From NCBI GenBank assembly GCA_004298905.1, contig SCTK01000004.1, forward strand, positions 62,001 through 126,000: a DNA stretch of 64,000 nt, read 5' to 3'. The notes under the pieces are model-generated. The model did not search any database. It saw only the letters and a list, made by a program, of their open reading frames with translations, and had not been told where the DNA came from. The position numbers and the translations under genes were made by a program. Of the stretch, positions 1 through 64,000 are shown piece after piece (within the stretch, counting starts at the first letter, position 1; each line of letters begins with the position of its first letter). Source of the stretch: Burkholderiaceae bacterium (GTDB taxonomy: Bacteria > Pseudomonadota > Gammaproteobacteria > Burkholderiales > Burkholderiaceae_D).

Positions 1-923
1 CAGACAAAGGTGCGCACCAGCCGCTGTTGCGAACGTTTGCCTTGCAGGTGTTCGAGCAGCGCGAGCAAGGGACGCTCGCCGGCATCGAGACAGATGTAAT
101 CGAAATAGTCGAACACGCGCGGCTCGGTGAGCGAGCGCAATTCCGTGTTGACGAAGCCGCCGCCGAGTGCGATGACGATCGATGGGTCGTGCGCCTTGAT
201 GCTCTGCGCGATGCGAAACGCGGCGTACACCGCACCCGGGAACGGCACCGAAACCAGTACGAGACTGGGCGCGTGTTTCTTCACAGCCTCCAGTGTCAGC
301 TCGTGCAGGGTGTGATCGACCAGATTAAGCGGCGCGGCCAGCGCCTTGGCGAGTGGATCGAACGTCGGCTGACTCTGCGCCAGCGATTCGGCGTAGCGCA
401 CGAATTCGAAACGCGGATCGACCGCATCGCGCAGCACATCGGCAATGTCGTTCAGGTACAGCGTCGCCAGATGCCGCGCGCGATCCTGCACGCCAAGCGC
501 GCCGAATGCCCACCCCAGCGGATCGCCGCCATCGTGGTCGATATAGACATCGAGCGATTCGAAGCGCGAACCTTCCGGCAGAAAATTGCGCCCGCAGATG
601 CGATGCGCAATGGTCGGATCGCGTCCTTGCAGAAAAGCGATGGTCGGCGCGATGGTCGCCAGATAACGATCGAACTGCGCGAGAAAATTTTGCACTGGCA
701 GGGAACGTTTGCGTGGGGCAATCGCCTCGGTGCGCTCACGAATCGATAGCAGCCCATCCTGCGAGAACAATTTCAGCACCAGCGCCAGCGCGAGATCTTC
801 CTGTACCGCAGCCACCCCGCGCGAGCGTAGAAAGCCGGTCAGGTAGGCGGTCGAAGGGTAGGGCGTATTGAGCTGCGTCATCGGCGGGATGAGCGACAGC
901 ACGCGCATGGAGGAGGATGACAC
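1..923 (-). CDS. B12-binding-domain radical SAM protein (N-terminal part, cut by window edge)
   Basis: The reading frame is open from a GTG at 923 to the window edge, about 307 codons. The start is chosen because AGGAGA lies 5 nt upstream; in-frame ATGs at 938 and 908 are alternatives. The visible N-terminus (MRVLSLIPPMTQLNTPYPST) is typical of B12-binding radical SAM proteins. A later stretch with LVLVSVPFPG, then IALGGGFVN and DAGERPLLALLEHL, matches the Rossmann-like cobalamin-binding half of these enzymes. The radical SAM CxxxCxxC motif would lie outside the window, so the catalytic class cannot be confirmed. The substrate is unknown. The stop of the membrane methyltransferase gene lies 23 bp upstream, so the two are probably co-transcribed. 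Confidence 0.7.
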   Translation of the reverse strand, partial: MSSSSMRVLSLIPPMTQLNTPYPSTAYLTGFLRSRGVAAVQEDLALALVLKLFSQDGLLSIRERTEAIAPRKRSLPVQNFLAQFDRYLATIAPTIAFLQGRDPTIAHRICGRNFLPEGSRFESLDVYIDHDGGDPLGWAFGALGVQDRARHLATLYLNDIADVLRDAVDPRFEFVRYAESLAQSQPTFDPLAKALAAPLNLVDHTLHELTLEAVKKHAPSLVLVSVPFPGAVYAAFRIAQSIKAHDPSIVIALGGGFVNTELRSLTEPRVFDYFDYICLDAGERPLLALLEHLQGKRSQQRLVRTFV

Positions 924-945
924 TGATGTCTCCTGCATCACCGGC

Positions 946-1407
946 TCACAGCCAGCGACCCACCTTCATTCGGTAGGCAGTAAATTCTGAGCCAAACCGT
1001 TCTGCCAGTGCGCGCTCTTCGGGAACGATCTGGAACCGGGTGAGATAAAGCATGAACAACGGTATCCACAGAAAGACCGTCGCGTTCCTCAGATAAGCCG
1101 CCCAGCCCAGCAACACCAGGGTCAAGCCGAGATACATCGGGTTGCGTGTAAAGCGGAAGATGCCGGTGCTGACCACTGCCGTACTTGTTTCAGGTTTGAA
1201 GGGATTGATCGTCGTGCGCGCGCGCCGCAGGGCCAGCGCGCCCGCAAGGCTGATCGCCAGCCCCTGGCAAGCCAGCAGCAGCGCAAGCCACAGACGTGTG
1301 CTGCCATGGATGGGGAGGGTGAGTTCAAGCGGCGCGAGCGCCCACATCAGGAACGCAAAGAGCAGCGCGAGCAAGGGGGGCGGGATTTTCAATTCAAGCA
1401 TTTTCAT
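946..1407 (-). CDS. Isoprenylcysteine carboxyl methyltransferase (ICMT/PEMT) family membrane protein
   Basis: A 153-aa integral membrane protein with about four hydrophobic segments. The C-terminal half carries the ICMT/phospholipid methyltransferase signature: GIFRFTRNPMYLG, then an IVPEERAL segment and FGSEFTAYRMKVGRWL. The R-x-P-x-Y-x-G region and the EE pair bind S-adenosylmethionine in this family. Bacterial members are mostly uncharacterised; isoprenoid-thiol or lipid methylation is only a family-level guess. The ATG at 1407 (MKMLELK) is preferred over an upstream TTG at 1434, although no clear ribosome binding site is visible. It appears to be in one transcription unit with the radical SAM gene downstream. 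Confidence 0.75.
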   Translation of the reverse strand: MKMLELKIPPPLLALLFAFLMWALAPLELTLPIHGSTRLWLALLLACQGLAISLAGALALRRARTTINPFKPETSTAVVSTGIFRFTRNPMYLGLTLVLLGWAAYLRNATVFLWIPLFMLYLTRFQIVPEERALAERFGSEFTAYRMKVGRWL

Positions 1408-1445
1408 GGTGGCGGCATAAGGCAAATGATCCAAGCGTCAGTCTA

Positions 1446-1607
1446 GCAGCCTGTCGGGCTTAAAGAATCGAAGCGAAAAATGTGCTGGGCGAGGGCAGAT
1501 TTTCCCGCTTTTCAAGCCAATAGTTTTTCCTATTGGCGCAGGAAAGCGGGGAAATATGCACCGGCCAGCACATTATGCAGCCGATTCCTTTAAGCCCGAC
1601 AGGCTGC
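1446..1607. repeat. 162-bp long imperfect palindrome (MITE/REP-like element)
   Basis: The left end (1446-1470, beginning gcagcctgtcgggctt) is the reverse complement of the right end (1582-1607), with a single unpaired base in the arms. Inner segments also pair: atgtgctgg with ccagcacat, ttcccgcttt with aaagcggggaa, and a central ccaatag/ctattgg hairpin. The whole element could fold into one long interrupted hairpin. It contains no plausible gene and lies between two minus-strand genes. No target site duplication is evident. Confidence 0.7.
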
Positions 1608-1643
1608 AAATAGGCGGCACTTTGTTTGGCCGGGTGGCTGAGG

Positions 1644-2114
1644 CTAGCGGCCACCGGCAAAGCCCTGTTGTCGCCAGGCTTCAAACACTACAACGGCGAC
1701 CGCATTCGATAGATTGAGACTGCGGTTGTCCGGGCGCATCGGCAGGCGGATACGTTGCGTGGGCGGAAAGGATTCGCGCAACGTCACCGCCAGGCCGCGC
1801 GTTTCGGCGCCGAACACAAAATAATCACCGGGTTGAAATTGCATGTCGACAAAGACTTGCGCGCCGTGCGTGGTCAGCGCGAACAGACGCGCGGGGTCGG
1901 GTTTTTCGGCGGCAAGGAACGCTTCCCAACTTGCGTGCACGATCAGCGCAGTGAACTCGTGATAGTCCAGCCCGGCGCGGCGCATCTTCGCATCGTCGAG
2001 CGGAAAGCCGAGTGGTTCGATCAAGTGCAATCGCGCGCCGGTATTGGCGCACAGACGGATGATGTTGCCGGTGTTGGGCGGGATTTCCGGTTCGACCAGG
2101 ACGACGTTGAACAT
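1644..2114 (-). CDS. trmL: tRNA (cytidine(34)-2'-O)-methyltransferase TrmL
   Basis: A 156-aa SPOUT-class methyltransferase, the usual TrmL length. It methylates the ribose of the wobble nucleotide of tRNA-Leu isoacceptors. The N-terminus MFNVVLVEPEIPPNTGNIIR is the classic TrmL start, followed by LIEPLGF and KMRRAGLDYHE. The C-terminal trefoil-knot motifs are present: FVFGAETRGL, RIRLPM, RSLNLSNAVAVVVFEAWRQ. The ATG at 2114 is chosen because translation from there begins exactly at the family start; an in-frame TTG at 2138 adds eight unlikely residues. comF ends about 20 bp upstream on the same strand, so the two are probably one operon. Confidence 0.93.
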   Translation of the reverse strand: MFNVVLVEPEIPPNTGNIIRLCANTGARLHLIEPLGFPLDDAKMRRAGLDYHEFTALIVHASWEAFLAAEKPDPARLFALTTHGAQVFVDMQFQPGDYFVFGAETRGLAVTLRESFPPTQRIRLPMRPDNRSLNLSNAVAVVVFEAWRQQGFAGGR

Positions 2115-2134
2115 TTTGAATTTTTCACAATCAA

Positions 2135-2878
2135 TCAATGAAATTCCGGTGTGCGGGCGATCACGATATTGATCACAGACGCAGCGCCTGCATGTTTCAG
2201 TGTGCGAGCGATCTCTGCCAGCGTGGCGCCGCTGGTCATCACATCATCGACGACGGCGATGCGCTGACCCTGCACCTTACCCACGCAGGCAAATGCGCCA
2301 CGCACATTTTTCAAACGATCTTTGCGCGACAGACCCACTTGCGGCGGCGTGTCGCGTACCTTCACCAGACTGTGTGTGTCGAGCGGCTGCTGGGTGTGGC
2401 GCGCCAGATGACGTGCGATTTCCAGTGCCTGATTGAAACCGCGTTCGCGCAAGCGCTGGGTTGACAGCGGCGCGGGCATCAAACAATCCATCGGCACCGG
2501 TGCCGAACACTGCCGCACCCACGCTTGCGCGAGCAATGCGGCATAGGGCAGGCGATGGCCGAACTTCAGCGCCGCCAGTGCGGCATCCCACGGCGCGGCA
2601 TAGTCGAACGCGGCATAAGTGCGGTCAAACGGCGCCGCGTCCGCGAGGCAGGCGCCGCAGTGCGTGACCTGTTGATCCAGCATGCGCTGGCCGCAACCGT
2701 GGCAGCGCAGCACAGTGGTGAAATGCTGCTGGCGGCAGGCTGCGCACAACAGGTCTTTGGAAGCCACTCCGCACACGCCACAGTGATTCGGCAAGGCAAA
2801 ACGCAACAAGCCCTGCGCACACAGCGCCAGGGGGCGAAGTGGCGCGGTGAGGGCAGCGAACTTGGGCAATGTGAACAT
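2135..2878 (-). CDS. comF: ComF family protein (phosphoribosyltransferase-fold, competence/DNA uptake related)
   Basis: 247 aa. An N-terminal double zinc ribbon is visible: CGVCGVASKDLLCAAC, then CHGCG and CGAC. The C-terminal half is a type I phosphoribosyltransferase fold with the PRPP loop motif IAVVDDVMTSGATL, and the family motif ERGFNQALEIA lies between them. ComF helps take up single-stranded DNA in naturally competent bacteria; in other bacteria the gene name often rests on homology alone. It starts 24 bp from the divergent bioC start, so the two share a short promoter region. Confidence 0.9.
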   Translation of the reverse strand: MFTLPKFAALTAPLRPLALCAQGLLRFALPNHCGVCGVASKDLLCAACRQQHFTTVLRCHGCGQRMLDQQVTHCGACLADAAPFDRTYAAFDYAAPWDAALAALKFGHRLPYAALLAQAWVRQCSAPVPMDCLMPAPLSTQRLRERGFNQALEIARHLARHTQQPLDTHSLVKVRDTPPQVGLSRKDRLKNVRGAFACVGKVQGQRIAVVDDVMTSGATLAEIARTLKHAGAASVINIVIARTPEFH

Positions 2879-2902
2879 GGGTGTTGTTTATACTCCAGCC
2901 CC

Positions 2903-3823
2903 ATGGTCTCCAGCAAACCCTCCCTGATCGATCCATTTTCAGTACGCCGCAACTTTCTGCGGCGTGCCGATGCGCCACCCGGCTTGCGTGCATTGCTGGC
3001 GCGCGAAATCGGCGGACGCATGCTGGAGCGCCTGGCCTGCATCCGGCTGGAACCGCAATCCCTGCTCGATGCAGGCTGCGCCGATGGCGGTGCGCTGCCC
3101 GGTTTGCGCGAGCGCTTTCCACACGCGCTGCCGCTTGCGCTGGATAGCTGTCTGCCGTCCTTGCAGCAGGGCCGTCAGAATATACGTGCTGCACGCAGTT
3201 TTCTTGAGCGCCTGTGGCCGCGCCGCAGCGCGCACAGCCCGGCCTGGCTGTGCGCCGATTTCGCACAACTGCCGCTGGCCAGCAACAGCCTCGATCTGCT
3301 GTGGAGCAACCTCGCGCTGCACTGGCATGACAACCCCGCGCAAGTGTTTGCCGAATGGGAACGCGTTTTGCGCGTGCAGGGTTTGGTGATGTTTTCCTGT
3401 TTCGGCCCCGATACCGGCAAGCAATTGCGCGCCGTGCTGGGTGAAGATGCGCCACGCCGTCTGTTGCCCTTCATCGACATGCACGATCTGGGCGATGACC
3501 TCGTGCACGCCGGTTTTGGCGCGCCCGTGATGGACATGGAGCAACTCACGCTGACCTATGCCACGCCTGAACAGTTGCTGGCCGAGCTCGCCAGTCTGGG
3601 TGGCAACCCTCTGCAGGCACGGCCGCGCGGACTGCTGTCACGCGAGCGCTATCGCCGCTGGTGCGACGGCTTGCGTGCATTGGCGGGCGTCGACGGCCGC
3701 ATTCCATTGACGATCGAAGTGATCTACGGTCACGCCTGGAAAGCGCAGCCCAAACAACAGCGTACCGCCGAAGGGTACGTTACGGTTGCGCTCGACCAGT
3801 TGCGCGCCGCGCGCCGCCCCTGA
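2903..3823 (+). CDS. bioC: Malonyl-[acyl-carrier protein] O-methyltransferase BioC-like
   Basis: 306 aa, class I SAM-dependent methyltransferase. After a short head (SLIDPFSVRRNFLRRAD) come the SAM-binding motif LLDAGCADGGALPGL, an acidic residue after the second strand (ALDSC), then LDLLWSNLALHWHDNP and WERVLRVQGLVMFSCFGPDT. The WSNLALHW segment and the DMHDLGD region are typical of BioC, which methylates malonyl-ACP so that it can enter fatty acid synthesis as a biotin precursor. The frame is open further upstream, but the ATG at 2903 is where homology to the family begins. The remaining biotin genes are not in this window. Confidence 0.8.
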   Translation: MVSSKPSLIDPFSVRRNFLRRADAPPGLRALLAREIGGRMLERLACIRLEPQSLLDAGCADGGALPGLRERFPHALPLALDSCLPSLQQGRQNIRAARSFLERLWPRRSAHSPAWLCADFAQLPLASNSLDLLWSNLALHWHDNPAQVFAEWERVLRVQGLVMFSCFGPDTGKQLRAVLGEDAPRRLLPFIDMHDLGDDLVHAGFGAPVMDMEQLTLTYATPEQLLAELASLGGNPLQARPRGLLSRERYRRWCDGLRALAGVDGRIPLTIEVIYGHAWKAQPKQQRTAEGYVTVALDQLRAARRP

Positions 3824-3881
3824 AACAAGCTGCCTTGCATGCAAAAAATTGTCACTGAGTGTGCATCGGTACGCGCTCAAC

Positions 3882-3911
3882 TTGCTGCCGCCCCCCTGAA
3901 AACCCTATAAT
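3882..3911 (+). promoter_or_regulatory. Candidate sigma-70 promoter for the cox cluster
   Basis: TTGCTG at 3882-3887 and a perfect TATAAT at 3906-3911 are separated by 18 bp, about 190 bp upstream of coxB. No gene lies between. The region from 3824 to 4099 holds nothing else recognisable. Confidence 0.5.
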
Positions 3912-4099
3912 CCACAGGTTTTTTTGCGCCGCAGGATGTTGTTGCGCGCTTGGCGCGCCGTTATGGCGCTGTCGGGTTGATTTTCCTGATGCCGTTTGCG
4001 ACATTTCCCCGCGCTTTGCGCACTGGAAAATGAGAGGGGCAGGCGGAAGATGACGTGGCGTTGTCGAGATGACTAACTTATCGTGGTATTGAGGGCTCT

Positions 4100-5293
4100 A
4101 TGAAATTAAACCGCTTTCGCAGATTTTTCAGCGCCGTCTGGTTGGCCGCAGCGACCAGTCTGATGATGGCTCCCGCCTGGGCGGTTAACGACAGCGTCGG
4201 TGGCCCGAAAGTCAATCAGCTGAATCTGCACGAACCCGCCACCAAGCTGGCCGCCGATATCGGTTGGTTGCACTGGGCGATGCTGATCATCTGTCTGGTG
4301 ATTTTCATTGGCGTGTTCGGCGTGATGTTTTATTCGATCTACGCCCACCGCAAATCGAAAGGCCACAAAGCCGCCACCTTCCACGAAAGCATGACCGCCG
4401 AAATCGCCTGGACCATCGTGCCGTTGGTGATCGTGATGGGCATGGGCGCGATGGCGACCAAGTCGGTGGTGGCGATCAAGGACACGTCCAACGCCGATAT
4501 CACCATCAAGGCCACCGGCTATCAATGGAAATGGGGTTACGACTATCTCAAGGGTGAAGGCGAAGGCATCGGCTTCCTGTCGAATATTGCGACCCCGCGC
4601 GAACAGATCGACGACAAACAATTTCCCGATGCCGCCGCCAAACGCGCGGGCAACGACAATTACTTGATTGAAGTGGATAACCCGCTCGTGGTTCCCATCG
4701 GTAAAAAAGTGCGCATGGTGCTGACCGCCAATGACGTGATTCACGCCTGGGCCGTGCCGTCGTTCGCGGTCAAGCAGGATGCGATTCCCGGCTTTGTGCG
4801 CGATACCTGGTTCCGCGCCGAAAAGATCGGCACCTATCGCGGCGAATGTCAGGAATTGTGCGGCAAGGATCACGCCTTCATGCCCATCGTGGTGAACGTC
4901 GTGAGTGCCGAGGATTACAGCAAATGGGTGGACGGTAAGAAGAAAGAACTCGCTGCTCAAGCCGACGATCCGACCAAAACCTACACGCTGGACGAATTGA
5001 AATCGCGCGGCGAAAAAGTTTTTGGTTCGAATTGCGCGGCGTGTCATCAGGCCACCGGCAAGGGCATTCCCGGCACGTTCCCGGCTCTGGATGCTTCGGC
5101 CAATGTGCTGGGCGAGAAAGCGGGACAGATTGACATTCTGCTGCATGGCAAGAACGTGATGCCTAAGTGGGCCGCGCTCAGCGATGTCGAACTGGCCGCT
5201 GTCGCCACCTACACGCGCAATGCCTGGAGCAATGCGGGCAAAGGCAAGGACCCCATCGTTCAGCCAGCGGACTTTACCGCTGCCCGCAAATAA
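4100..5293 (+). CDS. coxB: Cytochrome c oxidase subunit II with C-terminal cytochrome c domain
   Basis: 397 aa. A signal peptide ends near AWA (residue 28). Two transmembrane helices follow at about 53-78 and 100-122, then the periplasmic cupredoxin domain. The CuA site is visible as HAWAVPSF and GECQELCGKDHAFM. A C-terminal class I cytochrome c domain carries the haem attachment motif CAACH (C312, C315, H316) with a distal Met in the KNVMPKW segment, so the protein is caa3-like. It accepts electrons from cytochrome c and passes them to subunit I. GAGGG lies just upstream of the ATG. First gene of the oxidase cluster. Confidence 0.97.
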   Translation: MKLNRFRRFFSAVWLAAATSLMMAPAWAVNDSVGGPKVNQLNLHEPATKLAADIGWLHWAMLIICLVIFIGVFGVMFYSIYAHRKSKGHKAATFHESMTAEIAWTIVPLVIVMGMGAMATKSVVAIKDTSNADITIKATGYQWKWGYDYLKGEGEGIGFLSNIATPREQIDDKQFPDAAAKRAGNDNYLIEVDNPLVVPIGKKVRMVLTANDVIHAWAVPSFAVKQDAIPGFVRDTWFRAEKIGTYRGECQELCGKDHAFMPIVVNVVSAEDYSKWVDGKKKELAAQADDPTKTYTLDELKSRGEKVFGSNCAACHQATGKGIPGTFPALDASANVLGEKAGQIDILLHGKNVMPKWAALSDVELAAVATYTRNAWSNAGKGKDPIVQPADFTAARK

Positions 5294-5329
5294 CATCTAG
5301 CTAACACAAGTATTCGTCAGGAGAAGCGC

Positions 5330-6913
5330 ATGAGCTCTACCACTCTCGACCACGGCCACGCCGGCCACGATCATCATCCGCATGGCTGGCGTCGCTGGTT
5401 GTTTGCCACCAACCATAAAGACATTGGCACGCTGTACCTGATTTTCTCGTTCGTCATGCTGCTGATCGGCGGCGTGCTGGCCCTGATGCTGCGCACCGAG
5501 TTGTTCCAGCCCGGCCTGCAATTCTTTGAGCCCGAGTTTTTCAACCAGCTCACCACCATGCACGGCCTCATCATGGTGTTCGGCGCGATCATGCCGGCCT
5601 TCGTCGGTTTCGCGAACTGGCTGATCCCGATGCAGATCGGCGCGGGCGATATGGCGTTTGCGCGCATGAACAACTTCAGCTTCTGGCTGCTGCCGGTGGC
5701 CGGTCTGCTGCTGTCCACCTCGTTCTTCGTCCCCGGCGGTGCCACCGCCGCAGGCTGGACGCTGTACGCGCCGCTGTCCACGCAAATGGGCATGGGCATG
5801 GACATGACCATTTTCGCCGTGCACATCATGGGCGCGTCTTCGATCATGGGCTCGATCAACATCATCGTCACCATCCTCAACATGCGCGCGCCCGGCATGA
5901 CGTTGATGAAAATGCCGCTGTTCTGCTGGACTTGGCTGATCACCGCTTATCTGCTGATCGCCGTGATGCCCGTGCTGGCCGGTGCGATCACGATGGTGCT
6001 GACCGACCGCCATTTCGGCACCAGCTTCTTCAACGCGGCCGGTGGTGGTGACCCGGTGATGTACCAGCATATTTTCTGGTTCTTCGGTCACCCCGAGGTC
6101 TACATCATGATTTTGCCGGCCTTCGGTATCGTGTCGGAAATTATTCCCGCGTTCGCACGCAAAAAATTGTTTGGCTACAGCTCGATGGTGTATGCCACTT
6201 CGTCGATCGCGATTCTCTCGTTCATCGTCTGGGCGCACCACATGTTCACCACCGGCATGCCGGTGACCGGGCAACTGTTCTTCATGTACGCGACCATGCT
6301 GATCGCCGTGCCGACGGGTGTGAAAGTGTTCAACTGGTTGGCGACGATGTGGCGCGGCTCGATGACTTTTGAAACGCCGATGCTGTTCTCGGTCGGCTTC
6401 CTGTTTGTGTTCACCATGGGCGGCTTCACCGGCCTGATCTGCGCAATGGCGCCGATCGACGTGCAGATTCAGGATACCTATTACGTGGTGGCCCACTTCC
6501 ACTATGTGCTGGTGGCCGGTTCGCTGTTCGCCCTGTTCGCCGGCACCTATTACTGGCTGCCGAAGTGGACGGGTTTCATGTATTCGGAAAAACTCGGCAA
6601 GCTGCACTTCTGGTCGTCGCTGATTTCCTTCAACGTCACCTTCTTCCCGATGCACTTTCTCGGTCTGGCGGGCATGCCGCGCCGCTATGCGGACTATCCG
6701 ATGCAGTTCGCCGACTTCCACAAGATCGCCACCATCGGTGCGTTCTGGTTCGGTCTGTCGCAACTGATTTTCCTGGTGGCCGTGATTCGCGCCGGGCAAG
6801 GCAAGGGCGAAAAAGCTACGGCGAAACCCTGGGATGGCGCCACCGGTCTGGAATGGGAGTTGCCGTCACCGGCGCCGTTCCATACGTGGGAAACGCCGCC
6901 CACGGTGAAGTGA
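5330..6913 (+). CDS. coxA: Cytochrome c oxidase subunit I
   Basis: 527 aa with twelve predicted membrane helices. Haem and copper ligand motifs are all present: TMHGLIMVF (low-spin haem a), FFGHPEVYI (CuB and the cross-linked Tyr of the K channel), WAHHMFTTG (CuB histidines) and VAHFHYVL (haem a3 and haem a). The D-channel residues near NWLIPMQIGAGDMAFARMNN are present, so this is an A-type proton pump. A histidine-rich N-terminal tail (HGHAGHDHHPHG) precedes the first helix. GGAGAAG lies upstream of the ATG. Reduces oxygen to water in the inner membrane. Confidence 0.98.
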   Translation: MSSTTLDHGHAGHDHHPHGWRRWLFATNHKDIGTLYLIFSFVMLLIGGVLALMLRTELFQPGLQFFEPEFFNQLTTMHGLIMVFGAIMPAFVGFANWLIPMQIGAGDMAFARMNNFSFWLLPVAGLLLSTSFFVPGGATAAGWTLYAPLSTQMGMGMDMTIFAVHIMGASSIMGSINIIVTILNMRAPGMTLMKMPLFCWTWLITAYLLIAVMPVLAGAITMVLTDRHFGTSFFNAAGGGDPVMYQHIFWFFGHPEVYIMILPAFGIVSEIIPAFARKKLFGYSSMVYATSSIAILSFIVWAHHMFTTGMPVTGQLFFMYATMLIAVPTGVKVFNWLATMWRGSMTFETPMLFSVGFLFVFTMGGFTGLICAMAPIDVQIQDTYYVVAHFHYVLVAGSLFALFAGTYYWLPKWTGFMYSEKLGKLHFWSSLISFNVTFFPMHFLGLAGMPRRYADYPMQFADFHKIATIGAFWFGLSQLIFLVAVIRAGQGKGEKATAKPWDGATGLEWELPSPAPFHTWETPPTVK

Positions 6914-6935
6914 TGCAGGATATGAGTTACACGCA

Positions 6936-7037
6936 ATGAAGCCGGAACAGAAAAACCTTCGCACAGCACTCGTTCTGTTTTCGATTGCGCTGCTGTTTTT
7001 CGTCGGCATCATTGTCAAGCTGTGGTTGTTTCGATGA
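6936..7037 (+). CDS. Small cytochrome oxidase assembly protein (33 aa, single TM)
   Basis: A 33-residue protein (MKPEQKNLRTALVLFSIALL, then FFVGIIVKLWLFR) with one transmembrane helix and a basic N-terminus. Its stop overlaps the ctaG start in an ATGA junction (7034-7037), which supports translation. In related betaproteobacteria a protein of this size and type sits between coxA and ctaG and is annotated as a cytochrome oxidase small assembly protein. Its exact job is unknown. Easily missed because of its length. Confidence 0.75.
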   Translation: MKPEQKNLRTALVLFSIALLFFVGIIVKLWLFR

Positions 7038-7588
7038 ACGTGACTGACAAGCTGCGCCAGCACTTGAGTTGGCGCATGTTGAAAAAGCTGGTGGTCATTG
7101 CTGCACTGATGTTTGGTTTTGCCTATGCCCTGGTGCCGCTGTACCGCAAGATTTGCGAAATCACCGGCATCAATGTGCTGACGCAGGTGGATGCGGGCGC
7201 GAAGGAGTTTGCCGCCAACACCCAGGTGGATGAGAGCCGCTCGATCACGGTGGTATTCGATGCGAATGCGCAGGGGCCGTGGCGGATCCGTCCGGTCAAG
7301 AACAGTCTGCAAGTGCATCCGGGCGCGCTGACGACGATGGTGTATGAAATCGCCAATCAGCAGCACCGGCGCATGGTGGGGCAGGCGATTCCCAGTTATG
7401 TGCCGCAATTGGCGGCAAAGTATTTCAAGAAAGTGGAGTGTTTCTGTTTTCAGCAGCAGACGCTGGCAGCGAATGAAGCAAAACAGTTTCCGGTGGTGTT
7501 TGTGATTGATCCGGCCGTGCCGAAATCGGTCGATACGATCACCTTGTCGTACACGTTTTTTGAAGTTGCAGGAGCCACGGCAAAATGA
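7034..7588 (+). CDS. ctaG: Cytochrome c oxidase assembly protein CtaG (Cox11)
   Basis: 184 aa. One N-terminal membrane anchor (about residues 15-38) precedes a periplasmic immunoglobulin-like domain. The copper-binding motif is seen in KVECFCFQQQTL, and the conserved CEITGIN, NQQHRRMVGQAIPSY and PVVFVIDP segments are present. Cox11 delivers copper to the CuB site of subunit I. The ATG at 7034 overlaps the preceding small gene by 4 nt and is chosen over a GTG at 7022. The stop overlaps the next start (ATGA at 7585). Confidence 0.95.
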   Translation: MNVTDKLRQHLSWRMLKKLVVIAALMFGFAYALVPLYRKICEITGINVLTQVDAGAKEFAANTQVDESRSITVVFDANAQGPWRIRPVKNSLQVHPGALTTMVYEIANQQHRRMVGQAIPSYVPQLAAKYFKKVECFCFQQQTLAANEAKQFPVVFVIDPAVPKSVDTITLSYTFFEVAGATAK

Positions 7589-7827
7589 ATGAATCGCCGA
7601 ATGAACCGACTGGCGAAGGTTTGAAGCAAGCCGTGTCGCGCAAGGCCAGTTTCGGCGCGACGCTCAAGGCGGTGCTCAGCGCCTTCATCGGCTTGCGCCG
7701 GGGTGCGGATCACCGCAGCGACATGGGCAAGCTCAACCCGCTGCATGTGGTCATTGTGGGTGTGCTGGCCGCCATCGCGTTTGTGGTGACATTGATTGTG
7801 ATTGTAAAGCTGGTCGTGGCCAGTTGA
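7585..7827 (+). CDS. DUF2970 family small membrane protein
   Basis: 80 aa with one C-terminal transmembrane helix (about 50-78). The central region LKAVLSAFIGLRRG followed by HRSDMGKLNPLHVVIVG is typical of DUF2970 proteins, which in betaproteobacteria sit between ctaG and coxC. It overlaps ctaG by 4 nt. The function is unknown; context suggests a role in oxidase assembly or stability. Confidence 0.8.
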   Translation: MNESPNEPTGEGLKQAVSRKASFGATLKAVLSAFIGLRRGADHRSDMGKLNPLHVVIVGVLAAIAFVVTLIVIVKLVVAS

Positions 7828-7866
7828 AATGAAATTCTTGAATGTGGTTTGATTGAGGAGAAACAC

Positions 7867-8748
7867 ATGGGTGCAGCGTCCATGCATGGCAAAGTCAAAG
7901 AAGCGCCGTACTACTTTATTCCGCATCCGTCGCGCTATCCGGTTCTGGCGGGTATTGCGTTGCTGTTTTTTGCGGGCGGCATGTCGCTGTGGGTGAATCA
8001 CTATGCGATTGGCCCCTGGTCGGTGCTGGCCGGTGTGCTGGGTCTGTTGACGGTATTGTATTTCTGGTTCGGCGACGCCATCGTCGAATCGGAAGGCGGT
8101 CAGTACAGCAAGCGTGTCGATCTGTCGTTCCGCTGGAGCATGAGTTGGTTCATCTTCTCCGAAGTAATGTTCTTCGCCGCATTCTTTGGCGCGCTGTTCT
8201 ACGCCCGCGCCATTTCCATGCCCTGGCTGGCCGACGAAACCCATGCCTGGGTGCTGTGGCCCAATTTCAAGGCGGTCTGGCCCAACCTCGGTACCGTCGC
8301 CGGTGCGGTCGAGCCCTTCACCAAAATGTCGCCGTGGCCGATTCCCACGCTGAACACGGCCCTGCTCTTGAGTTCGGGCGTGACGCTGACGATCTCGCAC
8401 CATGCGCTGCGCGCAGATCACCGCAGCCAGGCGATCTTGTTCCTATTCATCACGATTTTGCTGGGCGCAACCTTCCTGGGCTTCCAGGCGTTTGAATACT
8501 TTCATGCCTACACCGAACTGAACCTGAAGCTGTCGTCCGGCATCTATGGCTCGACCTTCTTCATGCTCACCGGCTTCCACGGTTTCCATGTGACGATGGG
8601 CGCCATCATGTTGTCGGTCGTATTGCGCCGCTTGATCCGTGGTGATTTCACCGCCTCGCATCACTTCGGTTTTGAAGGTGCCGCCTGGTACTGGCACTTT
8701 GTCGATGTGGTCTGGCTGGGTCTGTATGTGATCGTGTATTGGCTGTAA
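7867..8748 (+). CDS. coxC: Cytochrome c oxidase subunit III
   Basis: 293 aa, seven predicted membrane helices. Subunit III signatures are present: YYFIPHPSRYP near the start, FRWSMSWFIFSEVMFFAAFFGA, NTALLLSSGVTLTISHHAL, and GFHGFHVTMG with a C-terminal WYWHFVDVVWLGLY. The ATG at 7867 has GAGGAG upstream and is preferred over an in-frame TTG at 7849. Subunit III stabilises the catalytic core and proton uptake. Last plus-strand gene of the first transcription block; a strong terminator follows. Confidence 0.96.
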   Translation: MGAASMHGKVKEAPYYFIPHPSRYPVLAGIALLFFAGGMSLWVNHYAIGPWSVLAGVLGLLTVLYFWFGDAIVESEGGQYSKRVDLSFRWSMSWFIFSEVMFFAAFFGALFYARAISMPWLADETHAWVLWPNFKAVWPNLGTVAGAVEPFTKMSPWPIPTLNTALLLSSGVTLTISHHALRADHRSQAILFLFITILLGATFLGFQAFEYFHAYTELNLKLSSGIYGSTFFMLTGFHGFHVTMGAIMLSVVLRRLIRGDFTASHHFGFEGAAWYWHFVDVVWLGLYVIVYWL

Positions 8749-8766
8749 GTACTCGCGGGACAAATC

Positions 8767-8798
8767 AACAAAAGGCCGCAAACGCGGCCTTTTGTTTT
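8767..8798. terminator. Bidirectional Rho-independent terminator
   Basis: The stem (10-bp core aaaaggccgc/gcggcctttt at 8770-8779 and 8784-8793, loop aaac) is flanked by an A-rich stretch on one side and T-rich on the other. It lies between the convergent coxC and DUF2909 genes and can serve both. Confidence 0.85.
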
Positions 8799-8817
8799 GG
8801 CGCCAGTTAGCGTCGCT

Positions 8818-9030
8818 TTAGCGCCGAGGGAAACTGATGCCGGTCGGCTCGATCCAACCCATCCACCAGGAAAACAGGATGAACAGGAACAAGAGCACGG
8901 ACAGGCCGATGCGCCAGGTGAGCGCGTTGACCATGCGATTGGTTCCGCTCTTGTCGCGCATCATGAATACCAGTGCCGAGCCGAGGCTGATGAAAATACC
9001 GATGAAAGCCAACAGGATGATGATTTTCAT
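8818..9030 (-). CDS. DUF2909 family twin-transmembrane protein
   Basis: 70 aa with two membrane helices (about 2-22 and 40-60) joined by a basic loop (MRDKSGTNRMVNALTWRIG). The end is WWMGWIEPTG. Proteins of this type are encoded beside SURF1 in proteobacterial oxidase clusters, often on the opposite strand as here. GGAG lies 8 nt upstream of the ATG at 9030. It starts 14 bp from the divergent SURF1 start. Function unknown, presumed linked to oxidase assembly. Confidence 0.8.
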   Translation of the reverse strand: MKIIILLAFIGIFISLGSALVFMMRDKSGTNRMVNALTWRIGLSVLLFLFILFSWWMGWIEPTGISFPRR

Positions 9031-9044
9031 GAATCCACTCCAGA

Positions 9045-9815
9045 ATGGAGTCTGCAGTGTATCGCAATAAATCCGGCAATAAGCCTGCGTTCTGGCCGTG
9101 GCTCGCACTGGCGCTGGCGGGCGTGGCGCTGACGGTGTCGCTGGGGAACTGGCAAACACGTCGTGCGGCCGCCAAGGAACAATTGCAGCGGCATATTGCG
9201 CAAGCCATGCAGGCGCAACCATTGGCGTTCGATGGCCATGTCGACCCCGGCGCGACGCTGGAATGGCGCCGCGTGAGTTTGCGCGGACAGTATTTGCGCG
9301 AACGCACGGTGTATCTGGATAACCGCATCCAGAATGTGAGCGGTCAGGGCGTGGTCGGATTTTATGTGCTGACGCCGTTTCAGCTCGAAGATGGCGTGAC
9401 GCAGATCATCGTCAATCGCGGCTGGATTGCGCGCGATGCGCATCGCATCGGCGCGGTGCCGCCGCATGATAATCCCACCGGCGTGTTGACGGTCGAAGGG
9501 GTGTTGCACAAGGAGATTGGTCAGACCTTGCAACTTGCCGCGGCGTCGTCCGCTTCCGGGCCAATTCGCGCCAGCTTCAGCGTGGACGCATATCAACGCG
9601 AAACCGGCATGACGCTATCACCATGGATCGTGTACCAACTCGATCGCGCGCAAGAAGCGCGCAGCGATGGTCTCGTGCGCGATTGGCAGTTGCCCGCATT
9701 GGGCGTGGAAAAACACCGCGCTTACGCCTTGCAATGGTATGCGATGGCATGTGCGATTGCGCTGGGCACGGTCGTGTGGTTATGGAAACGGTTTAATCGT
9801 GGGAATGAAGCATGA
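9045..9815 (+). CDS. SURF1 family cytochrome oxidase biogenesis protein
   Basis: 256 aa. Typical SURF1 topology: an N-terminal helix (about 16-36) and a C-terminal helix (about 228-248) flank a periplasmic domain. Signature segments are GNWQTRRAAAKEQL, WRRVSLRGQYL, VYLDNR, YVLTPFQLEDG, IIVNRGWI and the final HRAYALQWYAMA. SURF1 (Shy1) helps insert haem a into subunit I. The ATG at 9045 gives the longest form; a GTG at 9057 has a better placed GGAG and could be the true start. The stop overlaps the next gene (ATGA). Confidence 0.92.
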   Translation: MESAVYRNKSGNKPAFWPWLALALAGVALTVSLGNWQTRRAAAKEQLQRHIAQAMQAQPLAFDGHVDPGATLEWRRVSLRGQYLRERTVYLDNRIQNVSGQGVVGFYVLTPFQLEDGVTQIIVNRGWIARDAHRIGAVPPHDNPTGVLTVEGVLHKEIGQTLQLAAASSASGPIRASFSVDAYQRETGMTLSPWIVYQLDRAQEARSDGLVRDWQLPALGVEKHRAYALQWYAMACAIALGTVVWLWKRFNRGNEA

Positions 9816-10465
9816 ATGCAAAGAGCCTCTCGGCGAGACAAAAAGCGGCACGCTGGAAATTGCTGCTGGTGTTTTTGATTTGCGCGGCACCGGTGATTGC
9901 TGCGCTGCTGGCCTATTATGTCTGGCCACCGCAAGGCGGCCAAACCAACTATGGCACTTTGATCGAACCGCAACGTCCGGTGCCCGATGCGGGTGTGTTG
10001 CGGCTCACGCATCTGGATGGGCGCAGTTTCGATTTGCATGCACTGCGCGGCCGCTGGGTCATGCTTTATGCAAGTCCAGCCGATTGCGATCAGCGTTGCA
10101 AGGACACGCTGTTTGCCATGCGCCAGATTCGCTTGATGAATGGCAAGGAGCGTGATCGCATCGAGCGCGTCTGGTTGATGCTGGATGAGGTGCCGGTGTC
10201 CACCGAATTGATCCGCGAATACGATGGCATGTGGATGCTGCGCGCCAGCGTGGAGGAATTGCAGAAATTCCTGCCCTTGCCAGCGGCGCCCGATGCTGCG
10301 CTACCCGATCATGTCTGGCTGATCGATCCGCTCGGCAACCTGATGATGCGTTTCCCGAAAGACGCCGACCCCAAGCGCATGCACAAGGATCTGGCCAAAC
10401 TGCTCTATACGACCAAGGGCTGGGTGATGAATGCCACCACGCTGCCACCGAAGTCAGTGCAATAA
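9812..10465 (+). CDS. Membrane-anchored thioredoxin-fold protein, SCO-like, of the cox cluster
   Basis: 217 aa. One N-terminal membrane helix (about 17-38) is followed by a periplasmic domain with RSFDLHALRGRWVMLYASPADCDQRC. The CxxxC pair in CDQRC falls where SCO1/SenC proteins have the copper- and redox-active CxxxC. The rest (LVLID-like VWLIDPLGNLMMRFP) fits a thioredoxin fold. Similar proteins sit between SURF1 and ctaA in betaproteobacteria. A role in thiol or copper handling during CuA assembly is inferred. It overlaps SURF1 by 4 nt. Confidence 0.78.
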   Translation: MNAKSLSARQKAARWKLLLVFLICAAPVIAALLAYYVWPPQGGQTNYGTLIEPQRPVPDAGVLRLTHLDGRSFDLHALRGRWVMLYASPADCDQRCKDTLFAMRQIRLMNGKERDRIERVWLMLDEVPVSTELIREYDGMWMLRASVEELQKFLPLPAAPDAALPDHVWLIDPLGNLMMRFPKDADPKRMHKDLAKLLYTTKGWVMNATTLPPKSVQ

Positions 10466-10496
10466 TTTTCCATCCTGAATAACTTTTCTCGACCTC

Positions 10497-11609
10497 ATGA
10501 CGTCACCTTCCGCACTCTGGCAATTCTCACTCAACTACGGTCACGCCCTGATCTGGGGTGGCTCGCTGCTGTTTCTGATGATCATGGCAGTCAGCTTTCT
10601 CACCACGCGCCAACTGGCGCTGCTCACCACCGTCATCACGTTCGGGCTGGTGGTGCTCGGTGCGTATGTGCGCCTGTCTGACGCCGGACTGGGTTGCCCC
10701 GACTGGCCCGGTTGTTATGGCGCACTGTCGCCGGAGCATGCGAAGTCGGATATCACTGCGGCGCAGTCGCTGGCGCCCGATGGCCCGGTGTCGCTGCCCA
10801 AAGCCTGGAAGGAGATGGTGCATCGTTACACCGCTTCGCTGGTGGGCGCGCTGATTGTTGCACTGTTGTTTCGCGTGTTGCTCAACCGCCGTCGTCTGCG
10901 TGATCTGGGCGCGCCCGAATGCCGCATCGGCCTGCCTTTGCTGCTGTTGGGCGTTGTGGTTTTGCAGGGCTTGTTTGGCAAGTGGACGGTGACACTGAAG
11001 CTCTATCCCGCCGTCGTGACCGGGCACTTGCTGGGCGGGCTGCTGTTGCTGTTCCTGCTCACCCTCTACACCATGAGTCAATTTCGCGTGCGTGCGACTA
11101 CGCCGACACTACGCCCGGCGGCGCTGTTTGCGCTGCTTCTGGTGGTGACGCAAATCACTCTCGGTGGCTGGGTCAGCACCAATCATGCAGCCCCGGCGTG
11201 TGGCGAATTGCCCTTGTGCCAGCAGCAACTGCTGCCGCCGATGGAGTTTGCGGAAGCGTTTCAAATCAATCGCGCACTCGGTCAAAATGCCAGTGGCCAA
11301 CCTTTGTCGCTGCAAGCGCTCACGGCAATTCACTGGGCCCACCGCATGTTCGCGCTGGTGGTGTTCGTTTTTCTCTGTGCGACGGTGCTCAAGCTGCTGC
11401 GCAGTCCTGGGCTGCGGCTCATCGGTCTGGGCATCGGGCTTGTGCTGTTGATTCAGATTACGCTGGGCCTGACGGTGGTGTATGCCATGTCCTCCAGCCA
11501 TTTGCATCTGGACTGGCAGCTGCCCATCGCCGCCGCGCATAACGCCGGGGCCGCGCTGCTGCTGGCGTTGTTGACGATGCTAAACTACCGCGCCTTTGCC
11601 AAGGCCTGA
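10497..11609 (+). CDS. ctaA: Haem A synthase, COX15/CtaA family
   Basis: 370 aa with about eight membrane helices. Family motifs: VVLGAYVRLSDAGLGCPDWPGCYG, EMVHRYTASLVG, LQGLFGKWTVTLKLYP with VTGHLLGG, ITLGGWVSTNHAAPACGELPLC, AIHWAHRMFA, and HLHLDWQLPIAAAHNAGA. The conserved histidines in MVHRY, TGHLL, IHWAHR and AAHN are the haem ligands. It oxidises the C8 methyl of haem O to give haem A. The start codon at 10497 has only a poor ribosome binding site. Confidence 0.95.
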   Translation: MTSPSALWQFSLNYGHALIWGGSLLFLMIMAVSFLTTRQLALLTTVITFGLVVLGAYVRLSDAGLGCPDWPGCYGALSPEHAKSDITAAQSLAPDGPVSLPKAWKEMVHRYTASLVGALIVALLFRVLLNRRRLRDLGAPECRIGLPLLLLGVVVLQGLFGKWTVTLKLYPAVVTGHLLGGLLLLFLLTLYTMSQFRVRATTPTLRPAALFALLLVVTQITLGGWVSTNHAAPACGELPLCQQQLLPPMEFAEAFQINRALGQNASGQPLSLQALTAIHWAHRMFALVVFVFLCATVLKLLRSPGLRLIGLGIGLVLLIQITLGLTVVYAMSSSHLHLDWQLPIAAAHNAGAALLLALLTMLNYRAFAKA

Positions 11610-11656
11610 AGCCAAGGCCTGGAAGATCTTTCCCGTAACGATCGTTCGATTCTTAA

Positions 11657-12547
11657 ATGCAGCAAGTCATCCCCAACCCCACTGCCCACAAGCTCGCCCA
11701 GTATTACGCGCTGACCAAACCGCGCGTGACGCAACTGGCGGTATTTTGCGCGGTGATCGGCATGTTTCTGGCCACGCCGGGTGCGCCGGGTTGGCGCATC
11801 GTGCTGGCCGCAACCGCTGGGATCTGGTTGCTGGCCGGTGCGGCCTTTGCCGTCAACTGCGTACTAGAACAACACATCGATGCGCGCATGGCGCGTACGC
11901 GGGCGCGGCCGCTGCCGCGCGGCGCGATTACTTCCAAACAGGCACTACTGTTTTCCGCGCTGATCGGCAGCGTGGGCGCGGCCGTTTTGTATGCGCTGGT
12001 CAATCCGCTGACGATGTGGCTGACCCTGGCCACTTTCGTGGGTTACGCGCTGATCTACACCCTGCTCTTGAAACCGGCCACGCCGCAAAACATCGTCATC
12101 GGCGGTCTGGCCGGTGCAATGCCGCCCGCGCTGGGATGGGCCGCGGTGGCCAATGCGGTGCCGGTACAAGCCTGGGTGCTGGTGCTGATTATTTTTGTCT
12201 GGACGCCGCCGCATTTCTGGGCGCTGGCTTTGTATCGCAGCAAGGATTACGAGAATTCCGGTCTGCCGATGCTGCCCATCACGCACGGCCCGGAATTCAC
12301 CCGGCTGCATGTGTTGCTCTACAGCTTCGCTTTATTTGGCACCACGCTGCTGCCTTTTGCAATTCGGATGAGCGGGTTTGTTTACCTCATCAGTGCGGTG
12401 GTGCTGGGCCTGGTGTTCATTGGTTTTGCCTGGAAAATTTACCGCAACTATTCCGATGCCTTGGCACGCAGCGCGTTTCGTTTTTCGATTCTGTATTTGT
12501 CGCTGCTGTTTGCGGCTTTGTTGCTTGATCATTATCTGAAAGCATGA
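11657..12547 (+). CDS. ctaB: Protoheme IX farnesyltransferase (haem O synthase)
   Basis: 296 aa, UbiA-superfamily prenyltransferase with nine predicted helices. It adds a farnesyl chain to haem B, the step before Cta[16 protein letters not shown] is the family N-terminus. The first diphosphate-binding motif reads [20 protein letters not shown], with Glu in place of the first Asp, as is usual in betaproteobacteria. The second motif region is [14 protein letters not shown] preceded by [11 protein letters not shown]. The stop overlaps the SCO1 start (ATGA), so the pair is translationally coupled. Confidence 0.96.
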
Positions 12548-13128
12548 GCATGCGGCCGATTTTTTCTCTGCTGTCAGCTTGGTTGCTTTGCATTGCGCTG
12601 GCCGCTTGTGATTCCAAGCCGACCTTCAACAATGTCGATATCACCGGCGCGCCCTACGGCAAGGACTTTGCGCTGACCGACCACACCGGCACGCCGCGCA
12701 CGCTGGCCGATTTCAAAGGCAAGGTGGTGGTACTGTTTTTTGGTTATACCCATTGCCCCGATGTATGCCCGACCGATATGGCCGAATGGGCGGCGGCGCT
12801 GCAAAAGCTGGGCGCCGATGCAGCACGTGTGCAAGTGTTGTTTGTCACCTTCGACCCCGAGCGCGATACACCGGCATTGCTGGCCAGGTATGTGCCCAGC
12901 TTCAACCCCACCTTCCTCGGCCTGTATGGCGATCTGGCGACGACGCAGAAGACCGCCAAGGACTTCAATGTCTACTATGAAAAAGTCCCCGGCAAAACGC
13001 CGCAAGACTATACGATGAACCATAGCGCGGGCAGCTATGTGTTCGACCCCACGGGACAACTACGCTTGTTTGTGCGTCACGGCCAGGGCATCGATGCGCT
13101 GGCACATGATCTGCGCGAGCTACTGTAA
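12544..13128 (+). CDS. SCO1/SenC family copper chaperone
   Basis: 194 aa. The lipoprotein signal peptide ends in LLCIALAAC, so it is probably anchored to the inner membrane by a lipid. The thioredoxin-fold domain carries [18 protein letters not shown] with the CxxxC copper/redox pair, followed by [13 protein letters not shown] and a C-terminal histidine in [15 protein letters not shown] proteins load or reduce the CuA centre of subunit II. It overlaps ctaB by 4 nt and closes the oxidase assembly cluster. Confidence 0.94.
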
Positions 13129-13194
13129 AGAACGGATACTTGCCTTCCATTCCGGCCATCCTAAGATGTAGTGTCCACCTTGAAGGGAGACACC

Positions 13195-13491
13195 ATGGAG
13201 CACTCTGGTACGCACGGCTGGCAGGAAGCGTTTCAAAGCAATCCCGGCCAATACCCGCATCGCTTGGCGGCACGTTTTCCGCATGTCGTGAAGCGTCTTT
13301 CGGAAAGCTGGGACAGTCCTGAACTTGCGCGTGCCTGTTTCAGAGATCTTCTTACGCCGCAGCGTCCGCAGCGTCGCGGTTTTCCAGAAGAGGTTTACCT
13401 GGAAATTTTCTCCTTGTCGCAATTGTTTGAGCGCTTGCATAAGAACAAGCAACCGGCTGCGGATATTTACTGGAATTGGGTGGCCAACTAA
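13195..13491 (+). CDS. Hypothetical protein, 98 aa
   Basis: Starts with ATG at 13195 behind a good AAGGGAGA site. The protein is soluble, rich in aromatic and charged residues (GTHGWQEAFQSNPGQYPHRL, then FPHVVKRLSESWDSPE), with no signal peptide, membrane segment or familiar motif. Codon choice resembles its neighbours. It lies 66 bp downstream of the SCO1 gene and its stop overlaps the stop of the convergent deacetylase-like gene by 4 bp. No function is proposed. Confidence 0.6.
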   Translation: MEHSGTHGWQEAFQSNPGQYPHRLAARFPHVVKRLSESWDSPELARACFRDLLTPQRPQRRGFPEEVYLEIFSLSQLFERLHKNKQPAADIYWNWVAN

Positions 13492-14420
13492 TCCAGTAGC
13501 GCGCCCACATGCGCGACCGCACTCGCGGCCAGCGCATCAAGCGCATAACCACCTTCCAGCGTGCTGATGACACGCCCGTTGCAGTGCCGGTTGGCGACGG
13601 CGACCAGTTGCTGCGTGACCCACGCATAGTCGTCCTCGACCCAATTCAGCCCCGCCAGTGGATCGGCGCGATGCGCATCGAAACCGGCCGAGATGAACAA
13701 CAGCTGTGGCGCAAACTGATCCAGCGCCGGCAGCCAGACCTCTTCCACGGCTTGCCGTAATAGTCTTCCATTGCTGCCGCTTGGCAGCGGTACATTGACC
13801 ATGTTTTCTCCCAAGGGTTGTTCACCGGAATAGGGATAGAGCGGGCTTTGGAAAGTGGACACCATCAATACACCGGGCGCATCGGCAAAAATTGTTTCGG
13901 TGCCATTGCCGTGATGTACATCAAAATCGGCCGCCGCCACGCGCTGCGCGGAATGGGCAGCCAACGCATGCGCCATGCCGACGGCAACATTGTTGAAGAA
14001 ACAAAATCCCATCGCGCGTCCGCGCTCGGCATGGTGTCCCGGTGGGCGCACATTGCAAAAGGCGCGTTGCACCTCGTCGCGCAACACCAGATCGACGGCG
14101 AGCACCAAAGCACCGGCTGCATGCCGCGCGGCCGTCAAGGTATGGGGATTCATCACCGTGTCGGCATCAAGGGCGTGATAACCGTGGGCAGGCGCTTGTT
14201 CGCAGATGGCTTGAAGATGGTGTGTTGCGTGAACGCGTTTTAACTGTTCATCACTGGCGGCGGGTGCAGTGTAGGCCTGCATACGTTCAAGCAAGTTCGC
14301 ATGCGTCAGCGCCAACTCAATCGCGCGTACGCGCTGGGGCGATTCTGGATGACCCGCGCCCATTTCATGCAACAGGCTGCTGGGGTGGGTGATGTAGGCA
14401 CAATCGGTACCAAAGGTCAT
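13488..14420 (-). CDS. Histone deacetylase family (acetylpolyamine amidohydrolase-like) zinc hydrolase
   Basis: 310 aa. Class II HDAC-like arginase/deacetylase fold. N-terminal HEMGAGHPESPQRVRAIE is the family start. The catalytic His pair lies in VRPPGHHAERGRAMGFCFFNN. Zinc ligands are in DFDVHHGNGTE and in FISAGFDAHRADPLAGLNW, and the C-terminus has TLEGGYALDALA. Bacterial members hydrolyse acetylpolyamines or other acylated amines; the substrate here is not evident. The ATG at 14420 has GGGAGG upstream. Confidence 0.9.
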   Translation of the reverse strand: MTFGTDCAYITHPSSLLHEMGAGHPESPQRVRAIELALTHANLLERMQAYTAPAASDEQLKRVHATHHLQAICEQAPAHGYHALDADTVMNPHTLTAARHAAGALVLAVDLVLRDEVQRAFCNVRPPGHHAERGRAMGFCFFNNVAVGMAHALAAHSAQRVAAADFDVHHGNGTETIFADAPGVLMVSTFQSPLYPYSGEQPLGENMVNVPLPSGSNGRLLRQAVEEVWLPALDQFAPQLLFISAGFDAHRADPLAGLNWVEDDYAWVTQQLVAVANRHCNGRVISTLEGGYALDALAASAVAHVGALLD

Positions 14421-14576
14421 GACGCCTCCCAATCGACAAAATACTGACACGGCTGCGCACCGGACTTCCCATTTGTGTCAACAAACTTTGCACATTGGGT
14501 GCGGGATTTCACACAAGATGCAGCTTATCTCCTATTCTTGAAGAGAAACAGGTGCTTTTCGCTGTACGTATGCAGG

Positions 14577-14592
14577 TGGCACCAATATTGCG
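14577..14592 (+). promoter_or_regulatory. Sigma-54-type promoter upstream of the Ser/Thr kinase
   Basis: TGGCAC (14577-14582), 5 bp, then TTGCG (14588-14592). The GG-N10-GC spacing is exact and the match to the TGGCAC-N5-TTGC consensus is nearly perfect. Transcription would start about 12 bp after the GC, giving a leader of roughly 75 nt before the kinase ATG at 14681. An inverted repeat (gcaccaata at 14579-14587, tattggtgc at 14623-14631) overlaps the promoter. Confidence 0.6.
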
Positions 14593-14628
14593 AAGTCTAG
14601 GGCACGATGTTTGATTCAAGTTTATTGG

Positions 14629-14657
14629 TGCACTGCCGAAATTCAATCAGCAGTGCA
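14629..14657 (+). promoter_or_regulatory. Leader hairpin before the Ser/Thr kinase gene
   Basis: Perfect 8-bp inverted repeat tgcactgc (14629-14636) and gcagtgca (14650-14657), with a 13-nt loop, ending 23 bp before the ATG. Its first three bases are shared with the right arm of the repeat that overlaps the sigma-54 promoter, so the two pairings partly exclude each other. Confidence 0.45.
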
Positions 14658-14680
14658 TAAAAAGCTAGAAGGGAAAAATC

Positions 14681-15736
14681 ATGCATAAGACAGAAGAGCC
14701 CGCCCTGGATCCGGCGTTTGTGATCCCGACGGATCGGATTGGCCGCTATCAACTGACCAGTGTGCTGGGCCACGGATCCATGGCCTCGGTCTATCTGGCG
14801 CACGATCCGGTGCTCGATCGCGATGTCGCCATCAAAACGCTCAACCCCGGCGGCGGCAAACTGGCCCATTTGTTTGAAGAGAATTTCATCAATGAGGCGC
14901 GTGCCGTCGCACGCCTGAACTATCCCAACATCGTCACGATTTTCGAGGCCGGCAAAGCCGATGGCTATGCCTATATCGCGATGGAATATCTTGAAGGCCG
15001 CGACTTGCGCCAATTGATCTGGGATGAAACCGAGCTGAGCTTCGTGCAGATCGGCGACTTGCTGCATCGTGTGGCACGGGCGCTCGACTATGCGCATAAC
15101 AATGGCGTGATTCATCGCGACATCAAACCCGCCAATATTTTTCTCGTGAGAAAGAACCGGCCCAAGATCCTCGATTTTGGTTTGGCCAAACTGCCCATGG
15201 ATGCGGCGCTGGACTTGGGGCTGGCCCCGCATCAAAGCCAAGTTACCGGCACTCCCTTCTATATGTCGCCGGAGCAGGTGGCAGGCAAACCACTGGATCA
15301 TCGCTCCGACATTTTTTCGCTGGGCGTGATCCTGTACGAGCTGCTGACGCATCACAAGCCTTTTGCCGGACCGCGCCCGCAAGAGGTGATAGATCAGATT
15401 CTGCATTACACGCCACCGCTGCCGCGCGAATTGCGCTCCAATGTGCCCCATGAACTTGAGTTGATCGTTGCGCGCGCCTTGGCAAAAGACCCTGACAAAC
15501 GCTACCAGTCCGCCTACGATATGGCCAAAGATCTGGGGCGCTACGCTGCCAAGGCAGGTGCCAGCAAGGTATTGAAACAGGCTCAGGACAGTGCGCGCCG
15601 GCATGGCCACAGTTCGCGCCCAGACAGCAACCCGGCCGAAACTTCGCACTCCCCCTTGCATTGGTTGAAGGCGAAGCTGAACAGCCACTGGCTGCCAGAA
15701 TGGCATGCCCACGCCACGACACAAATGACCCGGTAG
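14681..15736 (+). CDS. Serine/threonine protein kinase (Hanks type)
   Basis: 351 aa. The kinase domain spans about 22-290. The glycine loop is LGHGSMASVYLA with Ala for the third Gly, as is common in PknB-like kinases. The ATP-anchoring lysine is in VAIKTL (K52). The catalytic loop is HRDIKPANI (D147, K149, N152), and the metal-binding DFGLAK has D165. The activation loop ends in MSPEQVAG. About 60 polar C-terminal residues follow, with no transmembrane helix or sensor domain, so it is probably cytoplasmic. AGAAGGGAA lies upstream of the ATG. No cognate phosphatase is adjacent. Targets are unknown. The sigma-54-type promoter upstream suggests regulated expression. Confidence 0.93.
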   Translation: MHKTEEPALDPAFVIPTDRIGRYQLTSVLGHGSMASVYLAHDPVLDRDVAIKTLNPGGGKLAHLFEENFINEARAVARLNYPNIVTIFEAGKADGYAYIAMEYLEGRDLRQLIWDETELSFVQIGDLLHRVARALDYAHNNGVIHRDIKPANIFLVRKNRPKILDFGLAKLPMDAALDLGLAPHQSQVTGTPFYMSPEQVAGKPLDHRSDIFSLGVILYELLTHHKPFAGPRPQEVIDQILHYTPPLPRELRSNVPHELELIVARALAKDPDKRYQSAYDMAKDLGRYAAKAGASKVLKQAQDSARRHGHSSRPDSNPAETSHSPLHWLKAKLNSHWLPEWHAHATTQMTR

Positions 15737-15821
15737 GCTGCCGCCCCCTCGACCTTATTTCAAACCCATATGGGAGTTTATTTTTTTCTGCATTATTTTA
15801 GCCACGCCCCCTTGCCATGTC

Positions 15822-15851
15822 CCCGTCGCATGGTTTAACCTCGCGTATCGA
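15822..15851 (+). promoter_or_regulatory. Candidate promoter for a small RNA
   Basis: TTGCCA (15822-15827) and TATCGA (15846-15851) with an 18-bp spacer, directly before the structured terminated region that follows. Confidence 0.35.
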
Positions 15852-15857
15852 ATTTAA

Positions 15858-15956
15858 AAGGAGGAGGGGCGTATACCCTACGCACCTTTGGCGGAGACGG
15901 CCTGAGAGAAGGCAAGCAGAGAACCCGGGTGTGATCCACCCGGGTTTTTTGTTTTT
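15858..15956 (+). ncRNA. Candidate small RNA or terminated leader
   Basis: An approximately 95-nt segment between a plausible promoter and a strong intrinsic terminator. It contains a hairpin gcgta-taccc-tacgc (15869-15883), a GA-rich middle with a possible gcct/aggc hairpin, and the terminator stem. It has no convincing open frame, and an early purine-rich tract (ggaggaggggc) could pair with mRNA. The next gene starts 305 bp after the terminator. It does not match a riboswitch class that I can recall. The rest of 15737-16260 holds only a weak terminator-like repeat after the kinase gene (about 15760-15788) and the promoter described at 16098. Confidence 0.4.
15922..15956 (+). terminator. Strong Rho-independent terminator
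   Basis: Perfect 10-bp stem aacccgggtg/cacccgggtt (15922-15931, 15937-15946), 5-nt loop, followed by a T-rich tail to 15956. Confidence 0.85.
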
Positions 15957-16097
15957 AAGGGCGCGGGTTCGACAGATAAAAATTGTTTCTTTTGGTCAGA
16001 AACAGACAAATGTCAGATTTTATACTCCCGCTATCGCAACCATAGCCGTTAACCTGTAAAAGTGCCTTTCACATGGCCGAAACAAGCGCTTGGATTT

Positions 16098-16126
16098 TTG
16101 ACAATAATGATGTTATTGCGTAAATT
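16098..16126 (+). promoter_or_regulatory. Candidate sigma-70 promoter for the nitrilase-family gene
   Basis: A perfect TTGACA at 16098-16103, a 17-bp spacer and TAAATT at 16121-16126, about 135 bp before the ATG. Confidence 0.45.
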
Positions 16127-16260
16127 GGGTGCGGGTGCTCGTTTTCCTTGTCATAGGTCAGACGCAGGGAGCTAAGACCGGATCAAAGAAAAAATGCCTT
16201 GGGTATTTATCGAAGGCGCATCTGGTTCAAGTGAACAAAATTTACTGCCGAAGTAATGTG

Positions 16261-17160
16261 ATGAGTAATCGACGCCTTAAAATTGCGGCCTGCCAGCTGC
16301 TCAATTCAGACGACATAAGCAACAACGCCATGCGGGTCTGTCAATATATTGAAGACTGCGCGGAGCAAGGTGTTGCGCTCGTTGCCTTTCCCGAAGGCGT
16401 TCTCTACGGTTACTGCTGCCGCACTGACTTCTGGGAAAAAATGACCCCCGAGGTTTTTCGCGACGCTGAGGCGCAGGTCGCAGAGACTTGCGCTCGCTTG
16501 AATATCGCGGCGGTGGTTGGGACCGCGTTTCGCGAAGGCGGAAAATGGCTCAACGGGTTGGCGGCGTTCGATCGTGACGGACGTATGGTTGGCCGTTACG
16601 GCAAAACTTTCCTGGGTGGCGATACCTGGTGCGATAACTACAAAGGCAAGATCCCGGTGGTCGAAATTGCCGGCGTGAAAGCGTGCTTTGCCATTTGTCG
16701 TGATATCCGATATCCGGAAATTGTGCGCCTGCCAGCGATTCTTGGCGCCCAGATTCTGATTTTCTGTACCTGCGAATCCGGTTTGACGGCCGAATACAAA
16801 CTCTCCGCCTATCGTGCCATGCCCATCGCGCGGGCTGCGGAAAATGAAATTTATGTGTTGATGGCGAACGCGCCAGCCAACCCGGACAACATCCGTTCGA
16901 CGGAATCCTCGCACGGTAATTCCAAGATCATCGACCCATTCGGCAACGTCGTGGTTGAGGCGGGATATTTTGACGAACGCGCCGTGGTGGCGGAGGTGGA
17001 TTTTGCGCTCGCTACGCGGCGTGTGGCGACGCGTGTGTTGAAAGAGCCGACCATCCTGCAGAACTGGTATCACCAAGGGCTGCAATATGTCGACGAAATC
17101 GCCCCCAAGGCTGAGCCGAATGGTATTGTGGAGTTGAATACAACACGCAAGCCGCGTTAA
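16261..17160 (+). CDS. Carbon-nitrogen hydrolase (nitrilase superfamily)
   Basis: 299 aa. The catalytic triad of the superfamily is visible: Glu45 in VAFPEGVLYG, Lys115 in GRYGKTFLGG and Cys146 in CFAICRDIRYPE. Segments LNGLAAFDRDGRMVG and SSHGNSKIIDPFGNVV fit the amidase/carbamoylase branches. It probably hydrolyses an amide or N-carbamoyl bond in the cytoplasm; the substrate cannot be read from the sequence. The ATG at 16261 is chosen because homology starts at MSNRRLKIAACQL; the frame is open 44 codons further upstream. It stands alone, convergent with the GGDEF-EAL gene. Confidence 0.88.
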   Translation: MSNRRLKIAACQLLNSDDISNNAMRVCQYIEDCAEQGVALVAFPEGVLYGYCCRTDFWEKMTPEVFRDAEAQVAETCARLNIAAVVGTAFREGGKWLNGLAAFDRDGRMVGRYGKTFLGGDTWCDNYKGKIPVVEIAGVKACFAICRDIRYPEIVRLPAILGAQILIFCTCESGLTAEYKLSAYRAMPIARAAENEIYVLMANAPANPDNIRSTESSHGNSKIIDPFGNVVVEAGYFDERAVVAEVDFALATRRVATRVLKEPTILQNWYHQGLQYVDEIAPKAEPNGIVELNTTRKPR

Positions 17161-17173
17161 GTGTGCAGCTGTT

Positions 17174-18961
17174 TCAGGCGCTGCGTGGTGCTGTGACCTC
17201 ATTGATCAGGTGTGGTGCGGGTTTGCCGAGGTAGTACCCTTGCACCATGTCGACATCAAATGACTGCAGGATTTCCAGCGTTGCTGCATTTTCCACTGCT
17301 TCGGCGATGGTGCGTAATCCCAAAGCGTGCGACATTTCATTGATGGCTTTGACGAAGGCCCGGTCTTCCTGCTGATCGACCAGCAAACGCGTGAGCGAAC
17401 TGTCGAGCTTGAGATAGTTCAACGGCAACTGCTTCAGGTACAGCCAGGATGAAAAACCGATGCCGAAATCGTCCAGCGCAAACGTACAACCCAGCTTCTG
17501 CATTTCACGCATCATGCGCTGCGCCGGTTCCATGTTGGCGACCGCCGAGCGTTCAGTAATTTCAAAATTGAGCTGCGCCGGATTCAGCTGATAGCGTTCA
17601 ATCTGTGTCGTCACGAAAGGCACAAACCCCGGCACATCGAGCGTTTGCGCCGACAGGTTGATCCCCAAGGTGACGCTGCGATTTTGCCGTCGCCAGCGCC
17701 CCAATTCATGGCAGGCGAGTTGTACGACGCGGAAATCGATCTGACTGATCAGACCACAGGTTTCGGCGACGTCGATGAATTCTCCCGGCAATATCATCTC
17801 GCCGTCGTCCCCGGTCATGCGCAGCAACGCTTCATAGTGATGAATCGTACCGTTGCCCGTGACGACGACGGGCTGATAGAACAGCGTGAATTTCTGATTC
17901 GCCAATGCGTGTTCGATACGGGCACGCCAGTTCACTTTGCGGCGCATCATTTCCTGGCCGGTATCGTTTTTCTCGAAACAGTGCCAGCGTCCGCCCGGAT
18001 GTTTGAGCCGCTTGGCGTGGTACATAGCCATGTCGGCGTGGGTCAGTAATTCCTCCACCGTCTGGCCATGTTGCGGATAGAGCACCATGCCAAGACTGAT
18101 GGAAACGTGATGCGACAGATCACCCAGGCGTATTGTGATCGACGATAAATTTTGCACCAGTCTTTCGGCCGCTTGCTTGGCGCCTTCCTCGTCGGTTTCG
18201 TCCAGGATGATCGCGAATTCATCGCCACCCATACGGGCGGGGAGATCAGTGGCGCGCTGGGACTGGCGCAGACGTCCGGCAATCGTACACAACAGGTCAT
18301 CGCCCGCGCTATGCCCGCCGGTGTCATTGATCAGTTTAAATTCGTCGATGTCGAAATACAGCACCGCACCACCATGTCCATAGCGCCCGGCACGATGCAG
18401 AATTTTTTCCAGATCGGCCTCCAAGCGCCGGCGGTTGTAGATCTTCGTCAGAGGATCGTGGTCGGCCAGCCAGGCGAGGTTTTTTTCAGCCTTACGGCGC
18501 AATGTCACATCGACCCCGATGCACAAGACCGCACTCTCGTCGTCGCTTCCCTTCAGCCGTGTGTGATGCCAGTCGATCACCAGCGAATCGCCATCCTCGC
18601 GCTCGAGCACTGACTCATGGTTGAAGTGCGTTTGCTGTCCGCGCAAAAGTTTCATCAAGCTGTCGCCAATGCGTTTGGACGATCCTTCTTCGATCATGGC
18701 ATCGGTAAAGGCGTGCTGGACAAGTTCGCCTTCCGACATGCCCGCTAATCGACAGCCATGATCGTTGACATAGAGAATGATGCCGCTCTCGTCGAGCAGC
18801 ATGACGATCAGGCGCGCATGGTCCAGAAGTTGGACAACATTGGAAAATTGGTTCGCCGCAGTGTTTGGACGAGGTAACACAGGCCACACTCCAGTTGGCG
18901 CGCATCCGCAGGGCACCATCGCTGCGCCGACACCATTGCCGACGCTCTTGACAAACAGCAC
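17174..18961 (-). CDS. PAS-GGDEF-EAL cyclic-di-GMP turnover protein
   Basis: 595 aa, no membrane helix. A PAS domain lies at about 40-160 (LIVMLLDESGIILYVNDHGC). The GGDEF domain has an intact active-site motif MGGDEF (about 245-249), preceded five residues earlier by an RxxD inhibitory site (RATD). The EAL domain carries YEALLRM (about 377), NLSAQTL, FEITERS, DDFGIGFSS and LKLDSS, so the main metal-binding acidic residues are kept. Both synthase and phosphodiesterase activity are possible. The start is uncertain: GTG at 18961 gives the longest form and ATG at 18918 is an alternative. Possible partner in this window: the c-di-GMP-binding domain of the pilus ATPase at 61.7 kb. Confidence 0.92.
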   Translation of the reverse strand: MLFVKSVGNGVGAAMVPCGCAPTGVWPVLPRPNTAANQFSNVVQLLDHARLIVMLLDESGIILYVNDHGCRLAGMSEGELVQHAFTDAMIEEGSSKRIGDSLMKLLRGQQTHFNHESVLEREDGDSLVIDWHHTRLKGSDDESAVLCIGVDVTLRRKAEKNLAWLADHDPLTKIYNRRRLEADLEKILHRAGRYGHGGAVLYFDIDEFKLINDTGGHSAGDDLLCTIAGRLRQSQRATDLPARMGGDEFAIILDETDEEGAKQAAERLVQNLSSITIRLGDLSHHVSISLGMVLYPQHGQTVEELLTHADMAMYHAKRLKHPGGRWHCFEKNDTGQEMMRRKVNWRARIEHALANQKFTLFYQPVVVTGNGTIHHYEALLRMTGDDGEMILPGEFIDVAETCGLISQIDFRVVQLACHELGRWRRQNRSVTLGINLSAQTLDVPGFVPFVTTQIERYQLNPAQLNFEITERSAVANMEPAQRMMREMQKLGCTFALDDFGIGFSSWLYLKQLPLNYLKLDSSLTRLLVDQQEDRAFVKAINEMSHALGLRTIAEAVENAATLEILQSFDVDMVQGYYLGKPAPHLINEVTAPRSA

Positions 18962-19080
18962 AGGCCCCAGGGGCAGTCACCCCATATTACTCAGGAATTA
19001 CGGTTATGCCACGCAAAAATTGAACTTTACTGGATGATCGCAGCCAGGCCTTGTCTGGTTTCTGCGCAGTATTCTTGCCC

Positions 19081-19127
19081 GCACAGACACGGTTGTCCGG
19101 CAATCCAGACAACCGTCAACGCTGTGC
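19081..19127. terminator. Large stem-loop downstream of the LivK-type gene
   Basis: A 9-bp perfect inner stem, acggttgtc (19089-19097) and gacaaccgt (19108-19116), with outer pairing gcacag (19081-19086) and ctgtgc (19122-19127). It begins about 25 nt after the minus-strand stop at 19152 but lacks a clear T-run, so it is a 3' end structure or factor-dependent terminator at best. The rest of 18962-19151 shows nothing else. Confidence 0.4.
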
Positions 19128-19151
19128 TGAGGTTGTGTCCAGCGATCAGAA

Positions 19152-20297
19152 TTAGTAGAGGAACCGGCCGTCGGCACCGATCATGGTCAGATCGACGAAG
19201 CTGCCGCCGTTGTGATCGGTCGGCGAGAACTTGATGTTGATACCGCCAACATCCAGGCTGCCCATGCTTTCAAGTGCATTAACGAGGTTTTCTCGCGTCG
19301 GGTTTTTACCGGCGCGGCGCAAGCCCTCCACCAGCACACGGGCGGCAAGATAGCCTTCCATACTGCCATAGGACGATGCATTGTTATTGGACGCTTCCAG
19401 CAAACGTTTGAAGTCGCGCACAATCGGCAGCGTACCTTTGGGGTGCGGCGCGACCTGCGAAACGACCAAGCCATAACTGTCCTTGCCCATGTCGCGAACC
19501 AGGGCGGTACTGCCCACCAGCGACGTGTTGTAGAACTGCGCGGTGCTGCCCTGCTTGCGCATTTCCTGAATGAATGGAATGGCCTGACTGGACATGCAGA
19601 ACAAAATCACGGCACCGGGTTTGGCACGATTGATCAGGTACACCGCGCTGCGCGGATCCTTGGAGGTCCGTTCGATCGAACCGCGGGCGACGATGCTCAA
19701 CCCCAATTTGCTCATCTCTTCGTTGACCGCTTCCAAACCATCCAGACCATGCGCATCGCTCTGATAAAACACGGCGATATTGCGGATGCCGATGGAGGTC
19801 AGCTGTTGCACGATACGTGCGGCCTCGTCCGCGAAACTGGCACGTGTATTGAACACGTAACGGTTATACGGAACGCGCAGCAGGTCAGTGCCGGTAACGG
19901 CGCCGATGAAGGGCGTTTCGTAATAGGAAAAGACGGGTAGCGCGGCGACTGAAGTGTCGGTGCCCACATAACCCAGCAAAGCTGTCACATGTTTTTTCGT
20001 GACCAGTTCGATCGTATTGTCGTGCGCGCGTCCGGGCTGGTTGGCATCATCAAGCGTGATCAACTTCAGCTTGCGTCCGTAAATCCCGCCTTGCGCGTTG
20101 ACCTGATCGAAGTAGAGCTGAATGCCAAGTACTGTTTCTTCGCCAAGTTCTTTGCTGGAACCCGAGAGAGCGGCGGATTGACCGATGAGAATGGTGTTGG
20201 CGGAATCGGCTTCGGTTTCTGCAAAGGCTGGTGCCGAAGTCAGGCTAATCAAACACAGGATGGGCCAAAAAAAACGGTTAATCGATTTCAAATGCAT
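19152..20297 (-). CDS. ABC transporter substrate-binding protein, branched-chain amino acid (LivK) type
   Basis: 381 aa. The signal peptide ends in SAPAFA. The mature protein is a type I periplasmic binding protein (Peripla_BP_6): ILIGQSAALSGSSKELG, then YFDQVNAQGGIYGRKLKLITLDDANQP, LLGYVGTDTSVAALPVF, IAVFYQSDAHGLDGLEAV and the C-terminal YLAARVLVEGLRRAG. The ATG at 20297 has GAGGAT upstream. No permease or ATPase genes are adjacent, so this is an orphan binding protein. It could serve a distant transporter or act as a sensor component. Ligand unknown. Confidence 0.88.
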   Translation of the reverse strand: MHLKSINRFFWPILCLISLTSAPAFAETEADSANTILIGQSAALSGSSKELGEETVLGIQLYFDQVNAQGGIYGRKLKLITLDDANQPGRAHDNTIELVTKKHVTALLGYVGTDTSVAALPVFSYYETPFIGAVTGTDLLRVPYNRYVFNTRASFADEAARIVQQLTSIGIRNIAVFYQSDAHGLDGLEAVNEEMSKLGLSIVARGSIERTSKDPRSAVYLINRAKPGAVILFCMSSQAIPFIQEMRKQGSTAQFYNTSLVGSTALVRDMGKDSYGLVVSQVAPHPKGTLPIVRDFKRLLEASNNNASSYGSMEGYLAARVLVEGLRRAGKNPTRENLVNALESMGSLDVGGINIKFSPTDHNGGSFVDLTMIGADGRFLY

Positions 20298-20334
20298 ATC
20301 CTCATTTCTGTCACTGGACGGGTCTGCCGACTTG

Positions 20335-20365
20335 ATTATACTTTTTGATTTTTCGCCACAATCAA
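20335..20365 (-). promoter_or_regulatory. Candidate promoter of the LivK-type gene
   Basis: On the minus strand a perfect TATAAT (20335-20340) lies 38 bp upstream of the ATG. Possible -35 elements are TTGTGG (15-bp spacing) or TTGATT (19-bp spacing), neither ideal. Confidence 0.35.
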
Positions 20366-20552
20366 TGAGACTGGGTTTGGAAAACATGTACATCAATAGA
20401 TTTCTTCGATACACTCCGCTGATTCTAGCAAATCGGCACGGACGCGCTTGTAATTTAATTTAGTTTAGTATATCGTGTTTAGTAAAGTCAATGAGGAAAT
20501 AAAAAGAACTCATGGGCTATTAAGATAAACGAAATACAAGGAGGAGACTTGT

Positions 20553-20663
20553 ATGCGTGTTGTTCAAATGCCAGCGTCAGGGGGTGTATACCCATTTGCG
20601 CTCGGCTTCTGTTATGCTCCCGCTGCGAGTTTTCACTCGTCTCAAGTGAGGAGTCTCCGGTAA
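20553..20663 (+). CDS. Possible 36-aa leader peptide
   Basis: The ATG at 20553 stands 7 nt behind a near-perfect AAGGAGGAG ribosome binding site, the strongest in the window. The frame encodes MRVVQMPASGGVYPFALGFC and 16 more residues, then TAA at 20661-20663. There is no run of regulatory codons. It lies 230 bp before the substrate-binding protein gene. It could be a leader peptide, a real small protein or chance. Confidence 0.3.
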   Translation: MRVVQMPASGGVYPFALGFCYAPAASFHSSQVRSLR

Positions 20664-20893
20664 AGGTTTTTAATGCATGTCGCTTGGCGCAATGAGGCAT
20701 TCGTTTGAGCCGCGCATGCTGGGTAGTGATCGATAGAAGTCACTGCCTTTTGGGGTACGAGGTTCGAGGTGCAGTATTGGCCTAGCTCTCTGGTTCCCTC
20801 TGTCGGGCGTAGAGGTTAATCCGGCCCGGGGCGTAGCCAGTATGGTGCGCTTTTGGTTTTTCAAGAATTGTCACTAACACTAGGAGGAGTTAC

Positions 20894-22210
20894 ATGAGCA
20901 AGGTACGCAAGTCGCTTCTGACCGCTGTCGTAGGCGCAGGTCTTGCATTGGGCAGCGGTGTCGCCCAAGCAAAAGAACTGACGCTCTGCTGGGCAGCCTG
21001 GGATCCGGCCAACGCGCTGGTGGAATTGTCGAAAGATTTCACCGCCAAGACCGGCGTTAACATGAAGTTTGAGTTTGTGCCCTGGACGAGCTATGCAGAT
21101 CGTTTCTTGAACGAGCTGAATTCCAAGAGCAAACTGTGTGATCTGATCATTGGCGACAGCCAGTGGATCGGTGGTTCCGCTGAGAACGGCCACTACGTCA
21201 AGCTGAACGAGTTCTTCGACAAAAACGGTATCAAGATGAGCGACTTCGTTGACGCTACCGTGGTCGGCTACTCGCAATGGCCCAAAGGCACGCCGAACTA
21301 CTACGCGCTGCCTGCCATGGGTGACTCGGTGGGTTGGACCTATCGTAAAGACTGGTTCGCCAAGCCTGAGCTGCAAAAAGAGTTCAAGGCCAAACATGGC
21401 CGCGATCTGGCTCCGCCGAAAACCTGGGCTGAGTTCCTGGATGTTGCCCAATTCTTCCAAGGTCGCGAGATCGATGGCAAGAAAGTCTATGGCGCTTACA
21501 TCTTCACGGAGCGTGGTTCTGAAGGCATCACCATGGGCGTAACCAACGTTCTGTATCCGTTTGGTTTCGAATATAAGAATCCGAAATCACAAACTCTCGA
21601 ACTGGAAGGTTTTGTCAACAGTGCGGATTCGGTCAAGGGTCTCGAGTTCTATAAAAAACTCTATGACTGCTGTACCGCTCCTGGTATGACCAACGCTTAC
21701 ATGTCCGAAGGTCTGGATGCATTCAAGTCCGGTCAAGTGGCCATGCAAATGAACTGGTTCGCGTTCTTCCCGGGTCTGTACAAGGCCATGGGCGACAAGA
21801 TCGGCTTCTTTGCTAACCCCAGCGCGAAAACCAAGGGCGTGCAACTCGGCGGCCAAGGCATTTCCGTGGTGGCCTACTCGGATCACAGAGATGATGCTCT
21901 GAACTACATGAAGTGGTTTGCTCAGCCGGACGTTCAAGCCAAATGGTGGAAACTGGGCGGTTATTCTTGCCTGAAGGCAGTGGTCAACGATCCTGGCTTC
22001 AAGAAGAGCGCTCCGTTTGCTGCTGACTTCTTGGATTCCATGAACATGGTCAAAGACTTCTGGGCTGACCCGATCTATGCAACGTTGCTGCTCGACATGC
22101 AAAAACGGGTTCATGACTACGTGGTTGCCGGCAAAGGCACCGCCAAGCAAGCTCTGGATTCTCTGGTTAAAGACTGGACCAAAGACTTCAAAGACGCAGG
22201 CAAGATGTAA
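20894..22210 (+). CDS. glpV: Periplasmic substrate-binding protein of a glycerol-type ABC transporter
   Basis: 438 aa. The signal peptide ends in VAQA (residue 26), giving a periplasmic MalE-like (SBP_bac_1) protein. Visible segments include LCWAAWDPANALVELSKDF, CDLIIGDSQWIGGSAE, SVGWTYRKDWF and a long C-terminal lobe with AMQMNWFAFFPGL. The downstream order of two permeases, a DUF2160 protein and two ATPases is that of the rhizobial glycerol importer GlpVPQUST, which is the reason for the name. The exact ligand (glycerol, dihydroxyacetone or another small polyol) is not proven. AGGAGG precedes the ATG. Codon usage is optimised, as expected for an abundant binding protein. Confidence 0.82.
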   Translation: MSKVRKSLLTAVVGAGLALGSGVAQAKELTLCWAAWDPANALVELSKDFTAKTGVNMKFEFVPWTSYADRFLNELNSKSKLCDLIIGDSQWIGGSAENGHYVKLNEFFDKNGIKMSDFVDATVVGYSQWPKGTPNYYALPAMGDSVGWTYRKDWFAKPELQKEFKAKHGRDLAPPKTWAEFLDVAQFFQGREIDGKKVYGAYIFTERGSEGITMGVTNVLYPFGFEYKNPKSQTLELEGFVNSADSVKGLEFYKKLYDCCTAPGMTNAYMSEGLDAFKSGQVAMQMNWFAFFPGLYKAMGDKIGFFANPSAKTKGVQLGGQGISVVAYSDHRDDALNYMKWFAQPDVQAKWWKLGGYSCLKAVVNDPGFKKSAPFAADFLDSMNMVKDFWADPIYATLLLDMQKRVHDYVVAGKGTAKQALDSLVKDWTKDFKDAGKM

Positions 22211-22297
22211 GTTCTTGGGGTAAGCGGGTGGTGGGTGCGCTCAAGGTGTGCCTCTCGCCCGCGTATACTCCGATCTATGTCCTCAGCTTCTTATCGA

Positions 22298-22341
22298 CCC
22301 CTCTCGCAAGAGAGGGGTTGTGTAAGAGGCGAGGTTTTTTT
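22298..22341 (+). terminator. Intercistronic stem-loop after the binding-protein gene
   Basis: A 7-bp stem cccctct/agagggg (22298-22304, 22311-22317) is followed after 17 nt by a run of seven T. It lies in a 182-bp gap, whereas all other genes of the operon are tightly packed. It probably stabilises the upstream message or partly terminates, giving more binding protein than permease. Confidence 0.5.
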
Positions 22342-22392
22342 GGCTGATGTGTTCGTGCATTGTTGTGGCGAACGTAACTCAGGAAATACGCT

Positions 22393-23355
22393 GTGAATGA
22401 AAGTAACCATCAGATTGGCCAGTCGGCAGGCGCGGCTATGTCGCCGCCCTCGGGTGTGACGACTCATCGGTCTGGTCTGTCAGACCGCGCGATCGCGTGG
22501 CTGTTTATCACTCCGACGATTGTCTTGCTTCTGGCGATCAACATTTTCCCGTTGATCTGGACCATCTCCATGTCCTTCAGTAATTTCAAGGCGAACATGG
22601 GTTGGATGAAAGACAAGAACGTCGGCATCGAGAATTACGTCGATATTCTTACTAATTCGGATATCTGGATTGCAATGCAGACCACGGCACATTTCGTGAT
22701 CTGGTCGATCTTGCTAGAGGTCCTGCTCGGTTTTGGTCTGGCGCTTTTGATCAACCGCAAATTCAAGGGTCACAGTTTCTGGACCACGGTGATCCTGCTG
22801 CCAATGATGTTGTCGCCTGCTGTGGTGGGCAACTTCTGGACGTTCATATTTCAGCCGCAGAGCGGCTTGTTCAACTATGTTGTGGGCTTTATTGCCGGTG
22901 TCGATCCTGGTTCGTTCCAGATGATTGGCGATGTCAACTTGGCGCCCTGGACCATCGTTTTGGTGGATACCTGGATGTGGACACCCTATGTGATGCTGAT
23001 TTGTCTGGCTGGATTGCGCTCCATTCCTGACTACATTTATGAGGCGGCCGAGGTTGATCGTGCCTCCGCATGGCGGCAGTTCTGGTCGGTTACGCTGCCG
23101 ATGGCGGTGCCGTTCCTGATGCTCGCGATTCTGTTCCGCGCCATTGAAAATTTCAAAATGTTCGACATGGTGAACCTGCTGACCAATGGTGGGCCTGGCT
23201 CCCTGACTGAAACCGCGTCGATCACGCTCAAGCGTGCTGCCTTTGAAAAATGGCAGACCGGCTGGTCGTCGGCATTGGCCATCATTCTGTTCGTGGTCGT
23301 GCTTGGTGCAGCGAACATCTATGTCAAAGTGCTTAACAAGGTGAAACAACGATGA
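22393..23355 (+). CDS. glpP: ABC transporter permease, glycerol type (first)
   Basis: 320 aa, six predicted helices. The protein is MalF-like: AWLFITPTIVLLLAINIFPLIW near the N-terminus, and the cytoplasmic EAA loop reads YEAAEVDRASAWRQFWSVTLPMAVP. The final helix is in LAIILFVVVLGAANIYV. The start is a GTG at 22393 with AGGA upstream; an ATG at 22438 is a later alternative. The stop overlaps the start of the second permease by 4 nt. Forms the membrane channel with the next gene product. Confidence 0.88.
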   Translation: MNESNHQIGQSAGAAMSPPSGVTTHRSGLSDRAIAWLFITPTIVLLLAINIFPLIWTISMSFSNFKANMGWMKDKNVGIENYVDILTNSDIWIAMQTTAHFVIWSILLEVLLGFGLALLINRKFKGHSFWTTVILLPMMLSPAVVGNFWTFIFQPQSGLFNYVVGFIAGVDPGSFQMIGDVNLAPWTIVLVDTWMWTPYVMLICLAGLRSIPDYIYEAAEVDRASAWRQFWSVTLPMAVPFLMLAILFRAIENFKMFDMVNLLTNGGPGSLTETASITLKRAAFEKWQTGWSSALAIILFVVVLGAANIYVKVLNKVKQR

Positions 23356-24305
23356 GCGGCAAAAACACTGCGCATTCGGTCGTCGAGGCTTCGACGCGAT
23401 CGAAGGCAATTTCAGGTCTGGTGGTTGGGTTCTATGCGCTGGTCACGATTGTCCCGCTTCTGTGGATTTTCCTGGTGAGCTTCAAGACCTCGGCTGATTC
23501 GGTCTCTTATCCGCCCAAGGTCATTTCTCAGGCTTCGATTGAAGGTTACTGCAACCTTTTCACGATCACTTCGCGTCAAGATCCGGAATACATTGCGAAA
23601 ATGCCGCCGCCAACCAGCTATTGCGACAAATTGGCGCGCGAACGGGGTGTGGTGATCGCGGGTGCGTCAAAAACGCCGGGCCGCTTACTGAACTCCATTA
23701 TTATTGGCTTTGGATCGACCTTCCTTGCGGTTTTCATGGGTACGCTGGCGGCTTACGCATTTTCGCGTTTCAAGGTACCTGGCAAGGACGATTTGATGTT
23801 CTTCATTTTGTCGACGCGCTTCATGCCGCCGATTGCTGTGGCCATCCCCATCTATCTGATGTACCGGAAGCTGGGTATGACCGACACGCACTTCGGCATG
23901 ATCCTGTTGTACACCTCGGTGAACGTCTCGCTAGCCGTCTGGCTGCTGAAGGGGTTCATTGACGAGATCCCCCGCGAGTATGAAGAAGCGGCGCTGGTCG
24001 ATGGCTATACGCGTATGCAAGCGTTTATCAAAACCGTGTTGCCGCAAGCAGCAACGGGTATCGCGGCAACTTCTGTGTTCTGCCTGATTTTTGCGTGGAA
24101 CGAGTACGCCTTTGCGGTGCTACTGACCAGTGGCGTGGCGCAAACCATGCCCCCATTCATTCCGTTCATTATTGGTGAGGGTGGTCAGGACTGGCCGGCT
24201 GTGGCTGCGGGTACGACACTGTTTGTGGTTCCGATTATTGTGTTCACCATTGCGCTGCGCAAACACTTGCTGCGCGGCATCACGTTTGGAGCAGTACGTA
24301 AATGA
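23352..24305 (+). CDS. glpQ: ABC transporter permease, glycerol type (second)
   Basis: 317 aa, MalG-like, six predicted helices. The EAA loop is EEAALVDGYTRMQAFIKTVLPQAATG. Between the first and second helices is an insertion of about 60 residues with cysteines (EGYCNLFTITS, TSYCDKLARERG), longer than in most MalG-type permeases. The stop overlaps the DUF2160 gene (ATGA), which indicates translational coupling. It pairs with the preceding permease. Confidence 0.88.
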   Translation: MSGKNTAHSVVEASTRSKAISGLVVGFYALVTIVPLLWIFLVSFKTSADSVSYPPKVISQASIEGYCNLFTITSRQDPEYIAKMPPPTSYCDKLARERGVVIAGASKTPGRLLNSIIIGFGSTFLAVFMGTLAAYAFSRFKVPGKDDLMFFILSTRFMPPIAVAIPIYLMYRKLGMTDTHFGMILLYTSVNVSLAVWLLKGFIDEIPREYEEAALVDGYTRMQAFIKTVLPQAATGIAATSVFCLIFAWNEYAFAVLLTSGVAQTMPPFIPFIIGEGGQDWPAVAAGTTLFVVPIIVFTIALRKHLLRGITFGAVRK

Positions 24306-24499
24306 ATACGAATGTTGATAACATCAAGCCGCGCCGGATTTTCCGCCGCGGCCCTTGGGAGAATGGTTCCACGGCTCTCATTTGCGCGGGCATTTTGATG
24401 CTGATGCAGCCGTTCATGCTCCAGCTCTATACGTGGTCGTTCGCCGTGATTCTCGCGGGGACGGTGGGTTTTATCATCACCAGTCATTTTCCGGAGTAA
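24302..24499 (+). CDS. glpU: DUF2160 small membrane protein of the glycerol transporter operon
   Basis: 65 aa with two membrane helices (about 24-42 and 43-61). The N-terminal RRIFRRGPWENGSTAL is the DUF2160 signature. This family occurs almost only between permease and ATPase genes of glycerol-type ABC operons (GlpU of Rhizobium), so it is a good marker for the transporter class. Its function is not established. It overlaps glpQ by 4 nt. Confidence 0.82.
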   Translation: MNTNVDNIKPRRIFRRGPWENGSTALICAGILMLMQPFMLQLYTWSFAVILAGTVGFIITSHFPE

Positions 24500-24502
24500 A
24501 GC

Positions 24503-25606
24503 GTGGCAGAGATTAAACTAGAAAAAATCCAGAAGTCGTTTGGCGACTTTACCGCAGTACGCAGCTCTTCTTTCACGATCAACGACGGCGAATTCTTTGT
24601 GTTGCTTGGCCCCTCGGGCTGCGGCAAGACGACGACTTTGCGCATGATCGCTGGCCTCGAACTGCCGACCTCGGGGACGATGCTGCTCGATGGCGAAGAT
24701 GTGACCTTCAAGCGCGCATCGCAGCGCGACATCGGTTTCGTGTTCCAGATGTTTGCCTTGTACCCGCACATGAAGGTGTGGGAAAACATTGGCTTCCCGT
24801 TGAAGTGCGAGGGCTTGGCAAAAGCCGAGATCCGTCAGCGTGTGGAAGAGGTTGCCAAGCTGCTGCGTATCGAGCATTTGCTGGATCTGGGGGTTGGCGG
24901 TTTGGCTGGGGGTGACAGCCAGCGCGTCGCGCTCGGTCGCGCCATTGTGCGCCGCACGGCTAAAGCTTTCATGATGGATGAGCCTTTGGGTGCTTTGGAT
25001 ACGGAGTTTCGTCACCTGATGTGTACCGAGCTGCGTGGCTTACACGATCGCATCAAGGCCACGACGGTGTACGTGACGCACGATCAGGTGGAAGCGATGG
25101 CCATGGCGGACCGCATTGCCGTGATGAACCACGGCGTTGTCGACCAGATTGGCACGCCGCAGGAAATCTATGATCGTCCGCTGACCGTGCACGTGGCTGC
25201 CTTTATTGGCAGCCCGGCAATGAACTTCCTGCGTTTCAAGGGAACGGTTGAGGCAGGGCAGACTTCCGTGCGCATGAATGGCAGTGCGGAAGTGGCAGTG
25301 CCGAAGTTGCATGAGGGCGTGCGCGATGGCGAACTCTCTCTGGGCGTGCGTTCGGAACACATTACGTTGACCAGTGAAGGCGGTGTGCGCGGTGAAGTGT
25401 ATGGCGCAGAGTACATGGGTACCACGCAAATCGTCACGATCAACACCCATCATGGTCAGGTCAAGGCGCGGATCCCCTCGGATGTGAAAGTCACTACCGG
25501 CGAATCAGTCGGTTTGAATTTCCAGAATGAGCGGCTGGTCATGTTCGATATGACATCGGGCAAGGCATTGCGTAGTGATCTGTATGAAGGGGTTAAACAT
25601 GTCTGA
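24503..25606 (+). CDS. glpS: ABC transporter ATP-binding protein with altered signature motif
   Basis: 367 aa, MalK/UgpC type with a C-terminal TOBE/regulatory region. Walker A is GPSGCGKTT, the Q-loop region is FVFQMFALYPHMKVWEN, Walker B is AFMMDEPLGALD, and the switch His is in VYVTHDQVEAM. The ABC signature reads LAGGDSQRVALGRA in place of LSGGQxQRVALARA: the Ser is lost and the Gln is Asp. The partner ATPase downstream keeps the standard motif, so the pair may have one degenerate ATP site. The start is GTG at 24503 with GGAG upstream. Confidence 0.88.
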   Translation: MAEIKLEKIQKSFGDFTAVRSSSFTINDGEFFVLLGPSGCGKTTTLRMIAGLELPTSGTMLLDGEDVTFKRASQRDIGFVFQMFALYPHMKVWENIGFPLKCEGLAKAEIRQRVEEVAKLLRIEHLLDLGVGGLAGGDSQRVALGRAIVRRTAKAFMMDEPLGALDTEFRHLMCTELRGLHDRIKATTVYVTHDQVEAMAMADRIAVMNHGVVDQIGTPQEIYDRPLTVHVAAFIGSPAMNFLRFKGTVEAGQTSVRMNGSAEVAVPKLHEGVRDGELSLGVRSEHITLTSEGGVRGEVYGAEYMGTTQIVTINTHHGQVKARIPSDVKVTTGESVGLNFQNERLVMFDMTSGKALRSDLYEGVKHV

Positions 25607-26612
25607 TATTCGTCTTGATCACGTCACCAAACGCTTTGGCAATGTCACTGCGCTGAATGATGTGAGCCTCTCCATCAAGAATGGTGAGTTTGTCGTACTG
25701 CTGGGCCCGACGGGCGCTGGAAAAACGACCATGCTTCGCCTGGTGGCGGGCCTGGAAAAGCCTAGCGAAGGCAAGATTTACATCGCCGGCCGGGACGCGA
25801 CATCAGAAGCGCCCGCCATGCGTGATGTGTCGTTCGTGTTCCAGCAATATTCGCTGTATCCACACTTGTCGGTTTATGACAACCTGGCATTTCCGCTGCG
25901 TGCACCGGGTCGCAACATCCCTGAGGATGAAGTCGACCGGCGTGTACGCAAGGTCGCCGAACTGGTACGCATCGCACACAAGATCAAAAACTCCGCCACC
26001 CGGCTGTCCGGCGGCGAGATGCAGCGTGTGGCCATTGGTCGTGCGCTGGTGCGCGAGCCGTCCATCTATTTGATGGATGAGCCTTTGTCGTCTCTGGATG
26101 CCAAGTTGCGCGCAGAACTGCGTATCGAGTTGAAGCACATCCAGGCGGATCTCGGGGCCACGTTCCTTTATGTGACGCATGACCAGACGGAAGCCATGAC
26201 GATGGCGAGCCGGATCGGCATTCTCGAAAATGGCAACCTGGTTCAGATCGGTACCCCTCAGGAAATCTACGAAGATCCCGTTAATGCCTATGTTGCAGAG
26301 CGACTCGGCACTCCGCGTATCAATATGATTCCGGTGGGCGCTCTGCCAGTCAACGGAGTTCCCGATGGCACTGTGACGGTGGGTGTGCGTACCGAACATG
26401 TTGAAGTCAAGGCGGCGGCTGATGGCCCTGCCGAGATCGTCATGGTCGAGCACTTGGGTAGTGAGAACCACCTGCACGTCCAGTGCAATGGTCAGCACTT
26501 GGTGACATTGGCACCGCCTGCTGAGCATTGGCGTCCTGGCAATCGTGCCCAGGTAGCGCTGAAGCGTCCGTTGTTCTTTGATAAAGGCGGTAATCGCATC
26601 GCGACCCGCTAA
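25599..26612 (+). CDS. glpT: ABC transporter ATP-binding protein, canonical
   Basis: 337 aa, MalK/UgpC type. Walker A GPTGAGKTT, Q-loop FQQYSLYPHL, signature LSGGEMQRVAIGRAL, Walker B IYLMDEPLSSLD, switch His in YVTHDQTEAM, and a C-terminal TOBE-like region. It is translated from an ATG at 25599 that lies inside the end of glpS (8-bp overlap) with AAGGGG upstream; an in-frame start at 25575 is less likely. It would form a heterodimer with GlpS. No chemotaxis or sugar-specific hint. Followed 14 bp later by dhaL. Confidence 0.9.
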   Translation: MSDIRLDHVTKRFGNVTALNDVSLSIKNGEFVVLLGPTGAGKTTMLRLVAGLEKPSEGKIYIAGRDATSEAPAMRDVSFVFQQYSLYPHLSVYDNLAFPLRAPGRNIPEDEVDRRVRKVAELVRIAHKIKNSATRLSGGEMQRVAIGRALVREPSIYLMDEPLSSLDAKLRAELRIELKHIQADLGATFLYVTHDQTEAMTMASRIGILENGNLVQIGTPQEIYEDPVNAYVAERLGTPRINMIPVGALPVNGVPDGTVTVGVRTEHVEVKAAADGPAEIVMVEHLGSENHLHVQCNGQHLVTLAPPAEHWRPGNRAQVALKRPLFFDKGGNRIATR

Positions 26613-26626
26613 ACTGGAGCAAGTGC

Positions 26627-27256
26627 ATGACGACCTTCAACAAGCAAGTGACAAAAAGCCTGCTGGAAGCCATTTCCAATGCGGTAATTGCAGCAACCAA
26701 GGAGTTGACCACGCTTGATCAAGCCATCGGTGATGGCGATCATGGTATCAACATGGAGCGTGGCTTTCGCGCCGTTCTGGCAAAGGCAGACACCATTGCT
26801 GCGTTACCGCCGGGCCGTGCTTTTACTGAGGTTGGGAAAACACTAGTGATGACGGTCGGGGGGGCCTCCGGGCCCCTTTATGGCAAGTTGTTCATGACTG
26901 TCGGGCAGGCGCTCGGCGAGTCACCCCAAATTGCCCATGCACGTCTGGTGGCCGGTTGCGACGAGGCCATCAAAGTGATCAAAGCGCTCGGTAAATCCGA
27001 TGTTGGTCATAAGACGATGTTGGATGTTCTCGTGCCTGTCCTGGATACGCTGCGTAGCGCCAGCAGCCGTCAGGCGGCTGGTCAACTCAGCGCGCGTGCC
27101 AAATCGGCAGCGGATGCGACCATTCCCATGCTCGCGGCGCGAGGCCGCGCTTCTTTCCTGGGCGAACGCAGCAAGGGGCACATGGATCCCGGCGCACGTT
27201 CCAGCCAGCTCATTATTGCAACCATTTGCAAATGGCTGGAGACCGCGCCGAATTAA
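26627..27256 (+). CDS. dhaL: Dihydroxyacetone kinase, ADP-binding subunit DhaL
   Basis: 209 aa, the usual DhaL length. The three Mg-ADP-coordinating aspartates are in LDQAIGDGDHG (D31, D36, D38), closely matching the positions known from E. coli. Further motifs: GGASGPLYG and RGRASFLGERSKGHMDPGA. In PTS-dependent kinases ADP stays bound to DhaL and is rephosphorylated by DhaM, while the phosphate is passed to dihydroxyacetone on DhaK. Here dhaL follows the transporter ATPase directly, and dhaK lies four genes downstream, an unusual separation. Confidence 0.95.
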   Translation: MTTFNKQVTKSLLEAISNAVIAATKELTTLDQAIGDGDHGINMERGFRAVLAKADTIAALPPGRAFTEVGKTLVMTVGGASGPLYGKLFMTVGQALGESPQIAHARLVAGCDEAIKVIKALGKSDVGHKTMLDVLVPVLDTLRSASSRQAAGQLSARAKSAADATIPMLAARGRASFLGERSKGHMDPGARSSQLIIATICKWLETAPN

Positions 27257-27292
27257 TTCAAGCGCTGACTGTTGTAGTTGTTTAGGAATGCC

Positions 27293-27688
27293 ATGAGTAA
27301 AAATGTAGGTATTGTCATTGTGTCTCACTCGCCCGACGTGGCGCGCGGTGCTGCGGACATGGTGAAACAAATGGTCGGCAATGAAGTCCCGCTGGCTTGG
27401 TGTGGCGGTAATCCGGTGGGTGGCTTGGGCACCAGTGTTCAGTCCATTTGCGATGCGCTCGAAGCGGCGTGGTCTGATCGTGGTGTGGCGGTGCTTGTTG
27501 ATATGGGCGGTGCCGAGACCAATAGCGAAATTGCCATCGAGATGGTCATGCCTGAAAAGAAACATGGAAAAGCGATCGTGTGTAACGGACCGATCGTCGA
27601 AGGTGCCGTGATGGCAGCGACGGAATCGAGTGGCGGCGCTACCCTGGAAGAGGTTCAGCGCGCTGCCGAAGATTTGTACAAGCCATGA
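27293..27688 (+). CDS. dhaM: Phosphotransferase subunit DhaM, EIIA(Man)-like domain only
   Basis: 131 aa. A single EIIA-mannose-like domain: VGIVIVSHSPDVARG contains the phosphorylated histidine (His12), followed by GTSVQSICDAL and a VLVDMGGAETNSE loop. DhaM of E. coli is a three-domain protein (EIIA, HPr-like, truncated EI); here only the first domain is present and the other two are encoded by the next genes. It should receive phosphate from the adjacent HPr and recharge ADP on DhaL. The ATG at 27293 has AGGA upstream. The stop overlaps the HPr gene (ATGA). Confidence 0.92.
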   Translation: MSKNVGIVIVSHSPDVARGAADMVKQMVGNEVPLAWCGGNPVGGLGTSVQSICDALEAAWSDRGVAVLVDMGGAETNSEIAIEMVMPEKKHGKAIVCNGPIVEGAVMAATESSGGATLEEVQRAAEDLYKP

Positions 27689-28017
27689 GCAGCCCGTCAA
27701 CTCAAAATGTAGAGGAGATCGCCTTGGAACGTCCGATTGGCCAGGCGCTGATAACCCATGAAGGCGGGCTGCACGCGCGCCCTTCGATCAAGGTAACCAA
27801 GCTGTCCAAGCGCTTTCAGTCGAAAGTCTGGGTGGGTGTGTCGCCGGAAGGGCCATGGACCGATGCCAAAAGCATAGCCAAGGTTATGGCGATGAAGACA
27901 CCGATCCAAACAGTCATCTATTTCACGGCCGAAGGTGATGACGCCGAGCAGGCCGTGAAGGCACTGGTTGCATTGGTGTTAGACGATTTTGCGGATGCCG
28001 CAGGCGATGCTGCCTGA
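27685..28017 (+). CDS. HPr-like phosphocarrier protein dedicated to the Dha system
   Basis: 110 aa, somewhat longer than housekeeping HPr (about 85-90 aa) because of an N-terminal extension of about 15 residues. The active-site His is in GLHARPS (His30). The region corresponding to the regulatory Ser46 site reads DAKSIAKVMAM. It takes phosphate from the EI-like protein encoded next and passes it to DhaM. It overlaps dhaM by 4 nt at its start and the EI gene by about 11 nt at its end, so the three are translationally coupled. Confidence 0.92.
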   Translation: MSSPSTQNVEEIALERPIGQALITHEGGLHARPSIKVTKLSKRFQSKVWVGVSPEGPWTDAKSIAKVMAMKTPIQTVIYFTAEGDDAEQAVKALVALVLDDFADAAGDAA

Positions 28018-29632
28018 TGGTGATCAAACGGTGTGCCTGAGCGGCACGCCCGTTTCTCCCGGCCTGGCGCGCGGGCCACTGATAGTACTTGATGAAGCCG
28101 TCCATGTAACCACGCGCACGCGTGGCACCCCAGAAGAAGAAAAAGCGGGGCTGCAAGACGCGCTGGATCAGGCGTGTGCTGCACTGACCGAACTCATGGA
28201 TCAGGCCAGCGACAGCGAGGCCGAAGCGATTCTTGCGTTTCAGGTTGAAATGCTGGGCGACACAGTTGTCACGGACCCCGCGTTTGAGGCCATTGCTGGC
28301 GGCGCGGCCGCAGAAGACGCCTGGACCCAAGCCATGGAGGTCCAAATCCGTGAATACCACGAAGCAGAAGATCTCTACTTCCGGGCACGCGCCTCCGATC
28401 TGCGCGATATGCGCGACCGTGTCTCGCGTCATTTGTCTGGCGCCGTGAGCGCAGCCATCCCACCTGGATCAATTGTGGTCGCCAATGATTTGCCGCCCTC
28501 GCGTTTCCTCGAAATCGCCTGGGATGGCGGTGCGGCCGTCTTGTTCGAGGGCAGCCCGAATTCCCATGTTTCCATGCTGGCGCGTGCGCGTGGCGTGCCG
28601 ATGATTGTTGGCCTGGAGCGCGGTGAGCTGAATGGGCATTTGGAAGCGATCGTCGATGGCACGGGTGGCATGCTCATTGCGTCTCCTGATGCCGAAGCGA
28701 TTGCAGCCTTTGAGCAAAAGAAAACCCTGGCGGCGCGCGAGCAGGCTGACCAGGCTCGCTATCTGGTAGCACCCGCCACGACGGCCTGTGGTCAGCGCGT
28801 GCAGGTCTACATCAACGTCGCCGACGGTACCGAGCTGGACCATGTCGACATTGCTCATTGCGACGGTATCGGCTTGGTGCGCACGGAGCTGCTCCTGCGC
28901 TCGATGACTGAATTGCAGGATGAAGAGCGGCAATACAAAATCTATCGCCGCATCATGGAGTGGGCGCAAGGCAAGCCGGTGACCGTGCGCACGATGGATG
29001 CGGGTGGCGATAAACCGATTCCCGGCTATACGATTGATGGCGAGGAAAATACATTCCTCGGCGTGCGTGGCGTTCGTCTCTCGCTGATGCACCCGCAGAT
29101 ATTGACGACGCAGTTGCGTGCCTTGGCGCGGGCGGCTCTGATCGGGCCGCTCAAGGTCATGGTGCCGATGATCACGGCGCCACGTGAGCTCGACCATGTG
29201 CGAGTGCTGCTCGAATCCGCTATCAAGGCACTGCAGCAGGAGAAGATTCCCTGCGCCATGCCAGAGCTGGGCATGATGATTGAAGTTCCGGCTGCCGCAT
29301 TGGCAATCGACTTGTTTGAGTCTGATTTCTACTCGATCGGCTCGAATGACTTGATCCAGTACACAACGGCCTGCAGCCGCGATTCCGGCCCGCTGGCGCC
29401 GTTGCAAGATCCACTCCAGCCCGCCGTGCTCAGGCTGATCCACGAAGTCATTGAGCATGCCAACAAACACCAGCTTCCCATCAGCCTGTGTGGTGACATG
29501 GCCAGCGACGCACGCTGCATTCCCGCACTGCTCGGGGTGGGCTTGCGCTGCCTGTCAGTGGCGCCTGCAGCACTGGGCCGCGTCAAGGCAGCGATCGCAC
29601 GTCATCGGATTGCCGACAACGAAGGAAGGTAA
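28007..29632 (+). CDS. PTS enzyme I-like PEP-protein phosphotransferase of the Dha system
   Basis: 541 aa, almost the full length of enzyme I. The N-terminal domain (about 10-225) has the phospho-His in SPNSHVSMLARARGVP (H187), and the C-terminal PEP-binding barrel shows GIGLVRTELL, RTMDAGGDKP, LMHPQILTTQLRALARA, SIGSNDLIQYT and the active-site Cys in SLCGDMAS (C495). It starts the relay by taking phosphate from PEP. The start is uncertain: ATG at 28007 or 27995, both inside the HPr gene. No other PTS permease is in the window, so the relay probably serves only the Dha kinase. Confidence 0.94.
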   Translation: MLPDGDQTVCLSGTPVSPGLARGPLIVLDEAVHVTTRTRGTPEEEKAGLQDALDQACAALTELMDQASDSEAEAILAFQVEMLGDTVVTDPAFEAIAGGAAAEDAWTQAMEVQIREYHEAEDLYFRARASDLRDMRDRVSRHLSGAVSAAIPPGSIVVANDLPPSRFLEIAWDGGAAVLFEGSPNSHVSMLARARGVPMIVGLERGELNGHLEAIVDGTGGMLIASPDAEAIAAFEQKKTLAAREQADQARYLVAPATTACGQRVQVYINVADGTELDHVDIAHCDGIGLVRTELLLRSMTELQDEERQYKIYRRIMEWAQGKPVTVRTMDAGGDKPIPGYTIDGEENTFLGVRGVRLSLMHPQILTTQLRALARAALIGPLKVMVPMITAPRELDHVRVLLESAIKALQQEKIPCAMPELGMMIEVPAAALAIDLFESDFYSIGSNDLIQYTTACSRDSGPLAPLQDPLQPAVLRLIHEVIEHANKHQLPISLCGDMASDARCIPALLGVGLRCLSVAPAALGRVKAAIARHRIADNEGR

Positions 29633-29638
29633 ACTCGT

Positions 29639-30070
29639 GTGAGCCGAGAACGTTCGTCACATGGCGAGGCGGACAATTCAGCGGTTTCCGCTTACAAGCG
29701 GCAGCTGCAACAAGTTCTCGAAAATCGCCCCTCTGGCACACGGCGGCGTCTGGCGGAGGCGCTCGGCAAGAATCGCAGCTTTGTTTCGCAGATCACCAAT
29801 CCGAACTACAGCATTCCCATCCCGGCTCGGCACGTGGAAACCATTTTGGAAGTGTGCCATTTCCTGGGTAATGAAAGAGCCCAGTTTCTCGATGTTTATG
29901 CGCGTGCGCATCCGCGACGTTCCTTGAATGCTGCGGATGACAAAAAATCGCGCTGGCGGGAGTTGACATTGCGTGTGCCTGATCTTCAAAATGCCGAAAA
30001 GAATCGCCGCTTCGATGACCTGTTAAAAGAAACTGCGCAGCAAATTGAACGTCTGCTGAAAGAACGTTGA
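29639..30070 (+). CDS. Small helix-turn-helix DNA-binding protein in the Dha operon
   Basis: 143 aa. The N-terminal half has an XRE-like helix-turn-helix: KRQLQQVLENRPSGTRRRLA then EALGKNRSFVSQITNPNY, followed by a charged C-terminal helix ending in AEKNRRFDDLLKETAQQIER. No ligand or kinase domain. The start is a GTG at 29639 with GGAAGG upstream, 6 bp after the EI stop. Its position between EI and dhaK suggests it regulates this operon. This is not the sigma-54-type activator DhaR known from enterobacteria. Confidence 0.78.
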   Translation: MSRERSSHGEADNSAVSAYKRQLQQVLENRPSGTRRRLAEALGKNRSFVSQITNPNYSIPIPARHVETILEVCHFLGNERAQFLDVYARAHPRRSLNAADDKKSRWRELTLRVPDLQNAEKNRRFDDLLKETAQQIERLLKER

Positions 30071-30107
30071 TCCATCAAACACTGATTACGAAAACCAGGA
30101 AAACACC

Positions 30108-31100
30108 ATGAAAAAATTCATGAATGATGTTGGCGCGATGTTGCATGAAAGTCTGTCCGGGTTGGCACACTGTCACAGCGACATTCTCACCCTGGACAGC
30201 GAATTCCGGTTTATCCGGCGCGCCCAGAAAAAAACGGGCAAGGTGGCGCTGATCTCCGGTGGCGGTGCGGGCCACGAACCGCTGCATGCAGGTTTCGTTG
30301 GTTACGGCATGCTGGATGCAGCCTGCCCCGGCCAGATTTTTACCTCACCCACGCCGGACATGATGATGGCCGCCGCCGAAGAAGTCGATAGCGGCGCGGG
30401 TGTGCTCTTTATCATCAAGAATTACGCGGGCGATGTGATGAACTTCACGCTGGCCGCAGAAATGTGTCCCAATGCGCTTACCATGCTGACCGACGACGAT
30501 GTGGCCGTCGAGCGCTCCGATCACAGCATGGGGCGGCGCGGCGTGGCCGGCACCATGATCGTGGAAAAAATGGTCGGCGCTGCCGCCGAGCGCGGTGACT
30601 CCCTGACCGCCCTGAAGGAGCTGGGCGAGCGCGTCAACAACGTCACCAAGACGATGGGTGTGGCCCTGTCGAGCTGCATCGTGCCGGCTGCAGGTGGGCC
30701 GACCTTCACCCTGAAGGAAGACGAAATGGAAATGGGTGTGGGCATTCATGGCGAATCCGGCCGCCGCCGCGTATCGCCAGTGATGTCGGCCGATGCGATT
30801 GCCGAGGAAATTGTCCAGGCAATCGTCACCGATTATGGCGGCGATGTGGCTGGCCGCGAAGCGCTCCTGGTCATCAATGGCTTCGGCGGCACACCCTCCC
30901 TCGAACTCTATTTGATGTACGATGCGGCCCGTCGCCAGTGCGACAAACATGGCATCAAGATCACGCGGGGTTTAGCAGGCAACTATGTCACCTCGCTCGA
31001 AATGGCCGGATGTTCCATCACGCTGACGCTTCTGGATGCAGAGACGACAATGTTGTGGGATGCCCCGGCGCATACTGCCGCATTCCGGCAGGGTATGTAA
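30108..31100 (+). CDS. dhaK: Dihydroxyacetone kinase, substrate-binding subunit DhaK
   Basis: 330 aa. Family motifs are complete: [19 protein letters not shown] (His56), [20 protein letters not shown] and the substrate-binding His in [12 protein letters not shown] (H214), which forms a hemiaminal with dihydroxyacetone. With DhaL it makes dihydroxyacetone phosphate, which enters lower glycolysis. AGGA lies upstream of the ATG. It is the last kinase gene of the cluster and is followed 16 bp later by gloA. Confidence 0.96.
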
Positions 31101-31116
31101 CAAAGGTACTGAATTT

Positions 31117-31506
31117 ATGCGGATTCTTCACACGATGTTGCGCGTGGGTAACCTCGAGCGCTCGATCAAGTTTTACTCCGAAGTCATGGGTATGCACTTG
31201 TTGCGTACCACTGAAAGGCCGGAACAAAAGTATTCGCTTGCTTTCATGGGCTATGGCCCGGAGGATAAAGAAGTAGCGCTTGAATTGACGTACAACCATG
31301 GCGTCGAAAAATACGACCTGGGCACCGCCTACGGCCATATTGCGATCGAAGTAGCCGATGCACAGCAGGCCTGCGAAGCGGTCAAGGCCCGGGGCGGAGT
31401 GGTGACGCGCGAAGCAGGTCCGGTCAGGGGCGGGACGACCGTGATTGCTTTTGTGCAGGATCCAGATGGTTACAAAATCGAGCTGATACAGGCACGACCA
31501 AGTTAG
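31117..31506 (+). CDS. gloA: Lactoylglutathione lyase (glyoxalase I)
   Basis: 129 aa. The four metal ligands fall at His5, Glu56, His74 and Glu122, matching the E. coli enzyme closely. [20 protein letters not shown] is the classic N-terminus and [11 protein letters not shown] the C-terminus. It converts the hemithioacetal of methylglyoxal and glutathione to S-lactoylglutathione. The link with a dihydroxyacetone kinase makes sense because dihydroxyacetone phosphate breaks down to methylglyoxal. The ATG at 31117 has AAAGG upstream and lies 16 bp after dhaK, so it is probably the last gene of the operon. Confidence 0.94.
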
Positions 31507-31635
31507 AGTACATGGCGCCACCCAGTGCGCTGAGGGATGTTAAAAATCCGCCAAAGTCGTTTCAGAATTGACTGCGAATTGCCGTAATACAGAAACTAAA
31601 ACTTCTTATGGCAATTTACGTCGATGGAGAAAACG

Positions 31636-32835
31636 ATGCGCGTGCTGTTTGCCCCTGCCGCACACATAATGAATCGGCTGAGTTACCGGCTCAAATTCAC
31701 CCTGTTGGGGGTTATGTCGGCAGCGGCTATGGGTCCCCTGCTGCTTGGTCTGCTAATAACCGAAGAAGTCGATCTGTCCGTTACCGCCTGGCTTGCTGTC
31801 GGCTGCTTGCTCGTGCTCGGCTATCTTTTAATCGGTACCTATCTTGGGGTGAGCGAAAATCTCAAATGCCTGTTGCAGTCATCCGATTCCTTGCGCGAGG
31901 GGGACTTGGCCACGCGGGTCGAATTGAGCTGCCAGGATGAGCTGCAAAGCGTGGCAGGGAATCTGAATGCCCATGCAGAAACCTTTGCCAATTTGTTCCG
32001 CGATATTCAAAACAATGCCGCGCAGGTCTCGGAAGCGGCAGCCAGCTTCGCTAGCGTAGCGGGACTGATCGCCGAGAAAACCGGGGCGCAGAGCATCGCT
32101 GCTGCCACGATGGCAAGCGCAATTCAACAACTCACCAGTACCGCTCAGGGCATTTCAAACAATGCCAACGATGCCCAGACACTATCCGAAAAATCGGGTG
32201 AGCTCTCGCGCTTGGGGGCCCAGGAAGTCACGGGTACGGCAACCGAAATCATGCAAATTTCCGATTCGGTAGACAGGTCTTCAGCGGAAATTGATGCACT
32301 GGGCCAGCATTCGCAAACCATCAGTCAGATTGTAAATACGATCCAGGAAATCGCCGGGCAAACGAATCTGCTGGCATTGAATGCGGCCATTGAAGCGGCG
32401 CGTGCGGGTGAATCCGGACGCGGTTTTTCGATTGTGGCCGACGAAGTGCGCAAACTCGCTGAGCGCACGGCCAACTCGACCAAGGAAATCAGCACTATGG
32501 TGGAGGCGATTCAGGAACGCACCATCAATGCCGCTTGTACCATGCAGGAAGGTGTGGCGTGCGTCGCCGGTGGAGTACAAATGGCCACCAAGGCGGGCGA
32601 TACCATGAATCAGGTGTCAGAAGAAAGCGCGAAAGTGGTTGAGGCGATCAACCAGATTTCAATGGCCTTAGCTGAACAAAGCTGGGCCAGCAGCGATATC
32701 GCCAGAAACATTGAACAGATTGTCCGCATGACGGCCGAGACCAGTGACGCGATCAGTCAGACCGCCAGTACCGCGGATCAGTTGTGTGCGTTGGCGTCGA
32801 GTCTGCAGAGTCAGGTGGGGCAATTCCAGACCTGA
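31636..32835 (+). CDS. Methyl-accepting chemotaxis protein without a large periplasmic domain
   Basis: 399 aa. Two closely spaced helices (about 22-45 and 50-75) are joined by a very short loop, followed by a HAMP-like region ([21 protein letters not shown]) and a long cytoplasmic signalling domain. The tip is [41 protein letters not shown], fully canonical. No room exists for a periplasmic ligand domain, so it may sense through the membrane or a partner. The ATG at 31636 has GGAG at good distance; an ATG at 31624 is in frame but lacks a site. It follows the Dha operon by 129 bp. Confidence 0.92.
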
Positions 32836-32889
32836 TTCACAGAATATTCAAGAGACGGCCCGAACCTGACACAAATACTCGATACCAAT

Positions 32890-35800
32890 CTAATCGGTTA
32901 ACTCCAGCAGTAAATCTTTTGCATCGACGGGCTGCCCGGGTTTGGCAAGAATGCGTTTGACCACACCCGCGCGGCTGGCACAAATCTGTGTTTCCATTTT
33001 CATCGCTTCGATCGAAACCAGTGGATCGCCCGGCTCGATTTTCTGACCGACGTGAACCGCCACGGTCACCACCATGCCCGGCATCGGGGCGCCGATCTGT
33101 GCATCGTTGCCTTCTTCCGCCTTGGGCTGCGAGGCCGCCACGCGCGCGCCGACCTTGGGCACGCGCACTACGCGCGGCTGACCGTTGAGTTCAAAGAACA
33201 GCTTGCCCTCGCCTTCCGATTCCAGCTCGCTGCGGCCTTGCAAACGAATCAGCAAGGTCTTGCCCGGCTCCATATCGACCGCAATTTCCTCGTGGCTGGA
33301 CAAGCCGTAGAAAAATACCGGCGTCGGCAGTTGGGCGGTATCGCCATAAGTGCGCATGTGCGCCGTATAGTCGGTGAAGACCTTGGGATACATCAGATAA
33401 GAAGCGAGATCGTGGTCGGTGATATCGCGCCCGGCCGCTTTGTGCGCGGCGGCACGCTCGGCTTCCAGATCCGCCGGCGGCAGCGATAGTCCCGGTCGAC
33501 CGGTGAGCGGTTGTGCGCCATTGAGCACCTTGGCTTGCAATGCTGCCGGAAAGCCATCGGCCGGGAAACCCAGTTCGCCCTTGAACAGCGACACGACGGA
33601 ATCGGGGAAGGCAACGGTGTGTTTCGGATCGGTGACTTCCACCGGCGTCAGATCGTTGGCGACCATGAACAGCGCCATGTCGCCCACCACTTTGGACGTG
33701 GGCGTGACCTTGACGATATCGCCGAACAGACGGTTGACGTCCGCATACGCCTGCGAGATTTCCGGCCAGCGATGCGCCAGGCCCATGCTGCGCGCCTGCT
33801 CGCGCAGGTTGGTGTATTGCCCGCCCGGCATTTCGTGGCGATAGACATCCGAGGTGCCCGCGCGCATGTCAGCTTCGAACGGTGCATAGAAATGACGCAC
33901 GCCTTCCCAGTAATGCGAGATCGACTGCATCGCTGCGGAATCGAGCCCGCTGTCGTTGGGGGCGCCCGCAAGTGCGGCGACGATCCCGCCTAGGTTGGGC
34001 TGCGAAGTCAGACCGCTCATGGCATCCATGGCGCCATCGACCGCATCGGCGCCCGCTTCGATGGCGGCCAGCACACTGGCCGCGCTCATGCCGCTGGTGT
34101 CGTGGGTGTGGAAGTGAATTGGCAGGCCGATTTCTTCGCGCAGTGCTTTAACCAGCGTATAGGCAGCACGCGGACGGCACACGCCTGCCATGTCCTTGAT
34201 GCCCAGCACATGCGCGCCCGCGCGCTCGAGCTGCTTGGCCATGTCGACGTAGTATTTCAGGTTGTATTTCGGCCGCGAGGCGTCGAACAGATCACCGGTG
34301 TAGCAGATGGCTGCTTCACATACGGCGCCCGCGTCGCGCACGGCATCCATCGCCACGCGCATGTTGTCCACCGCATTGAGCGAATCAAAGACGCGGAAGA
34401 TATCGATGCCGGCACTGGCCGCTTGCTGCACGAAATACTGCACGACGTTGTCGGGATAGTTGGTGTAACCCACCGCGTTCGAGGCGCGCAGCAGCATCTG
34501 GAACGGAATGTTGGGAATGCGCGTACGCAGTTGCGACAAGCGTTCCCACGGGTCTTCCTTGAGGAAGCGCAGCGCTACATCGAAAGTCGCGCCGCCCCAG
34601 CATTCGAGTGACAGCAGTTGCGGCAGCAGCTGCGCGTAGTAGGGCGCAATCTCCAGCATGTCGCGTGTGCGCATGCGGGTGGCAAACAGCGATTGATGCG
34701 CATCGCGCATGGTGGTGTCGGTCAGCAAGACGCGTGGCGATTCTTTCATCCAGCGCGCAAAGCCTTCCGGTCCCAGCGATTTCAGAATGTCGCGCGTGCC
34801 CTGCGGCAGCGGTTGCGCCAGATTGCAGCGCGGCAGCGGCGCTGGCGGGATCGGCAGCGCCGGAGCTTGGCGCCCCTTCATTTCCGAGCTGCCATTGACG
34901 CTGACTTCGCCAATGAAACGCAGCAGACGCGTGGCGCGATCGCGTCGCTTGGTGAATTGGAAAAGCTCCGGCGATTCGTCGATGAAGCGCGTGGTACACG
35001 CACCCGATTTGAACAGCGGATGATTGATGACGTGTTCGAGGAAGGGCAGGTTGGTGGCCAGACCGCGCACGCGGAATTCGCGTAGTGCGCGATCCATGCG
35101 GCTGATGGCTTCATCCGAGCTCGGCGCCCAGGTGGTGACCTTGACCAGCAGCGAATCGTAGAACGGGGTGATGACGGCGCCGCCATAAGCCGTGCCCGCA
35201 TCGAGACGCACACCGAAACCGGCCGCGCTGCGATAGGCGGTGATGCGGCCGTAATCGGGCGTGAAATTATTTTCCGGATCTTCGGTAGTAACGCGGCATT
35301 GCAAGGCATGACCATTCAGGCGAATGTCTGCTTGCGCAGGCACGCCCGCGGCGTGCTCGCCTTCGGTCACGCCGATGCGGCCGCCTTCGCAAATGCGAAT
35401 CTGCGCCTTGACGATATCGATGCCGGTGACTTGTTCGGTCACGGTGTGTTCCACCTGAATGCGCGGATTGACTTCGATGAAATAAAACTCACTGGTATCG
35501 GCATCCATCAGGAATTCCACCGTACCGGCATGCGTGTAATTCACGGTGCGTGCCAGCTTGAGCGCGGACTCGCACAGGGCGATGCGCTGTGCGGGCGTCA
35601 GATAGGGCGCGGGGGCGCGCTCAACGACTTTCTGATTGCGGCGTTGTACAGAACAATCGCGTTCGAACAGATGCACGATATTGCCGTGCCGGTCGCCGAG
35701 GATTTGCACTTCCACATGGCGCGCGCGGCGCACCAGTTTTTCCAGATACACCTCGTCATTGCCAAAGGCCGCCAGCGCTTCGCGCCGTGCCACTTCAAGT

Positions 35801-36348
35801 TGTGGCCCAAGATCGGCTTCCGATTCGATCACGCGCATACCGCGCCCACCACCACCCCAGCTCGCCTTGAGCATCAATGGGTAACCTACTGCGGCAGCCA
35901 GTCGCGCAGCCTCCTTCAGGTCGCGTGGCAAGGCCCCGGTCGCGGGCATCACCGGCACACCGGCAGCTACCGCCGCATTGCGCGCGGCCACCTTGTTACC
36001 CAGCGTGCGCATCACCTCGGGTGATGGGCCGATGAAAGCGATACCGGCTTGCGCGCAGGCTTCGGCGAAATCAGGGTTCTCCGACAGAAAACCATAGCCA
36101 GGATGAATCGCGTCAACACCTGCGTCGCGCGCAATGCGCAGAATGTCTTGAATATCCAGATAGGCAGCAATGGGTTTCTTGCCATGACCCACGCGATAAC
36201 TTTCATCGGCCTTGAAGCGGTGCAACGCAAAGCGATCTTCGTCAGCGTAAATGGCAACTGTGCGGATGCCCATCTCGGCGGCCGCGCGCATCACGCGAAT
36301 GGCGATTTCAGAACGGTTGGCGACCAGCAGCTTGCGAATTTTCCGCAT
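32890..36348 (-). CDS. pyc: Pyruvate carboxylase
   Basis: 1152 aa, single-chain form. The biotin carboxylase domain comes first (LLVANRSEIAIRVMRAA, ATP-grasp GGGGRGMRVI, EVNPRIQVEHTVTEQ), then the carboxyltransferase barrel (TTMRDAHQSLFATRMR, then HFHTHDTSG) and a C-terminal biotinyl domain with SIEAMKMETQ (biotinylated Lys near 1117). It makes oxaloacetate from pyruvate, CO2 and ATP for anaplerosis. Length and domain order are those of the alpha4 enzyme. CAGGAAA precedes the ATG at 36348. It is alone on its strand, convergent with the chemoreceptor gene. Confidence 0.97.
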   Translation of the reverse strand: MRKIRKLLVANRSEIAIRVMRAAAEMGIRTVAIYADEDRFALHRFKADESYRVGHGKKPIAAYLDIQDILRIARDAGVDAIHPGYGFLSENPDFAEACAQAGIAFIGPSPEVMRTLGNKVAARNAAVAAGVPVMPATGALPRDLKEAARLAAAVGYPLMLKASWGGGGRGMRVIESEADLGPQLEVARREALAAFGNDEVYLEKLVRRARHVEVQILGDRHGNIVHLFERDCSVQRRNQKVVERAPAPYLTPAQRIALCESALKLARTVNYTHAGTVEFLMDADTSEFYFIEVNPRIQVEHTVTEQVTGIDIVKAQIRICEGGRIGVTEGEHAAGVPAQADIRLNGHALQCRVTTEDPENNFTPDYGRITAYRSAAGFGVRLDAGTAYGGAVITPFYDSLLVKVTTWAPSSDEAISRMDRALREFRVRGLATNLPFLEHVINHPLFKSGACTTRFIDESPELFQFTKRRDRATRLLRFIGEVSVNGSSEMKGRQAPALPIPPAPLPRCNLAQPLPQGTRDILKSLGPEGFARWMKESPRVLLTDTTMRDAHQSLFATRMRTRDMLEIAPYYAQLLPQLLSLECWGGATFDVALRFLKEDPWERLSQLRTRIPNIPFQMLLRASNAVGYTNYPDNVVQYFVQQAASAGIDIFRVFDSLNAVDNMRVAMDAVRDAGAVCEAAICYTGDLFDASRPKYNLKYYVDMAKQLERAGAHVLGIKDMAGVCRPRAAYTLVKALREEIGLPIHFHTHDTSGMSAASVLAAIEAGADAVDGAMDAMSGLTSQPNLGGIVAALAGAPNDSGLDSAAMQSISHYWEGVRHFYAPFEADMRAGTSDVYRHEMPGGQYTNLREQARSMGLAHRWPEISQAYADVNRLFGDIVKVTPTSKVVGDMALFMVANDLTPVEVTDPKHTVAFPDSVVSLFKGELGFPADGFPAALQAKVLNGAQPLTGRPGLSLPPADLEAERAAAHKAAGRDITDHDLASYLMYPKVFTDYTAHMRTYGDTAQLPTPVFFYGLSSHEEIAVDMEPGKTLLIRLQGRSELESEGEGKLFFELNGQPRVVRVPKVGARVAASQPKAEEGNDAQIGAPMPGMVVTVAVHVGQKIEPGDPLVSIEAMKMETQICASRAGVVKRILAKPGQPVDAKDLLLELTD

Positions 36349-36986
36349 AAATATTTCCTGAATTGATCAAAGCTAGGCGATTGTGCCTGGGTCGGCGCTC
36401 GCGAGCGTTGCGGCGCACAAAATATCTTTGCTACCCAAATAGTAACGGCGTTGCGCCGCGTTGTGCGGCACAGAATCGTACATCAGAGGGATGTGGCCGG
36501 GAATGTTCAGTAGACAAACTTTGCACACACCGTATTGTCCAGGGATTTAAGCCTCACATGCAAGTGGGCTGCCCGCGCGGTGCCGCTTTCCACCATGCTT
36601 CAAGGCTGAATTTTACCAAGTCACAGGGCATTTACTAAACAAACCACTAAACAAAGGCAAGCTGTTGTATAAAAGCCGCGTCATGATGGCTTTCGACAAG
36701 GAAACAACGGAAAATGGGGGCGTTTGAACAAGGGAGTAAAAGAACTGGCTTCGAATTCAACGCCCAAACAACACCCCGCATGGCGTGTTGCTTGACGGTG
36801 CAATCGATTTGGTTTTTACTGCTCGCTAAACATCATTGAAGTAAAAAACATTGCAAGCCAGTTCCCAAAAAACTGGCTGCAAAGTGCGGAGGAGTTTTTC
36901 TCCTATGTAGTTCCCGCGGAAGGTTGTGCCGGCTTGGGCGGCGTTCCGCAAAAAACCCTGACTGTCAACACGAGAGGAGAAGTCAC
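36349..36986. other. Intergenic region between pyc and the porin gene
   Basis: About 640 bp with no convincing gene. It must hold the divergent promoters of pyc and the porin. A TATAAA at 36668-36673 is a possible -10 for the porin. A hairpin agccagtt/aactggct (36856-36863, 36871-36878) lies about 105 bp before the porin ATG and would be in its leader; related actggctt sequence also occurs near 36745. GC-rich imperfect repeats (gttgcgccgc, gcggcgcac) lie near 36400-36470. Confidence 0.5.
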
Positions 36987-38009
36987 ATGAAAAGCAGTAT
37001 GAATATCAAGGCGCTTGCGCTGGCTGTAGCCGCCGCATTTGCCGCACCGGCAGCTTTTGCCGACAACGTTCAAGTCTATGGCCTGGTTGATGTGGGCTAT
37101 CTGCACCAAGACGCAGGTCATGGCGCCAAAAACTCCATCAGCAGCGAGACCGGCTCGGGTGCTGGCCAACTGGGCTTCAAAGGTAGCGAAGATCTGGGCA
37201 ATGGTCTGAAGGCCAGCTTCCAAATCGAATACAGTGTTCTGGCTGCTGAAGGTGGTAGCTACGCCGACGGCGCCGGCGTCCCCCAGTTGCGTCAATCCTG
37301 GGTGGCTCTGGGCGGTGATTTCGGTACGTTGACCTTGGGCCGTGATTATGCCCCGACCTTTATCACTGCTTTCGGCGGTGAATATTGTGGTTGGTGCGGT
37401 CTGGGTTCTATTGCCGGTATGACCAAACAAGGTCTGCGCAACAGCAACATGGTCAAGTACAACAGCCCCTCCTTTGGTGGTTTTGGCTTCGCTGCAGCAC
37501 ATACGACTGGCGAACAGCTCGGCAGCAGCGGTGGTAACGTTGATGAGGCCTCGCTGTCGTATTCGGGTGGCCCGGTCAATGTGAGCTATGCCCATCGTGA
37601 CGCTAAAAACACCGCCGCAACGGTGAAGCAGAAGAGCGATTACCTGGCGGGTAACGTAAGCTTTGGTATTGCCAAAGTCTACGCGCTCTGGGGCAAAGAG
37701 AAGGCGTCGGATTCCAGCGTCAATGAGTCTTATGCTTCCCTCGGTGCCAGCTTCAAACTGGGTGGTGGCGACTTGGCGCTCGAAACGATCCGCGTAAAAG
37801 ATAAAACCGCTGGCGACAGCGATTCGAAAATGGCGTCGATCGGTTACTTCTATTTCCTGTCGAAACGTACTACCGTCTACGCTCAGTACTCCAAAGTTAC
37901 CAATGACAGCAATGTTAAAAGAGACGTTTATGTCGGTAGCGATGGCCTGAGCCTGGTTGCTGGCGATGATCCGAAGCAATACACGATCGGTCTGCGTCAC
38001 ACATTCTAA
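36987..38009 (+). CDS. Outer membrane porin, Gram-negative (Burkholderia/Neisseria) type
   Basis: 340 aa. The signal peptide ends in APAAFA (about residue 25), and the mature chain starts DNVQVYGLVDVGY, the standard first strand of 16-stranded betaproteobacterial porins. Other marks: GFKGSEDLGNGLKASFQIEY, LGRDYAP, the L3 loop region with GEYCGWCGLGSIAG, and the terminal YTIGLRHTF with a C-terminal Phe for BAM recognition. The two cysteines in CGWC are unusual for a porin and could form a disulphide in loop 3. GAGAGGAG lies upstream of the ATG. Strongly biased codons suggest high expression. Confidence 0.95.
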   Translation: MKSSMNIKALALAVAAAFAAPAAFADNVQVYGLVDVGYLHQDAGHGAKNSISSETGSGAGQLGFKGSEDLGNGLKASFQIEYSVLAAEGGSYADGAGVPQLRQSWVALGGDFGTLTLGRDYAPTFITAFGGEYCGWCGLGSIAGMTKQGLRNSNMVKYNSPSFGGFGFAAAHTTGEQLGSSGGNVDEASLSYSGGPVNVSYAHRDAKNTAATVKQKSDYLAGNVSFGIAKVYALWGKEKASDSSVNESYASLGASFKLGGGDLALETIRVKDKTAGDSDSKMASIGYFYFLSKRTTVYAQYSKVTNDSNVKRDVYVGSDGLSLVAGDDPKQYTIGLRHTF

Positions 38010-38099
38010 GACTTCGGTCTGATTACCTTGTGTGAGGGCGCGACAACTGGGTGACCGGGTGTCGCGTGACAAACCAGGGTAAAGAAGTAGTTTGACTTG

Positions 38100-38127
38100 A
38101 GAGCCGCGATTATTCGCGGCTCTTTTT
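38100..38127 (+). terminator. Rho-independent terminator after the porin gene
   Basis: Stem agagccgcg-type core gagccgcg/cgcggctc (38101-38108, 38115-38122), loop attatt, then a TTTTT run. It is the only terminator-like element between the convergent porin and metH genes. A further inverted repeat cgcgaca/tgtcgcg lies at about 38040-38067. Confidence 0.85.
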
Positions 38128-38159
38128 ATTTGTATCGCCAGTACCGGATATGGTTTTGC

Positions 38160-41100
38160 TTATAGCCCAAGATTCGGCGCCAGCCACCGTTCCGCCTCTT
38201 CCTTCGTCACCCCACGCCGCTGCACAAAATCTTCCAGTTGATCTTCGCCGATCTTGCCGACGTTGAAGTATTGAGATTGCGGGTGTGAGAAGTAGAAGCC
38301 GCTGACGCTGGCGGCGGGGGTCATGGCGAGCGATTCGGTGAGGGCCATGCCGATGTCGGCGCAGTTCATGAATTCGAACTGGACTTGCTTGACGGTGTGC
38401 TCCGGGCAGGCGGGGTAGCCGGGCGCGGGGCGGATGCCGGTGTATTTTTCCTTGATCAGTTCTGCGTTGCTCAACGATTCGTCGGTGGCGTAGCCCCACA
38501 GATCTTTGCGCACGCGTTCGTGCAGGCATTCGGCGAAGGCTTCGGCGAAGCGGTCGGCGAGGGCTTTGAGCATGATGGCGGAGTAGTCGTCGTGGGCGGC
38601 TTCGAAGGCTTTCTCACGCTTCTCTACGCCGATGCCGGCAGTGACGGCGAATGCGCCGATGTAGTCTTCGATGCCACTTTCTTTAGGGGCGATGTAGTCG
38701 GCCAGACATTTGTTGGCTTCGCCGCTGGGCTTTTTGGTTTGCTGGCGCAGGCCGTACCAGGTGAAGGCCTCCGCGTCTCGCTTTTCATTGGCGTAGAGGA
38801 CGATGTCGTCGTCGTTGATTTGCGCGGCGGGTTGGAAGACGACAACGCCGTTGGCGGTGATCCAGCGGCCTTCGATGATTTTCTTCAGCATGGCTTGCGC
38901 GTCGGCGAAGACCTTGCGCGCTTCTTCGCCGACCACTTCGTCATTCAGGATCGCGGGATAGGCGCCGGCGAGATCCCACACCTGGAAGAACGGGCCCCAG
39001 TCGATGTAGCGCGCCAGCTCGGCGAGGTCGTAATTCTTGAAGGTGCGGCGGCCGATGAATTTTGGTTTCGACGGCGTGGTGTTGGCCCAGTCGATTTTCG
39101 TTTTGTTGGCGCGTGCTTCCGCGAGGGTGACGAGCGGCGTGGCTTTCTTGTTGGCGTGCTGGGTGCGCACGCGGTCGTAATCCTTGTTCAGTTCTTCCAC
39201 ATAGGCGTCTCTGCCGTCGCCCAGCAAGCCCTGGCACACGCTGACGGAACGCGAAGCATCGGGCACGTAGACCACCGGGCCGGAATAATTCGGCGCGATC
39301 TTGACGGCGGTGTGCACGCGCGATGTGGTTGCGCCGCCGATCAGCAGCGGGATCTGGCGCGAGCGGAAATATTCGTCGCGTTCCATTTCTTTCGCCACAT
39401 AAGCCATCTCTTCCAGCGACGGCGTGATGAGGCCGGACAGGCCGACGATGTCCGCGCCGGTTTCCTTCGCCTTGGCGAGGATCTGATCGCAGGGAACCAT
39501 CACGCCCATGTTCTCGACTTCGAAGTTGTTGCACTGGAGCACGACGGTGACGATGTTCTTGCCGATATCGTGCACGTCGCCCTTCACGGTGGCGATGACG
39601 ATCTTGCCCTTGGCGCGCACGTCGGCGCCACCCGCCGCCAGCAGTTTCTTTTCTTCTTCGATGAAGGGGATCAGATGCGCGACAGCCTGTTTCATCACGC
39701 GCGCCGATTTCACCACCTGCGGCAGGAACATCTTGCCCGCGCCGAACAGATCGCCGACGATGTTCATGCCGTCCATCAGCGGACCTTCAATCACGTGGAT
39801 CGGGCGGCCGCCTTTCGCGGCGACTTGCTGGCGCGCTTCTTCGGTGTCTTCGGTGATGAAGTTGGTGATGCCGTTGACCAGCGCATGCGCGAGACGCTTC
39901 TCCACTGGTTCGCCGCGCCAGGCGAGGTTTTCTTCTTCCTTCTTGCCGCCGGCTTTCAGTGTGCCGGCCAGCTCGATCAGTTTTTCGGTAGGGTCGGCGC
40001 CGTCGGCGCGCTTGCGGTTGAGAACAACATCTTCGACATGTTCGCGCAACACCGGGTCGAGGTTGTCGTAGACGCCGATCATGCCGGCGTTGACGATGCC
40101 CATCGTCATGCCCGCCTTGATGGCGTGATAGAGGAACACGGTGTGGATCGCTTCGCGCGCCGGTTCGTTGCCGCGGAACGAGAAACTGACGTTGGAGACG
40201 CCGCCGGAAATCTTGGCGTAGGGCAGCTGTTGCTTTATCCATCTTGTGGCTTCGATGAAATCGACGGCGTAGTTGTTGTGTTCTTCGATGCCGGTGGCAA
40301 TCGCGAAAATGTTCGGATCGAAGATGATGTCTTCCGGCGCGAAGCCGACCTTGTCCACCAGCGTGCGATAGGCGCGTTCGCAGATTTCGATCTTGCGCGC
40401 GTAGGTGTCGGCCTGTCCCTTTTCGTCGAAGGCCATCACGATTGCTGCCGCGCCGTAGCGCTTGCATAGCGCGGCCTGGCGCAGGAATGCTTCCTCGCCT
40501 TCCTTGAGCGAGATCGAGTTGACGATGGCTTTGCCCTGCACGCATTTGAGGCCGGCTTCGATCACGTCCCACTTCGAGCTGTCGATCATGATCGGCACGC
40601 GCGAGATGTCCGGCTCGCTGGCGATCAGATTCAGGAAGCGCACCATCGCCGCCTTGGAATCGAGCATCGCTTCGTCCATGTTGATGTCGATCACCTGCGC
40701 GCCGTTTTCCACCTGCTGGCGCGCGACTGCGAGCGCTTCGTCGTATTGCTCGTTGAGAATCAGGCGGGCGAAGGCTTTCGAGCCAGTGACATTGGTGCGC
40801 TCGCCAACGTTGACGTACAACGAATCGTCGTCGATGTTGAAGGGTTCGAGGCCGGACAGGCGGCATTTGTGATCGGCTTGCGGGATCACGCGCGGCGGTA
40901 GCTTGGTGACTTGCTCGGCGATGGCGCGGATGTGATCGGGCGTGGTGCCACAGCAGCCGCCGGCGATGTTGACGAAGCCGCTTTCGGCGAATTCTTTCAG
41001 CAGCGAAGAGGTATCGGCGGGCGTTTCGTCGAAGCCGGTTTCGGCCATCGGGTTAGGCAGGCCGGCGTTGGGGTAGACACAGATCGCGGCGTCGCAGATC

Positions 41101-41882
41101 TTCGACAGCTCGGCGACGTAAGGGCGCATCAATGCCGCGCCGAGCGCGCAGTTCAGGCCGATGGTGATCGGCTTGGCATGACGCACCGAGTTCCAGAACG
41201 CTTCCACGGTCTGGCCCGAGAGAATGCGGCCGGAGGCATCGGTGACGGTGCCGGAGATCATGATCGGCATGCGCGTGCCGGTGTCGGCGAAATACTGGTC
41301 GATGGCGAACAGCGCGGCCTTGGCGTTCAAGGTATCGAAAATGGTTTCGACCAGGAACAGATCGACCCCGCCTTCGACCAGCGCCTTGGCTTGCTGATAA
41401 TACGAGTCGACCAGCGCATCGAAGGTGATGTTGCGTGCGCCGGGGTCGTTCACGTCCGGCGAGATCGAGGCGGTCTTGGGCGTGGGGCCGATCGCGCCGG
41501 CGGCGTAGCGCGGGCGATCCGGCGTGCTGTACTTGGCGCAGGCGGCTTTGGCCAGTTTGGCGGCGGCGAGGTTGAGCTCGTCGACCAGGTGTTCCATGTG
41601 ATAGTCGGCCTGCGCCACTGTTGTCGCGCCGAAGGTGTTGGTCTCGATGATGTCCGCGCCGGCGGCCAGATACTGCTCGTGGATTTCCTGAATGATGTGC
41701 GGCTGTGTCAGCACCAGTAATTCGTTATTGCCCTTCACATCGTGCGCGAAATCGGCGAAACGTTCGCCGCGATATTTCGCCTCATCCAGTTTGTAGCGCT
41801 GGATCATCGTGCCCATCGCGCCGTCGAGGATCAGGATGCGTTCGGCGAGGGCTTTTCTCAGGGTGGTTTCTACATTGTTCAT
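38160..41882 (-). CDS. metH: Cobalamin-dependent methionine synthase
   Basis: 1240 aa, full length. Domains in order: homocysteine-binding barrel ([15 protein letters not shown], zinc Cys in [11 protein letters not shown]), methyltetrahydrofolate-binding domain ([25 protein letters not shown]), cobalamin domain with the B12-ligand histidine in GDVHDIGKN (about residue 771) and the C-terminal activation domain that binds S-adenosylmethionine ([13 protein letters not shown]). It transfers the methyl group from methyltetrahydrofolate to homocysteine. Its start overlaps the metR stop by 4 nt (ATGA), so metR and metH form an operon. Confidence 0.98.
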
Positions 41883-42892
41883 GCTGCGTGGGCTTTCGTG
41901 CGTGCAGCTTTATTGGGCTGCAGTAATTTATTGGGCTGCGGTAATAACGTGACTTCCGGCAGGCTGATGAACGACGATTCGCGCATCACCTGGATGAAGT
42001 CATGGGCAAAGGATTTCTCGCCGAACGGTTTAAGCATGGCTGCATACAGCTGCGAACGCAAACCGTTTTTGGTGATCGGCAGCGCCGTCACGTAATTTTT
42101 TTGCAGGTAGGGTTGCACCGCCCAGCGCGGTAGCGCGGCGATGCCTTTGCGGCTGGCGACTAGTTGCAGAATGGCAATCGTCAGCTCGGCGCTGCGGCGC
42201 TCGCAAGCGATGCCGGCGGGTTTCAATATCTTGGTCACCACGTCGATCATGTGTTCGGGGATCGGATAGGTGATCAGCGTTTCGCCCTTGAAGTCGCGCG
42301 CGGTCAGATGCTGCTTCTGCGCCAGCGGATGATCGTTGGCGACGATGGCCATGATTTCGTATTCGAACAGCGCGTGGTGGGTCAGCTCGTCGGCCGGTTC
42401 CAGCTCGGAAACGATGGCGAGATCGGCGCTGTCGTCGTACAGCAGGCCAACTGGATCGCTATGGAAACCGGAGACGATATCGAGTTCGATTTCCGGCCAG
42501 TGATTGCGGAAGGTGTCCATCGCCGGCATTAGCCAGTCGAAGCAGGTGTGGCATTCAACGGCGATGCGCAGCTGCCCGGCATCGCTCGAGAGCAGGCGCT
42601 GCACGTCGCGCTGCGCATGATCGACCTGCGCGGTGACGGCCTCGGCCATTTCGAGCAGACGGTTGCCGACCGGCGAGAAGGTCAGCGGCACCGATTTGCG
42701 CGCGAACAACGGCGTGCCGTAGAACTCTTCCAGCAGCTTGATCTGGTGCGACACGGCGGATTGCGTCAGGTGCAGCAACTCGGCAGCGCGCGAGACGCTG
42801 CCGGTCTGGCGCACGGCAAGCAGCATGCGCAGGTGACGCAATTCGAGGGGAGAAATGCTCATCGGAGAAAACGGCACATTAATAATTTTCAT
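41879..42892 (-). CDS. metR: LysR-type regulator of methionine genes, MetR
   Basis: About 337 aa. The N-terminal winged helix is typical ([20 protein letters not shown], then [15 protein letters not shown]), followed by a LysR substrate-binding domain. MetR activates metE and metH with homocysteine as coactivator. The placement, overlapping metH and divergent from metE, supports the name. The start is uncertain: ATG at 42892 has GGGA at suitable distance; ATG at 42862 would begin ten residues later. The C-terminal tail is long and rich in Lys and Asn ([20 protein letters not shown]), with an imperfect repeat. Confidence 0.9.
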
Positions 42893-42931
42893 ATTATCCC
42901 ACAAAATATTTCGTTTGATTCATGTGCGTGA

Positions 42932-42959
42932 GGTTTCTAAGATGCGTACTTTAGAAACC
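42932..42959. promoter_or_regulatory. Perfect dyad in the metR-metE intergenic region
   Basis: Arms ggtttctaa (42932-42940) and ttagaaacc (42951-42959), 9 bp each with a 10-bp centre, about 40 bp upstream of the metR start. It does not match the TGAA-N5-TTCA pattern known for MetR. Operator or transcript hairpin are both possible. Confidence 0.45.
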
Positions 42960-42961
42960 CG

Positions 42962-43134
42962 CTAACCGCAGAGACGCATAGAACGTGGCGGGTTTTAGCC
43001 CCTCCCCTTTCAAGGGGGAGGTTGGGAGGGGGATGGGTCTTGCGCGATGTCGCTGAAACCCATCCCCACCCTAGCCCTCCCCTTGAAAGGGAGGGAACAG
43101 GTTTCCTCTGCGCTCTCTGCATCTCTGCGGTTAG
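42962..43134. repeat. 173-bp palindromic intergenic element between metR and metE
   Basis: The outer arms ctaaccgcagagacgca (from 42962) and tgcatctctgcggttag (to 43134) are reverse complements with one mismatch. Inner arms pair tttcaagggggagg with cctccccttgaaa and ggggatgggt with acccatcccc. The sequence resembles intergenic hairpin elements common in betaproteobacterial genomes. It fills most of the space where metE promoter elements should lie. Confidence 0.75.
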
Positions 43135-43160
43135 GCCCTTTATCTTTTATTGAAACCAAC

Positions 43161-45419
43161 ATGAAAACCCATATCCTCGGTCTGCCGCGCATCGGCCCCA
43201 ACCGCGAACTGAAATTTGCGCTGGAATCGTTCTGGAAAGGTGAGCTGGACGAAGCCGGCTTGCAGCAAGTCGGCGCGCAACTGCGGCGGCATAACTGGCA
43301 ACGGCAGATCGATGCCGGGCTGGACTTCATCACGGTGGGCGATTTCGCCTGGTACGACCATGTGCTGCAAACGCTGGCGCGGCTCGGCGGCTTGCCGGCG
43401 CGTTTTGCCAATGAGGGCAGCGGCCTGCAACAGCTGTTTGCCTGCGCACGCGGGACGAAGAATCAGTTTGCGATGGAAATGACGAAGTGGTTCGACACCA
43501 ATTACCACTATCTCGTGCCGGAATACGCGCCGGACAGCGACTTCAGCGATTGCGCCGACGATCTGTTGGCGGAGATCCGCGAGGCGCAACAGCTTGGGCG
43601 TGCGGTGAAGCCGGTGCTGGTGGGGCCATTGACGCTGCTCTATCTGGGCAAGGAAAAACAGGGACTGGAAAACCGCCTGTCGCTGCTGCCGCGTTTGCTC
43701 ACCGCTTACAGCGCAGTGCTGCAACGTCTGCAAGCTGCCGGTGTGGAATGGGTGCAGATTGACGAACCGGTGCTGACGCTGGAGCTGGCGCCGGAATGGC
43801 GTGCGGCGTTTACCGGTGCGTATGCGCAACTTGCGGCGCATGCACCGAAGATTTTGCTGGTGACTTATTTCGATGCGGTGGAAGACATCGCCGCTTGCGC
43901 GCAGTGGCCGGTGGCGGGCTGGCATATCGACCTGGTGCGTGCACCGTCGCAATTGGCGGCGTGGCTGACGGCGCTGCCGCAAGATCACGTACTGTCCTGC
44001 GGCGTGGTGGATGGCCGCAATGTGTGGCGCTGCGATGCGGATCGCGCGCTGGAAAAGCTGCGGCCCGCGCAAGCGGCATTGGGCGAACGCCTGTGGATTG
44101 CCAGCAGTTGTTCGTTGCTGCATGCACCGGTCGATCTGGCGGCCGAGAAGAAGTTGAACCTGGAGCTGCGCAACTGGCTGGCCTTCGGTCAGCAGAAGAT
44201 TGAAGAAGTCGCCTTGCTCAAGCAGGCCCTACTCGACCCGGCCAGTGTTGCGGATCGATTGCAACAGGCACGCGACAGCCATGCGCAACGCCAGGCATCG
44301 GGTCTGCGCACCAACGCCATCGTGCAGCAACGTCTGCGCAATGTGCGCAAGGAAGACGCCGCGCGTGCTTCCAGCTATGCCGTGCGCATCGAGAAGCAGC
44401 GCGTCGAACTTGCGCTGCCGCTCTTCCCCACTACGACGATCGGTTCGTTCCCGCAGACCGGTGCGATTCGGGCTGCGCGCGCGGCGTACAAGCGCGGTCA
44501 ACTCGGCCACCTGGATTATCTGCAAACGATGCGCGCGGAAATCAAACTCGCCATCGAGAAACAGGAAGCCTACGGTCTCGATCTGCTGGTGCACGGCGAG
44601 GCGGAGCGCAACGACATGGTGGAATATTTCGGCGAGCTGTTGTGGGGGTATGCCTTCACTGAAAACGGTTGGGTGCAGAGCTACGGTTCGCGCTGCGTGA
44701 AACCGCCGATCATTTACGGCGACGTGTATCGACCCGAAGCGATGACCGTGAGCTGGACGCAATACGCGCAATCGCTGACCGCCAAGCCGGTGAAGGGCAT
44801 GCTGACCGGGCCGATCACGATGCTGCAATGGGCGTTTGTGCGCGACGATCAGCCGCGTGCCGATACGGCATTGCAGATTGCGCTGGCGATTCGCGACGAG
44901 GTGTGCGATCTGGAAGCGGCCGGCATCCGTGTGATTCAAATCGACGAGCCGGCGATCCGCGAAGGCTTGCCGCTCAAGCGCAGCGACTGGACGCATTACC
45001 TGCAATGGGCGGTGCGCGCATTCCAGATCTCGGCGGCTGGTGTGAGCGACGCGACGCAGATCCACACGCATATGTGCTATGCGGAATTCAACGATATTCT
45101 CGATTCGATCGCGGCGATGGATGCCGATGTGATTACCATCGAAACGTCACGCTCAGATATGGAGTTGCTGCGCGGCTTCCAGCAATTTGAATATCCGAAC
45201 GACATCGGACCCGGCGTCTACGATATCCACTCGCCACGCGTGCCGCAGGTGCGGGAAATGGAGCGCCTGCTGGAAAAAGCGGCGCAGGTGATTCCGGCCG
45301 AGCGACTGTGGGTCAATCCCGATTGCGGATTGAAAACACGCGGCTGGGAAGAAGTGGATGCCGGGCTGGTGAATATGGTGGCTGCCGCAAAAAATCTGCG
45401 CCAGCGCTATGCAGAATAA
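43161..45419 (+). CDS. metE: Cobalamin-independent methionine synthase
   Basis: 752 aa. The N-terminus [20 protein letters not shown] is typical. Two beta-alpha barrels: the C-terminal one holds [31 protein letters not shown], the zinc ligands in HTHMCYAEF and the Cys in [11 protein letters not shown], plus YDIHSPRVP. It methylates homocysteine from methyltetrahydropteroyl-triglutamate without B12. The ATG at 43161 is where homology begins; the frame is open 38 codons upstream into the palindromic element, which is not expected to be coding. Having metE and metH together means methionine can be made with or without B12. Confidence 0.97.
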
Positions 45420-45422
45420 AAA

Positions 45423-45447
45423 TGCCCCCGCCGGAAGGGCGGGGGCA
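45423..45447. terminator. GC-rich hairpin after metE
   Basis: A 10-bp stem tgcccccgcc/ggcgggggca with a 5-nt loop begins 4 nt after the metE stop. There is no T-run on either side. It lies between convergent genes and may act as a 3' end barrier. Confidence 0.5.
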
Positions 45448-45533
45448 AAGAGAGGAGGAGATCAATAAAACAAAAGCAACGTCACCTGCAACATCAACTA
45501 CAGAGAGAGACTGTGGGCGCTCGCGATCTGGGC

Positions 45534-45866
45534 TTAAACGCGGCGCGTGTCGTACATCAGCGTCAGGACTACCGCCATCTGGCGCAGTTCCTGATCACCG
45601 CTGGCATGCGCCAGGTTCAATTGTTCCAGACCATACAGGCGATCGTACTGCATGCGGGTCAAATCAATAGGTTGCTCGATGGAATCCATGGCCTGCGCAA
45701 AGCGGCTGAGCAGGGCAAAACAGTCCGGGTAGGTCACATGCTTGAGTACGGTGCGCGGACGTGCGGCGCGCTGGCGTTTGGCCGGGGCATGCCCCTGTCC
45801 CTGCAGGACAGGCAGCGGCGGTTTGCGAGATGATTTGACAGTACTGCCGACCGAACTTGTTTTCAT
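45534..45866 (-). CDS. Hypothetical protein, 110 aa
   Basis: Starts at ATG 45866 behind a G-rich site. The N-terminal third is basic and proline-rich and probably disordered (VKSSRKPPLPVLQGQGHAPA), and the rest is helical (YPDCFALLSRFAQAMDSIEQ, then YDRLYGLEQLN). No familiar domain, signal peptide or membrane segment. It lies alone between metE (convergent) and rnpB (divergent). No function is proposed. Confidence 0.5.
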   Translation of the reverse strand: MKTSSVGSTVKSSRKPPLPVLQGQGHAPAKRQRAARPRTVLKHVTYPDCFALLSRFAQAMDSIEQPIDLTRMQYDRLYGLEQLNLAHASGDQELRQMAVVLTLMYDTRRV

Positions 45867-45988
45867 GGTATTGCCCCCGAGTGCGTTGGTGCAGATTTTC
45901 AGCAACGATACAGTGAACGGCGGCATCCCCAAGCGTGAGAAAGAACCGATTTCACCGTCTAATTCGGCTTATCGGCACAATCCCCGTG

Positions 45989-46017
45989 TTCTGAAGAGGG
46001 TTTTGTCGGTGTATGAT
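45989..46017 (+). promoter_or_regulatory. Promoter of rnpB
   Basis: TTCTGA (45989-45994), 17-bp spacer, TATGAT (46012-46017). The predicted transcript start falls 7-8 bp later, right at the 5' end of the RNase P RNA. Confidence 0.6.
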
Positions 46018-46024
46018 GCGCCCG

Positions 46025-46350
46025 GAAGCAGGCCGGGCAGCCGCTGCCGGGCGCAAGCCCGGGAGAGGAAGGTCCGGACTCCATAGAGCAGGGTGACGGC
46101 TAACGGCCGTGCGCTGAAACCCGCAAGGGATAAGGCGACGAACAGGGCCACAGAGACGAGCCAGTTCAGTCTGGGGTGAAACGCGGTAACCTCCACCCGG
46201 AGCAACACCAAATAGGCACGCAATGACGCGGCTCGCGGAGCGTGCGGGTAGGTGGCTTGAGCGGCGCAGCAATGCGCCGCCTAGAGGAATGGCTGCCATA
46301 GAACAAGGCGACTTGTTCCGTAACAGAATCCGGCCTACAGGCCTGCTTTC
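46025..46350 (+). ncRNA. rnpB: RNase P RNA, bacterial class A
   Basis: About 326 nt. The conserved core elements are present in order: P1 5' strand gaagcaggcc, GAGGAAGGTCCGGACTCC (CR I), CAGGGTGACGGCTAACGGCC, GAAACCCGCAAGG, CCACAGAGACGAG, then GTGAAACGCGGTAA and the 3' CR V region ACAGAATCCGGCCTACAG, with the P1 3' strand ggcctgcttt closing the molecule. The catalytic RNA removes the 5' leader of pre-tRNAs. The ends are set from P1 pairing. Confidence 0.95.
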
Positions 46351-46364
46351 AACTGAATTCAAAA

Positions 46365-46395
46365 AAATTAAATGGAGTCTGACCCCATTTAATTT
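46365..46395. repeat. REP-like palindrome with ggagtctgacccc core
   Basis: An 11-bp perfect stem aaattaaatgg/ccatttaattt with loop agtctgacc, directly after rnpB. A second copy of the right arm (catttaattt) follows at 46401-46410. The ggagtctgacccc core recurs in intergenic repeats of many proteobacteria. It may also serve as terminator for rnpB. Confidence 0.6.
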
Positions 46396-46440
46396 GGCCT
46401 CATTTAATTTCACAACCGCCGGCCGCAACTTCCGACCGAC

Positions 46441-47769
46441 ATGAACCCAATCTGGAAACAATTTCTTGTTAAAGCGGTGCCCTTGCTGGGGCTGTGCTGG
46501 TTCCTGGGTTACCTGGGTTTTGCCACGGCGGGTTGGCTACTGGCTGTGCTGGCACTGAGTTGGTGGCTGTTGCGCTGGGTCACGGCGGCAGCGCGGGTGT
46601 GGAACTGGAGCGCTGACTTTGCGGTGAGCAAGGTGCCCCATGTAGATGGCTGGTGGGAAGATCTGGTCGCGCGCATTTACCGTTTGCAAAAAGAGCGGCA
46701 GCAGCAACTGGAGCGGCAGACCAATGAAGCGGCTGAATTGCGGCACATGATTCAGGCGTTGCCCGAAGGGGTGCTGACCCTGGATCAGGACAACCATATT
46801 CTCTGGTGCGATCCGACCGCAGCGCATCACCTGGCGCTGGATCCAGGCCGCGACCTGGGCTTGTCGATTATCAACCTGGTGCGTCACCCTGATTTCGTCA
46901 ACTATATTCGCGCGCATCGGGAGGGGCGGCAGCCCGACGCCATGGTGAAGATTCCCGGCCCGTTCCCGGGGGCCATCCTGTCGGTGCAGCTGCTCGACTA
47001 CGGCCGTGCGCAGCGCCTGTTGCTGACGCGCGATATTTCCCAGTGGGAAAAGCTGGACATCATGCGGCGCGACTTCATTGCCAATGTATCGCATGAACTC
47101 AAAACACCGCTGACGGTGATCGCCGGTTTTCTGGAAACGCTGAGCGAACACACTTTGCCTGTCGAACAGCAAGCGCATTTTCTCGCGCTGATGAGTGAAC
47201 AATCGCAGCGCATGCAGGGCTTGGTCGAGGACTTGCTCACCCTGTCGTCGCTGGAATCGGGGGGTGATCAGGCCAGCGAAGATCAGGTCGCGATGGATCA
47301 GCTGCTGGCACAGGTCGAGCGCGATGCGTGTTCCTTGAGTCAGGGCCGGCACACCATGAACTTCACTTTTGAGCGCGGCTTGAATCTGCGCGGCAACGAG
47401 CAGGAATTGCTCAGTGCGCTGGGGAATCTGGTCAGCAATGCGATCCGTTACACGCCCGATGGCGGCGCGATTCATGTGCGCTGGGCGCGTCAGCAAGGGA
47501 CGCAGGGCGCCAGTTTTTCCGTGCAGGACAGCGGCATCGGCATCGAGGCGCAACACATTCCGCGCTTGACGGAACGTTTCTATCGTGTCGACCGCAGCCG
47601 CTCACGCGAATCCGGTGGCACCGGTTTGGGCCTCGCCATCGTCAAGCATGTGCTGATGCGCCATCAAGCGCGGCTGGAGGTCAAAAGCACCTTGGGCAAA
47701 GGCAGCACCTTCAGTGCAGAATTTCCCGCGCATCGGACGGTGGCAGCAGATGGGGACGGTCAGGCTTAA
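46441..47769 (+). CDS. phoR: Phosphate regulon sensor histidine kinase PhoR
   Basis: 442 aa. Two N-terminal membrane helices (about 8-45) are followed by a short DUF3329-like segment (VWNWSADF) and a PAS domain (ALPEGVLTLDQDNHILWCDP). The HisKA box is RDFIANVSHELKTPLTVIAG with the phospho-His at 218. The ATPase domain has GNLVSNAIRYTPDGG, a DSGIGI box and RESGGTGLGLAIVKH. It senses phosphate limitation through the Pst system and phosphorylates PhoB. phoB, usually directly upstream, is not here; rnpB and a repeat occupy that place. No ribosome binding site stands out. Confidence 0.88.
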   Translation: MNPIWKQFLVKAVPLLGLCWFLGYLGFATAGWLLAVLALSWWLLRWVTAAARVWNWSADFAVSKVPHVDGWWEDLVARIYRLQKERQQQLERQTNEAAELRHMIQALPEGVLTLDQDNHILWCDPTAAHHLALDPGRDLGLSIINLVRHPDFVNYIRAHREGRQPDAMVKIPGPFPGAILSVQLLDYGRAQRLLLTRDISQWEKLDIMRRDFIANVSHELKTPLTVIAGFLETLSEHTLPVEQQAHFLALMSEQSQRMQGLVEDLLTLSSLESGGDQASEDQVAMDQLLAQVERDACSLSQGRHTMNFTFERGLNLRGNEQELLSALGNLVSNAIRYTPDGGAIHVRWARQQGTQGASFSVQDSGIGIEAQHIPRLTERFYRVDRSRSRESGGTGLGLAIVKHVLMRHQARLEVKSTLGKGSTFSAEFPAHRTVAADGDGQA

Positions 47770-47786
47770 GACAAGATTTTTTGTTC

Positions 47787-49436
47787 TTACTTCACCACCG
47801 TGTAAATCACCTGATCGAAATCCAGGCCGCGGTAGAGCAGAGCTTCCAGTTTCACACGGCGGCGCTGGCCGGCGCTGATCATGAAAATCTCGCGGCCTTC
47901 GCGGAAGGCGGCCAGCGGGATCACCAGGGATTCGGGCAGATGCAGTGCCGGTTGTGCACCCAGCCAGTAGGCATCGGTGGTGGGCATGCCTTCGATTTGC
48001 ACGCCGACCGGTTTGGGCAGGCCGGGCAGTAATTTCAAGCCGATCTTGTGGCGCACGCTCAGGCGTGCTGTAGAGCCATCATATTCCTGCCGCAGCGAAC
48101 TGATGCGGCCAATCAGGAACGGGCCTTGTTCGCCCTTGTGCGCGCCCTCCGGCTGCAGCGCAATCAATTGATCCATCACCAGTCGCGGCATGCTGCGATC
48201 GCGCAGGAACAGAAAACCGTCAGCGTTCTCGCTCAGGATTTCCCAGTTTTCCGCATCTTTCATCAAGCCTTCGATCTGCTCGCGGTCGCGGTCGCCGTCG
48301 TCGTAGTCAATATCGTCATCGCCGTGTTTGGCGCGGTAGGAATACACGGTGTTGAGAAAACGCGAAATGGTCGTGTCATCCCGTACTTCCACGCCGCGAT
48401 ACAAGCGCGGCAAGCCAATGGCAATGCGGGCGCGGGCGACCAAGGGGCGGCGCCAGATGACATCGCTGTCCTGGCCGTGATGCCAGAGCGCATGAATGCG
48501 TTCCAGCAGCGCATAACAACTTTCGCTGGACAGCTTGCTGGAGAAACCCAGTTGATCCGGGCTTTTGCCGGTGCGCAGCGATTCCATGCGCATGCGAATG
48601 CTGGAGCAGACGCGCACCGTGTCGAGCCGGACCGCATGCTGGCCCAGCATCAACGAAGCGTTGGCGGGCACGGTCAAGGGCGTATCGGCGCCCGAGATAC
48701 GGAACCCGAGTTTATGGCCCCAGCGGATCGAGCAGTAGCGCGCCACCGACATTTCCAACAGCGTCAAACGATACGGGTTGCACAGACGCATCAGGATGGC
48801 ATAGCCAAAGGCGCTGCGGCAGGTGTCGTCCGATGCGCTGCTGTCGCTGCGTGCTTGCTTGGGTACGATGTCCAGACAATCGGCCTGCTGGGCAATGCGC
48901 GCCAGCCGTCCGGTTTCTTCCCAGATCGCATCGGGCACGGCAATGCGGGCGCGATAATGCGCTGACGCGATCGACGCCAGCAAATCGAGCGCCTGTTGCA
49001 GGGCAAACACCAGCGGCGAGGCCGCATCCAGCGCCCGCTGTCCTTCCGGCGTGCGGTCCAGCGGCGCGGCCAGATTTTCGATATAGGCGCCGCCGGTCGC
49101 ATCAACCACGCGGATGTAGAGGTTGCACAAGTGGTGCGTGGTGCTGATCAATTCCAGAAACAGCGCGGCTTCGCGCGGCGACAGCGGCAGCGCGCGGTTT
49201 TCGCAGTCCGGCATGCGGATGCGCACGGCATTGGAAAAAGGCGTACGCACGCGCTCGAGAATTTCCAGCAGCACTTCCGGGGCCAGTGTCGCACCGTCCA
49301 GATGAGCCAGAAGTTTATCGATATGCGCCAGCAGGTTGCTGCTGTCGGCTGCGGGCAGGCTGGCCACCCAGGCTTTCGCGCTGGCGCGATCCCGGACGAT
49401 TTCGACCTGCATGACGGAAGAACTCTGCGATGCCAT
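47787..49436 (-). CDS. Conserved hypothetical protein, 549 aa
   Basis: Soluble, no signal peptide or membrane segment. The N-terminal half is helical (AKAWVASLPAADSSNLLAHI, then PEVLLEILERVRTPF). The middle has RYCSIRWGHKLGFRISGADT. The C-terminal half includes an acidic stretch (KHGDDDIDYDDGDRDREQ) and a beta-rich domain of about 140 residues (FLIGRISSLRQEYD, RLSVRHKIGLKLLPG) whose QRRRVKLEALLYRG end recalls a PilZ-like or beta-barrel region, but the c-di-GMP RxxxR signature is not clearly placed. I do not recognise the family with confidence. The base composition matches its neighbours and the frame is intact, so it is a real gene. It converges with phoR. Confidence 0.8.
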   Translation of the reverse strand: MASQSSSVMQVEIVRDRASAKAWVASLPAADSSNLLAHIDKLLAHLDGATLAPEVLLEILERVRTPFSNAVRIRMPDCENRALPLSPREAALFLELISTTHHLCNLYIRVVDATGGAYIENLAAPLDRTPEGQRALDAASPLVFALQQALDLLASIASAHYRARIAVPDAIWEETGRLARIAQQADCLDIVPKQARSDSSASDDTCRSAFGYAILMRLCNPYRLTLLEMSVARYCSIRWGHKLGFRISGADTPLTVPANASLMLGQHAVRLDTVRVCSSIRMRMESLRTGKSPDQLGFSSKLSSESCYALLERIHALWHHGQDSDVIWRRPLVARARIAIGLPRLYRGVEVRDDTTISRFLNTVYSYRAKHGDDDIDYDDGDRDREQIEGLMKDAENWEILSENADGFLFLRDRSMPRLVMDQLIALQPEGAHKGEQGPFLIGRISSLRQEYDGSTARLSVRHKIGLKLLPGLPKPVGVQIEGMPTTDAYWLGAQPALHLPESLVIPLAAFREGREIFMISAGQRRRVKLEALLYRGLDFDQVIYTVVK

Positions 49437-49512
49437 TTAAACGTTTCCCCAGACGTCTGTGCTGATGAGGGTGGGTTGCGGTGCGGATTGATCGAGTTTC
49501 ATTGACATCACC

Positions 49513-49956
49513 CTAGTCAGACAACGATTGTGCACGCAAGGCATCATTCAGCGCCAGTGCCCGCGCCTGCCGTTCGGCGTGTCGAATCTGCCAACCCTCG
49601 TCCTGCATGCGTTCCGGGCGCAAGCTTGCCCACACCGGCGCGGGAAAATGCGGATCGTCGCGATAGCGCGGAATGATGTGCCAGTGCAAATGCGGCACCT
49701 GGTTGCCCAGGCTGGCGAGATTGATCTTGTCGGGTTGCATATAACGGCGCACCGCCTGTTCCACCAGCAATACCGTGCCAAACAACAGGCTGCGGTCGGG
49801 GGTTGAGAGATCAGACATTTCGGCCACATGATCGTTCCAGATCACGCGCACAAAACCCGGGTAGTGGGTATCGTCCACGGCCACAATGCGCAGCCGGTCG
49901 CCCTGCCAGAGCACGGCGCCGCCATCGGTTTCGCAAAGTGAGCAATATGTTGTCAT
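49513..49956 (-). CDS. HIT family protein
   Basis: 147 aa. The histidine triad is HLHWHIIPR in the form HxHxHxx, near residue 95. An N-terminal CSLC pair follows MTTY and may bind zinc. HIT proteins hydrolyse or transfer nucleoside phosphates (AMP-lysine, Ap4A, GMP-type substrates). The ATG at 49956 is chosen over an upstream TTG. The stop of the carbonic anhydrase gene lies 42 bp upstream on the same strand, so they may be co-transcribed. Confidence 0.9.
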   Translation of the reverse strand: MTTYCSLCETDGGAVLWQGDRLRIVAVDDTHYPGFVRVIWNDHVAEMSDLSTPDRSLLFGTVLLVEQAVRRYMQPDKINLASLGNQVPHLHWHIIPRYRDDPHFPAPVWASLRPERMQDEGWQIRHAERQARALALNDALRAQSLSD

Positions 49957-49998
49957 CGTCAATTCAAAAATGGGTGAACCACAGTCCGCATCCTACCG

Positions 49999-51102
49999 TT
50001 ATTGCGCCGACTTGATGATGCGCCCGTGCAGCGCCTGGATCGGGCGCGCATTGACCGGAAACAATTTGGCGAACACCGCAATCTGTTGCGCGCTCAGCGT
50101 CATCGGTTGCTTGAGCACCATCCACAACACTTCTTCCGAGCAGGGCGGCGTGGTCAGCGAGCCGAAGAATTGATAGTAACGGCCATCCTTGGGCAGCAGC
50201 AGCGCCGGGTCCAGCGTGTCGTTCGTCAGCTGCACGCGATCCTCCACCTCCAGCGGCATGTGGCTCCATACGGTTTGCACTTCACTGTTGGCCGCGCCGG
50301 GTTCGAACAGCACGGCGACCACCGCCAACTGCCCGGCGTCATTCCGATGCACCAGATGCGCCACCATGGCAAAGCCCTTGCCGTTGATGCGCTCCTCGGA
50401 CGGATGATGAAAATGGAACTGCACCAGCTTGTAACGGCTGCCGCGCACCGTCAGAAAATTGTCGCTGGAAAAATCGAACTGCACCGTGTGACCATTGTTG
50501 ATGACCGACCCTTTGGAGGGATGGTAGTCAAACGTCAGCGCCTCCATCGCTTCAATCGGCAGCGTGTCCTGATCCTGGATATCAATCGGCGATTGCCGTT
50601 GGCCGCTGCCGCACAATTGATTTTCGGGGGCGAGCGTAGACCAGAAGATCGGGCCGGTCGGACCATCGTAAGACCAGTGCGCATGCCCGGACACCGCCTT
50701 TTCCGTTTTGCCCGCAGCAGGTTTTTTTCCGCTCACCAGCGGATCGGTCGAGCTGCCCGCTTCCTCGCTGCGATGCGCCGCAGCGCGTGCCGCGAAATAA
50801 TCGTTGGCCGTGATGGGGCGGCGTATTGTCGGCGCAGGTGCGGGCGCTGGGGTTGCGGTCGAGGGTGATGCCGCTGCGGGTGCGGCCTTCGCCGCAGGCT
50901 CCGCTTTTTCAGCGTCGCCGCTGGCGTGAATCTGCACCGTCGCCGCCTTGTCGTTGCCCATAGTCTTGATCAAGGCACGCAGCTTCTCCCCCGTGGCAGA
51001 AGCACCCGTAGAAGAAGCCGGGGCTTCCTTGACAGACTCCTCCGCACCAACCGGCAGCCAGAGCCAGGCCAACACAAAAACGATCACACGCAATAAATGC
51101 AT
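49999..51102 (-). CDS. Periplasmic alpha-carbonic anhydrase with long linker
   Basis: 367 aa. The signal peptide ends in PVGA (about residue 20). A low-complexity Ala/Pro/Glu linker of about 70 residues (AAKAAPAAASPSTATPAPAP) leads to the catalytic domain from about 137. The zinc ligands are His230, His232 (QFHFHHPSEE) and His249 (AHLVHRND); QRQSPIDI and TTPPCSEEV are further family marks. The enzyme interconverts CO2 and bicarbonate in the periplasm. The ATG at 51102 has GGAGGG upstream. The Glu that normally precedes the third histidine (ExH) is replaced by Val. Confidence 0.95.
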   Translation of the reverse strand: MHLLRVIVFVLAWLWLPVGAEESVKEAPASSTGASATGEKLRALIKTMGNDKAATVQIHASGDAEKAEPAAKAAPAAASPSTATPAPAPAPTIRRPITANDYFAARAAAHRSEEAGSSTDPLVSGKKPAAGKTEKAVSGHAHWSYDGPTGPIFWSTLAPENQLCGSGQRQSPIDIQDQDTLPIEAMEALTFDYHPSKGSVINNGHTVQFDFSSDNFLTVRGSRYKLVQFHFHHPSEERINGKGFAMVAHLVHRNDAGQLAVVAVLFEPGAANSEVQTVWSHMPLEVEDRVQLTNDTLDPALLLPKDGRYYQFFGSLTTPPCSEEVLWMVLKQPMTLSAQQIAVFAKLFPVNARPIQALHGRIIKSAQ

Positions 51103-51161
51103 ATTCCCTCCGTAATGAGGAAATATCGGCATCACGGAAGGGTTTTATAGGGTTCGATGCC

Positions 51162-51187
51162 CCCTTCTCCCGCAGGCGGGAGAAGGG
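51162..51187. repeat. Hairpin repeat, left copy
   Basis: A 12-bp perfect stem cccttctcccgc/gcgggagaaggg with a 2-nt centre. Its sequence is nearly that of the second hairpin at 51290-51313, and both belong to the cccttctcccgc class of intergenic repeats. The rest of 51103-51464 holds no gene. Confidence 0.7.
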
Positions 51188-51289
51188 TTGGGGATGAGGG
51201 CGTTGGCATTGGCTCGATACCAAATCAGAAGAAAAAACGGCACCGCCACCCACACCATCCAAGTGTGACGCAACATACCTCAAGAAGCG

Positions 51290-51313
51290 CCCTCTCCCGC
51301 CTGCGGGAGAGGG
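51290..51313. repeat. Hairpin repeat, right copy
   Basis: An 11-bp stem ccctctcccgc/gcgggagaggg with a 2-nt centre, 102 bp after the left copy. Together the two hairpins bracket about 100 bp of non-coding DNA. Confidence 0.65.
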
Positions 51314-51464
51314 GACGCGAGCAGTGTGCCTATGAGTGCCACACAACATCGCTGGGATGCAATCCTCGCATTGGGTGAGGGTGTTTTGTTAGGCCGGTTG
51401 GTTGCTGGGTTTTCAAGCCAGCTACGGGCTCATCTAGGTTCTCTTATCTCGGCCCAACGTAAAG

Positions 51465-51950
51465 CTATGCATCATCATTGAGACCCTTGATTTCACATTC
51501 CCAAAACGTACCTTCTTGCAATGCATTTGAATCAATTCTCGCCAGGGCAGATTTGAAACGTGCAGAACTGTCTTCGCCCATATACGCTAACAAACTTTCT
51601 GCCAGCTGAGTAACACTCGTATTCACAAATTGGCGTGTTTTAAAGTGATCTTCATGATCAAGGAGGGCTACTTCGCCAGAGTTTTTCTCGATGCAGATAG
51701 GGTTACCGGCACCGTCATATCCAATAACCAGGAACGGGGCCAACCTGATTTTGTCGTCGGCCGTCCAATCCTCCGGGGATGCAAACACTTCGAAAACAGG
51801 AGCAGGCTTTGCTGCAGCGCTGAACGTGACGCATGGCGCGGCTGACATTGGCAAAACATCTGAACCAAAAATAACCATTGGGGACGCAATTTCTTCAAGG
51901 CCAAGCTCTCGTTCTCTCTGTGCCCAACGATCAGCGAACGGCTTAGTCAA
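51465..51950 (-). CDS. SUKH-like (SMI1/KNR4 superfamily) immunity protein
   Basis: 161 aa, soluble. The middle segment PFLVIGYDGAGNPICIEKNS with LLDHEDHFKTRQFVNTSVTQ and LAESLLAYMGE is the pattern of SUKH-type immunity proteins, which neutralise contact-dependent or secreted nuclease toxins. The start is a TTG at 51950, supported by AAGGAGAA 6 nt upstream. No toxin gene is adjacent, so it is either an orphan immunity gene or the remains of a cassette. It lies in the accessory stretch 51.2-53.9 kb. Confidence 0.65.
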   Translation of the reverse strand: MTKPFADRWAQRERELGLEEIASPMVIFGSDVLPMSAAPCVTFSAAAKPAPVFEVFASPEDWTADDKIRLAPFLVIGYDGAGNPICIEKNSGEVALLDHEDHFKTRQFVNTSVTQLAESLLAYMGEDSSARFKSALARIDSNALQEGTFWECEIKGLNDDA

Positions 51951-52030
51951 TTAGTTCTCCTTAAAAATCGGTACCAGAGCCACATTTTTTGAATGCAGAA
52001 ATAATGTGCCACTGCTTTCCTGTTCCACCT

Positions 52031-52702
52031 TCAATCCTTGAAGGCTGCCAGTATTTGAGCAGACCTTTGCTGATCCATCTGCATCTTGTTCAGGCACTCC
52101 GATAAATAACCGGCATCGCTCATCAGGTCGATGGCCTTGCCGTAGGCTTTTTCAGCGCTCTCGCCATAAGCCTGCCGCACTTTCTGCCAGGCTGCTTGAG
52201 GAATGGGCCCCCATTGGTTGATCATCATGGCCAGGTCGATGATGTCGCGGCTGGCTGTCGCGATATCGTTGTAACGGTCTGCGTTGGCCAGCAACTTTTC
52301 GGCGTACATGTCGCTGCGTGACAATACCGGCACCCCAAGCTGAGGGTCGAGATTCCCCTCGAGTGCAATCCGGCCTTCCTGCACGATTTCGAATTTGATT
52401 GGCACATGGTCCACCTCAACAAAGGTGCGAATGCCGTAGCGGTCGGCGCGTACATCACGCAGCAGCTTGACCGGTTTCCGCATCAAGGCAGTCAACCCGC
52501 GATCGAACACCAGACTGCGCAATTGACGATACCCTGCGCTGGAAGCACAGAGGAAATCGACATCGACCGATTCGCGATATTCATCCAGCAGCAGCACAAT
52601 GGCGGTGCCGCCTGCGAAATAGCATTGACATTGCGTCAGCAGATCGCTGTCGAGGTTGCGCAGCAGGGTGTGGATGCGTTGATGATGAGGGCGCTTGAAC
52701 AT
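52031..52702 (-). CDS. AbiEii/AbiGii-type nucleotidyltransferase (toxin of a type IV-like TA pair)
   Basis: 223 aa. The nucleotidyltransferase fold is marked by CYFAGGTAIVLLLDEYRESV followed by the metal-binding aspartates in DVDF (D47, D49), then KFEIVQEGRI and a DMYAEKLLANADR helix. AbiEii-family enzymes are toxins of abortive infection and toxin-antitoxin systems, and some transfer nucleotides to tRNA. The upstream 66-aa gene ends 4 bp before this start, so the two form a pair. The antitoxin is not AbiEi; the partner is a much smaller protein of unknown fold. Confidence 0.85.
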   Translation of the reverse strand: MFKRPHHQRIHTLLRNLDSDLLTQCQCYFAGGTAIVLLLDEYRESVDVDFLCASSAGYRQLRSLVFDRGLTALMRKPVKLLRDVRADRYGIRTFVEVDHVPIKFEIVQEGRIALEGNLDPQLGVPVLSRSDMYAEKLLANADRYNDIATASRDIIDLAMMINQWGPIPQAAWQKVRQAYGESAEKAYGKAIDLMSDAGYLSECLNKMQMDQQRSAQILAAFKD

Positions 52703-52706
52703 GGGC

Positions 52707-52907
52707 TCAGTTGTTGAGCACACCGCCGCCGTATTGCTGCTTGAGCCGTTGGATCAGATCTCGTTCATCCCGGGTGAGCGTTTCTTCTTCGATGAAGCGC
52801 CAGTTCGCTTCGTAAAGCGCGAGCGCCTCCGGCTCATCGATCAAATCGTCCGGACGGCGATTCCATGCGATCAGCCGGAGTTGGGGATAGTGGGCAATGT
52901 GCAGCAT
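52707..52907 (-). CDS. Small partner protein of the AbiEii-type gene (66 aa)
   Basis: 66 aa: MLHIAHYPQLRLIAWNRRPD, then IDEPEALALYEANWRFIEEE and RDERDLIQRLKQQYGGG. The frame is open further upstream, but this ATG at 52907 begins the conserved-looking part. Proteins like this, of about 60-70 aa, occur directly upstream of AbiEii nucleotidyltransferases. It probably acts as antitoxin or as a regulator of the pair, which is inference from position. It contains no classic HTH. Confidence 0.65.
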   Translation of the reverse strand: MLHIAHYPQLRLIAWNRRPDDLIDEPEALALYEANWRFIEEETLTRDERDLIQRLKQQYGGGVLNN

Positions 52908-53073
52908 GATGCTTTGACTATACCGAGGCAGTGCAACTGCTGCAAGTGATTTTTGCCAGACCTTACTCCCGCACGCGCTCGATCCCTTTTGACCATTACG
53001 CGCTATGCGCTGCCTTAAAAGAAATGCGAAAAGGTACCTGGTGGAATGATGGGTTAGCGAGCATTGGTGCCCA

Positions 53074-53898
53074 TCATGCGACGTACTCGATGGGGAAACG
53101 GTTTGAATGTTCTGGAAAAAGGTCACACATGAAGAAGGTCTGCCGGTAACGTTCAAATGCAATCGGTTCGTGACTGATGAACCTCTTCATGAGTTCATCC
53201 ATCGATGGGAGCGGCGAAACACCAGACTCTCGGAGGCGCTCCATCATTCGCCTCCCTCGCATCTCAAGAGCCGCGGCGGTGCAGTGTTCACTTTTGTAGC
53301 TGCGCCACACCTTCTCAAATAGATCTTGTGAGGTCGTACGCCAAAAGAGTCCCGGAGTTGTTGCTTGATCCATGGCTTGCACGGCATTTGCAGGCGCCTT
53401 AGTACTGAGGAGTGTTAAGTACAGGGCAGCGTACACCTTTTCTAGTTCCCCAGCGGTCAGTGTACGAGTTGGGCCGATCAGGCCCCAGAATGGAGCTCGG
53501 TCGCCCATTCGCATTACCTTGGCTAGTGCTCCGCCGGTACAAGCAGCGACTGCAACCATTAGGTTAAGACCGGTCGCTACGTTTAGCTCAGTGATGGGAA
53601 CTTTCAGTTCGTCCCAGTCGGCGAGAGAACCATCTGCAAACTGAAAGCCATCTTCATCGCCATGGCACTCGATGTGCAGCATTGGAATGATGTCGCGTCC
53701 CTCTGCATCATTCTTGGACATCAGAACGCACTGGAAAAATTCAGCAGCATTTTCTACTCGTACGTAACGAACCGCCGGTGAGGGAGAGTATGCAGTCGCA
53801 TATGTCTCCAAATCCTCGAACAAGCGCTTCGCGGTGTTGTACTCACCTGTAGGGATCGAATCTACCACCAAGATTTGGTTGAAGCGGTTGGAATCCAT
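53074..53898 (-). CDS. Protein with caspase/CHAT-like His-Cys dyad
   Basis: 274 aa, soluble. The first 160 residues look like a caspase-hemoglobinase fold: a strand-rich start (QILVVDSIPTGEYNT), then LHIECHGDEDGFQFADG with a candidate catalytic His79 followed by Gly, and LMVAVAACTGG with candidate Cys120, then WGLIGPTRTL. In CHAT and caspase proteases the order is a hydrophobic strand, HG, about 40 residues, strand, C. The C-terminal third is helical and ends in FPIEYVA. It stands alone on its strand next to the AbiEii pair. No close family is recognised, so the protease call is inference. Confidence 0.55.
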   Translation of the reverse strand: MDSNRFNQILVVDSIPTGEYNTAKRLFEDLETYATAYSPSPAVRYVRVENAAEFFQCVLMSKNDAEGRDIIPMLHIECHGDEDGFQFADGSLADWDELKVPITELNVATGLNLMVAVAACTGGALAKVMRMGDRAPFWGLIGPTRTLTAGELEKVYAALYLTLLSTKAPANAVQAMDQATTPGLFWRTTSQDLFEKVWRSYKSEHCTAAALEMRGRRMMERLRESGVSPLPSMDELMKRFISHEPIAFERYRQTFFMCDLFPEHSNRFPIEYVA

Positions 53899-53979
53899 GC
53901 AAGCTCGCTAACTAGAAGTAGACGTCGCAATGTACCGGGGTCGATTTTTCCTCAAGCAAAAAAACGACCGCCGACCGCC

Positions 53980-56900
53980 TTACACCAGCACCCGCTCAAT
54001 CCCACCCTGATTCGCCTGGCCCACATATTCCGGCAGCCAGTTTTCACCGAGCAGGTGTTTGGCCAGTTCGACGACGATGTAATCGGCGTCGAGGTCGGCA
54101 TCGTCGTTGAAGCGCTTCAAGCCTTGCAGGCACGACGGGCAGGAGGTGAGGATTTTGACCTCGCCGTTGAAACCATCGGTGCGCAGCTTGTCGGCGCCCT
54201 TGCGCATTTCTTCTTCCTTGCGGAAGCGGACTTGCGTGGAGATGTCGGGGCGTGTTGCCGCTAGCGTGCCGGATTCGCCGCAGCAGCGTTCGTTGAGCGC
54301 GATCTTCGTGTTGTCGTTCGTTGTGATCAATGCGTTCACTGTCTTGAGCGGGTCTTGCTGTTTCATCGGCGAGTGGCAGGGGTCGTGGTACATGTAGTGC
54401 ACGCCCTTCACGCCTTCGAGCTTGACGCCTTTTTCGAGCAGGTATTCGTGGATGTCGAGGATGCGGCAGCCGGGGAAGATCTTGTCGAATTCATAGCCCT
54501 GCAATTGATCGAAGCAGGTGCCGCAGGACACCACCACGGTTTTGATGTCGAGATAGTTCAGCGTGTTGGCAACGCGGTGGAACAGCACGCGGTTGTCGGT
54601 GATGATCTTCTCGGCCTTGTCGAACTGGCCCGCGCCACGCTGCGGATAGCCGCAGCACAGATAGCCCGGTGGCAATACCGTTTGCACACCAGCGTGATAG
54701 AGCATCGCCTGCGTGGCGAGGCCGACTTGCGAGAACAGGCGCTCCGAACCGCAGCCGGGGAAATAGAACACCGCTTCCGAATCCGAAGTCGTGCGCTTGG
54801 GGTCGCGGATGATCGGCACGATGTTGGCATCTTCGATGTCGAGCAGCGCGCGTGCGGTGCGCTTGGGCAGATCGCCCGGCATTTTCTTGTTGATGAAGTG
54901 GATCACCTGCGTTTTGAGCGCAGGCTTGCCCAGCGTGGCGGGCGGGTGGGCGGTTTGTTTTTTCGCCCACTGTTTGAGTACGGTGTTGCCCAGCCGCTGT
55001 GCCTTGTAAGCCAGGCCCAGCGCGGCTTTATAGGCTTTGATGGTGCGCGGGTTGACGGTGTTGAGGAAGAACATCGCCGCTGCCGAACCGGGGTTGAACG
55101 ATTTCTTGCCCATCTTGCGCAGCAGGCTGCGCATGTTCATCGACACGTCGCCGAAGTCGATGTCGACCGGGCAGGGCTTCTCGCACTTGTGGCACACCGT
55201 GCAATGGTCGGCCACGTCTTCGAATTCTTCCCAATGCTTGATCGAGACGCCGCGTCGCGTCTGCTCTTCGTAGAGGAAGGCTTCGATCAAGAGCGAGGTG
55301 GCGAGAATCTTGTTGCGCGGTGAATAGAGCAGGTTGGCGCGCGGCACGTGCGTGGCGCACACCGGTTTGCACTTGCCGCAGCGCAGGCAATCCTTGATCG
55401 AGTCGGAAATCGAACCGATGTCGGACTGCTGCATGATCAGCGATTCGTGTCCCATCAAGCCGAAGCTGGGCGTATAGGCGCGCTGCAGATCGCCGCCGGG
55501 CATCAGCTTGCCCTTGTTGAAGCGGCCTTCCGGGTCGATACGCTGCTTGTATTCCTGGAACGGACGCAATTCTTCCGCGGTGAGGAATTGATACTTGGTG
55601 ATGCCGATGCCGTGCTCGCCGGAAATTACGCCGTCCAGATCGCGCGCGATTTGCATGATGCGCTCGACCGCGGCTTCAGCTTCTTTCAACATGCCGTAGT
55701 CGTCGGAGTTGACGGGGATGTTGGTGTGCACATTGCCGTCGCCGGCGTGCATGTGCAGCGCGACGAACACGCGCGCGCGCAGGATGTCCTTATGAACCGC
55801 CGCGCATTTGTCCAGCACCGGCACGAAAGCCGCACCGTTGAAGATCGCGGCCAGCGGCGCCTTGACTTCGGTCTTCCACGACACGCGAATGGTGCGGTCT
55901 TGCAGCAGGTCGAATACGCGCGCGTCCGGCTGGCGGGCGAGACGTTGTTCGAACGCCGCTTGCAAGGGTTGCAGGCCCAGGTGCAACAACTCGGCCTTGG
56001 CTTGCACCAGCGGCGTGTCCATCTGGTGCAGCAGATATTGCCAGCGCGCGCGCGTCTCGGTCAGCAGCTTGCGCGCTTGCGCGGGGCGGTCGCCGAATGC
56101 TTTTTCGCGCGGCAGCGCGTCGAGTTCGGCATCGCCGCTTTTGGCGAGCGGCAATTCGCTGCCGAACACTTGATCGAGTGCGTGCAGCAAGCGCAACTTG
56201 TTGCCGATCGACAGTTCGATGTTGATGCGCTCGATGGCGTCGGTATATTCGCCCATGCGATGCAAGGGGATCACCACGTCTTCATTGATCTTGAAGGCGT
56301 TGGTGTGCTTGGCGATTGCCGCCGTGCGCGCGCGGTCGAGCCAGAACTGCTTGCGCATTTCCGGCGACACGGCGACAAAGCCTTCGCCGGTGCGTGCATT
56401 GGCCAGCCGCACCACTTCCGAGGCGGCATGCGCCACGGCGTCGGCATCGTCGCCGACGATATCGCCGATCAACACCATCTTGGGCAAGGCGTGCGGCGAC
56501 GCGCTGCGTTTCGATTTGGTGGCATAGCCGACCGCGCGCAAATAGCGCTCGTCCAGATGTTCCAGCCCAGCCAGCGTGACGGGAATGAAACCGGTCTGTG
56601 GATTGGCCTTCTTCGATTCGCCGTCGAGGTAATCCTTGATCTCGACAATCGAGGGAATCGCATCGCGCGCCTGTCCGAAAAATTCCAGACACACTGTGCG
56701 CGTGTGTTTGGGCATGCGGTGCACCACCCAGCGCGCAGCCGTGATGATGCCGTCGCAACCTTCTTTCTGGATGCCGGGCAGACCAGCGAGAAACTTGTCC
56801 GTTACATCCTTGCCCAGGCCGGTCTTGCGCAGCGACTGGCCGGGGATTTCGATGCGCTCGGTGCGCAATTCTTTCTTGCGATCCGGCGAAAACCATTTCA

Positions 56901-57984
56901 ATTCGAACTTCGCCAGCGGCGCGTCGTGAATCTTCGACAGGTTGTGTTCCAGGCGCGAGACTTCGAGCCAGTTGCCGTCGGGATCGACCATGCGCCACCA
57001 GGCCAGATTGTCCAGCGCCGTGCCCCACAGCACGGCTTTCTTGCCGCCCGCGTTCATCGCCACGTTGCCGCCGATGCAAGAGGCGTCGGCTGATGTTGGA
57101 TCGACCGCGAACACATAACCGGCACGGTCGGCGGCATCGGCGACGCGGCGCGTCACCACACCTGCTTCGGAAAACACCGTCGCTACCTTATTGGGCAGGC
57201 CGGGCAGCGCGATGAGTTCGACTTCGGAAATGCTTTCCAGTTTTTCGGTATTGATCACCACCGAGCGCCACGTTAACGGCACGGCGCCGCCGGTGTAGCC
57301 GGTGCCGCCGCCGCGCGGGATGATGGTCAGACCCAGGTCGATACAGGCGCGCACCAGCGGCGCCATTTCCGCTTCGGTATCCGGGCACAGCACGACAAAG
57401 GGATATTCGACGCGCCAGTCGGTCGCGTCGGTGACGTGCGAGACGCGCGACAGGCCGTCGAACTTGATGTTGTCTGCTGCCGTGTGGCGGCGCAGCGTGC
57501 GCTCGACTTGCTTGCGCAATGTGGCGGCTTCGTCGAAGTATTGCGCGAATTTTTCCACGGCGGCGTGGGTTGCCTTGCCGAGTTTCTCGACCCGCGCACT
57601 GCGTTGCAGGGCAAGCGCATCACCCGCGTCGGCCAGGTCGGTCTGGCGGCGGCGTTTTTCGATTTCATGCAGGCGGTGATACAGCGCTTCGATCAGCAGA
57701 GCGCGGCGTTTCTTGTTGTCGAGCAAATCGTCTTGCAGATAGGGATTGCGCTGCACCACCCAGATATCGCCCAGCACTTCATACAACATGCGCGCCGAAC
57801 GGCCGGTGCGGCGTTCGCTGCGCAACTCGTCGAGAATCTGCCAGGCCGGTTCGCCGAGCAGGCGCATCACGATCTCGCGGTCGGAGAACGAGGTGTAGTT
57901 GTAGGGAATTTCGCGCAAACGCACGCTGGTGGCGGGTTCAGCGGCTTCGGGAAGCAATGCGGCGGATGAAATAGGGGCGTTCAT
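53980..57984 (-). CDS. Giant DUF3683 / FAD-linked oxidase / Fe-S oxidoreductase fusion
   Basis: 1334 aa. Order of domains: DUF3683 head (about 20-125, [20 protein letters not shown]), FAD-binding type 4 domain ([28 protein letters not shown]), FAD-linked oxidase C-terminal region with [14 protein letters not shown] and [10 protein letters not shown], two 4Fe-4S clusters ([22 protein letters not shown]), and two CCG modules ([36 protein letters not shown]). This resembles GlcD fused to GlcF, so it is a membrane-associated D-2-hydroxyacid (lactate or glycolate type) dehydrogenase feeding the quinone pool. The exact substrate is not known. Confidence 0.92.
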
Positions 57985-58047
57985 CGAAAACGTGGGTCAT
58001 TCTTAAAGAAGGATTGTAGCCGAAGCCCGCCTGCGGGCGAGGGGGAT

Positions 58048-59334
58048 TCATTGGCCGGGGGCTTGCGTCTGGCGCGGGCGCTGCAGGCGGGCGACGCGGA
58101 TCAGGCGGTCGTGGACCTGCACGATTTCGATCGGGCAGCCGGCGATCTTGACGCTGACCCCGGTTTCCGGGATGTCTTGCAGATATTCGAGCAGCAGACC
58201 GTTGAGGGTTTTTGGCCCATCGAGCGAAAAATGCAGGCCGAGGCGGCGGTTGAGTTTGCGCAGCGAGGTCTGGCCTTCGACCAGGGCCAGGCCGTCCTCA
58301 TCCCAGTGCAAGCCGCGCACGGCGGCGGCCGGCATGGTGGAGGTGAATTCGCCCACCACTTCCTCGACGATGTCGGCCAGCGTCACCAGGCCTTCGACTT
58401 CGCCGTATTCATCGACCACCAGACCAAGGCGCAATTTCTTTTCCTGAAAATTCTGCAACTGTGCCAGCGCCGCCGTGCCGGCCGGAATGTAATAGGGTTC
58501 GCTCAGCGCGGCCAGCAGCGATTCCTTGTTCAAGGTGTCGGTATCAAGCAGGGCCAGAACCTGCCGCACGTGCAGCAGCCCCTTGACCTGATTGATATCG
58601 CGTTCATACACCAGCAGTTTGTTGTGGTAACAGGTGGCCAGTTGCGCGCGCAATTGTTCAAGATCTTGCGTGATGTCGAGCGCTTCGATGTGCGCGCGCG
58701 GTGTCATCACATCGTCCACCGTGATCTGTTCCAGATCGAACAGATTGAGCAGAATGCTGCGGTGTTTCTTGGGCATGAACTGCGCGCTCTCCAACACCAG
58801 AGAGCGCAGTTCGTCGGTGCTCAGCGTGGTTTGGTCTTCGCTGGTGGAGCGCAGACGCAGCAGCTTGAGAATGCCGGTGACAAACAGATTGACGAACCAG
58901 ATCAGCGGATAAAACAGTCGTACCAGCAGACTGAAGATGAGACTCGACGGCAGCGCGATTTGTTCGGCGTAGGCGGCGCCAACCACTTTCGGCGTCAGCT
59001 CGGAAAACACCAGAATCAGAAAAGCCACGATGCCGGTGGCGATCGACAAGACGGTTTCGTCATTGCCGAAGTAGTAAATCGCCAGCGCAGTGACCAAGGT
59101 GGTGGTGGCGGCATTGAGCAGCGTGTTGCCGATCAGCACCATGCTCAGGAAACGGTCGGTCTTGTGCAGCAGCGCCAATGCCATGCGCGCGCTGCGTTTG
59201 CCGGATTTGGCCAGATGGCGCACCCGGAAACGGTTGAGCGCCATCATGCTGGTTTCAGCGATGGAGAAAAACCCCGAGAGCAGCAGCAGAGCAACCAGCG
59301 CAGTGATCTGCGCCCATAAAGGGATGGTGTCCAC
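58048..59334 (-). CDS. CNNM/CorC (HlyC/CorC, YfjD type) transporter-associated protein
   Basis: 428 aa. The N-terminal DUF21 membrane domain (about 10-190, SGFFSIAETSMMALNRFRVR, LVFSELTPK) has four helices. Two CBS domains follow (DDVMTPRAHIEALD, LGLVVDEYGEVEGLVTLADI), then a C-terminal CorC-HlyC domain. Family members are linked to Mg or Na/Mg export. The start is a GTG at 59334 with no clear ribosome binding site. It is flanked by a tRNA gene upstream and the DUF3683 protein downstream. Confidence 0.92.
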   Translation of the reverse strand: MDTIPLWAQITALVALLLLSGFFSIAETSMMALNRFRVRHLAKSGKRSARMALALLHKTDRFLSMVLIGNTLLNAATTTLVTALAIYYFGNDETVLSIATGIVAFLILVFSELTPKVVGAAYAEQIALPSSLIFSLLVRLFYPLIWFVNLFVTGILKLLRLRSTSEDQTTLSTDELRSLVLESAQFMPKKHRSILLNLFDLEQITVDDVMTPRAHIEALDITQDLEQLRAQLATCYHNKLLVYERDINQVKGLLHVRQVLALLDTDTLNKESLLAALSEPYYIPAGTAALAQLQNFQEKKLRLGLVVDEYGEVEGLVTLADIVEEVVGEFTSTMPAAAVRGLHWDEDGLALVEGQTSLRKLNRRLGLHFSLDGPKTLNGLLLEYLQDIPETGVSVKIAGCPIEIVQVHDRLIRVARLQRPRQTQAPGQ

Positions 59335-59449
59335 AGTATTAAACCCAATGACGGATGACGTCTGCTACGCAGACATGACGGCTGCGCCGATGAATTTCAT
59401 GCCGCATCGCGGCGTCTTGCGGCGTGAGCCGCGTCATATTTCATGAAGT

Positions 59450-59526
59450 TGGTCGGGGTGAGAGGATTCGAACCTCCGGCCTCTACGTCCCGAACGTAGC
59501 GCTCTACCAGGCTAAGCTACACCCCG
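59450..59526 (-). tRNA. tRNA-Pro (CGG)
   Basis: 77 nt with CCA encoded. Acceptor arms CGGGGTG and CACCCCG pair; the anticodon arm is CTACG-TTCGGGA-CGTAG with anticodon CGG; the T-arm has GGTTCGAATCC. It decodes CCG and lies between ispB and the CNNM gene. Confidence 0.95.
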
Positions 59527-59549
59527 CCACAGTCAGGTTTTCCAGGCCA

Positions 59550-60530
59550 TTAATTTGACCGCCCGACCGCAAAGGACGCCAATTCTAGCAAAGAATTCTT
59601 GTAGATACTTGGTGCCAGGCAGCGCAACTGAGCTTGCGCGTGTTCCGCTTGCGCGCGCGCCTGTTCACGTGTGGTGGCGAGGGCACCGGTCTGTTCGATG
59701 GTGTGCAGAATGTCGGCAAAGTGCGGGCTGTGGCCGTGTTCGATGGCGGCGCGAATCGTGGCGCGCTGTTCTGCGTTGCCGCGCTGCATGGCGATGATCA
59801 GCGGCAGCGTCACCTTGCCTTCGCGCAAATCGTCGCCGACGTTTTTGCCGATGGTGGTGGCGCTGCCGGAATAATCCAGCACATCGTCGATCAACTGGAA
59901 CGCCGTGCCGACGCTGCGGCCGTATTCGGCGCAGGCTTCTTCAACTTCAGCGCTGGCGTTGGCCAGAATGGCGGCCAGCCGCGCGGCGGCTTCAAACAGT
60001 TTGGCGGTTTTGTAGCGGATCACTTGCAGATAGCGCGCTTCGTCCACATCCGGGTCGTTGCAGTTGAGCAATTGCAGCACTTCGCCTTCCGCAATCGTGT
60101 TGGTGGCGTCGGACAGCACTTGCATCACGCGCATGCTGTCAATCTCCACCATCATCTGGAAGGCGCGCGAGTAGAGAAAGTCGCCGACCAGCACGCTGGC
60201 TGCATTGCCGAATTGCGCATTGGCAGTTTTCGCGCCGCGCCGCAATTCCGATTCGTCCACCACATCGTCATGCAGCAGCGTGGCCGTGTGAATCAATTCC
60301 ACAATCGCCGCCAGCCGGTGATGGCGCGTATCGGCGTCGTCGCGTGGCAAGTCCAGCGCGCGTGCAAACATCAACAGCAAGGCGGGCCGCAAGCGCTTCC
60401 CGCCCGCCTCGACGATGTAGGCGGAAATTTGGTTGATCAGCAATACCTCCGATTGCAGATGCCGACGAATCGTGTCGTCCAGCGCCTGCATGTCGGCGGT
60501 AATCGGGGCGAGGAATTGGGCGGAGCTCAA
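59550..60530 (-). CDS. ispB: Octaprenyl (polyprenyl) diphosphate synthase
   Basis: 326 aa, long-chain trans-prenyltransferase. First aspartate-rich motif LLHDDVVDESELRRG, second motif FQLIDDVLDYSG, with YIVEAGGKRLRP near the N-terminus. It elongates farnesyl diphosphate to the side chain of ubiquinone in the cytoplasm. In many proteobacteria ispB is divergent from rplU-rpmA; here those genes are not adjacent. A poly-purine-poor leader precedes it and the ribosome binding site is weak. Confidence 0.94.
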   Translation of the reverse strand: MSSAQFLAPITADMQALDDTIRRHLQSEVLLINQISAYIVEAGGKRLRPALLLMFARALDLPRDDADTRHHRLAAIVELIHTATLLHDDVVDESELRRGAKTANAQFGNAASVLVGDFLYSRAFQMMVEIDSMRVMQVLSDATNTIAEGEVLQLLNCNDPDVDEARYLQVIRYKTAKLFEAAARLAAILANASAEVEEACAEYGRSVGTAFQLIDDVLDYSGSATTIGKNVGDDLREGKVTLPLIIAMQRGNAEQRATIRAAIEHGHSPHFADILHTIEQTGALATTREQARAQAEHAQAQLRCLAPSIYKNSLLELASFAVGRSN

Positions 60531-60758
60531 GATGGTCTGCGATGAGTGAAATGCGCTGCATTATAGCGGTAGGGAAGGTCGGCAAAGTCGTGGGTTGTGT
60601 CGTGAGCAGCCGCAGGCGGGCGAACGTGCGTGCGGCAAAAACAAAGGCTCACGCGCCTTTCATGAGGTAAGGCGCTTCAGATTCTTTGGTTCAGCGGAGT
60701 GTCCGCGTCGATATTTCAGCCATAATCGTGTCCTCAAAACAATCATTCGGAGCGAGAC

Positions 60759-61616
60759 ATGGACGTGATCTTGTTGTTGAAGGCGGCAATTATGGGGGTG
60801 GTTGAGGGGTTGACCGAATTCCTGCCGGTATCCAGCACCGGGCATTTGATTTTGACCGGCAGCCTGCTGGACTTCAACAACAGCGTGGCCAAGACTTTCG
60901 ACATCGCGATTCAGACCGGCGCCATGTTCGCCGTGATGTGGGAATACCGCCAGCGCGTGGGGGCAACCCTGGCCGGGCTCGCCAGCGAAAAGGCGGCGCA
61001 GCGTTTTGCGCTCAATGTGGGGGTGGCTTTTCTACCCGCCGTGGTGTTTGGCTTGCTGCTCGGCAAGGCGATCAAGGAACGTTTGTTCTCTGCCGTGCCG
61101 GTGGCGCTGGCCTTCATTATTGGCGGTGTCATCATTCTGTGGGTCGAGCGCCGTCATCATGCCTTGTATGGCGCGCGCGATGGAGCGGGCGCGCGGCAGG
61201 CGCGGGTGGAATCGGTCGATGCCATGAGCTGGCTCGATGCACTCAAGGTCGGGCTGGTGCAATGTCTGGCATTGATTCCCGGCACCAGCCGTTCCGGTGC
61301 GACCATCATCGGCGGCATGTTGTTTGGGCTGTCGCGGCGCGTGGCGACCGAGTTCAGTTTTTATCTCGCCATGCCCACGCTGATTGGCGCGGGTGCCTAT
61401 TCGCTCTACAAGGAACGCGCCGCGTTGTCGGCCGCTGATGTGCCCATGTTCGCGGTGGGTTTCGTGTTTTCCTTCATCTTCGCGTTGCTGTGTATCCGCT
61501 GGTTGATTCGCTACATCAGCACGCACGACTTCACCGGCTTTGCCTGGTATCGCATTGCCTTTGGCGGCGTGATTCTGCTGACTGCCTATACCGGCATGGT
61601 GCATTGGGTCGATTGA
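60759..61616 (+). CDS. uppP: Undecaprenyl-diphosphatase UppP/BacA
   Basis: 285 aa with eight or so membrane helices. The two catalytic motifs are intact: [18 protein letters not shown] (with Glu and Ser/His) and [15 protein letters not shown]. It dephosphorylates undecaprenyl diphosphate to recycle the carrier lipid for peptidoglycan, and confers bacitracin tolerance when overexpressed. GGAG lies 8 nt upstream of the ATG. It stands alone before the pilus operon. Confidence 0.96.
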
Positions 61617-61626
61617 TAGGCCTGAT

Positions 61627-61643
61627 TTGGCACTGAATCCGCA
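61627..61643 (+). promoter_or_regulatory. Sigma-54-type promoter of the pilus ATPase operon
   Basis: TTGGCAC, 5 bp, CCGCA with exact GG-N10-GC spacing (GG at 61629-61630, GC at 61641-61642). The -24 box is perfect and the -12 box is one or two bases off consensus. It would start transcription near 61653, about 65 bp before the ATG. Sigma-54 promoters are common for type IV pilus genes. Confidence 0.5.
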
Positions 61644-61667
61644 ACTTTTTCTTGCGATGGCCGTTAT

Positions 61668-61712
61668 CCACTGATTGTTATTGTGCTCGCAGTGAGCACC
61701 TGCAATCAGTGG
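61668..61712 (+). promoter_or_regulatory. Leader hairpin that overlaps the ribosome binding site of the pilus ATPase gene
   Basis: Outer arms ccactgattg (61668-61677) and caatcagtgg (61703-61712), 10 bp perfect; inner arms gtgctc and gagcac (61683-61688, 61694-61699). The last two bases of the right arm are the first two of the GGAGAAG ribosome binding site (61711-61717), just before the ATG at 61720. Confidence 0.6.
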
Positions 61713-61719
61713 AGAAGCA

Positions 61720-63438
61720 ATGGCACGGCTGGAAAAAGTTCGATTAGGTGATTTGCTGGTTCAGCAGGGGCTGATCACGGGTGAGCAGTTGCTGGCGGCG
61801 CTGGCCGAGCAGAAGCGCAGCGGGCGCAAGCTGGGGCGCATCTTTGTCGACAGCAGCTATGTCACTGAAGAGGGTCTGTCGCAAGCGCTGGCCAATCAGT
61901 TGCAGATTCCCTTTATCGATCTGCGCAATTTCAACGTCCAGCCCGAGATGGCGCAGTTTCTGCCGGAAACCCAGGCGCGCCGTTTCCGCGCCGTGGTGCT
62001 GGAAGATCGTGGCGACAACCTCTTGCTGGCGCTGGCCGACCCGACCGATCTGCTGGCCTACGATGAGCTGGCGCGCATTCTGAAGCGCGAACTTGATCTG
62101 GCGGTGGTGACCGAGAGTCAATTGCTCGCTACCATCGACCGCATCTATCGCCGCACCAGTGAAATTTCCGGACTGGCCAAGGAGTTGACCGCCGAGCTGG
62201 GCGACGCGCCGGTGGATTTTGGCGATCTGCTGGGCAGTGGCAGCAGTACCCCGGGCATCGAAGAAGCGCCGGTGGTCAAGTTGCTGCAGACGATGTTCGA
62301 AGATGCGATCTCGGTGCGGGCGTCCGATGTCCACATCGAACCTCAGGAAACGCGCTTGCGCATTCGGTTTCGTATCGACGGCGTGCTGCATATTCAAACT
62401 GAAGCCGACCCGAAAATCGCCTCGGCCCTGGTGTTGCGGCTCAAGCTGATGTCGGGTCTCGACATTTCCGAAAAACGGTTGCCGCAGGATGGCCGCTTTG
62501 CGATTCGCGTGCGCGGCAATCCCGTCGACGTGCGGATCTCGACCATGCCGACGCAGTACGGCGAGTCGGTGGTGATGCGCTTGCTGAACCAGAATACCGG
62601 TCTGCTCGGTTTGAGCAGCATCGGCATGCCGCCGCGTATCCTCGAACGCGTCAAACACGCGATCCACCGGCCGCACGGCATGGTGCTGGTCACCGGCCCG
62701 ACCGGCAGCGGCAAAACCACCACGCTCTACTCCGCGCTGAAAGACATTAATACCCCCGACAAGAAAATCATCACGGTGGAAGATCCGGTCGAGTATCGCC
62801 TGCCCGGCATCAACCAGGTGCAGATCAACGACAAGATCGACCTGTCCTTTGCGCGCGTGCTGCGCTCGGCGCTGCGCCAGGACCCGGACGTGGTGCTGGT
62901 CGGCGAGATGCGCGATCAGGTGACGGCCGAGATCGGCCTGCGCGCTGCACTCACTGGCCACATGGTGCTGTCCACCCTGCATACCAACGATGCTCTGTCC
63001 ACGCCCATGCGGCTGCTCGACATGGGGGTGCCCGCCTATATGGTCGCGTTGTCCCTGCAGCTGGTGCTGGCGCAGCGGCTGGTGCGGCTGATCTGCCCTT
63101 CTTGCGTCAAACCCCACACCTTGCTGCCGAGCGAGCGCGAGTGGCTGCAATCCGAACTGGGTGCGCGCGTGGGTGACCATACCTATCGCCAGGGCGCGGG
63201 CTGCACGCAATGCAACAACACCGGCTTCAGCGGGCGCACGGCGGTGTATGAAATGCTTGAAATGACGCATCCCGTCGTGCACGCCGTGCATCAGGCCGAT
63301 CCGCTCGTGTTTACCCGCGTCGCGCGCGAACAAATGGGCGGCAACACCTTGCATCGCGATGCCATACGTCTGGTGCTGGAAGGGCGCACCACGGTATCCG
63401 AGGCGATGCGTCTCGCCAGCCAGAATGAGGAGAGCTGA
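61720..63438 (+). CDS. MshE/PilB-type pilus assembly ATPase with MshEN domain
   Basis: 572 aa. An N-terminal MshEN domain (about 5-75) shows both 24-residue c-di-GMP-binding motifs: RLGDLLVQQGLITGEQLLAA ending in LAEQ, then KLGRIFVDSSYVTEEGLSQA ending in LANQ. The secretion ATPase domain carries Walker A GPTGSGKTT (about 326), Asp box VEDPVEYR, Walker B LVGEMRDQ, His box STLHTNDA, and a zinc knuckle CPSC...CTQC. It powers pilus extension at the inner membrane. It most resembles MshE of MSHA pili. It ends in a TGATG junction with the next gene. Confidence 0.92.
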   Translation: MARLEKVRLGDLLVQQGLITGEQLLAALAEQKRSGRKLGRIFVDSSYVTEEGLSQALANQLQIPFIDLRNFNVQPEMAQFLPETQARRFRAVVLEDRGDNLLLALADPTDLLAYDELARILKRELDLAVVTESQLLATIDRIYRRTSEISGLAKELTAELGDAPVDFGDLLGSGSSTPGIEEAPVVKLLQTMFEDAISVRASDVHIEPQETRLRIRFRIDGVLHIQTEADPKIASALVLRLKLMSGLDISEKRLPQDGRFAIRVRGNPVDVRISTMPTQYGESVVMRLLNQNTGLLGLSSIGMPPRILERVKHAIHRPHGMVLVTGPTGSGKTTTLYSALKDINTPDKKIITVEDPVEYRLPGINQVQINDKIDLSFARVLRSALRQDPDVVLVGEMRDQVTAEIGLRAALTGHMVLSTLHTNDALSTPMRLLDMGVPAYMVALSLQLVLAQRLVRLICPSCVKPHTLLPSEREWLQSELGARVGDHTYRQGAGCTQCNNTGFSGRTAVYEMLEMTHPVVHAVHQADPLVFTRVAREQMGGNTLHRDAIRLVLEGRTTVSEAMRLASQNEES

Positions 63439-64000
63439 TGCCCAGCTTTGCCTACAAGGGACGTAACAGCAGCAGCGGTGCGCTGGTGCAGGGCGAGCTC
63501 GATAGCGCGAGCGAGGAAGCCGTGGCCAACGTCCTCATCGGGCGTGGTGTGATTCCGCTCGAAATCGTGGCGCGCGGCGCTTCCGGTGGCGCGCTGAAAA
63601 TCAAATGGGGCGGCGACAAGATCCGCACCGAAGATGTCATGCTGTTTTCCCGCCAGATGCACACCCTGCTCAAGGCGGGGGTGCCGATCATGCGTGCACT
63701 GGGCGGCTTGCAGGAATCGACCGTCAATCCGGGCATGACGCGCACTTTGCGTGAGGTGCGCGAGAGCCTCGATTCCGGCCGCGAGCTGTCGGCTGCGCTG
63801 GCGCGCCATCCCAAGGTATTTACGCCGTTTTATATCGCCATGATGAAGGTGGGCGAGCTGACCGGGCAGATGGATGAAATCTTCATGCGCCTGTTCGACC
63901 ATCTCGAATTTGAAAAATTTATGCACGATCAGGTCAAGTCTGCGCTGAGATATCCGATATTCGTCAGTGTGGTGATGATTGCAGCGTTGGTCGTCATCAA
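63438..64000 (+). CDS. Pilus inner-membrane platform protein MshG/PilC/GspF type (cut by window edge)
   Basis: 187 codons visible, open to the window end. The start MPSFAYKGRNSSSGALVQGE is typical of MshG and PilC. The first T2SSF domain shows FSRQMHTLLKAGVPIMRAL, TLREVRESLDSGRELSAALA, and FIAMMKVGELTGQMDEI-like sequence (YIAMMKVGELTGQM), then the first membrane helix begins near YPIFVSVVMIAALVV. The ATG overlaps the preceding stop by 1 nt, so translation is coupled. It would hold the assembly ATPase at the membrane. Confidence 0.93.
   Translation, partial: MPSFAYKGRNSSSGALVQGELDSASEEAVANVLIGRGVIPLEIVARGASGGALKIKWGGDKIRTEDVMLFSRQMHTLLKAGVPIMRALGGLQESTVNPGMTRTLREVRESLDSGRELSAALARHPKVFTPFYIAMMKVGELTGQMDEIFMRLFDHLEFEKFMHDQVKSALRYPIFVSVVMIAALVVI

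Follow-up and report, generated by a model that had tools for sequence, protein, structure and literature searches.

A predicted caspase/CHAT-like protease encoded by a former one-gene integron cassette, probably a self-contained bacterial defence protein

Caspases are proteases that kill animal cells. To our knowledge, the caspase-like immune proteases described in bacteria either act within multi-gene systems (CRISPR type III, type IV Thoeris) or are parts of large fusions with sensor domains. SAVED-CHAT (PMC11229360) and the type IV Thoeris protease (PMC12847820) are activated by messenger molecules, and the TPR-CHAT protein of Craspase has a protease dyad, H585 and C627, whose residues are 42 positions apart (PMC9729208). 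Integrons are known to store compact anti-phage cassettes (PMC12409362). Here, we describe a 274-residue bacterial protein that probably represents a new type of self-contained defence protease. Its gene lies in a 64,000-nucleotide stretch of a Burkholderiaceae bacterium (assembly GCA_004298905.1, contig SCTK01000004.1, positions 62,001 to 126,000), referred to below as the window:

53074..53898, minus strand: caspase/CHAT-like protease gene, 274 aa (open reading frame, conserved family, fold model, matches to SAVED-CHAT and caspases)
53662..53664, minus strand: codon of the predicted catalytic His79 (invariant in 17 of 17 homologues; aligns with His355 of PDB 8tl0 chain A)
53539..53541, minus strand: codon of the predicted catalytic Cys120 (invariant in 17 of 17 homologues; aligns with Cys402 of 8tl0 chain A)

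The open reading frame starts with ATG. Direct searches of the protein against Pfam, NCBIfam, PADLOC and PDB sequences returned no match, in agreement with an earlier sequence-only reading of this DNA, which had assigned the chain to no known family. Relatives were sought in whole genomes, plasmids and GTDB contigs, and about 22 diverse members of a patchy, previously undescribed family were gathered. The closest (79–86% identity; L026, L027 and L028) were found in three other genomes, from Oxalobacteraceae and a Methylobacter MAG, followed by a copy at 55% identity in a gammaproteobacterial MAG (L029). Relatives at 20–33% identity occur in Undibacterium, Herbaspirillum, Variovorax, Pseudomonas, Cupriavidus, Burkholderia, Rhizobium, Klebsiella plasmids and others. 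In a tree of the family, the window protein clusters with L026, L027 and L029. The family was present in about 10 of 393 genomes of the same taxonomic family and in 3 of 398 genomes sampled across the phylum, the window's own genome included; when the phylum search was repeated with the family profile, the same genomes were recovered and nothing was added. Between the window gene and two copies with 79–82% identity, dN/dS was 0.13–0.15, a low ratio indicating that the protein has been kept by purifying selection.

Members of the family are currently labelled as hypothetical or, wrongly, as HMG-box proteins. We regarded HMG-box annotation in the Klebsiella homologues as spurious, the match being weak and seen in two members. 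Two weak matches from the first genome search (G131 and G245) were located in Mur-ligase-like open reading frames and were dropped. Four shorter members of about 200–250 aa (L044, L046, L047 and L048) form a separate clade in which the match to the family stops near profile residue 210–225; they adjoin housekeeping-type genes (for example prmA, dsbB/tldD and ribonucleotide reductase).

An AlphaFold model built on nine homologues had a mean pLDDT of 85.6 and was compared with the PDB using Foldseek and VIA-align. The best match was the SAVED-CHAT structure 8tl0 (E 3e-6), which superimposed on residues 3–189 of the model with Z 16.4 and an rmsd of 2.6 Å over 169 residues; caspases, a metacaspase and legumain followed at Z 12–13. 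The model thus has the caspase-hemoglobinase fold of clan CD proteases (Z 12–16 over all these matches), with the conserved His and Cys following successive core strands. A structure prediction and fold search of this kind had been named as a check by the sequence-only reading, and it returned the caspase/CHAT-like fold, with His79 and Cys120 in the expected places. When the family profile was compared with PDB sequences, SAVED-CHAT was the only clan CD protein found (E 0.05), with its His355 and Cys402 in register, and 2 of 17 members weakly matched Peptidase_C13 (E 5e-4), which is another clan CD family.

The window protein had no match to the Pfam CHAT family (PF12770) at E 1, and this family was absent from those listed for the 17 members. 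A profile-profile comparison with 12 Pfam CHAT proteins gave a weak match (probability 18, E 0.0014) that kept the Cys motif in register. The modelled protein is therefore one with a caspase/CHAT-like fold and dyad, yet it is outside CHAT as Pfam models that family. In the predicted layout, the protease fold occupies residues 1–190 and is followed by a C-terminal helical bundle (190–274). The bundle, comprising the last 85 residues, was predicted with a pLDDT of 89 when modelled alone. It matched no ligand-binding fold, and its best candidates among known folds, none above Z 4.7, were discarded as noise for helical bundles.

The positions of the two presumptive catalytic residues were as the sequence-only reading had described them: His79-Gly80 closes the strand formed by residues 72–77 of the model, and Cys120 comes after the strand 114–118. 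The claimed CHAT-like spacing also held, with 41 residues separating His79 and Cys120, compared to 42 for H585 and C627 in Craspase TPR-CHAT (PMC9729208). Conservation in homologues, the other check that had been named, was complete for both. In an alignment of 17 members reaching down to about 20% identity, the sole invariant columns were M1, H79, W95, N106 and C120. A few members have HS or HA in place of His-Gly, or lack the first His of the motif. The catalytic placement of His79 and Cys120 derives from structural and profile alignments, and Cys120 is also in register with the Cys of the Pfam CHAT profile. Taken as predictions from the model, the caspase/CHAT fold and the His79-Cys120 dyad are well supported, and the motif His79, Trp95, Asn106 and Cys120 can be used to annotate the family.

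The sequence-only reading had missed that the gene originated as an integron cassette. Comparison of the flanks of the close copies, using the core-site consensus from PMC12901181, revealed the following sites in the window:

53906..53912, minus strand: integron core site R' (GTTAGCG), the left cassette boundary, 14 bp before the ATG; the same in L026 and L028
53040..53059, minus strand: attC remnant, consisting of R'' (CGCTAAC) and 13 nt (CGCTAACCCATCATTCCACC), without the half that bears L' and R'

R'' lies 14 bp past the stop codon in the window, L026 and L028, so that complementary core sites tightly enclose one open reading frame. Complementarity of R' and R'' at 7 of 7 positions was seen in the window, L026, L028 and L046 (where the pair is GTTAGGC/GCCTAAC) and at none of 251 other open reading frames; the core sites of L027 had decayed. 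(L047, from the clade of shorter members, probably bears integron core sites as well.) The L026 and L028 copies, 82–86% identical to the window gene, have a complete 67-bp attC at the downstream site, the bottom strand of which forms a hairpin with an unpaired base. The L028 attC had a folding z of −5.5, with none of 200 shuffles equally stable, and the L026 attC had a z of −2.35. The window remnant equals the intact L028 attC at 19 of 20 nt and diverges beyond, and the corresponding stretch does not fold (z 0.4 and −1.0). No structured RNA was found with Rfam.

An integron integrase gene lies about 170 bp from the L028 cassette in the opposite orientation, the cassette being located after the integrase gene. 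The product matches TIGR02249 (E 2e-70, model positions 74–265) and includes the stretch KYPNASKEWGWQYVF, which we take to be the typical mark of integron integrases. The gene contains one stop and one frameshift in this low-coverage MAG. In the window's genome, no integron integrase was found, the model giving only XerC/D-like partial matches, and there was no second copy of the right flank. Integron arrays without an integrase are known (PMC12444791). With its attC truncated and no integron integrase in the genome, the cassette is stranded; judging from its sequence, the window copy is a former cassette that is no longer mobile. The flanking sites lend good support to arrival of the gene in this bacterium as a one-gene integron cassette; it may have come in through integrase-mediated insertion at a secondary site, or an array may have been lost. 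Since the boundaries enclose a single open reading frame, the mobile unit is one gene, and this points to a protein that acts on its own or together with factors widespread in hosts or phages.

The cassette is part of an interval of accessory genes in the window:

49963..53979, no strand assigned: about 4 kb of accessory genes between HIT-family and FAD-oxidase genes that are directly adjacent in 10 relatives
51465..51950, minus strand: SUKH-4 immunity-like gene, outside the cassette (Pfam SUKH-4, E 3e-9)
52031..52723, minus strand: AbiEii toxin gene, outside the cassette (PADLOC E 9e-92, Pfam E 8e-24)
52707..52907, minus strand: AbiEi-like antitoxin gene, about 66 aa, outside the cassette (PADLOC AbiEi, E 4e-27)

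In addition to the SUKH-4 gene, the AbiEii/AbiEi pair and the cassette, the interval contains a carbonic anhydrase gene. In the 10 relatives, the HIT gene begins 0–15 bp past the FAD-oxidase stop codon. The GC3 values are mixed: 0.545 for the cassette, 0.44 for the SUKH-4 gene and 0.67 for AbiEii, with flanking genes at 0.72–0.79, which suggests a small hotspot of several independent acquisitions. No sigma70-type promoter was found in 51300–54100, and the protease gene is preceded by a terminator-like site that separates the cassette from the oxidase gene; expression in this genome is therefore uncertain. Elsewhere in the same genome, TIR_2 matches cluster with a QueC/Cap9-like protein (Cap9, E 2e-13) on contig C25 (L082:6074-11322), which may mark an additional defence locus.

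An AbiEii pair and an immunity-like gene had been proposed as neighbours by the sequence-only reading, and PADLOC and Pfam bore out the AbiEi/AbiEii and SUKH-4 assignments. From these neighbours it had suggested a defence or cell-death effector. That idea gained from the defence neighbourhoods of relatives, described below, and from the cassette origin; however, AbiE and SUKH do not contribute to it, and were rejected as functional partners because they are common to no relative. An all-against-all comparison of the relatives' neighbours likewise revealed no conserved operon partner.

The L026 copy adjoins Cap4-type nuclease, AAA and OLD-like genes, which we read as Lamassu and Gabija; L033 adjoins an OLD/GajA-like gene, L029 and L020 adjoin CBASS with IrrE/CapP-like genes, L030 and L042 adjoin restriction-type helicases, and L032 adjoins a TniQ transposon gene. 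Altogether, 251 PADLOC models were matched by 137 neighbours, compared to 11 models by 135 control proteins from 16 regions chosen at random in the same genomes, although the models are redundant (one protein may match many), so the counts show a direction rather than a ratio of genes. The leading models among the neighbours were capP, LmuB, GajA and CBASS phospholipases. This neighbourhood evidence comes mostly from relatives at 20–55% identity, and genes within defence islands need not themselves be defensive.

Several single loci were distinctive. One relative (L045:4133-17561) lies inside a type I restriction operon with hsdM, a YhcG-type nuclease gene, hsdS, a KAP NTPase gene and hsdR, in which hsdS overlaps the protease gene by 8 bp. 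A Bacteroidia relative (L034:940-3790) is located 131 bp downstream of a gene for a 647-aa TIR protein whose TIR region is related to SpbK (E 3e-10), possibly a TIR-caspase pair like that of type IV Thoeris. In two Klebsiella phage-plasmid-like replicons of about 110 kb (L018 and L019), a divergent relative, annotated as HMG-box or hypothetical, lies between the replication initiator and a metallophosphoesterase gene.

The caspase-type dyad, the C-terminal helical bundle and the defence-rich setting make a latent, infection-activated protease the best reading of the protein. On balance, we favour a self-contained caspase/CHAT-fold cysteine protease that was spread as a cassette, is now stranded, and protects against phage by abortive infection. 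In the mechanism that we propose, a single 274-aa cysteine protease with the predicted His79-Cys120 dyad and a small C-terminal helical bundle would stay latent in healthy cells. An infection cue would switch it on, either via the C-terminal bundle or by dimerisation, and the active enzyme would cleave one or more host or phage proteins. Growth or phage production would then be halted, leaving the phage cycle incomplete. Active proteolysis, regulation by the bundle, a trigger, a substrate and a defence outcome are what we infer for this protein, and defence by proteolysis is the leading explanation among those considered here. Integron cassettes bear many functions other than defence.

More tentatively, the 274-aa protein could constitute a one-gene anti-phage system that itself detects infection and then kills or arrests the cell, and, having been spread by a cassette, would be the smallest mobile form of caspase-type immunity. 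A single-gene cassette with a caspase fold and dyad suggests that one small protein can combine sensing with execution, making it a convenient model for infection-triggered switching of caspase-fold proteases.

The main alternative is an effector protease that other defence systems of the cell activate through a second messenger, either TIR-derived ADP-ribose cyclic products or CBASS nucleotides. Activation would resemble that of type IV Thoeris or SAVED-CHAT, with the C-terminal bundle as the binding site of the messenger. The nearest solved fold is indeed that of messenger-activated SAVED-CHAT, L034 follows an SpbK-related TIR-domain gene, two relatives adjoin CBASS operons, and TIR-like open reading frames occur elsewhere in the window's genome. 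However, the protein shows no SAVED, CARF or SLOG-like domain, the bundle resembles no ligand-binding fold, a messenger-making gene is not conserved beside the protease gene, and the cassette copies are single-gene. We consider this alternative unlikely.

Still more doubtful is a protease that serves a mobile element outside defence, by countering host defences, maintaining the element (toxin-like addiction) or regulating it. Such a role would fit the divergent relatives in Klebsiella phage-plasmid-like replicons, beside the TniQ transposon gene and in integron cassettes, but searches with three different members found no relative among 50,697 phage records, IMG/VR scans found none either, and no paired antitoxin-like gene is common to the members. 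That the caspase fold is catalytically dead and acts in binding or as a scaffold, as the few variant His motifs might hint, is very improbable given that every one of the 17 members has both His79 and Cys120 and that dN/dS is low.

The defence protease that we favour can be set beside four described systems. With SAVED-CHAT of type III-B CRISPR-Cas (PDB 8tl0) it shares the caspase/CHAT fold, the His/Cys register and a context of bacterial immunity. Unlike SAVED-CHAT, with which it has about 15% identity, it has no SAVED nucleotide-binding domain fused to the protease and no CRISPR operon, and consists of an N-terminal protease domain and a C-terminal helical bundle encoded by a single-gene cassette. 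TPR-CHAT (Csx29) of Craspase, from type III-E CRISPR, is similar in its caspase-like fold and dyad spacing (PMC9729208), whereas the present protein, of 274 aa only, lacks TPR repeats and has no gRAMP or CRISPR partner in its vicinity. The type IV Thoeris protease, compared by description only (PMC12847820), is likewise a caspase-like bacterial protease in a defence setting, and the relative L034 adjoins a TIR gene as well; however, no TIR gene lies beside the window copy or the cassette copies L026 and L028, and one was found upstream of L034 only. The literature searched contained no caspase-like integron cassette, the original reports of anti-phage cassettes being outside its reach, so that overlap is possible. 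In being compact and single-gene, with core sites and attC, the cassette resembles the anti-phage cassettes of Vibrio chromosomal and mobile integrons (PMC12409362), and it extends the set of integron-borne defence genes by a proteolytic candidate.
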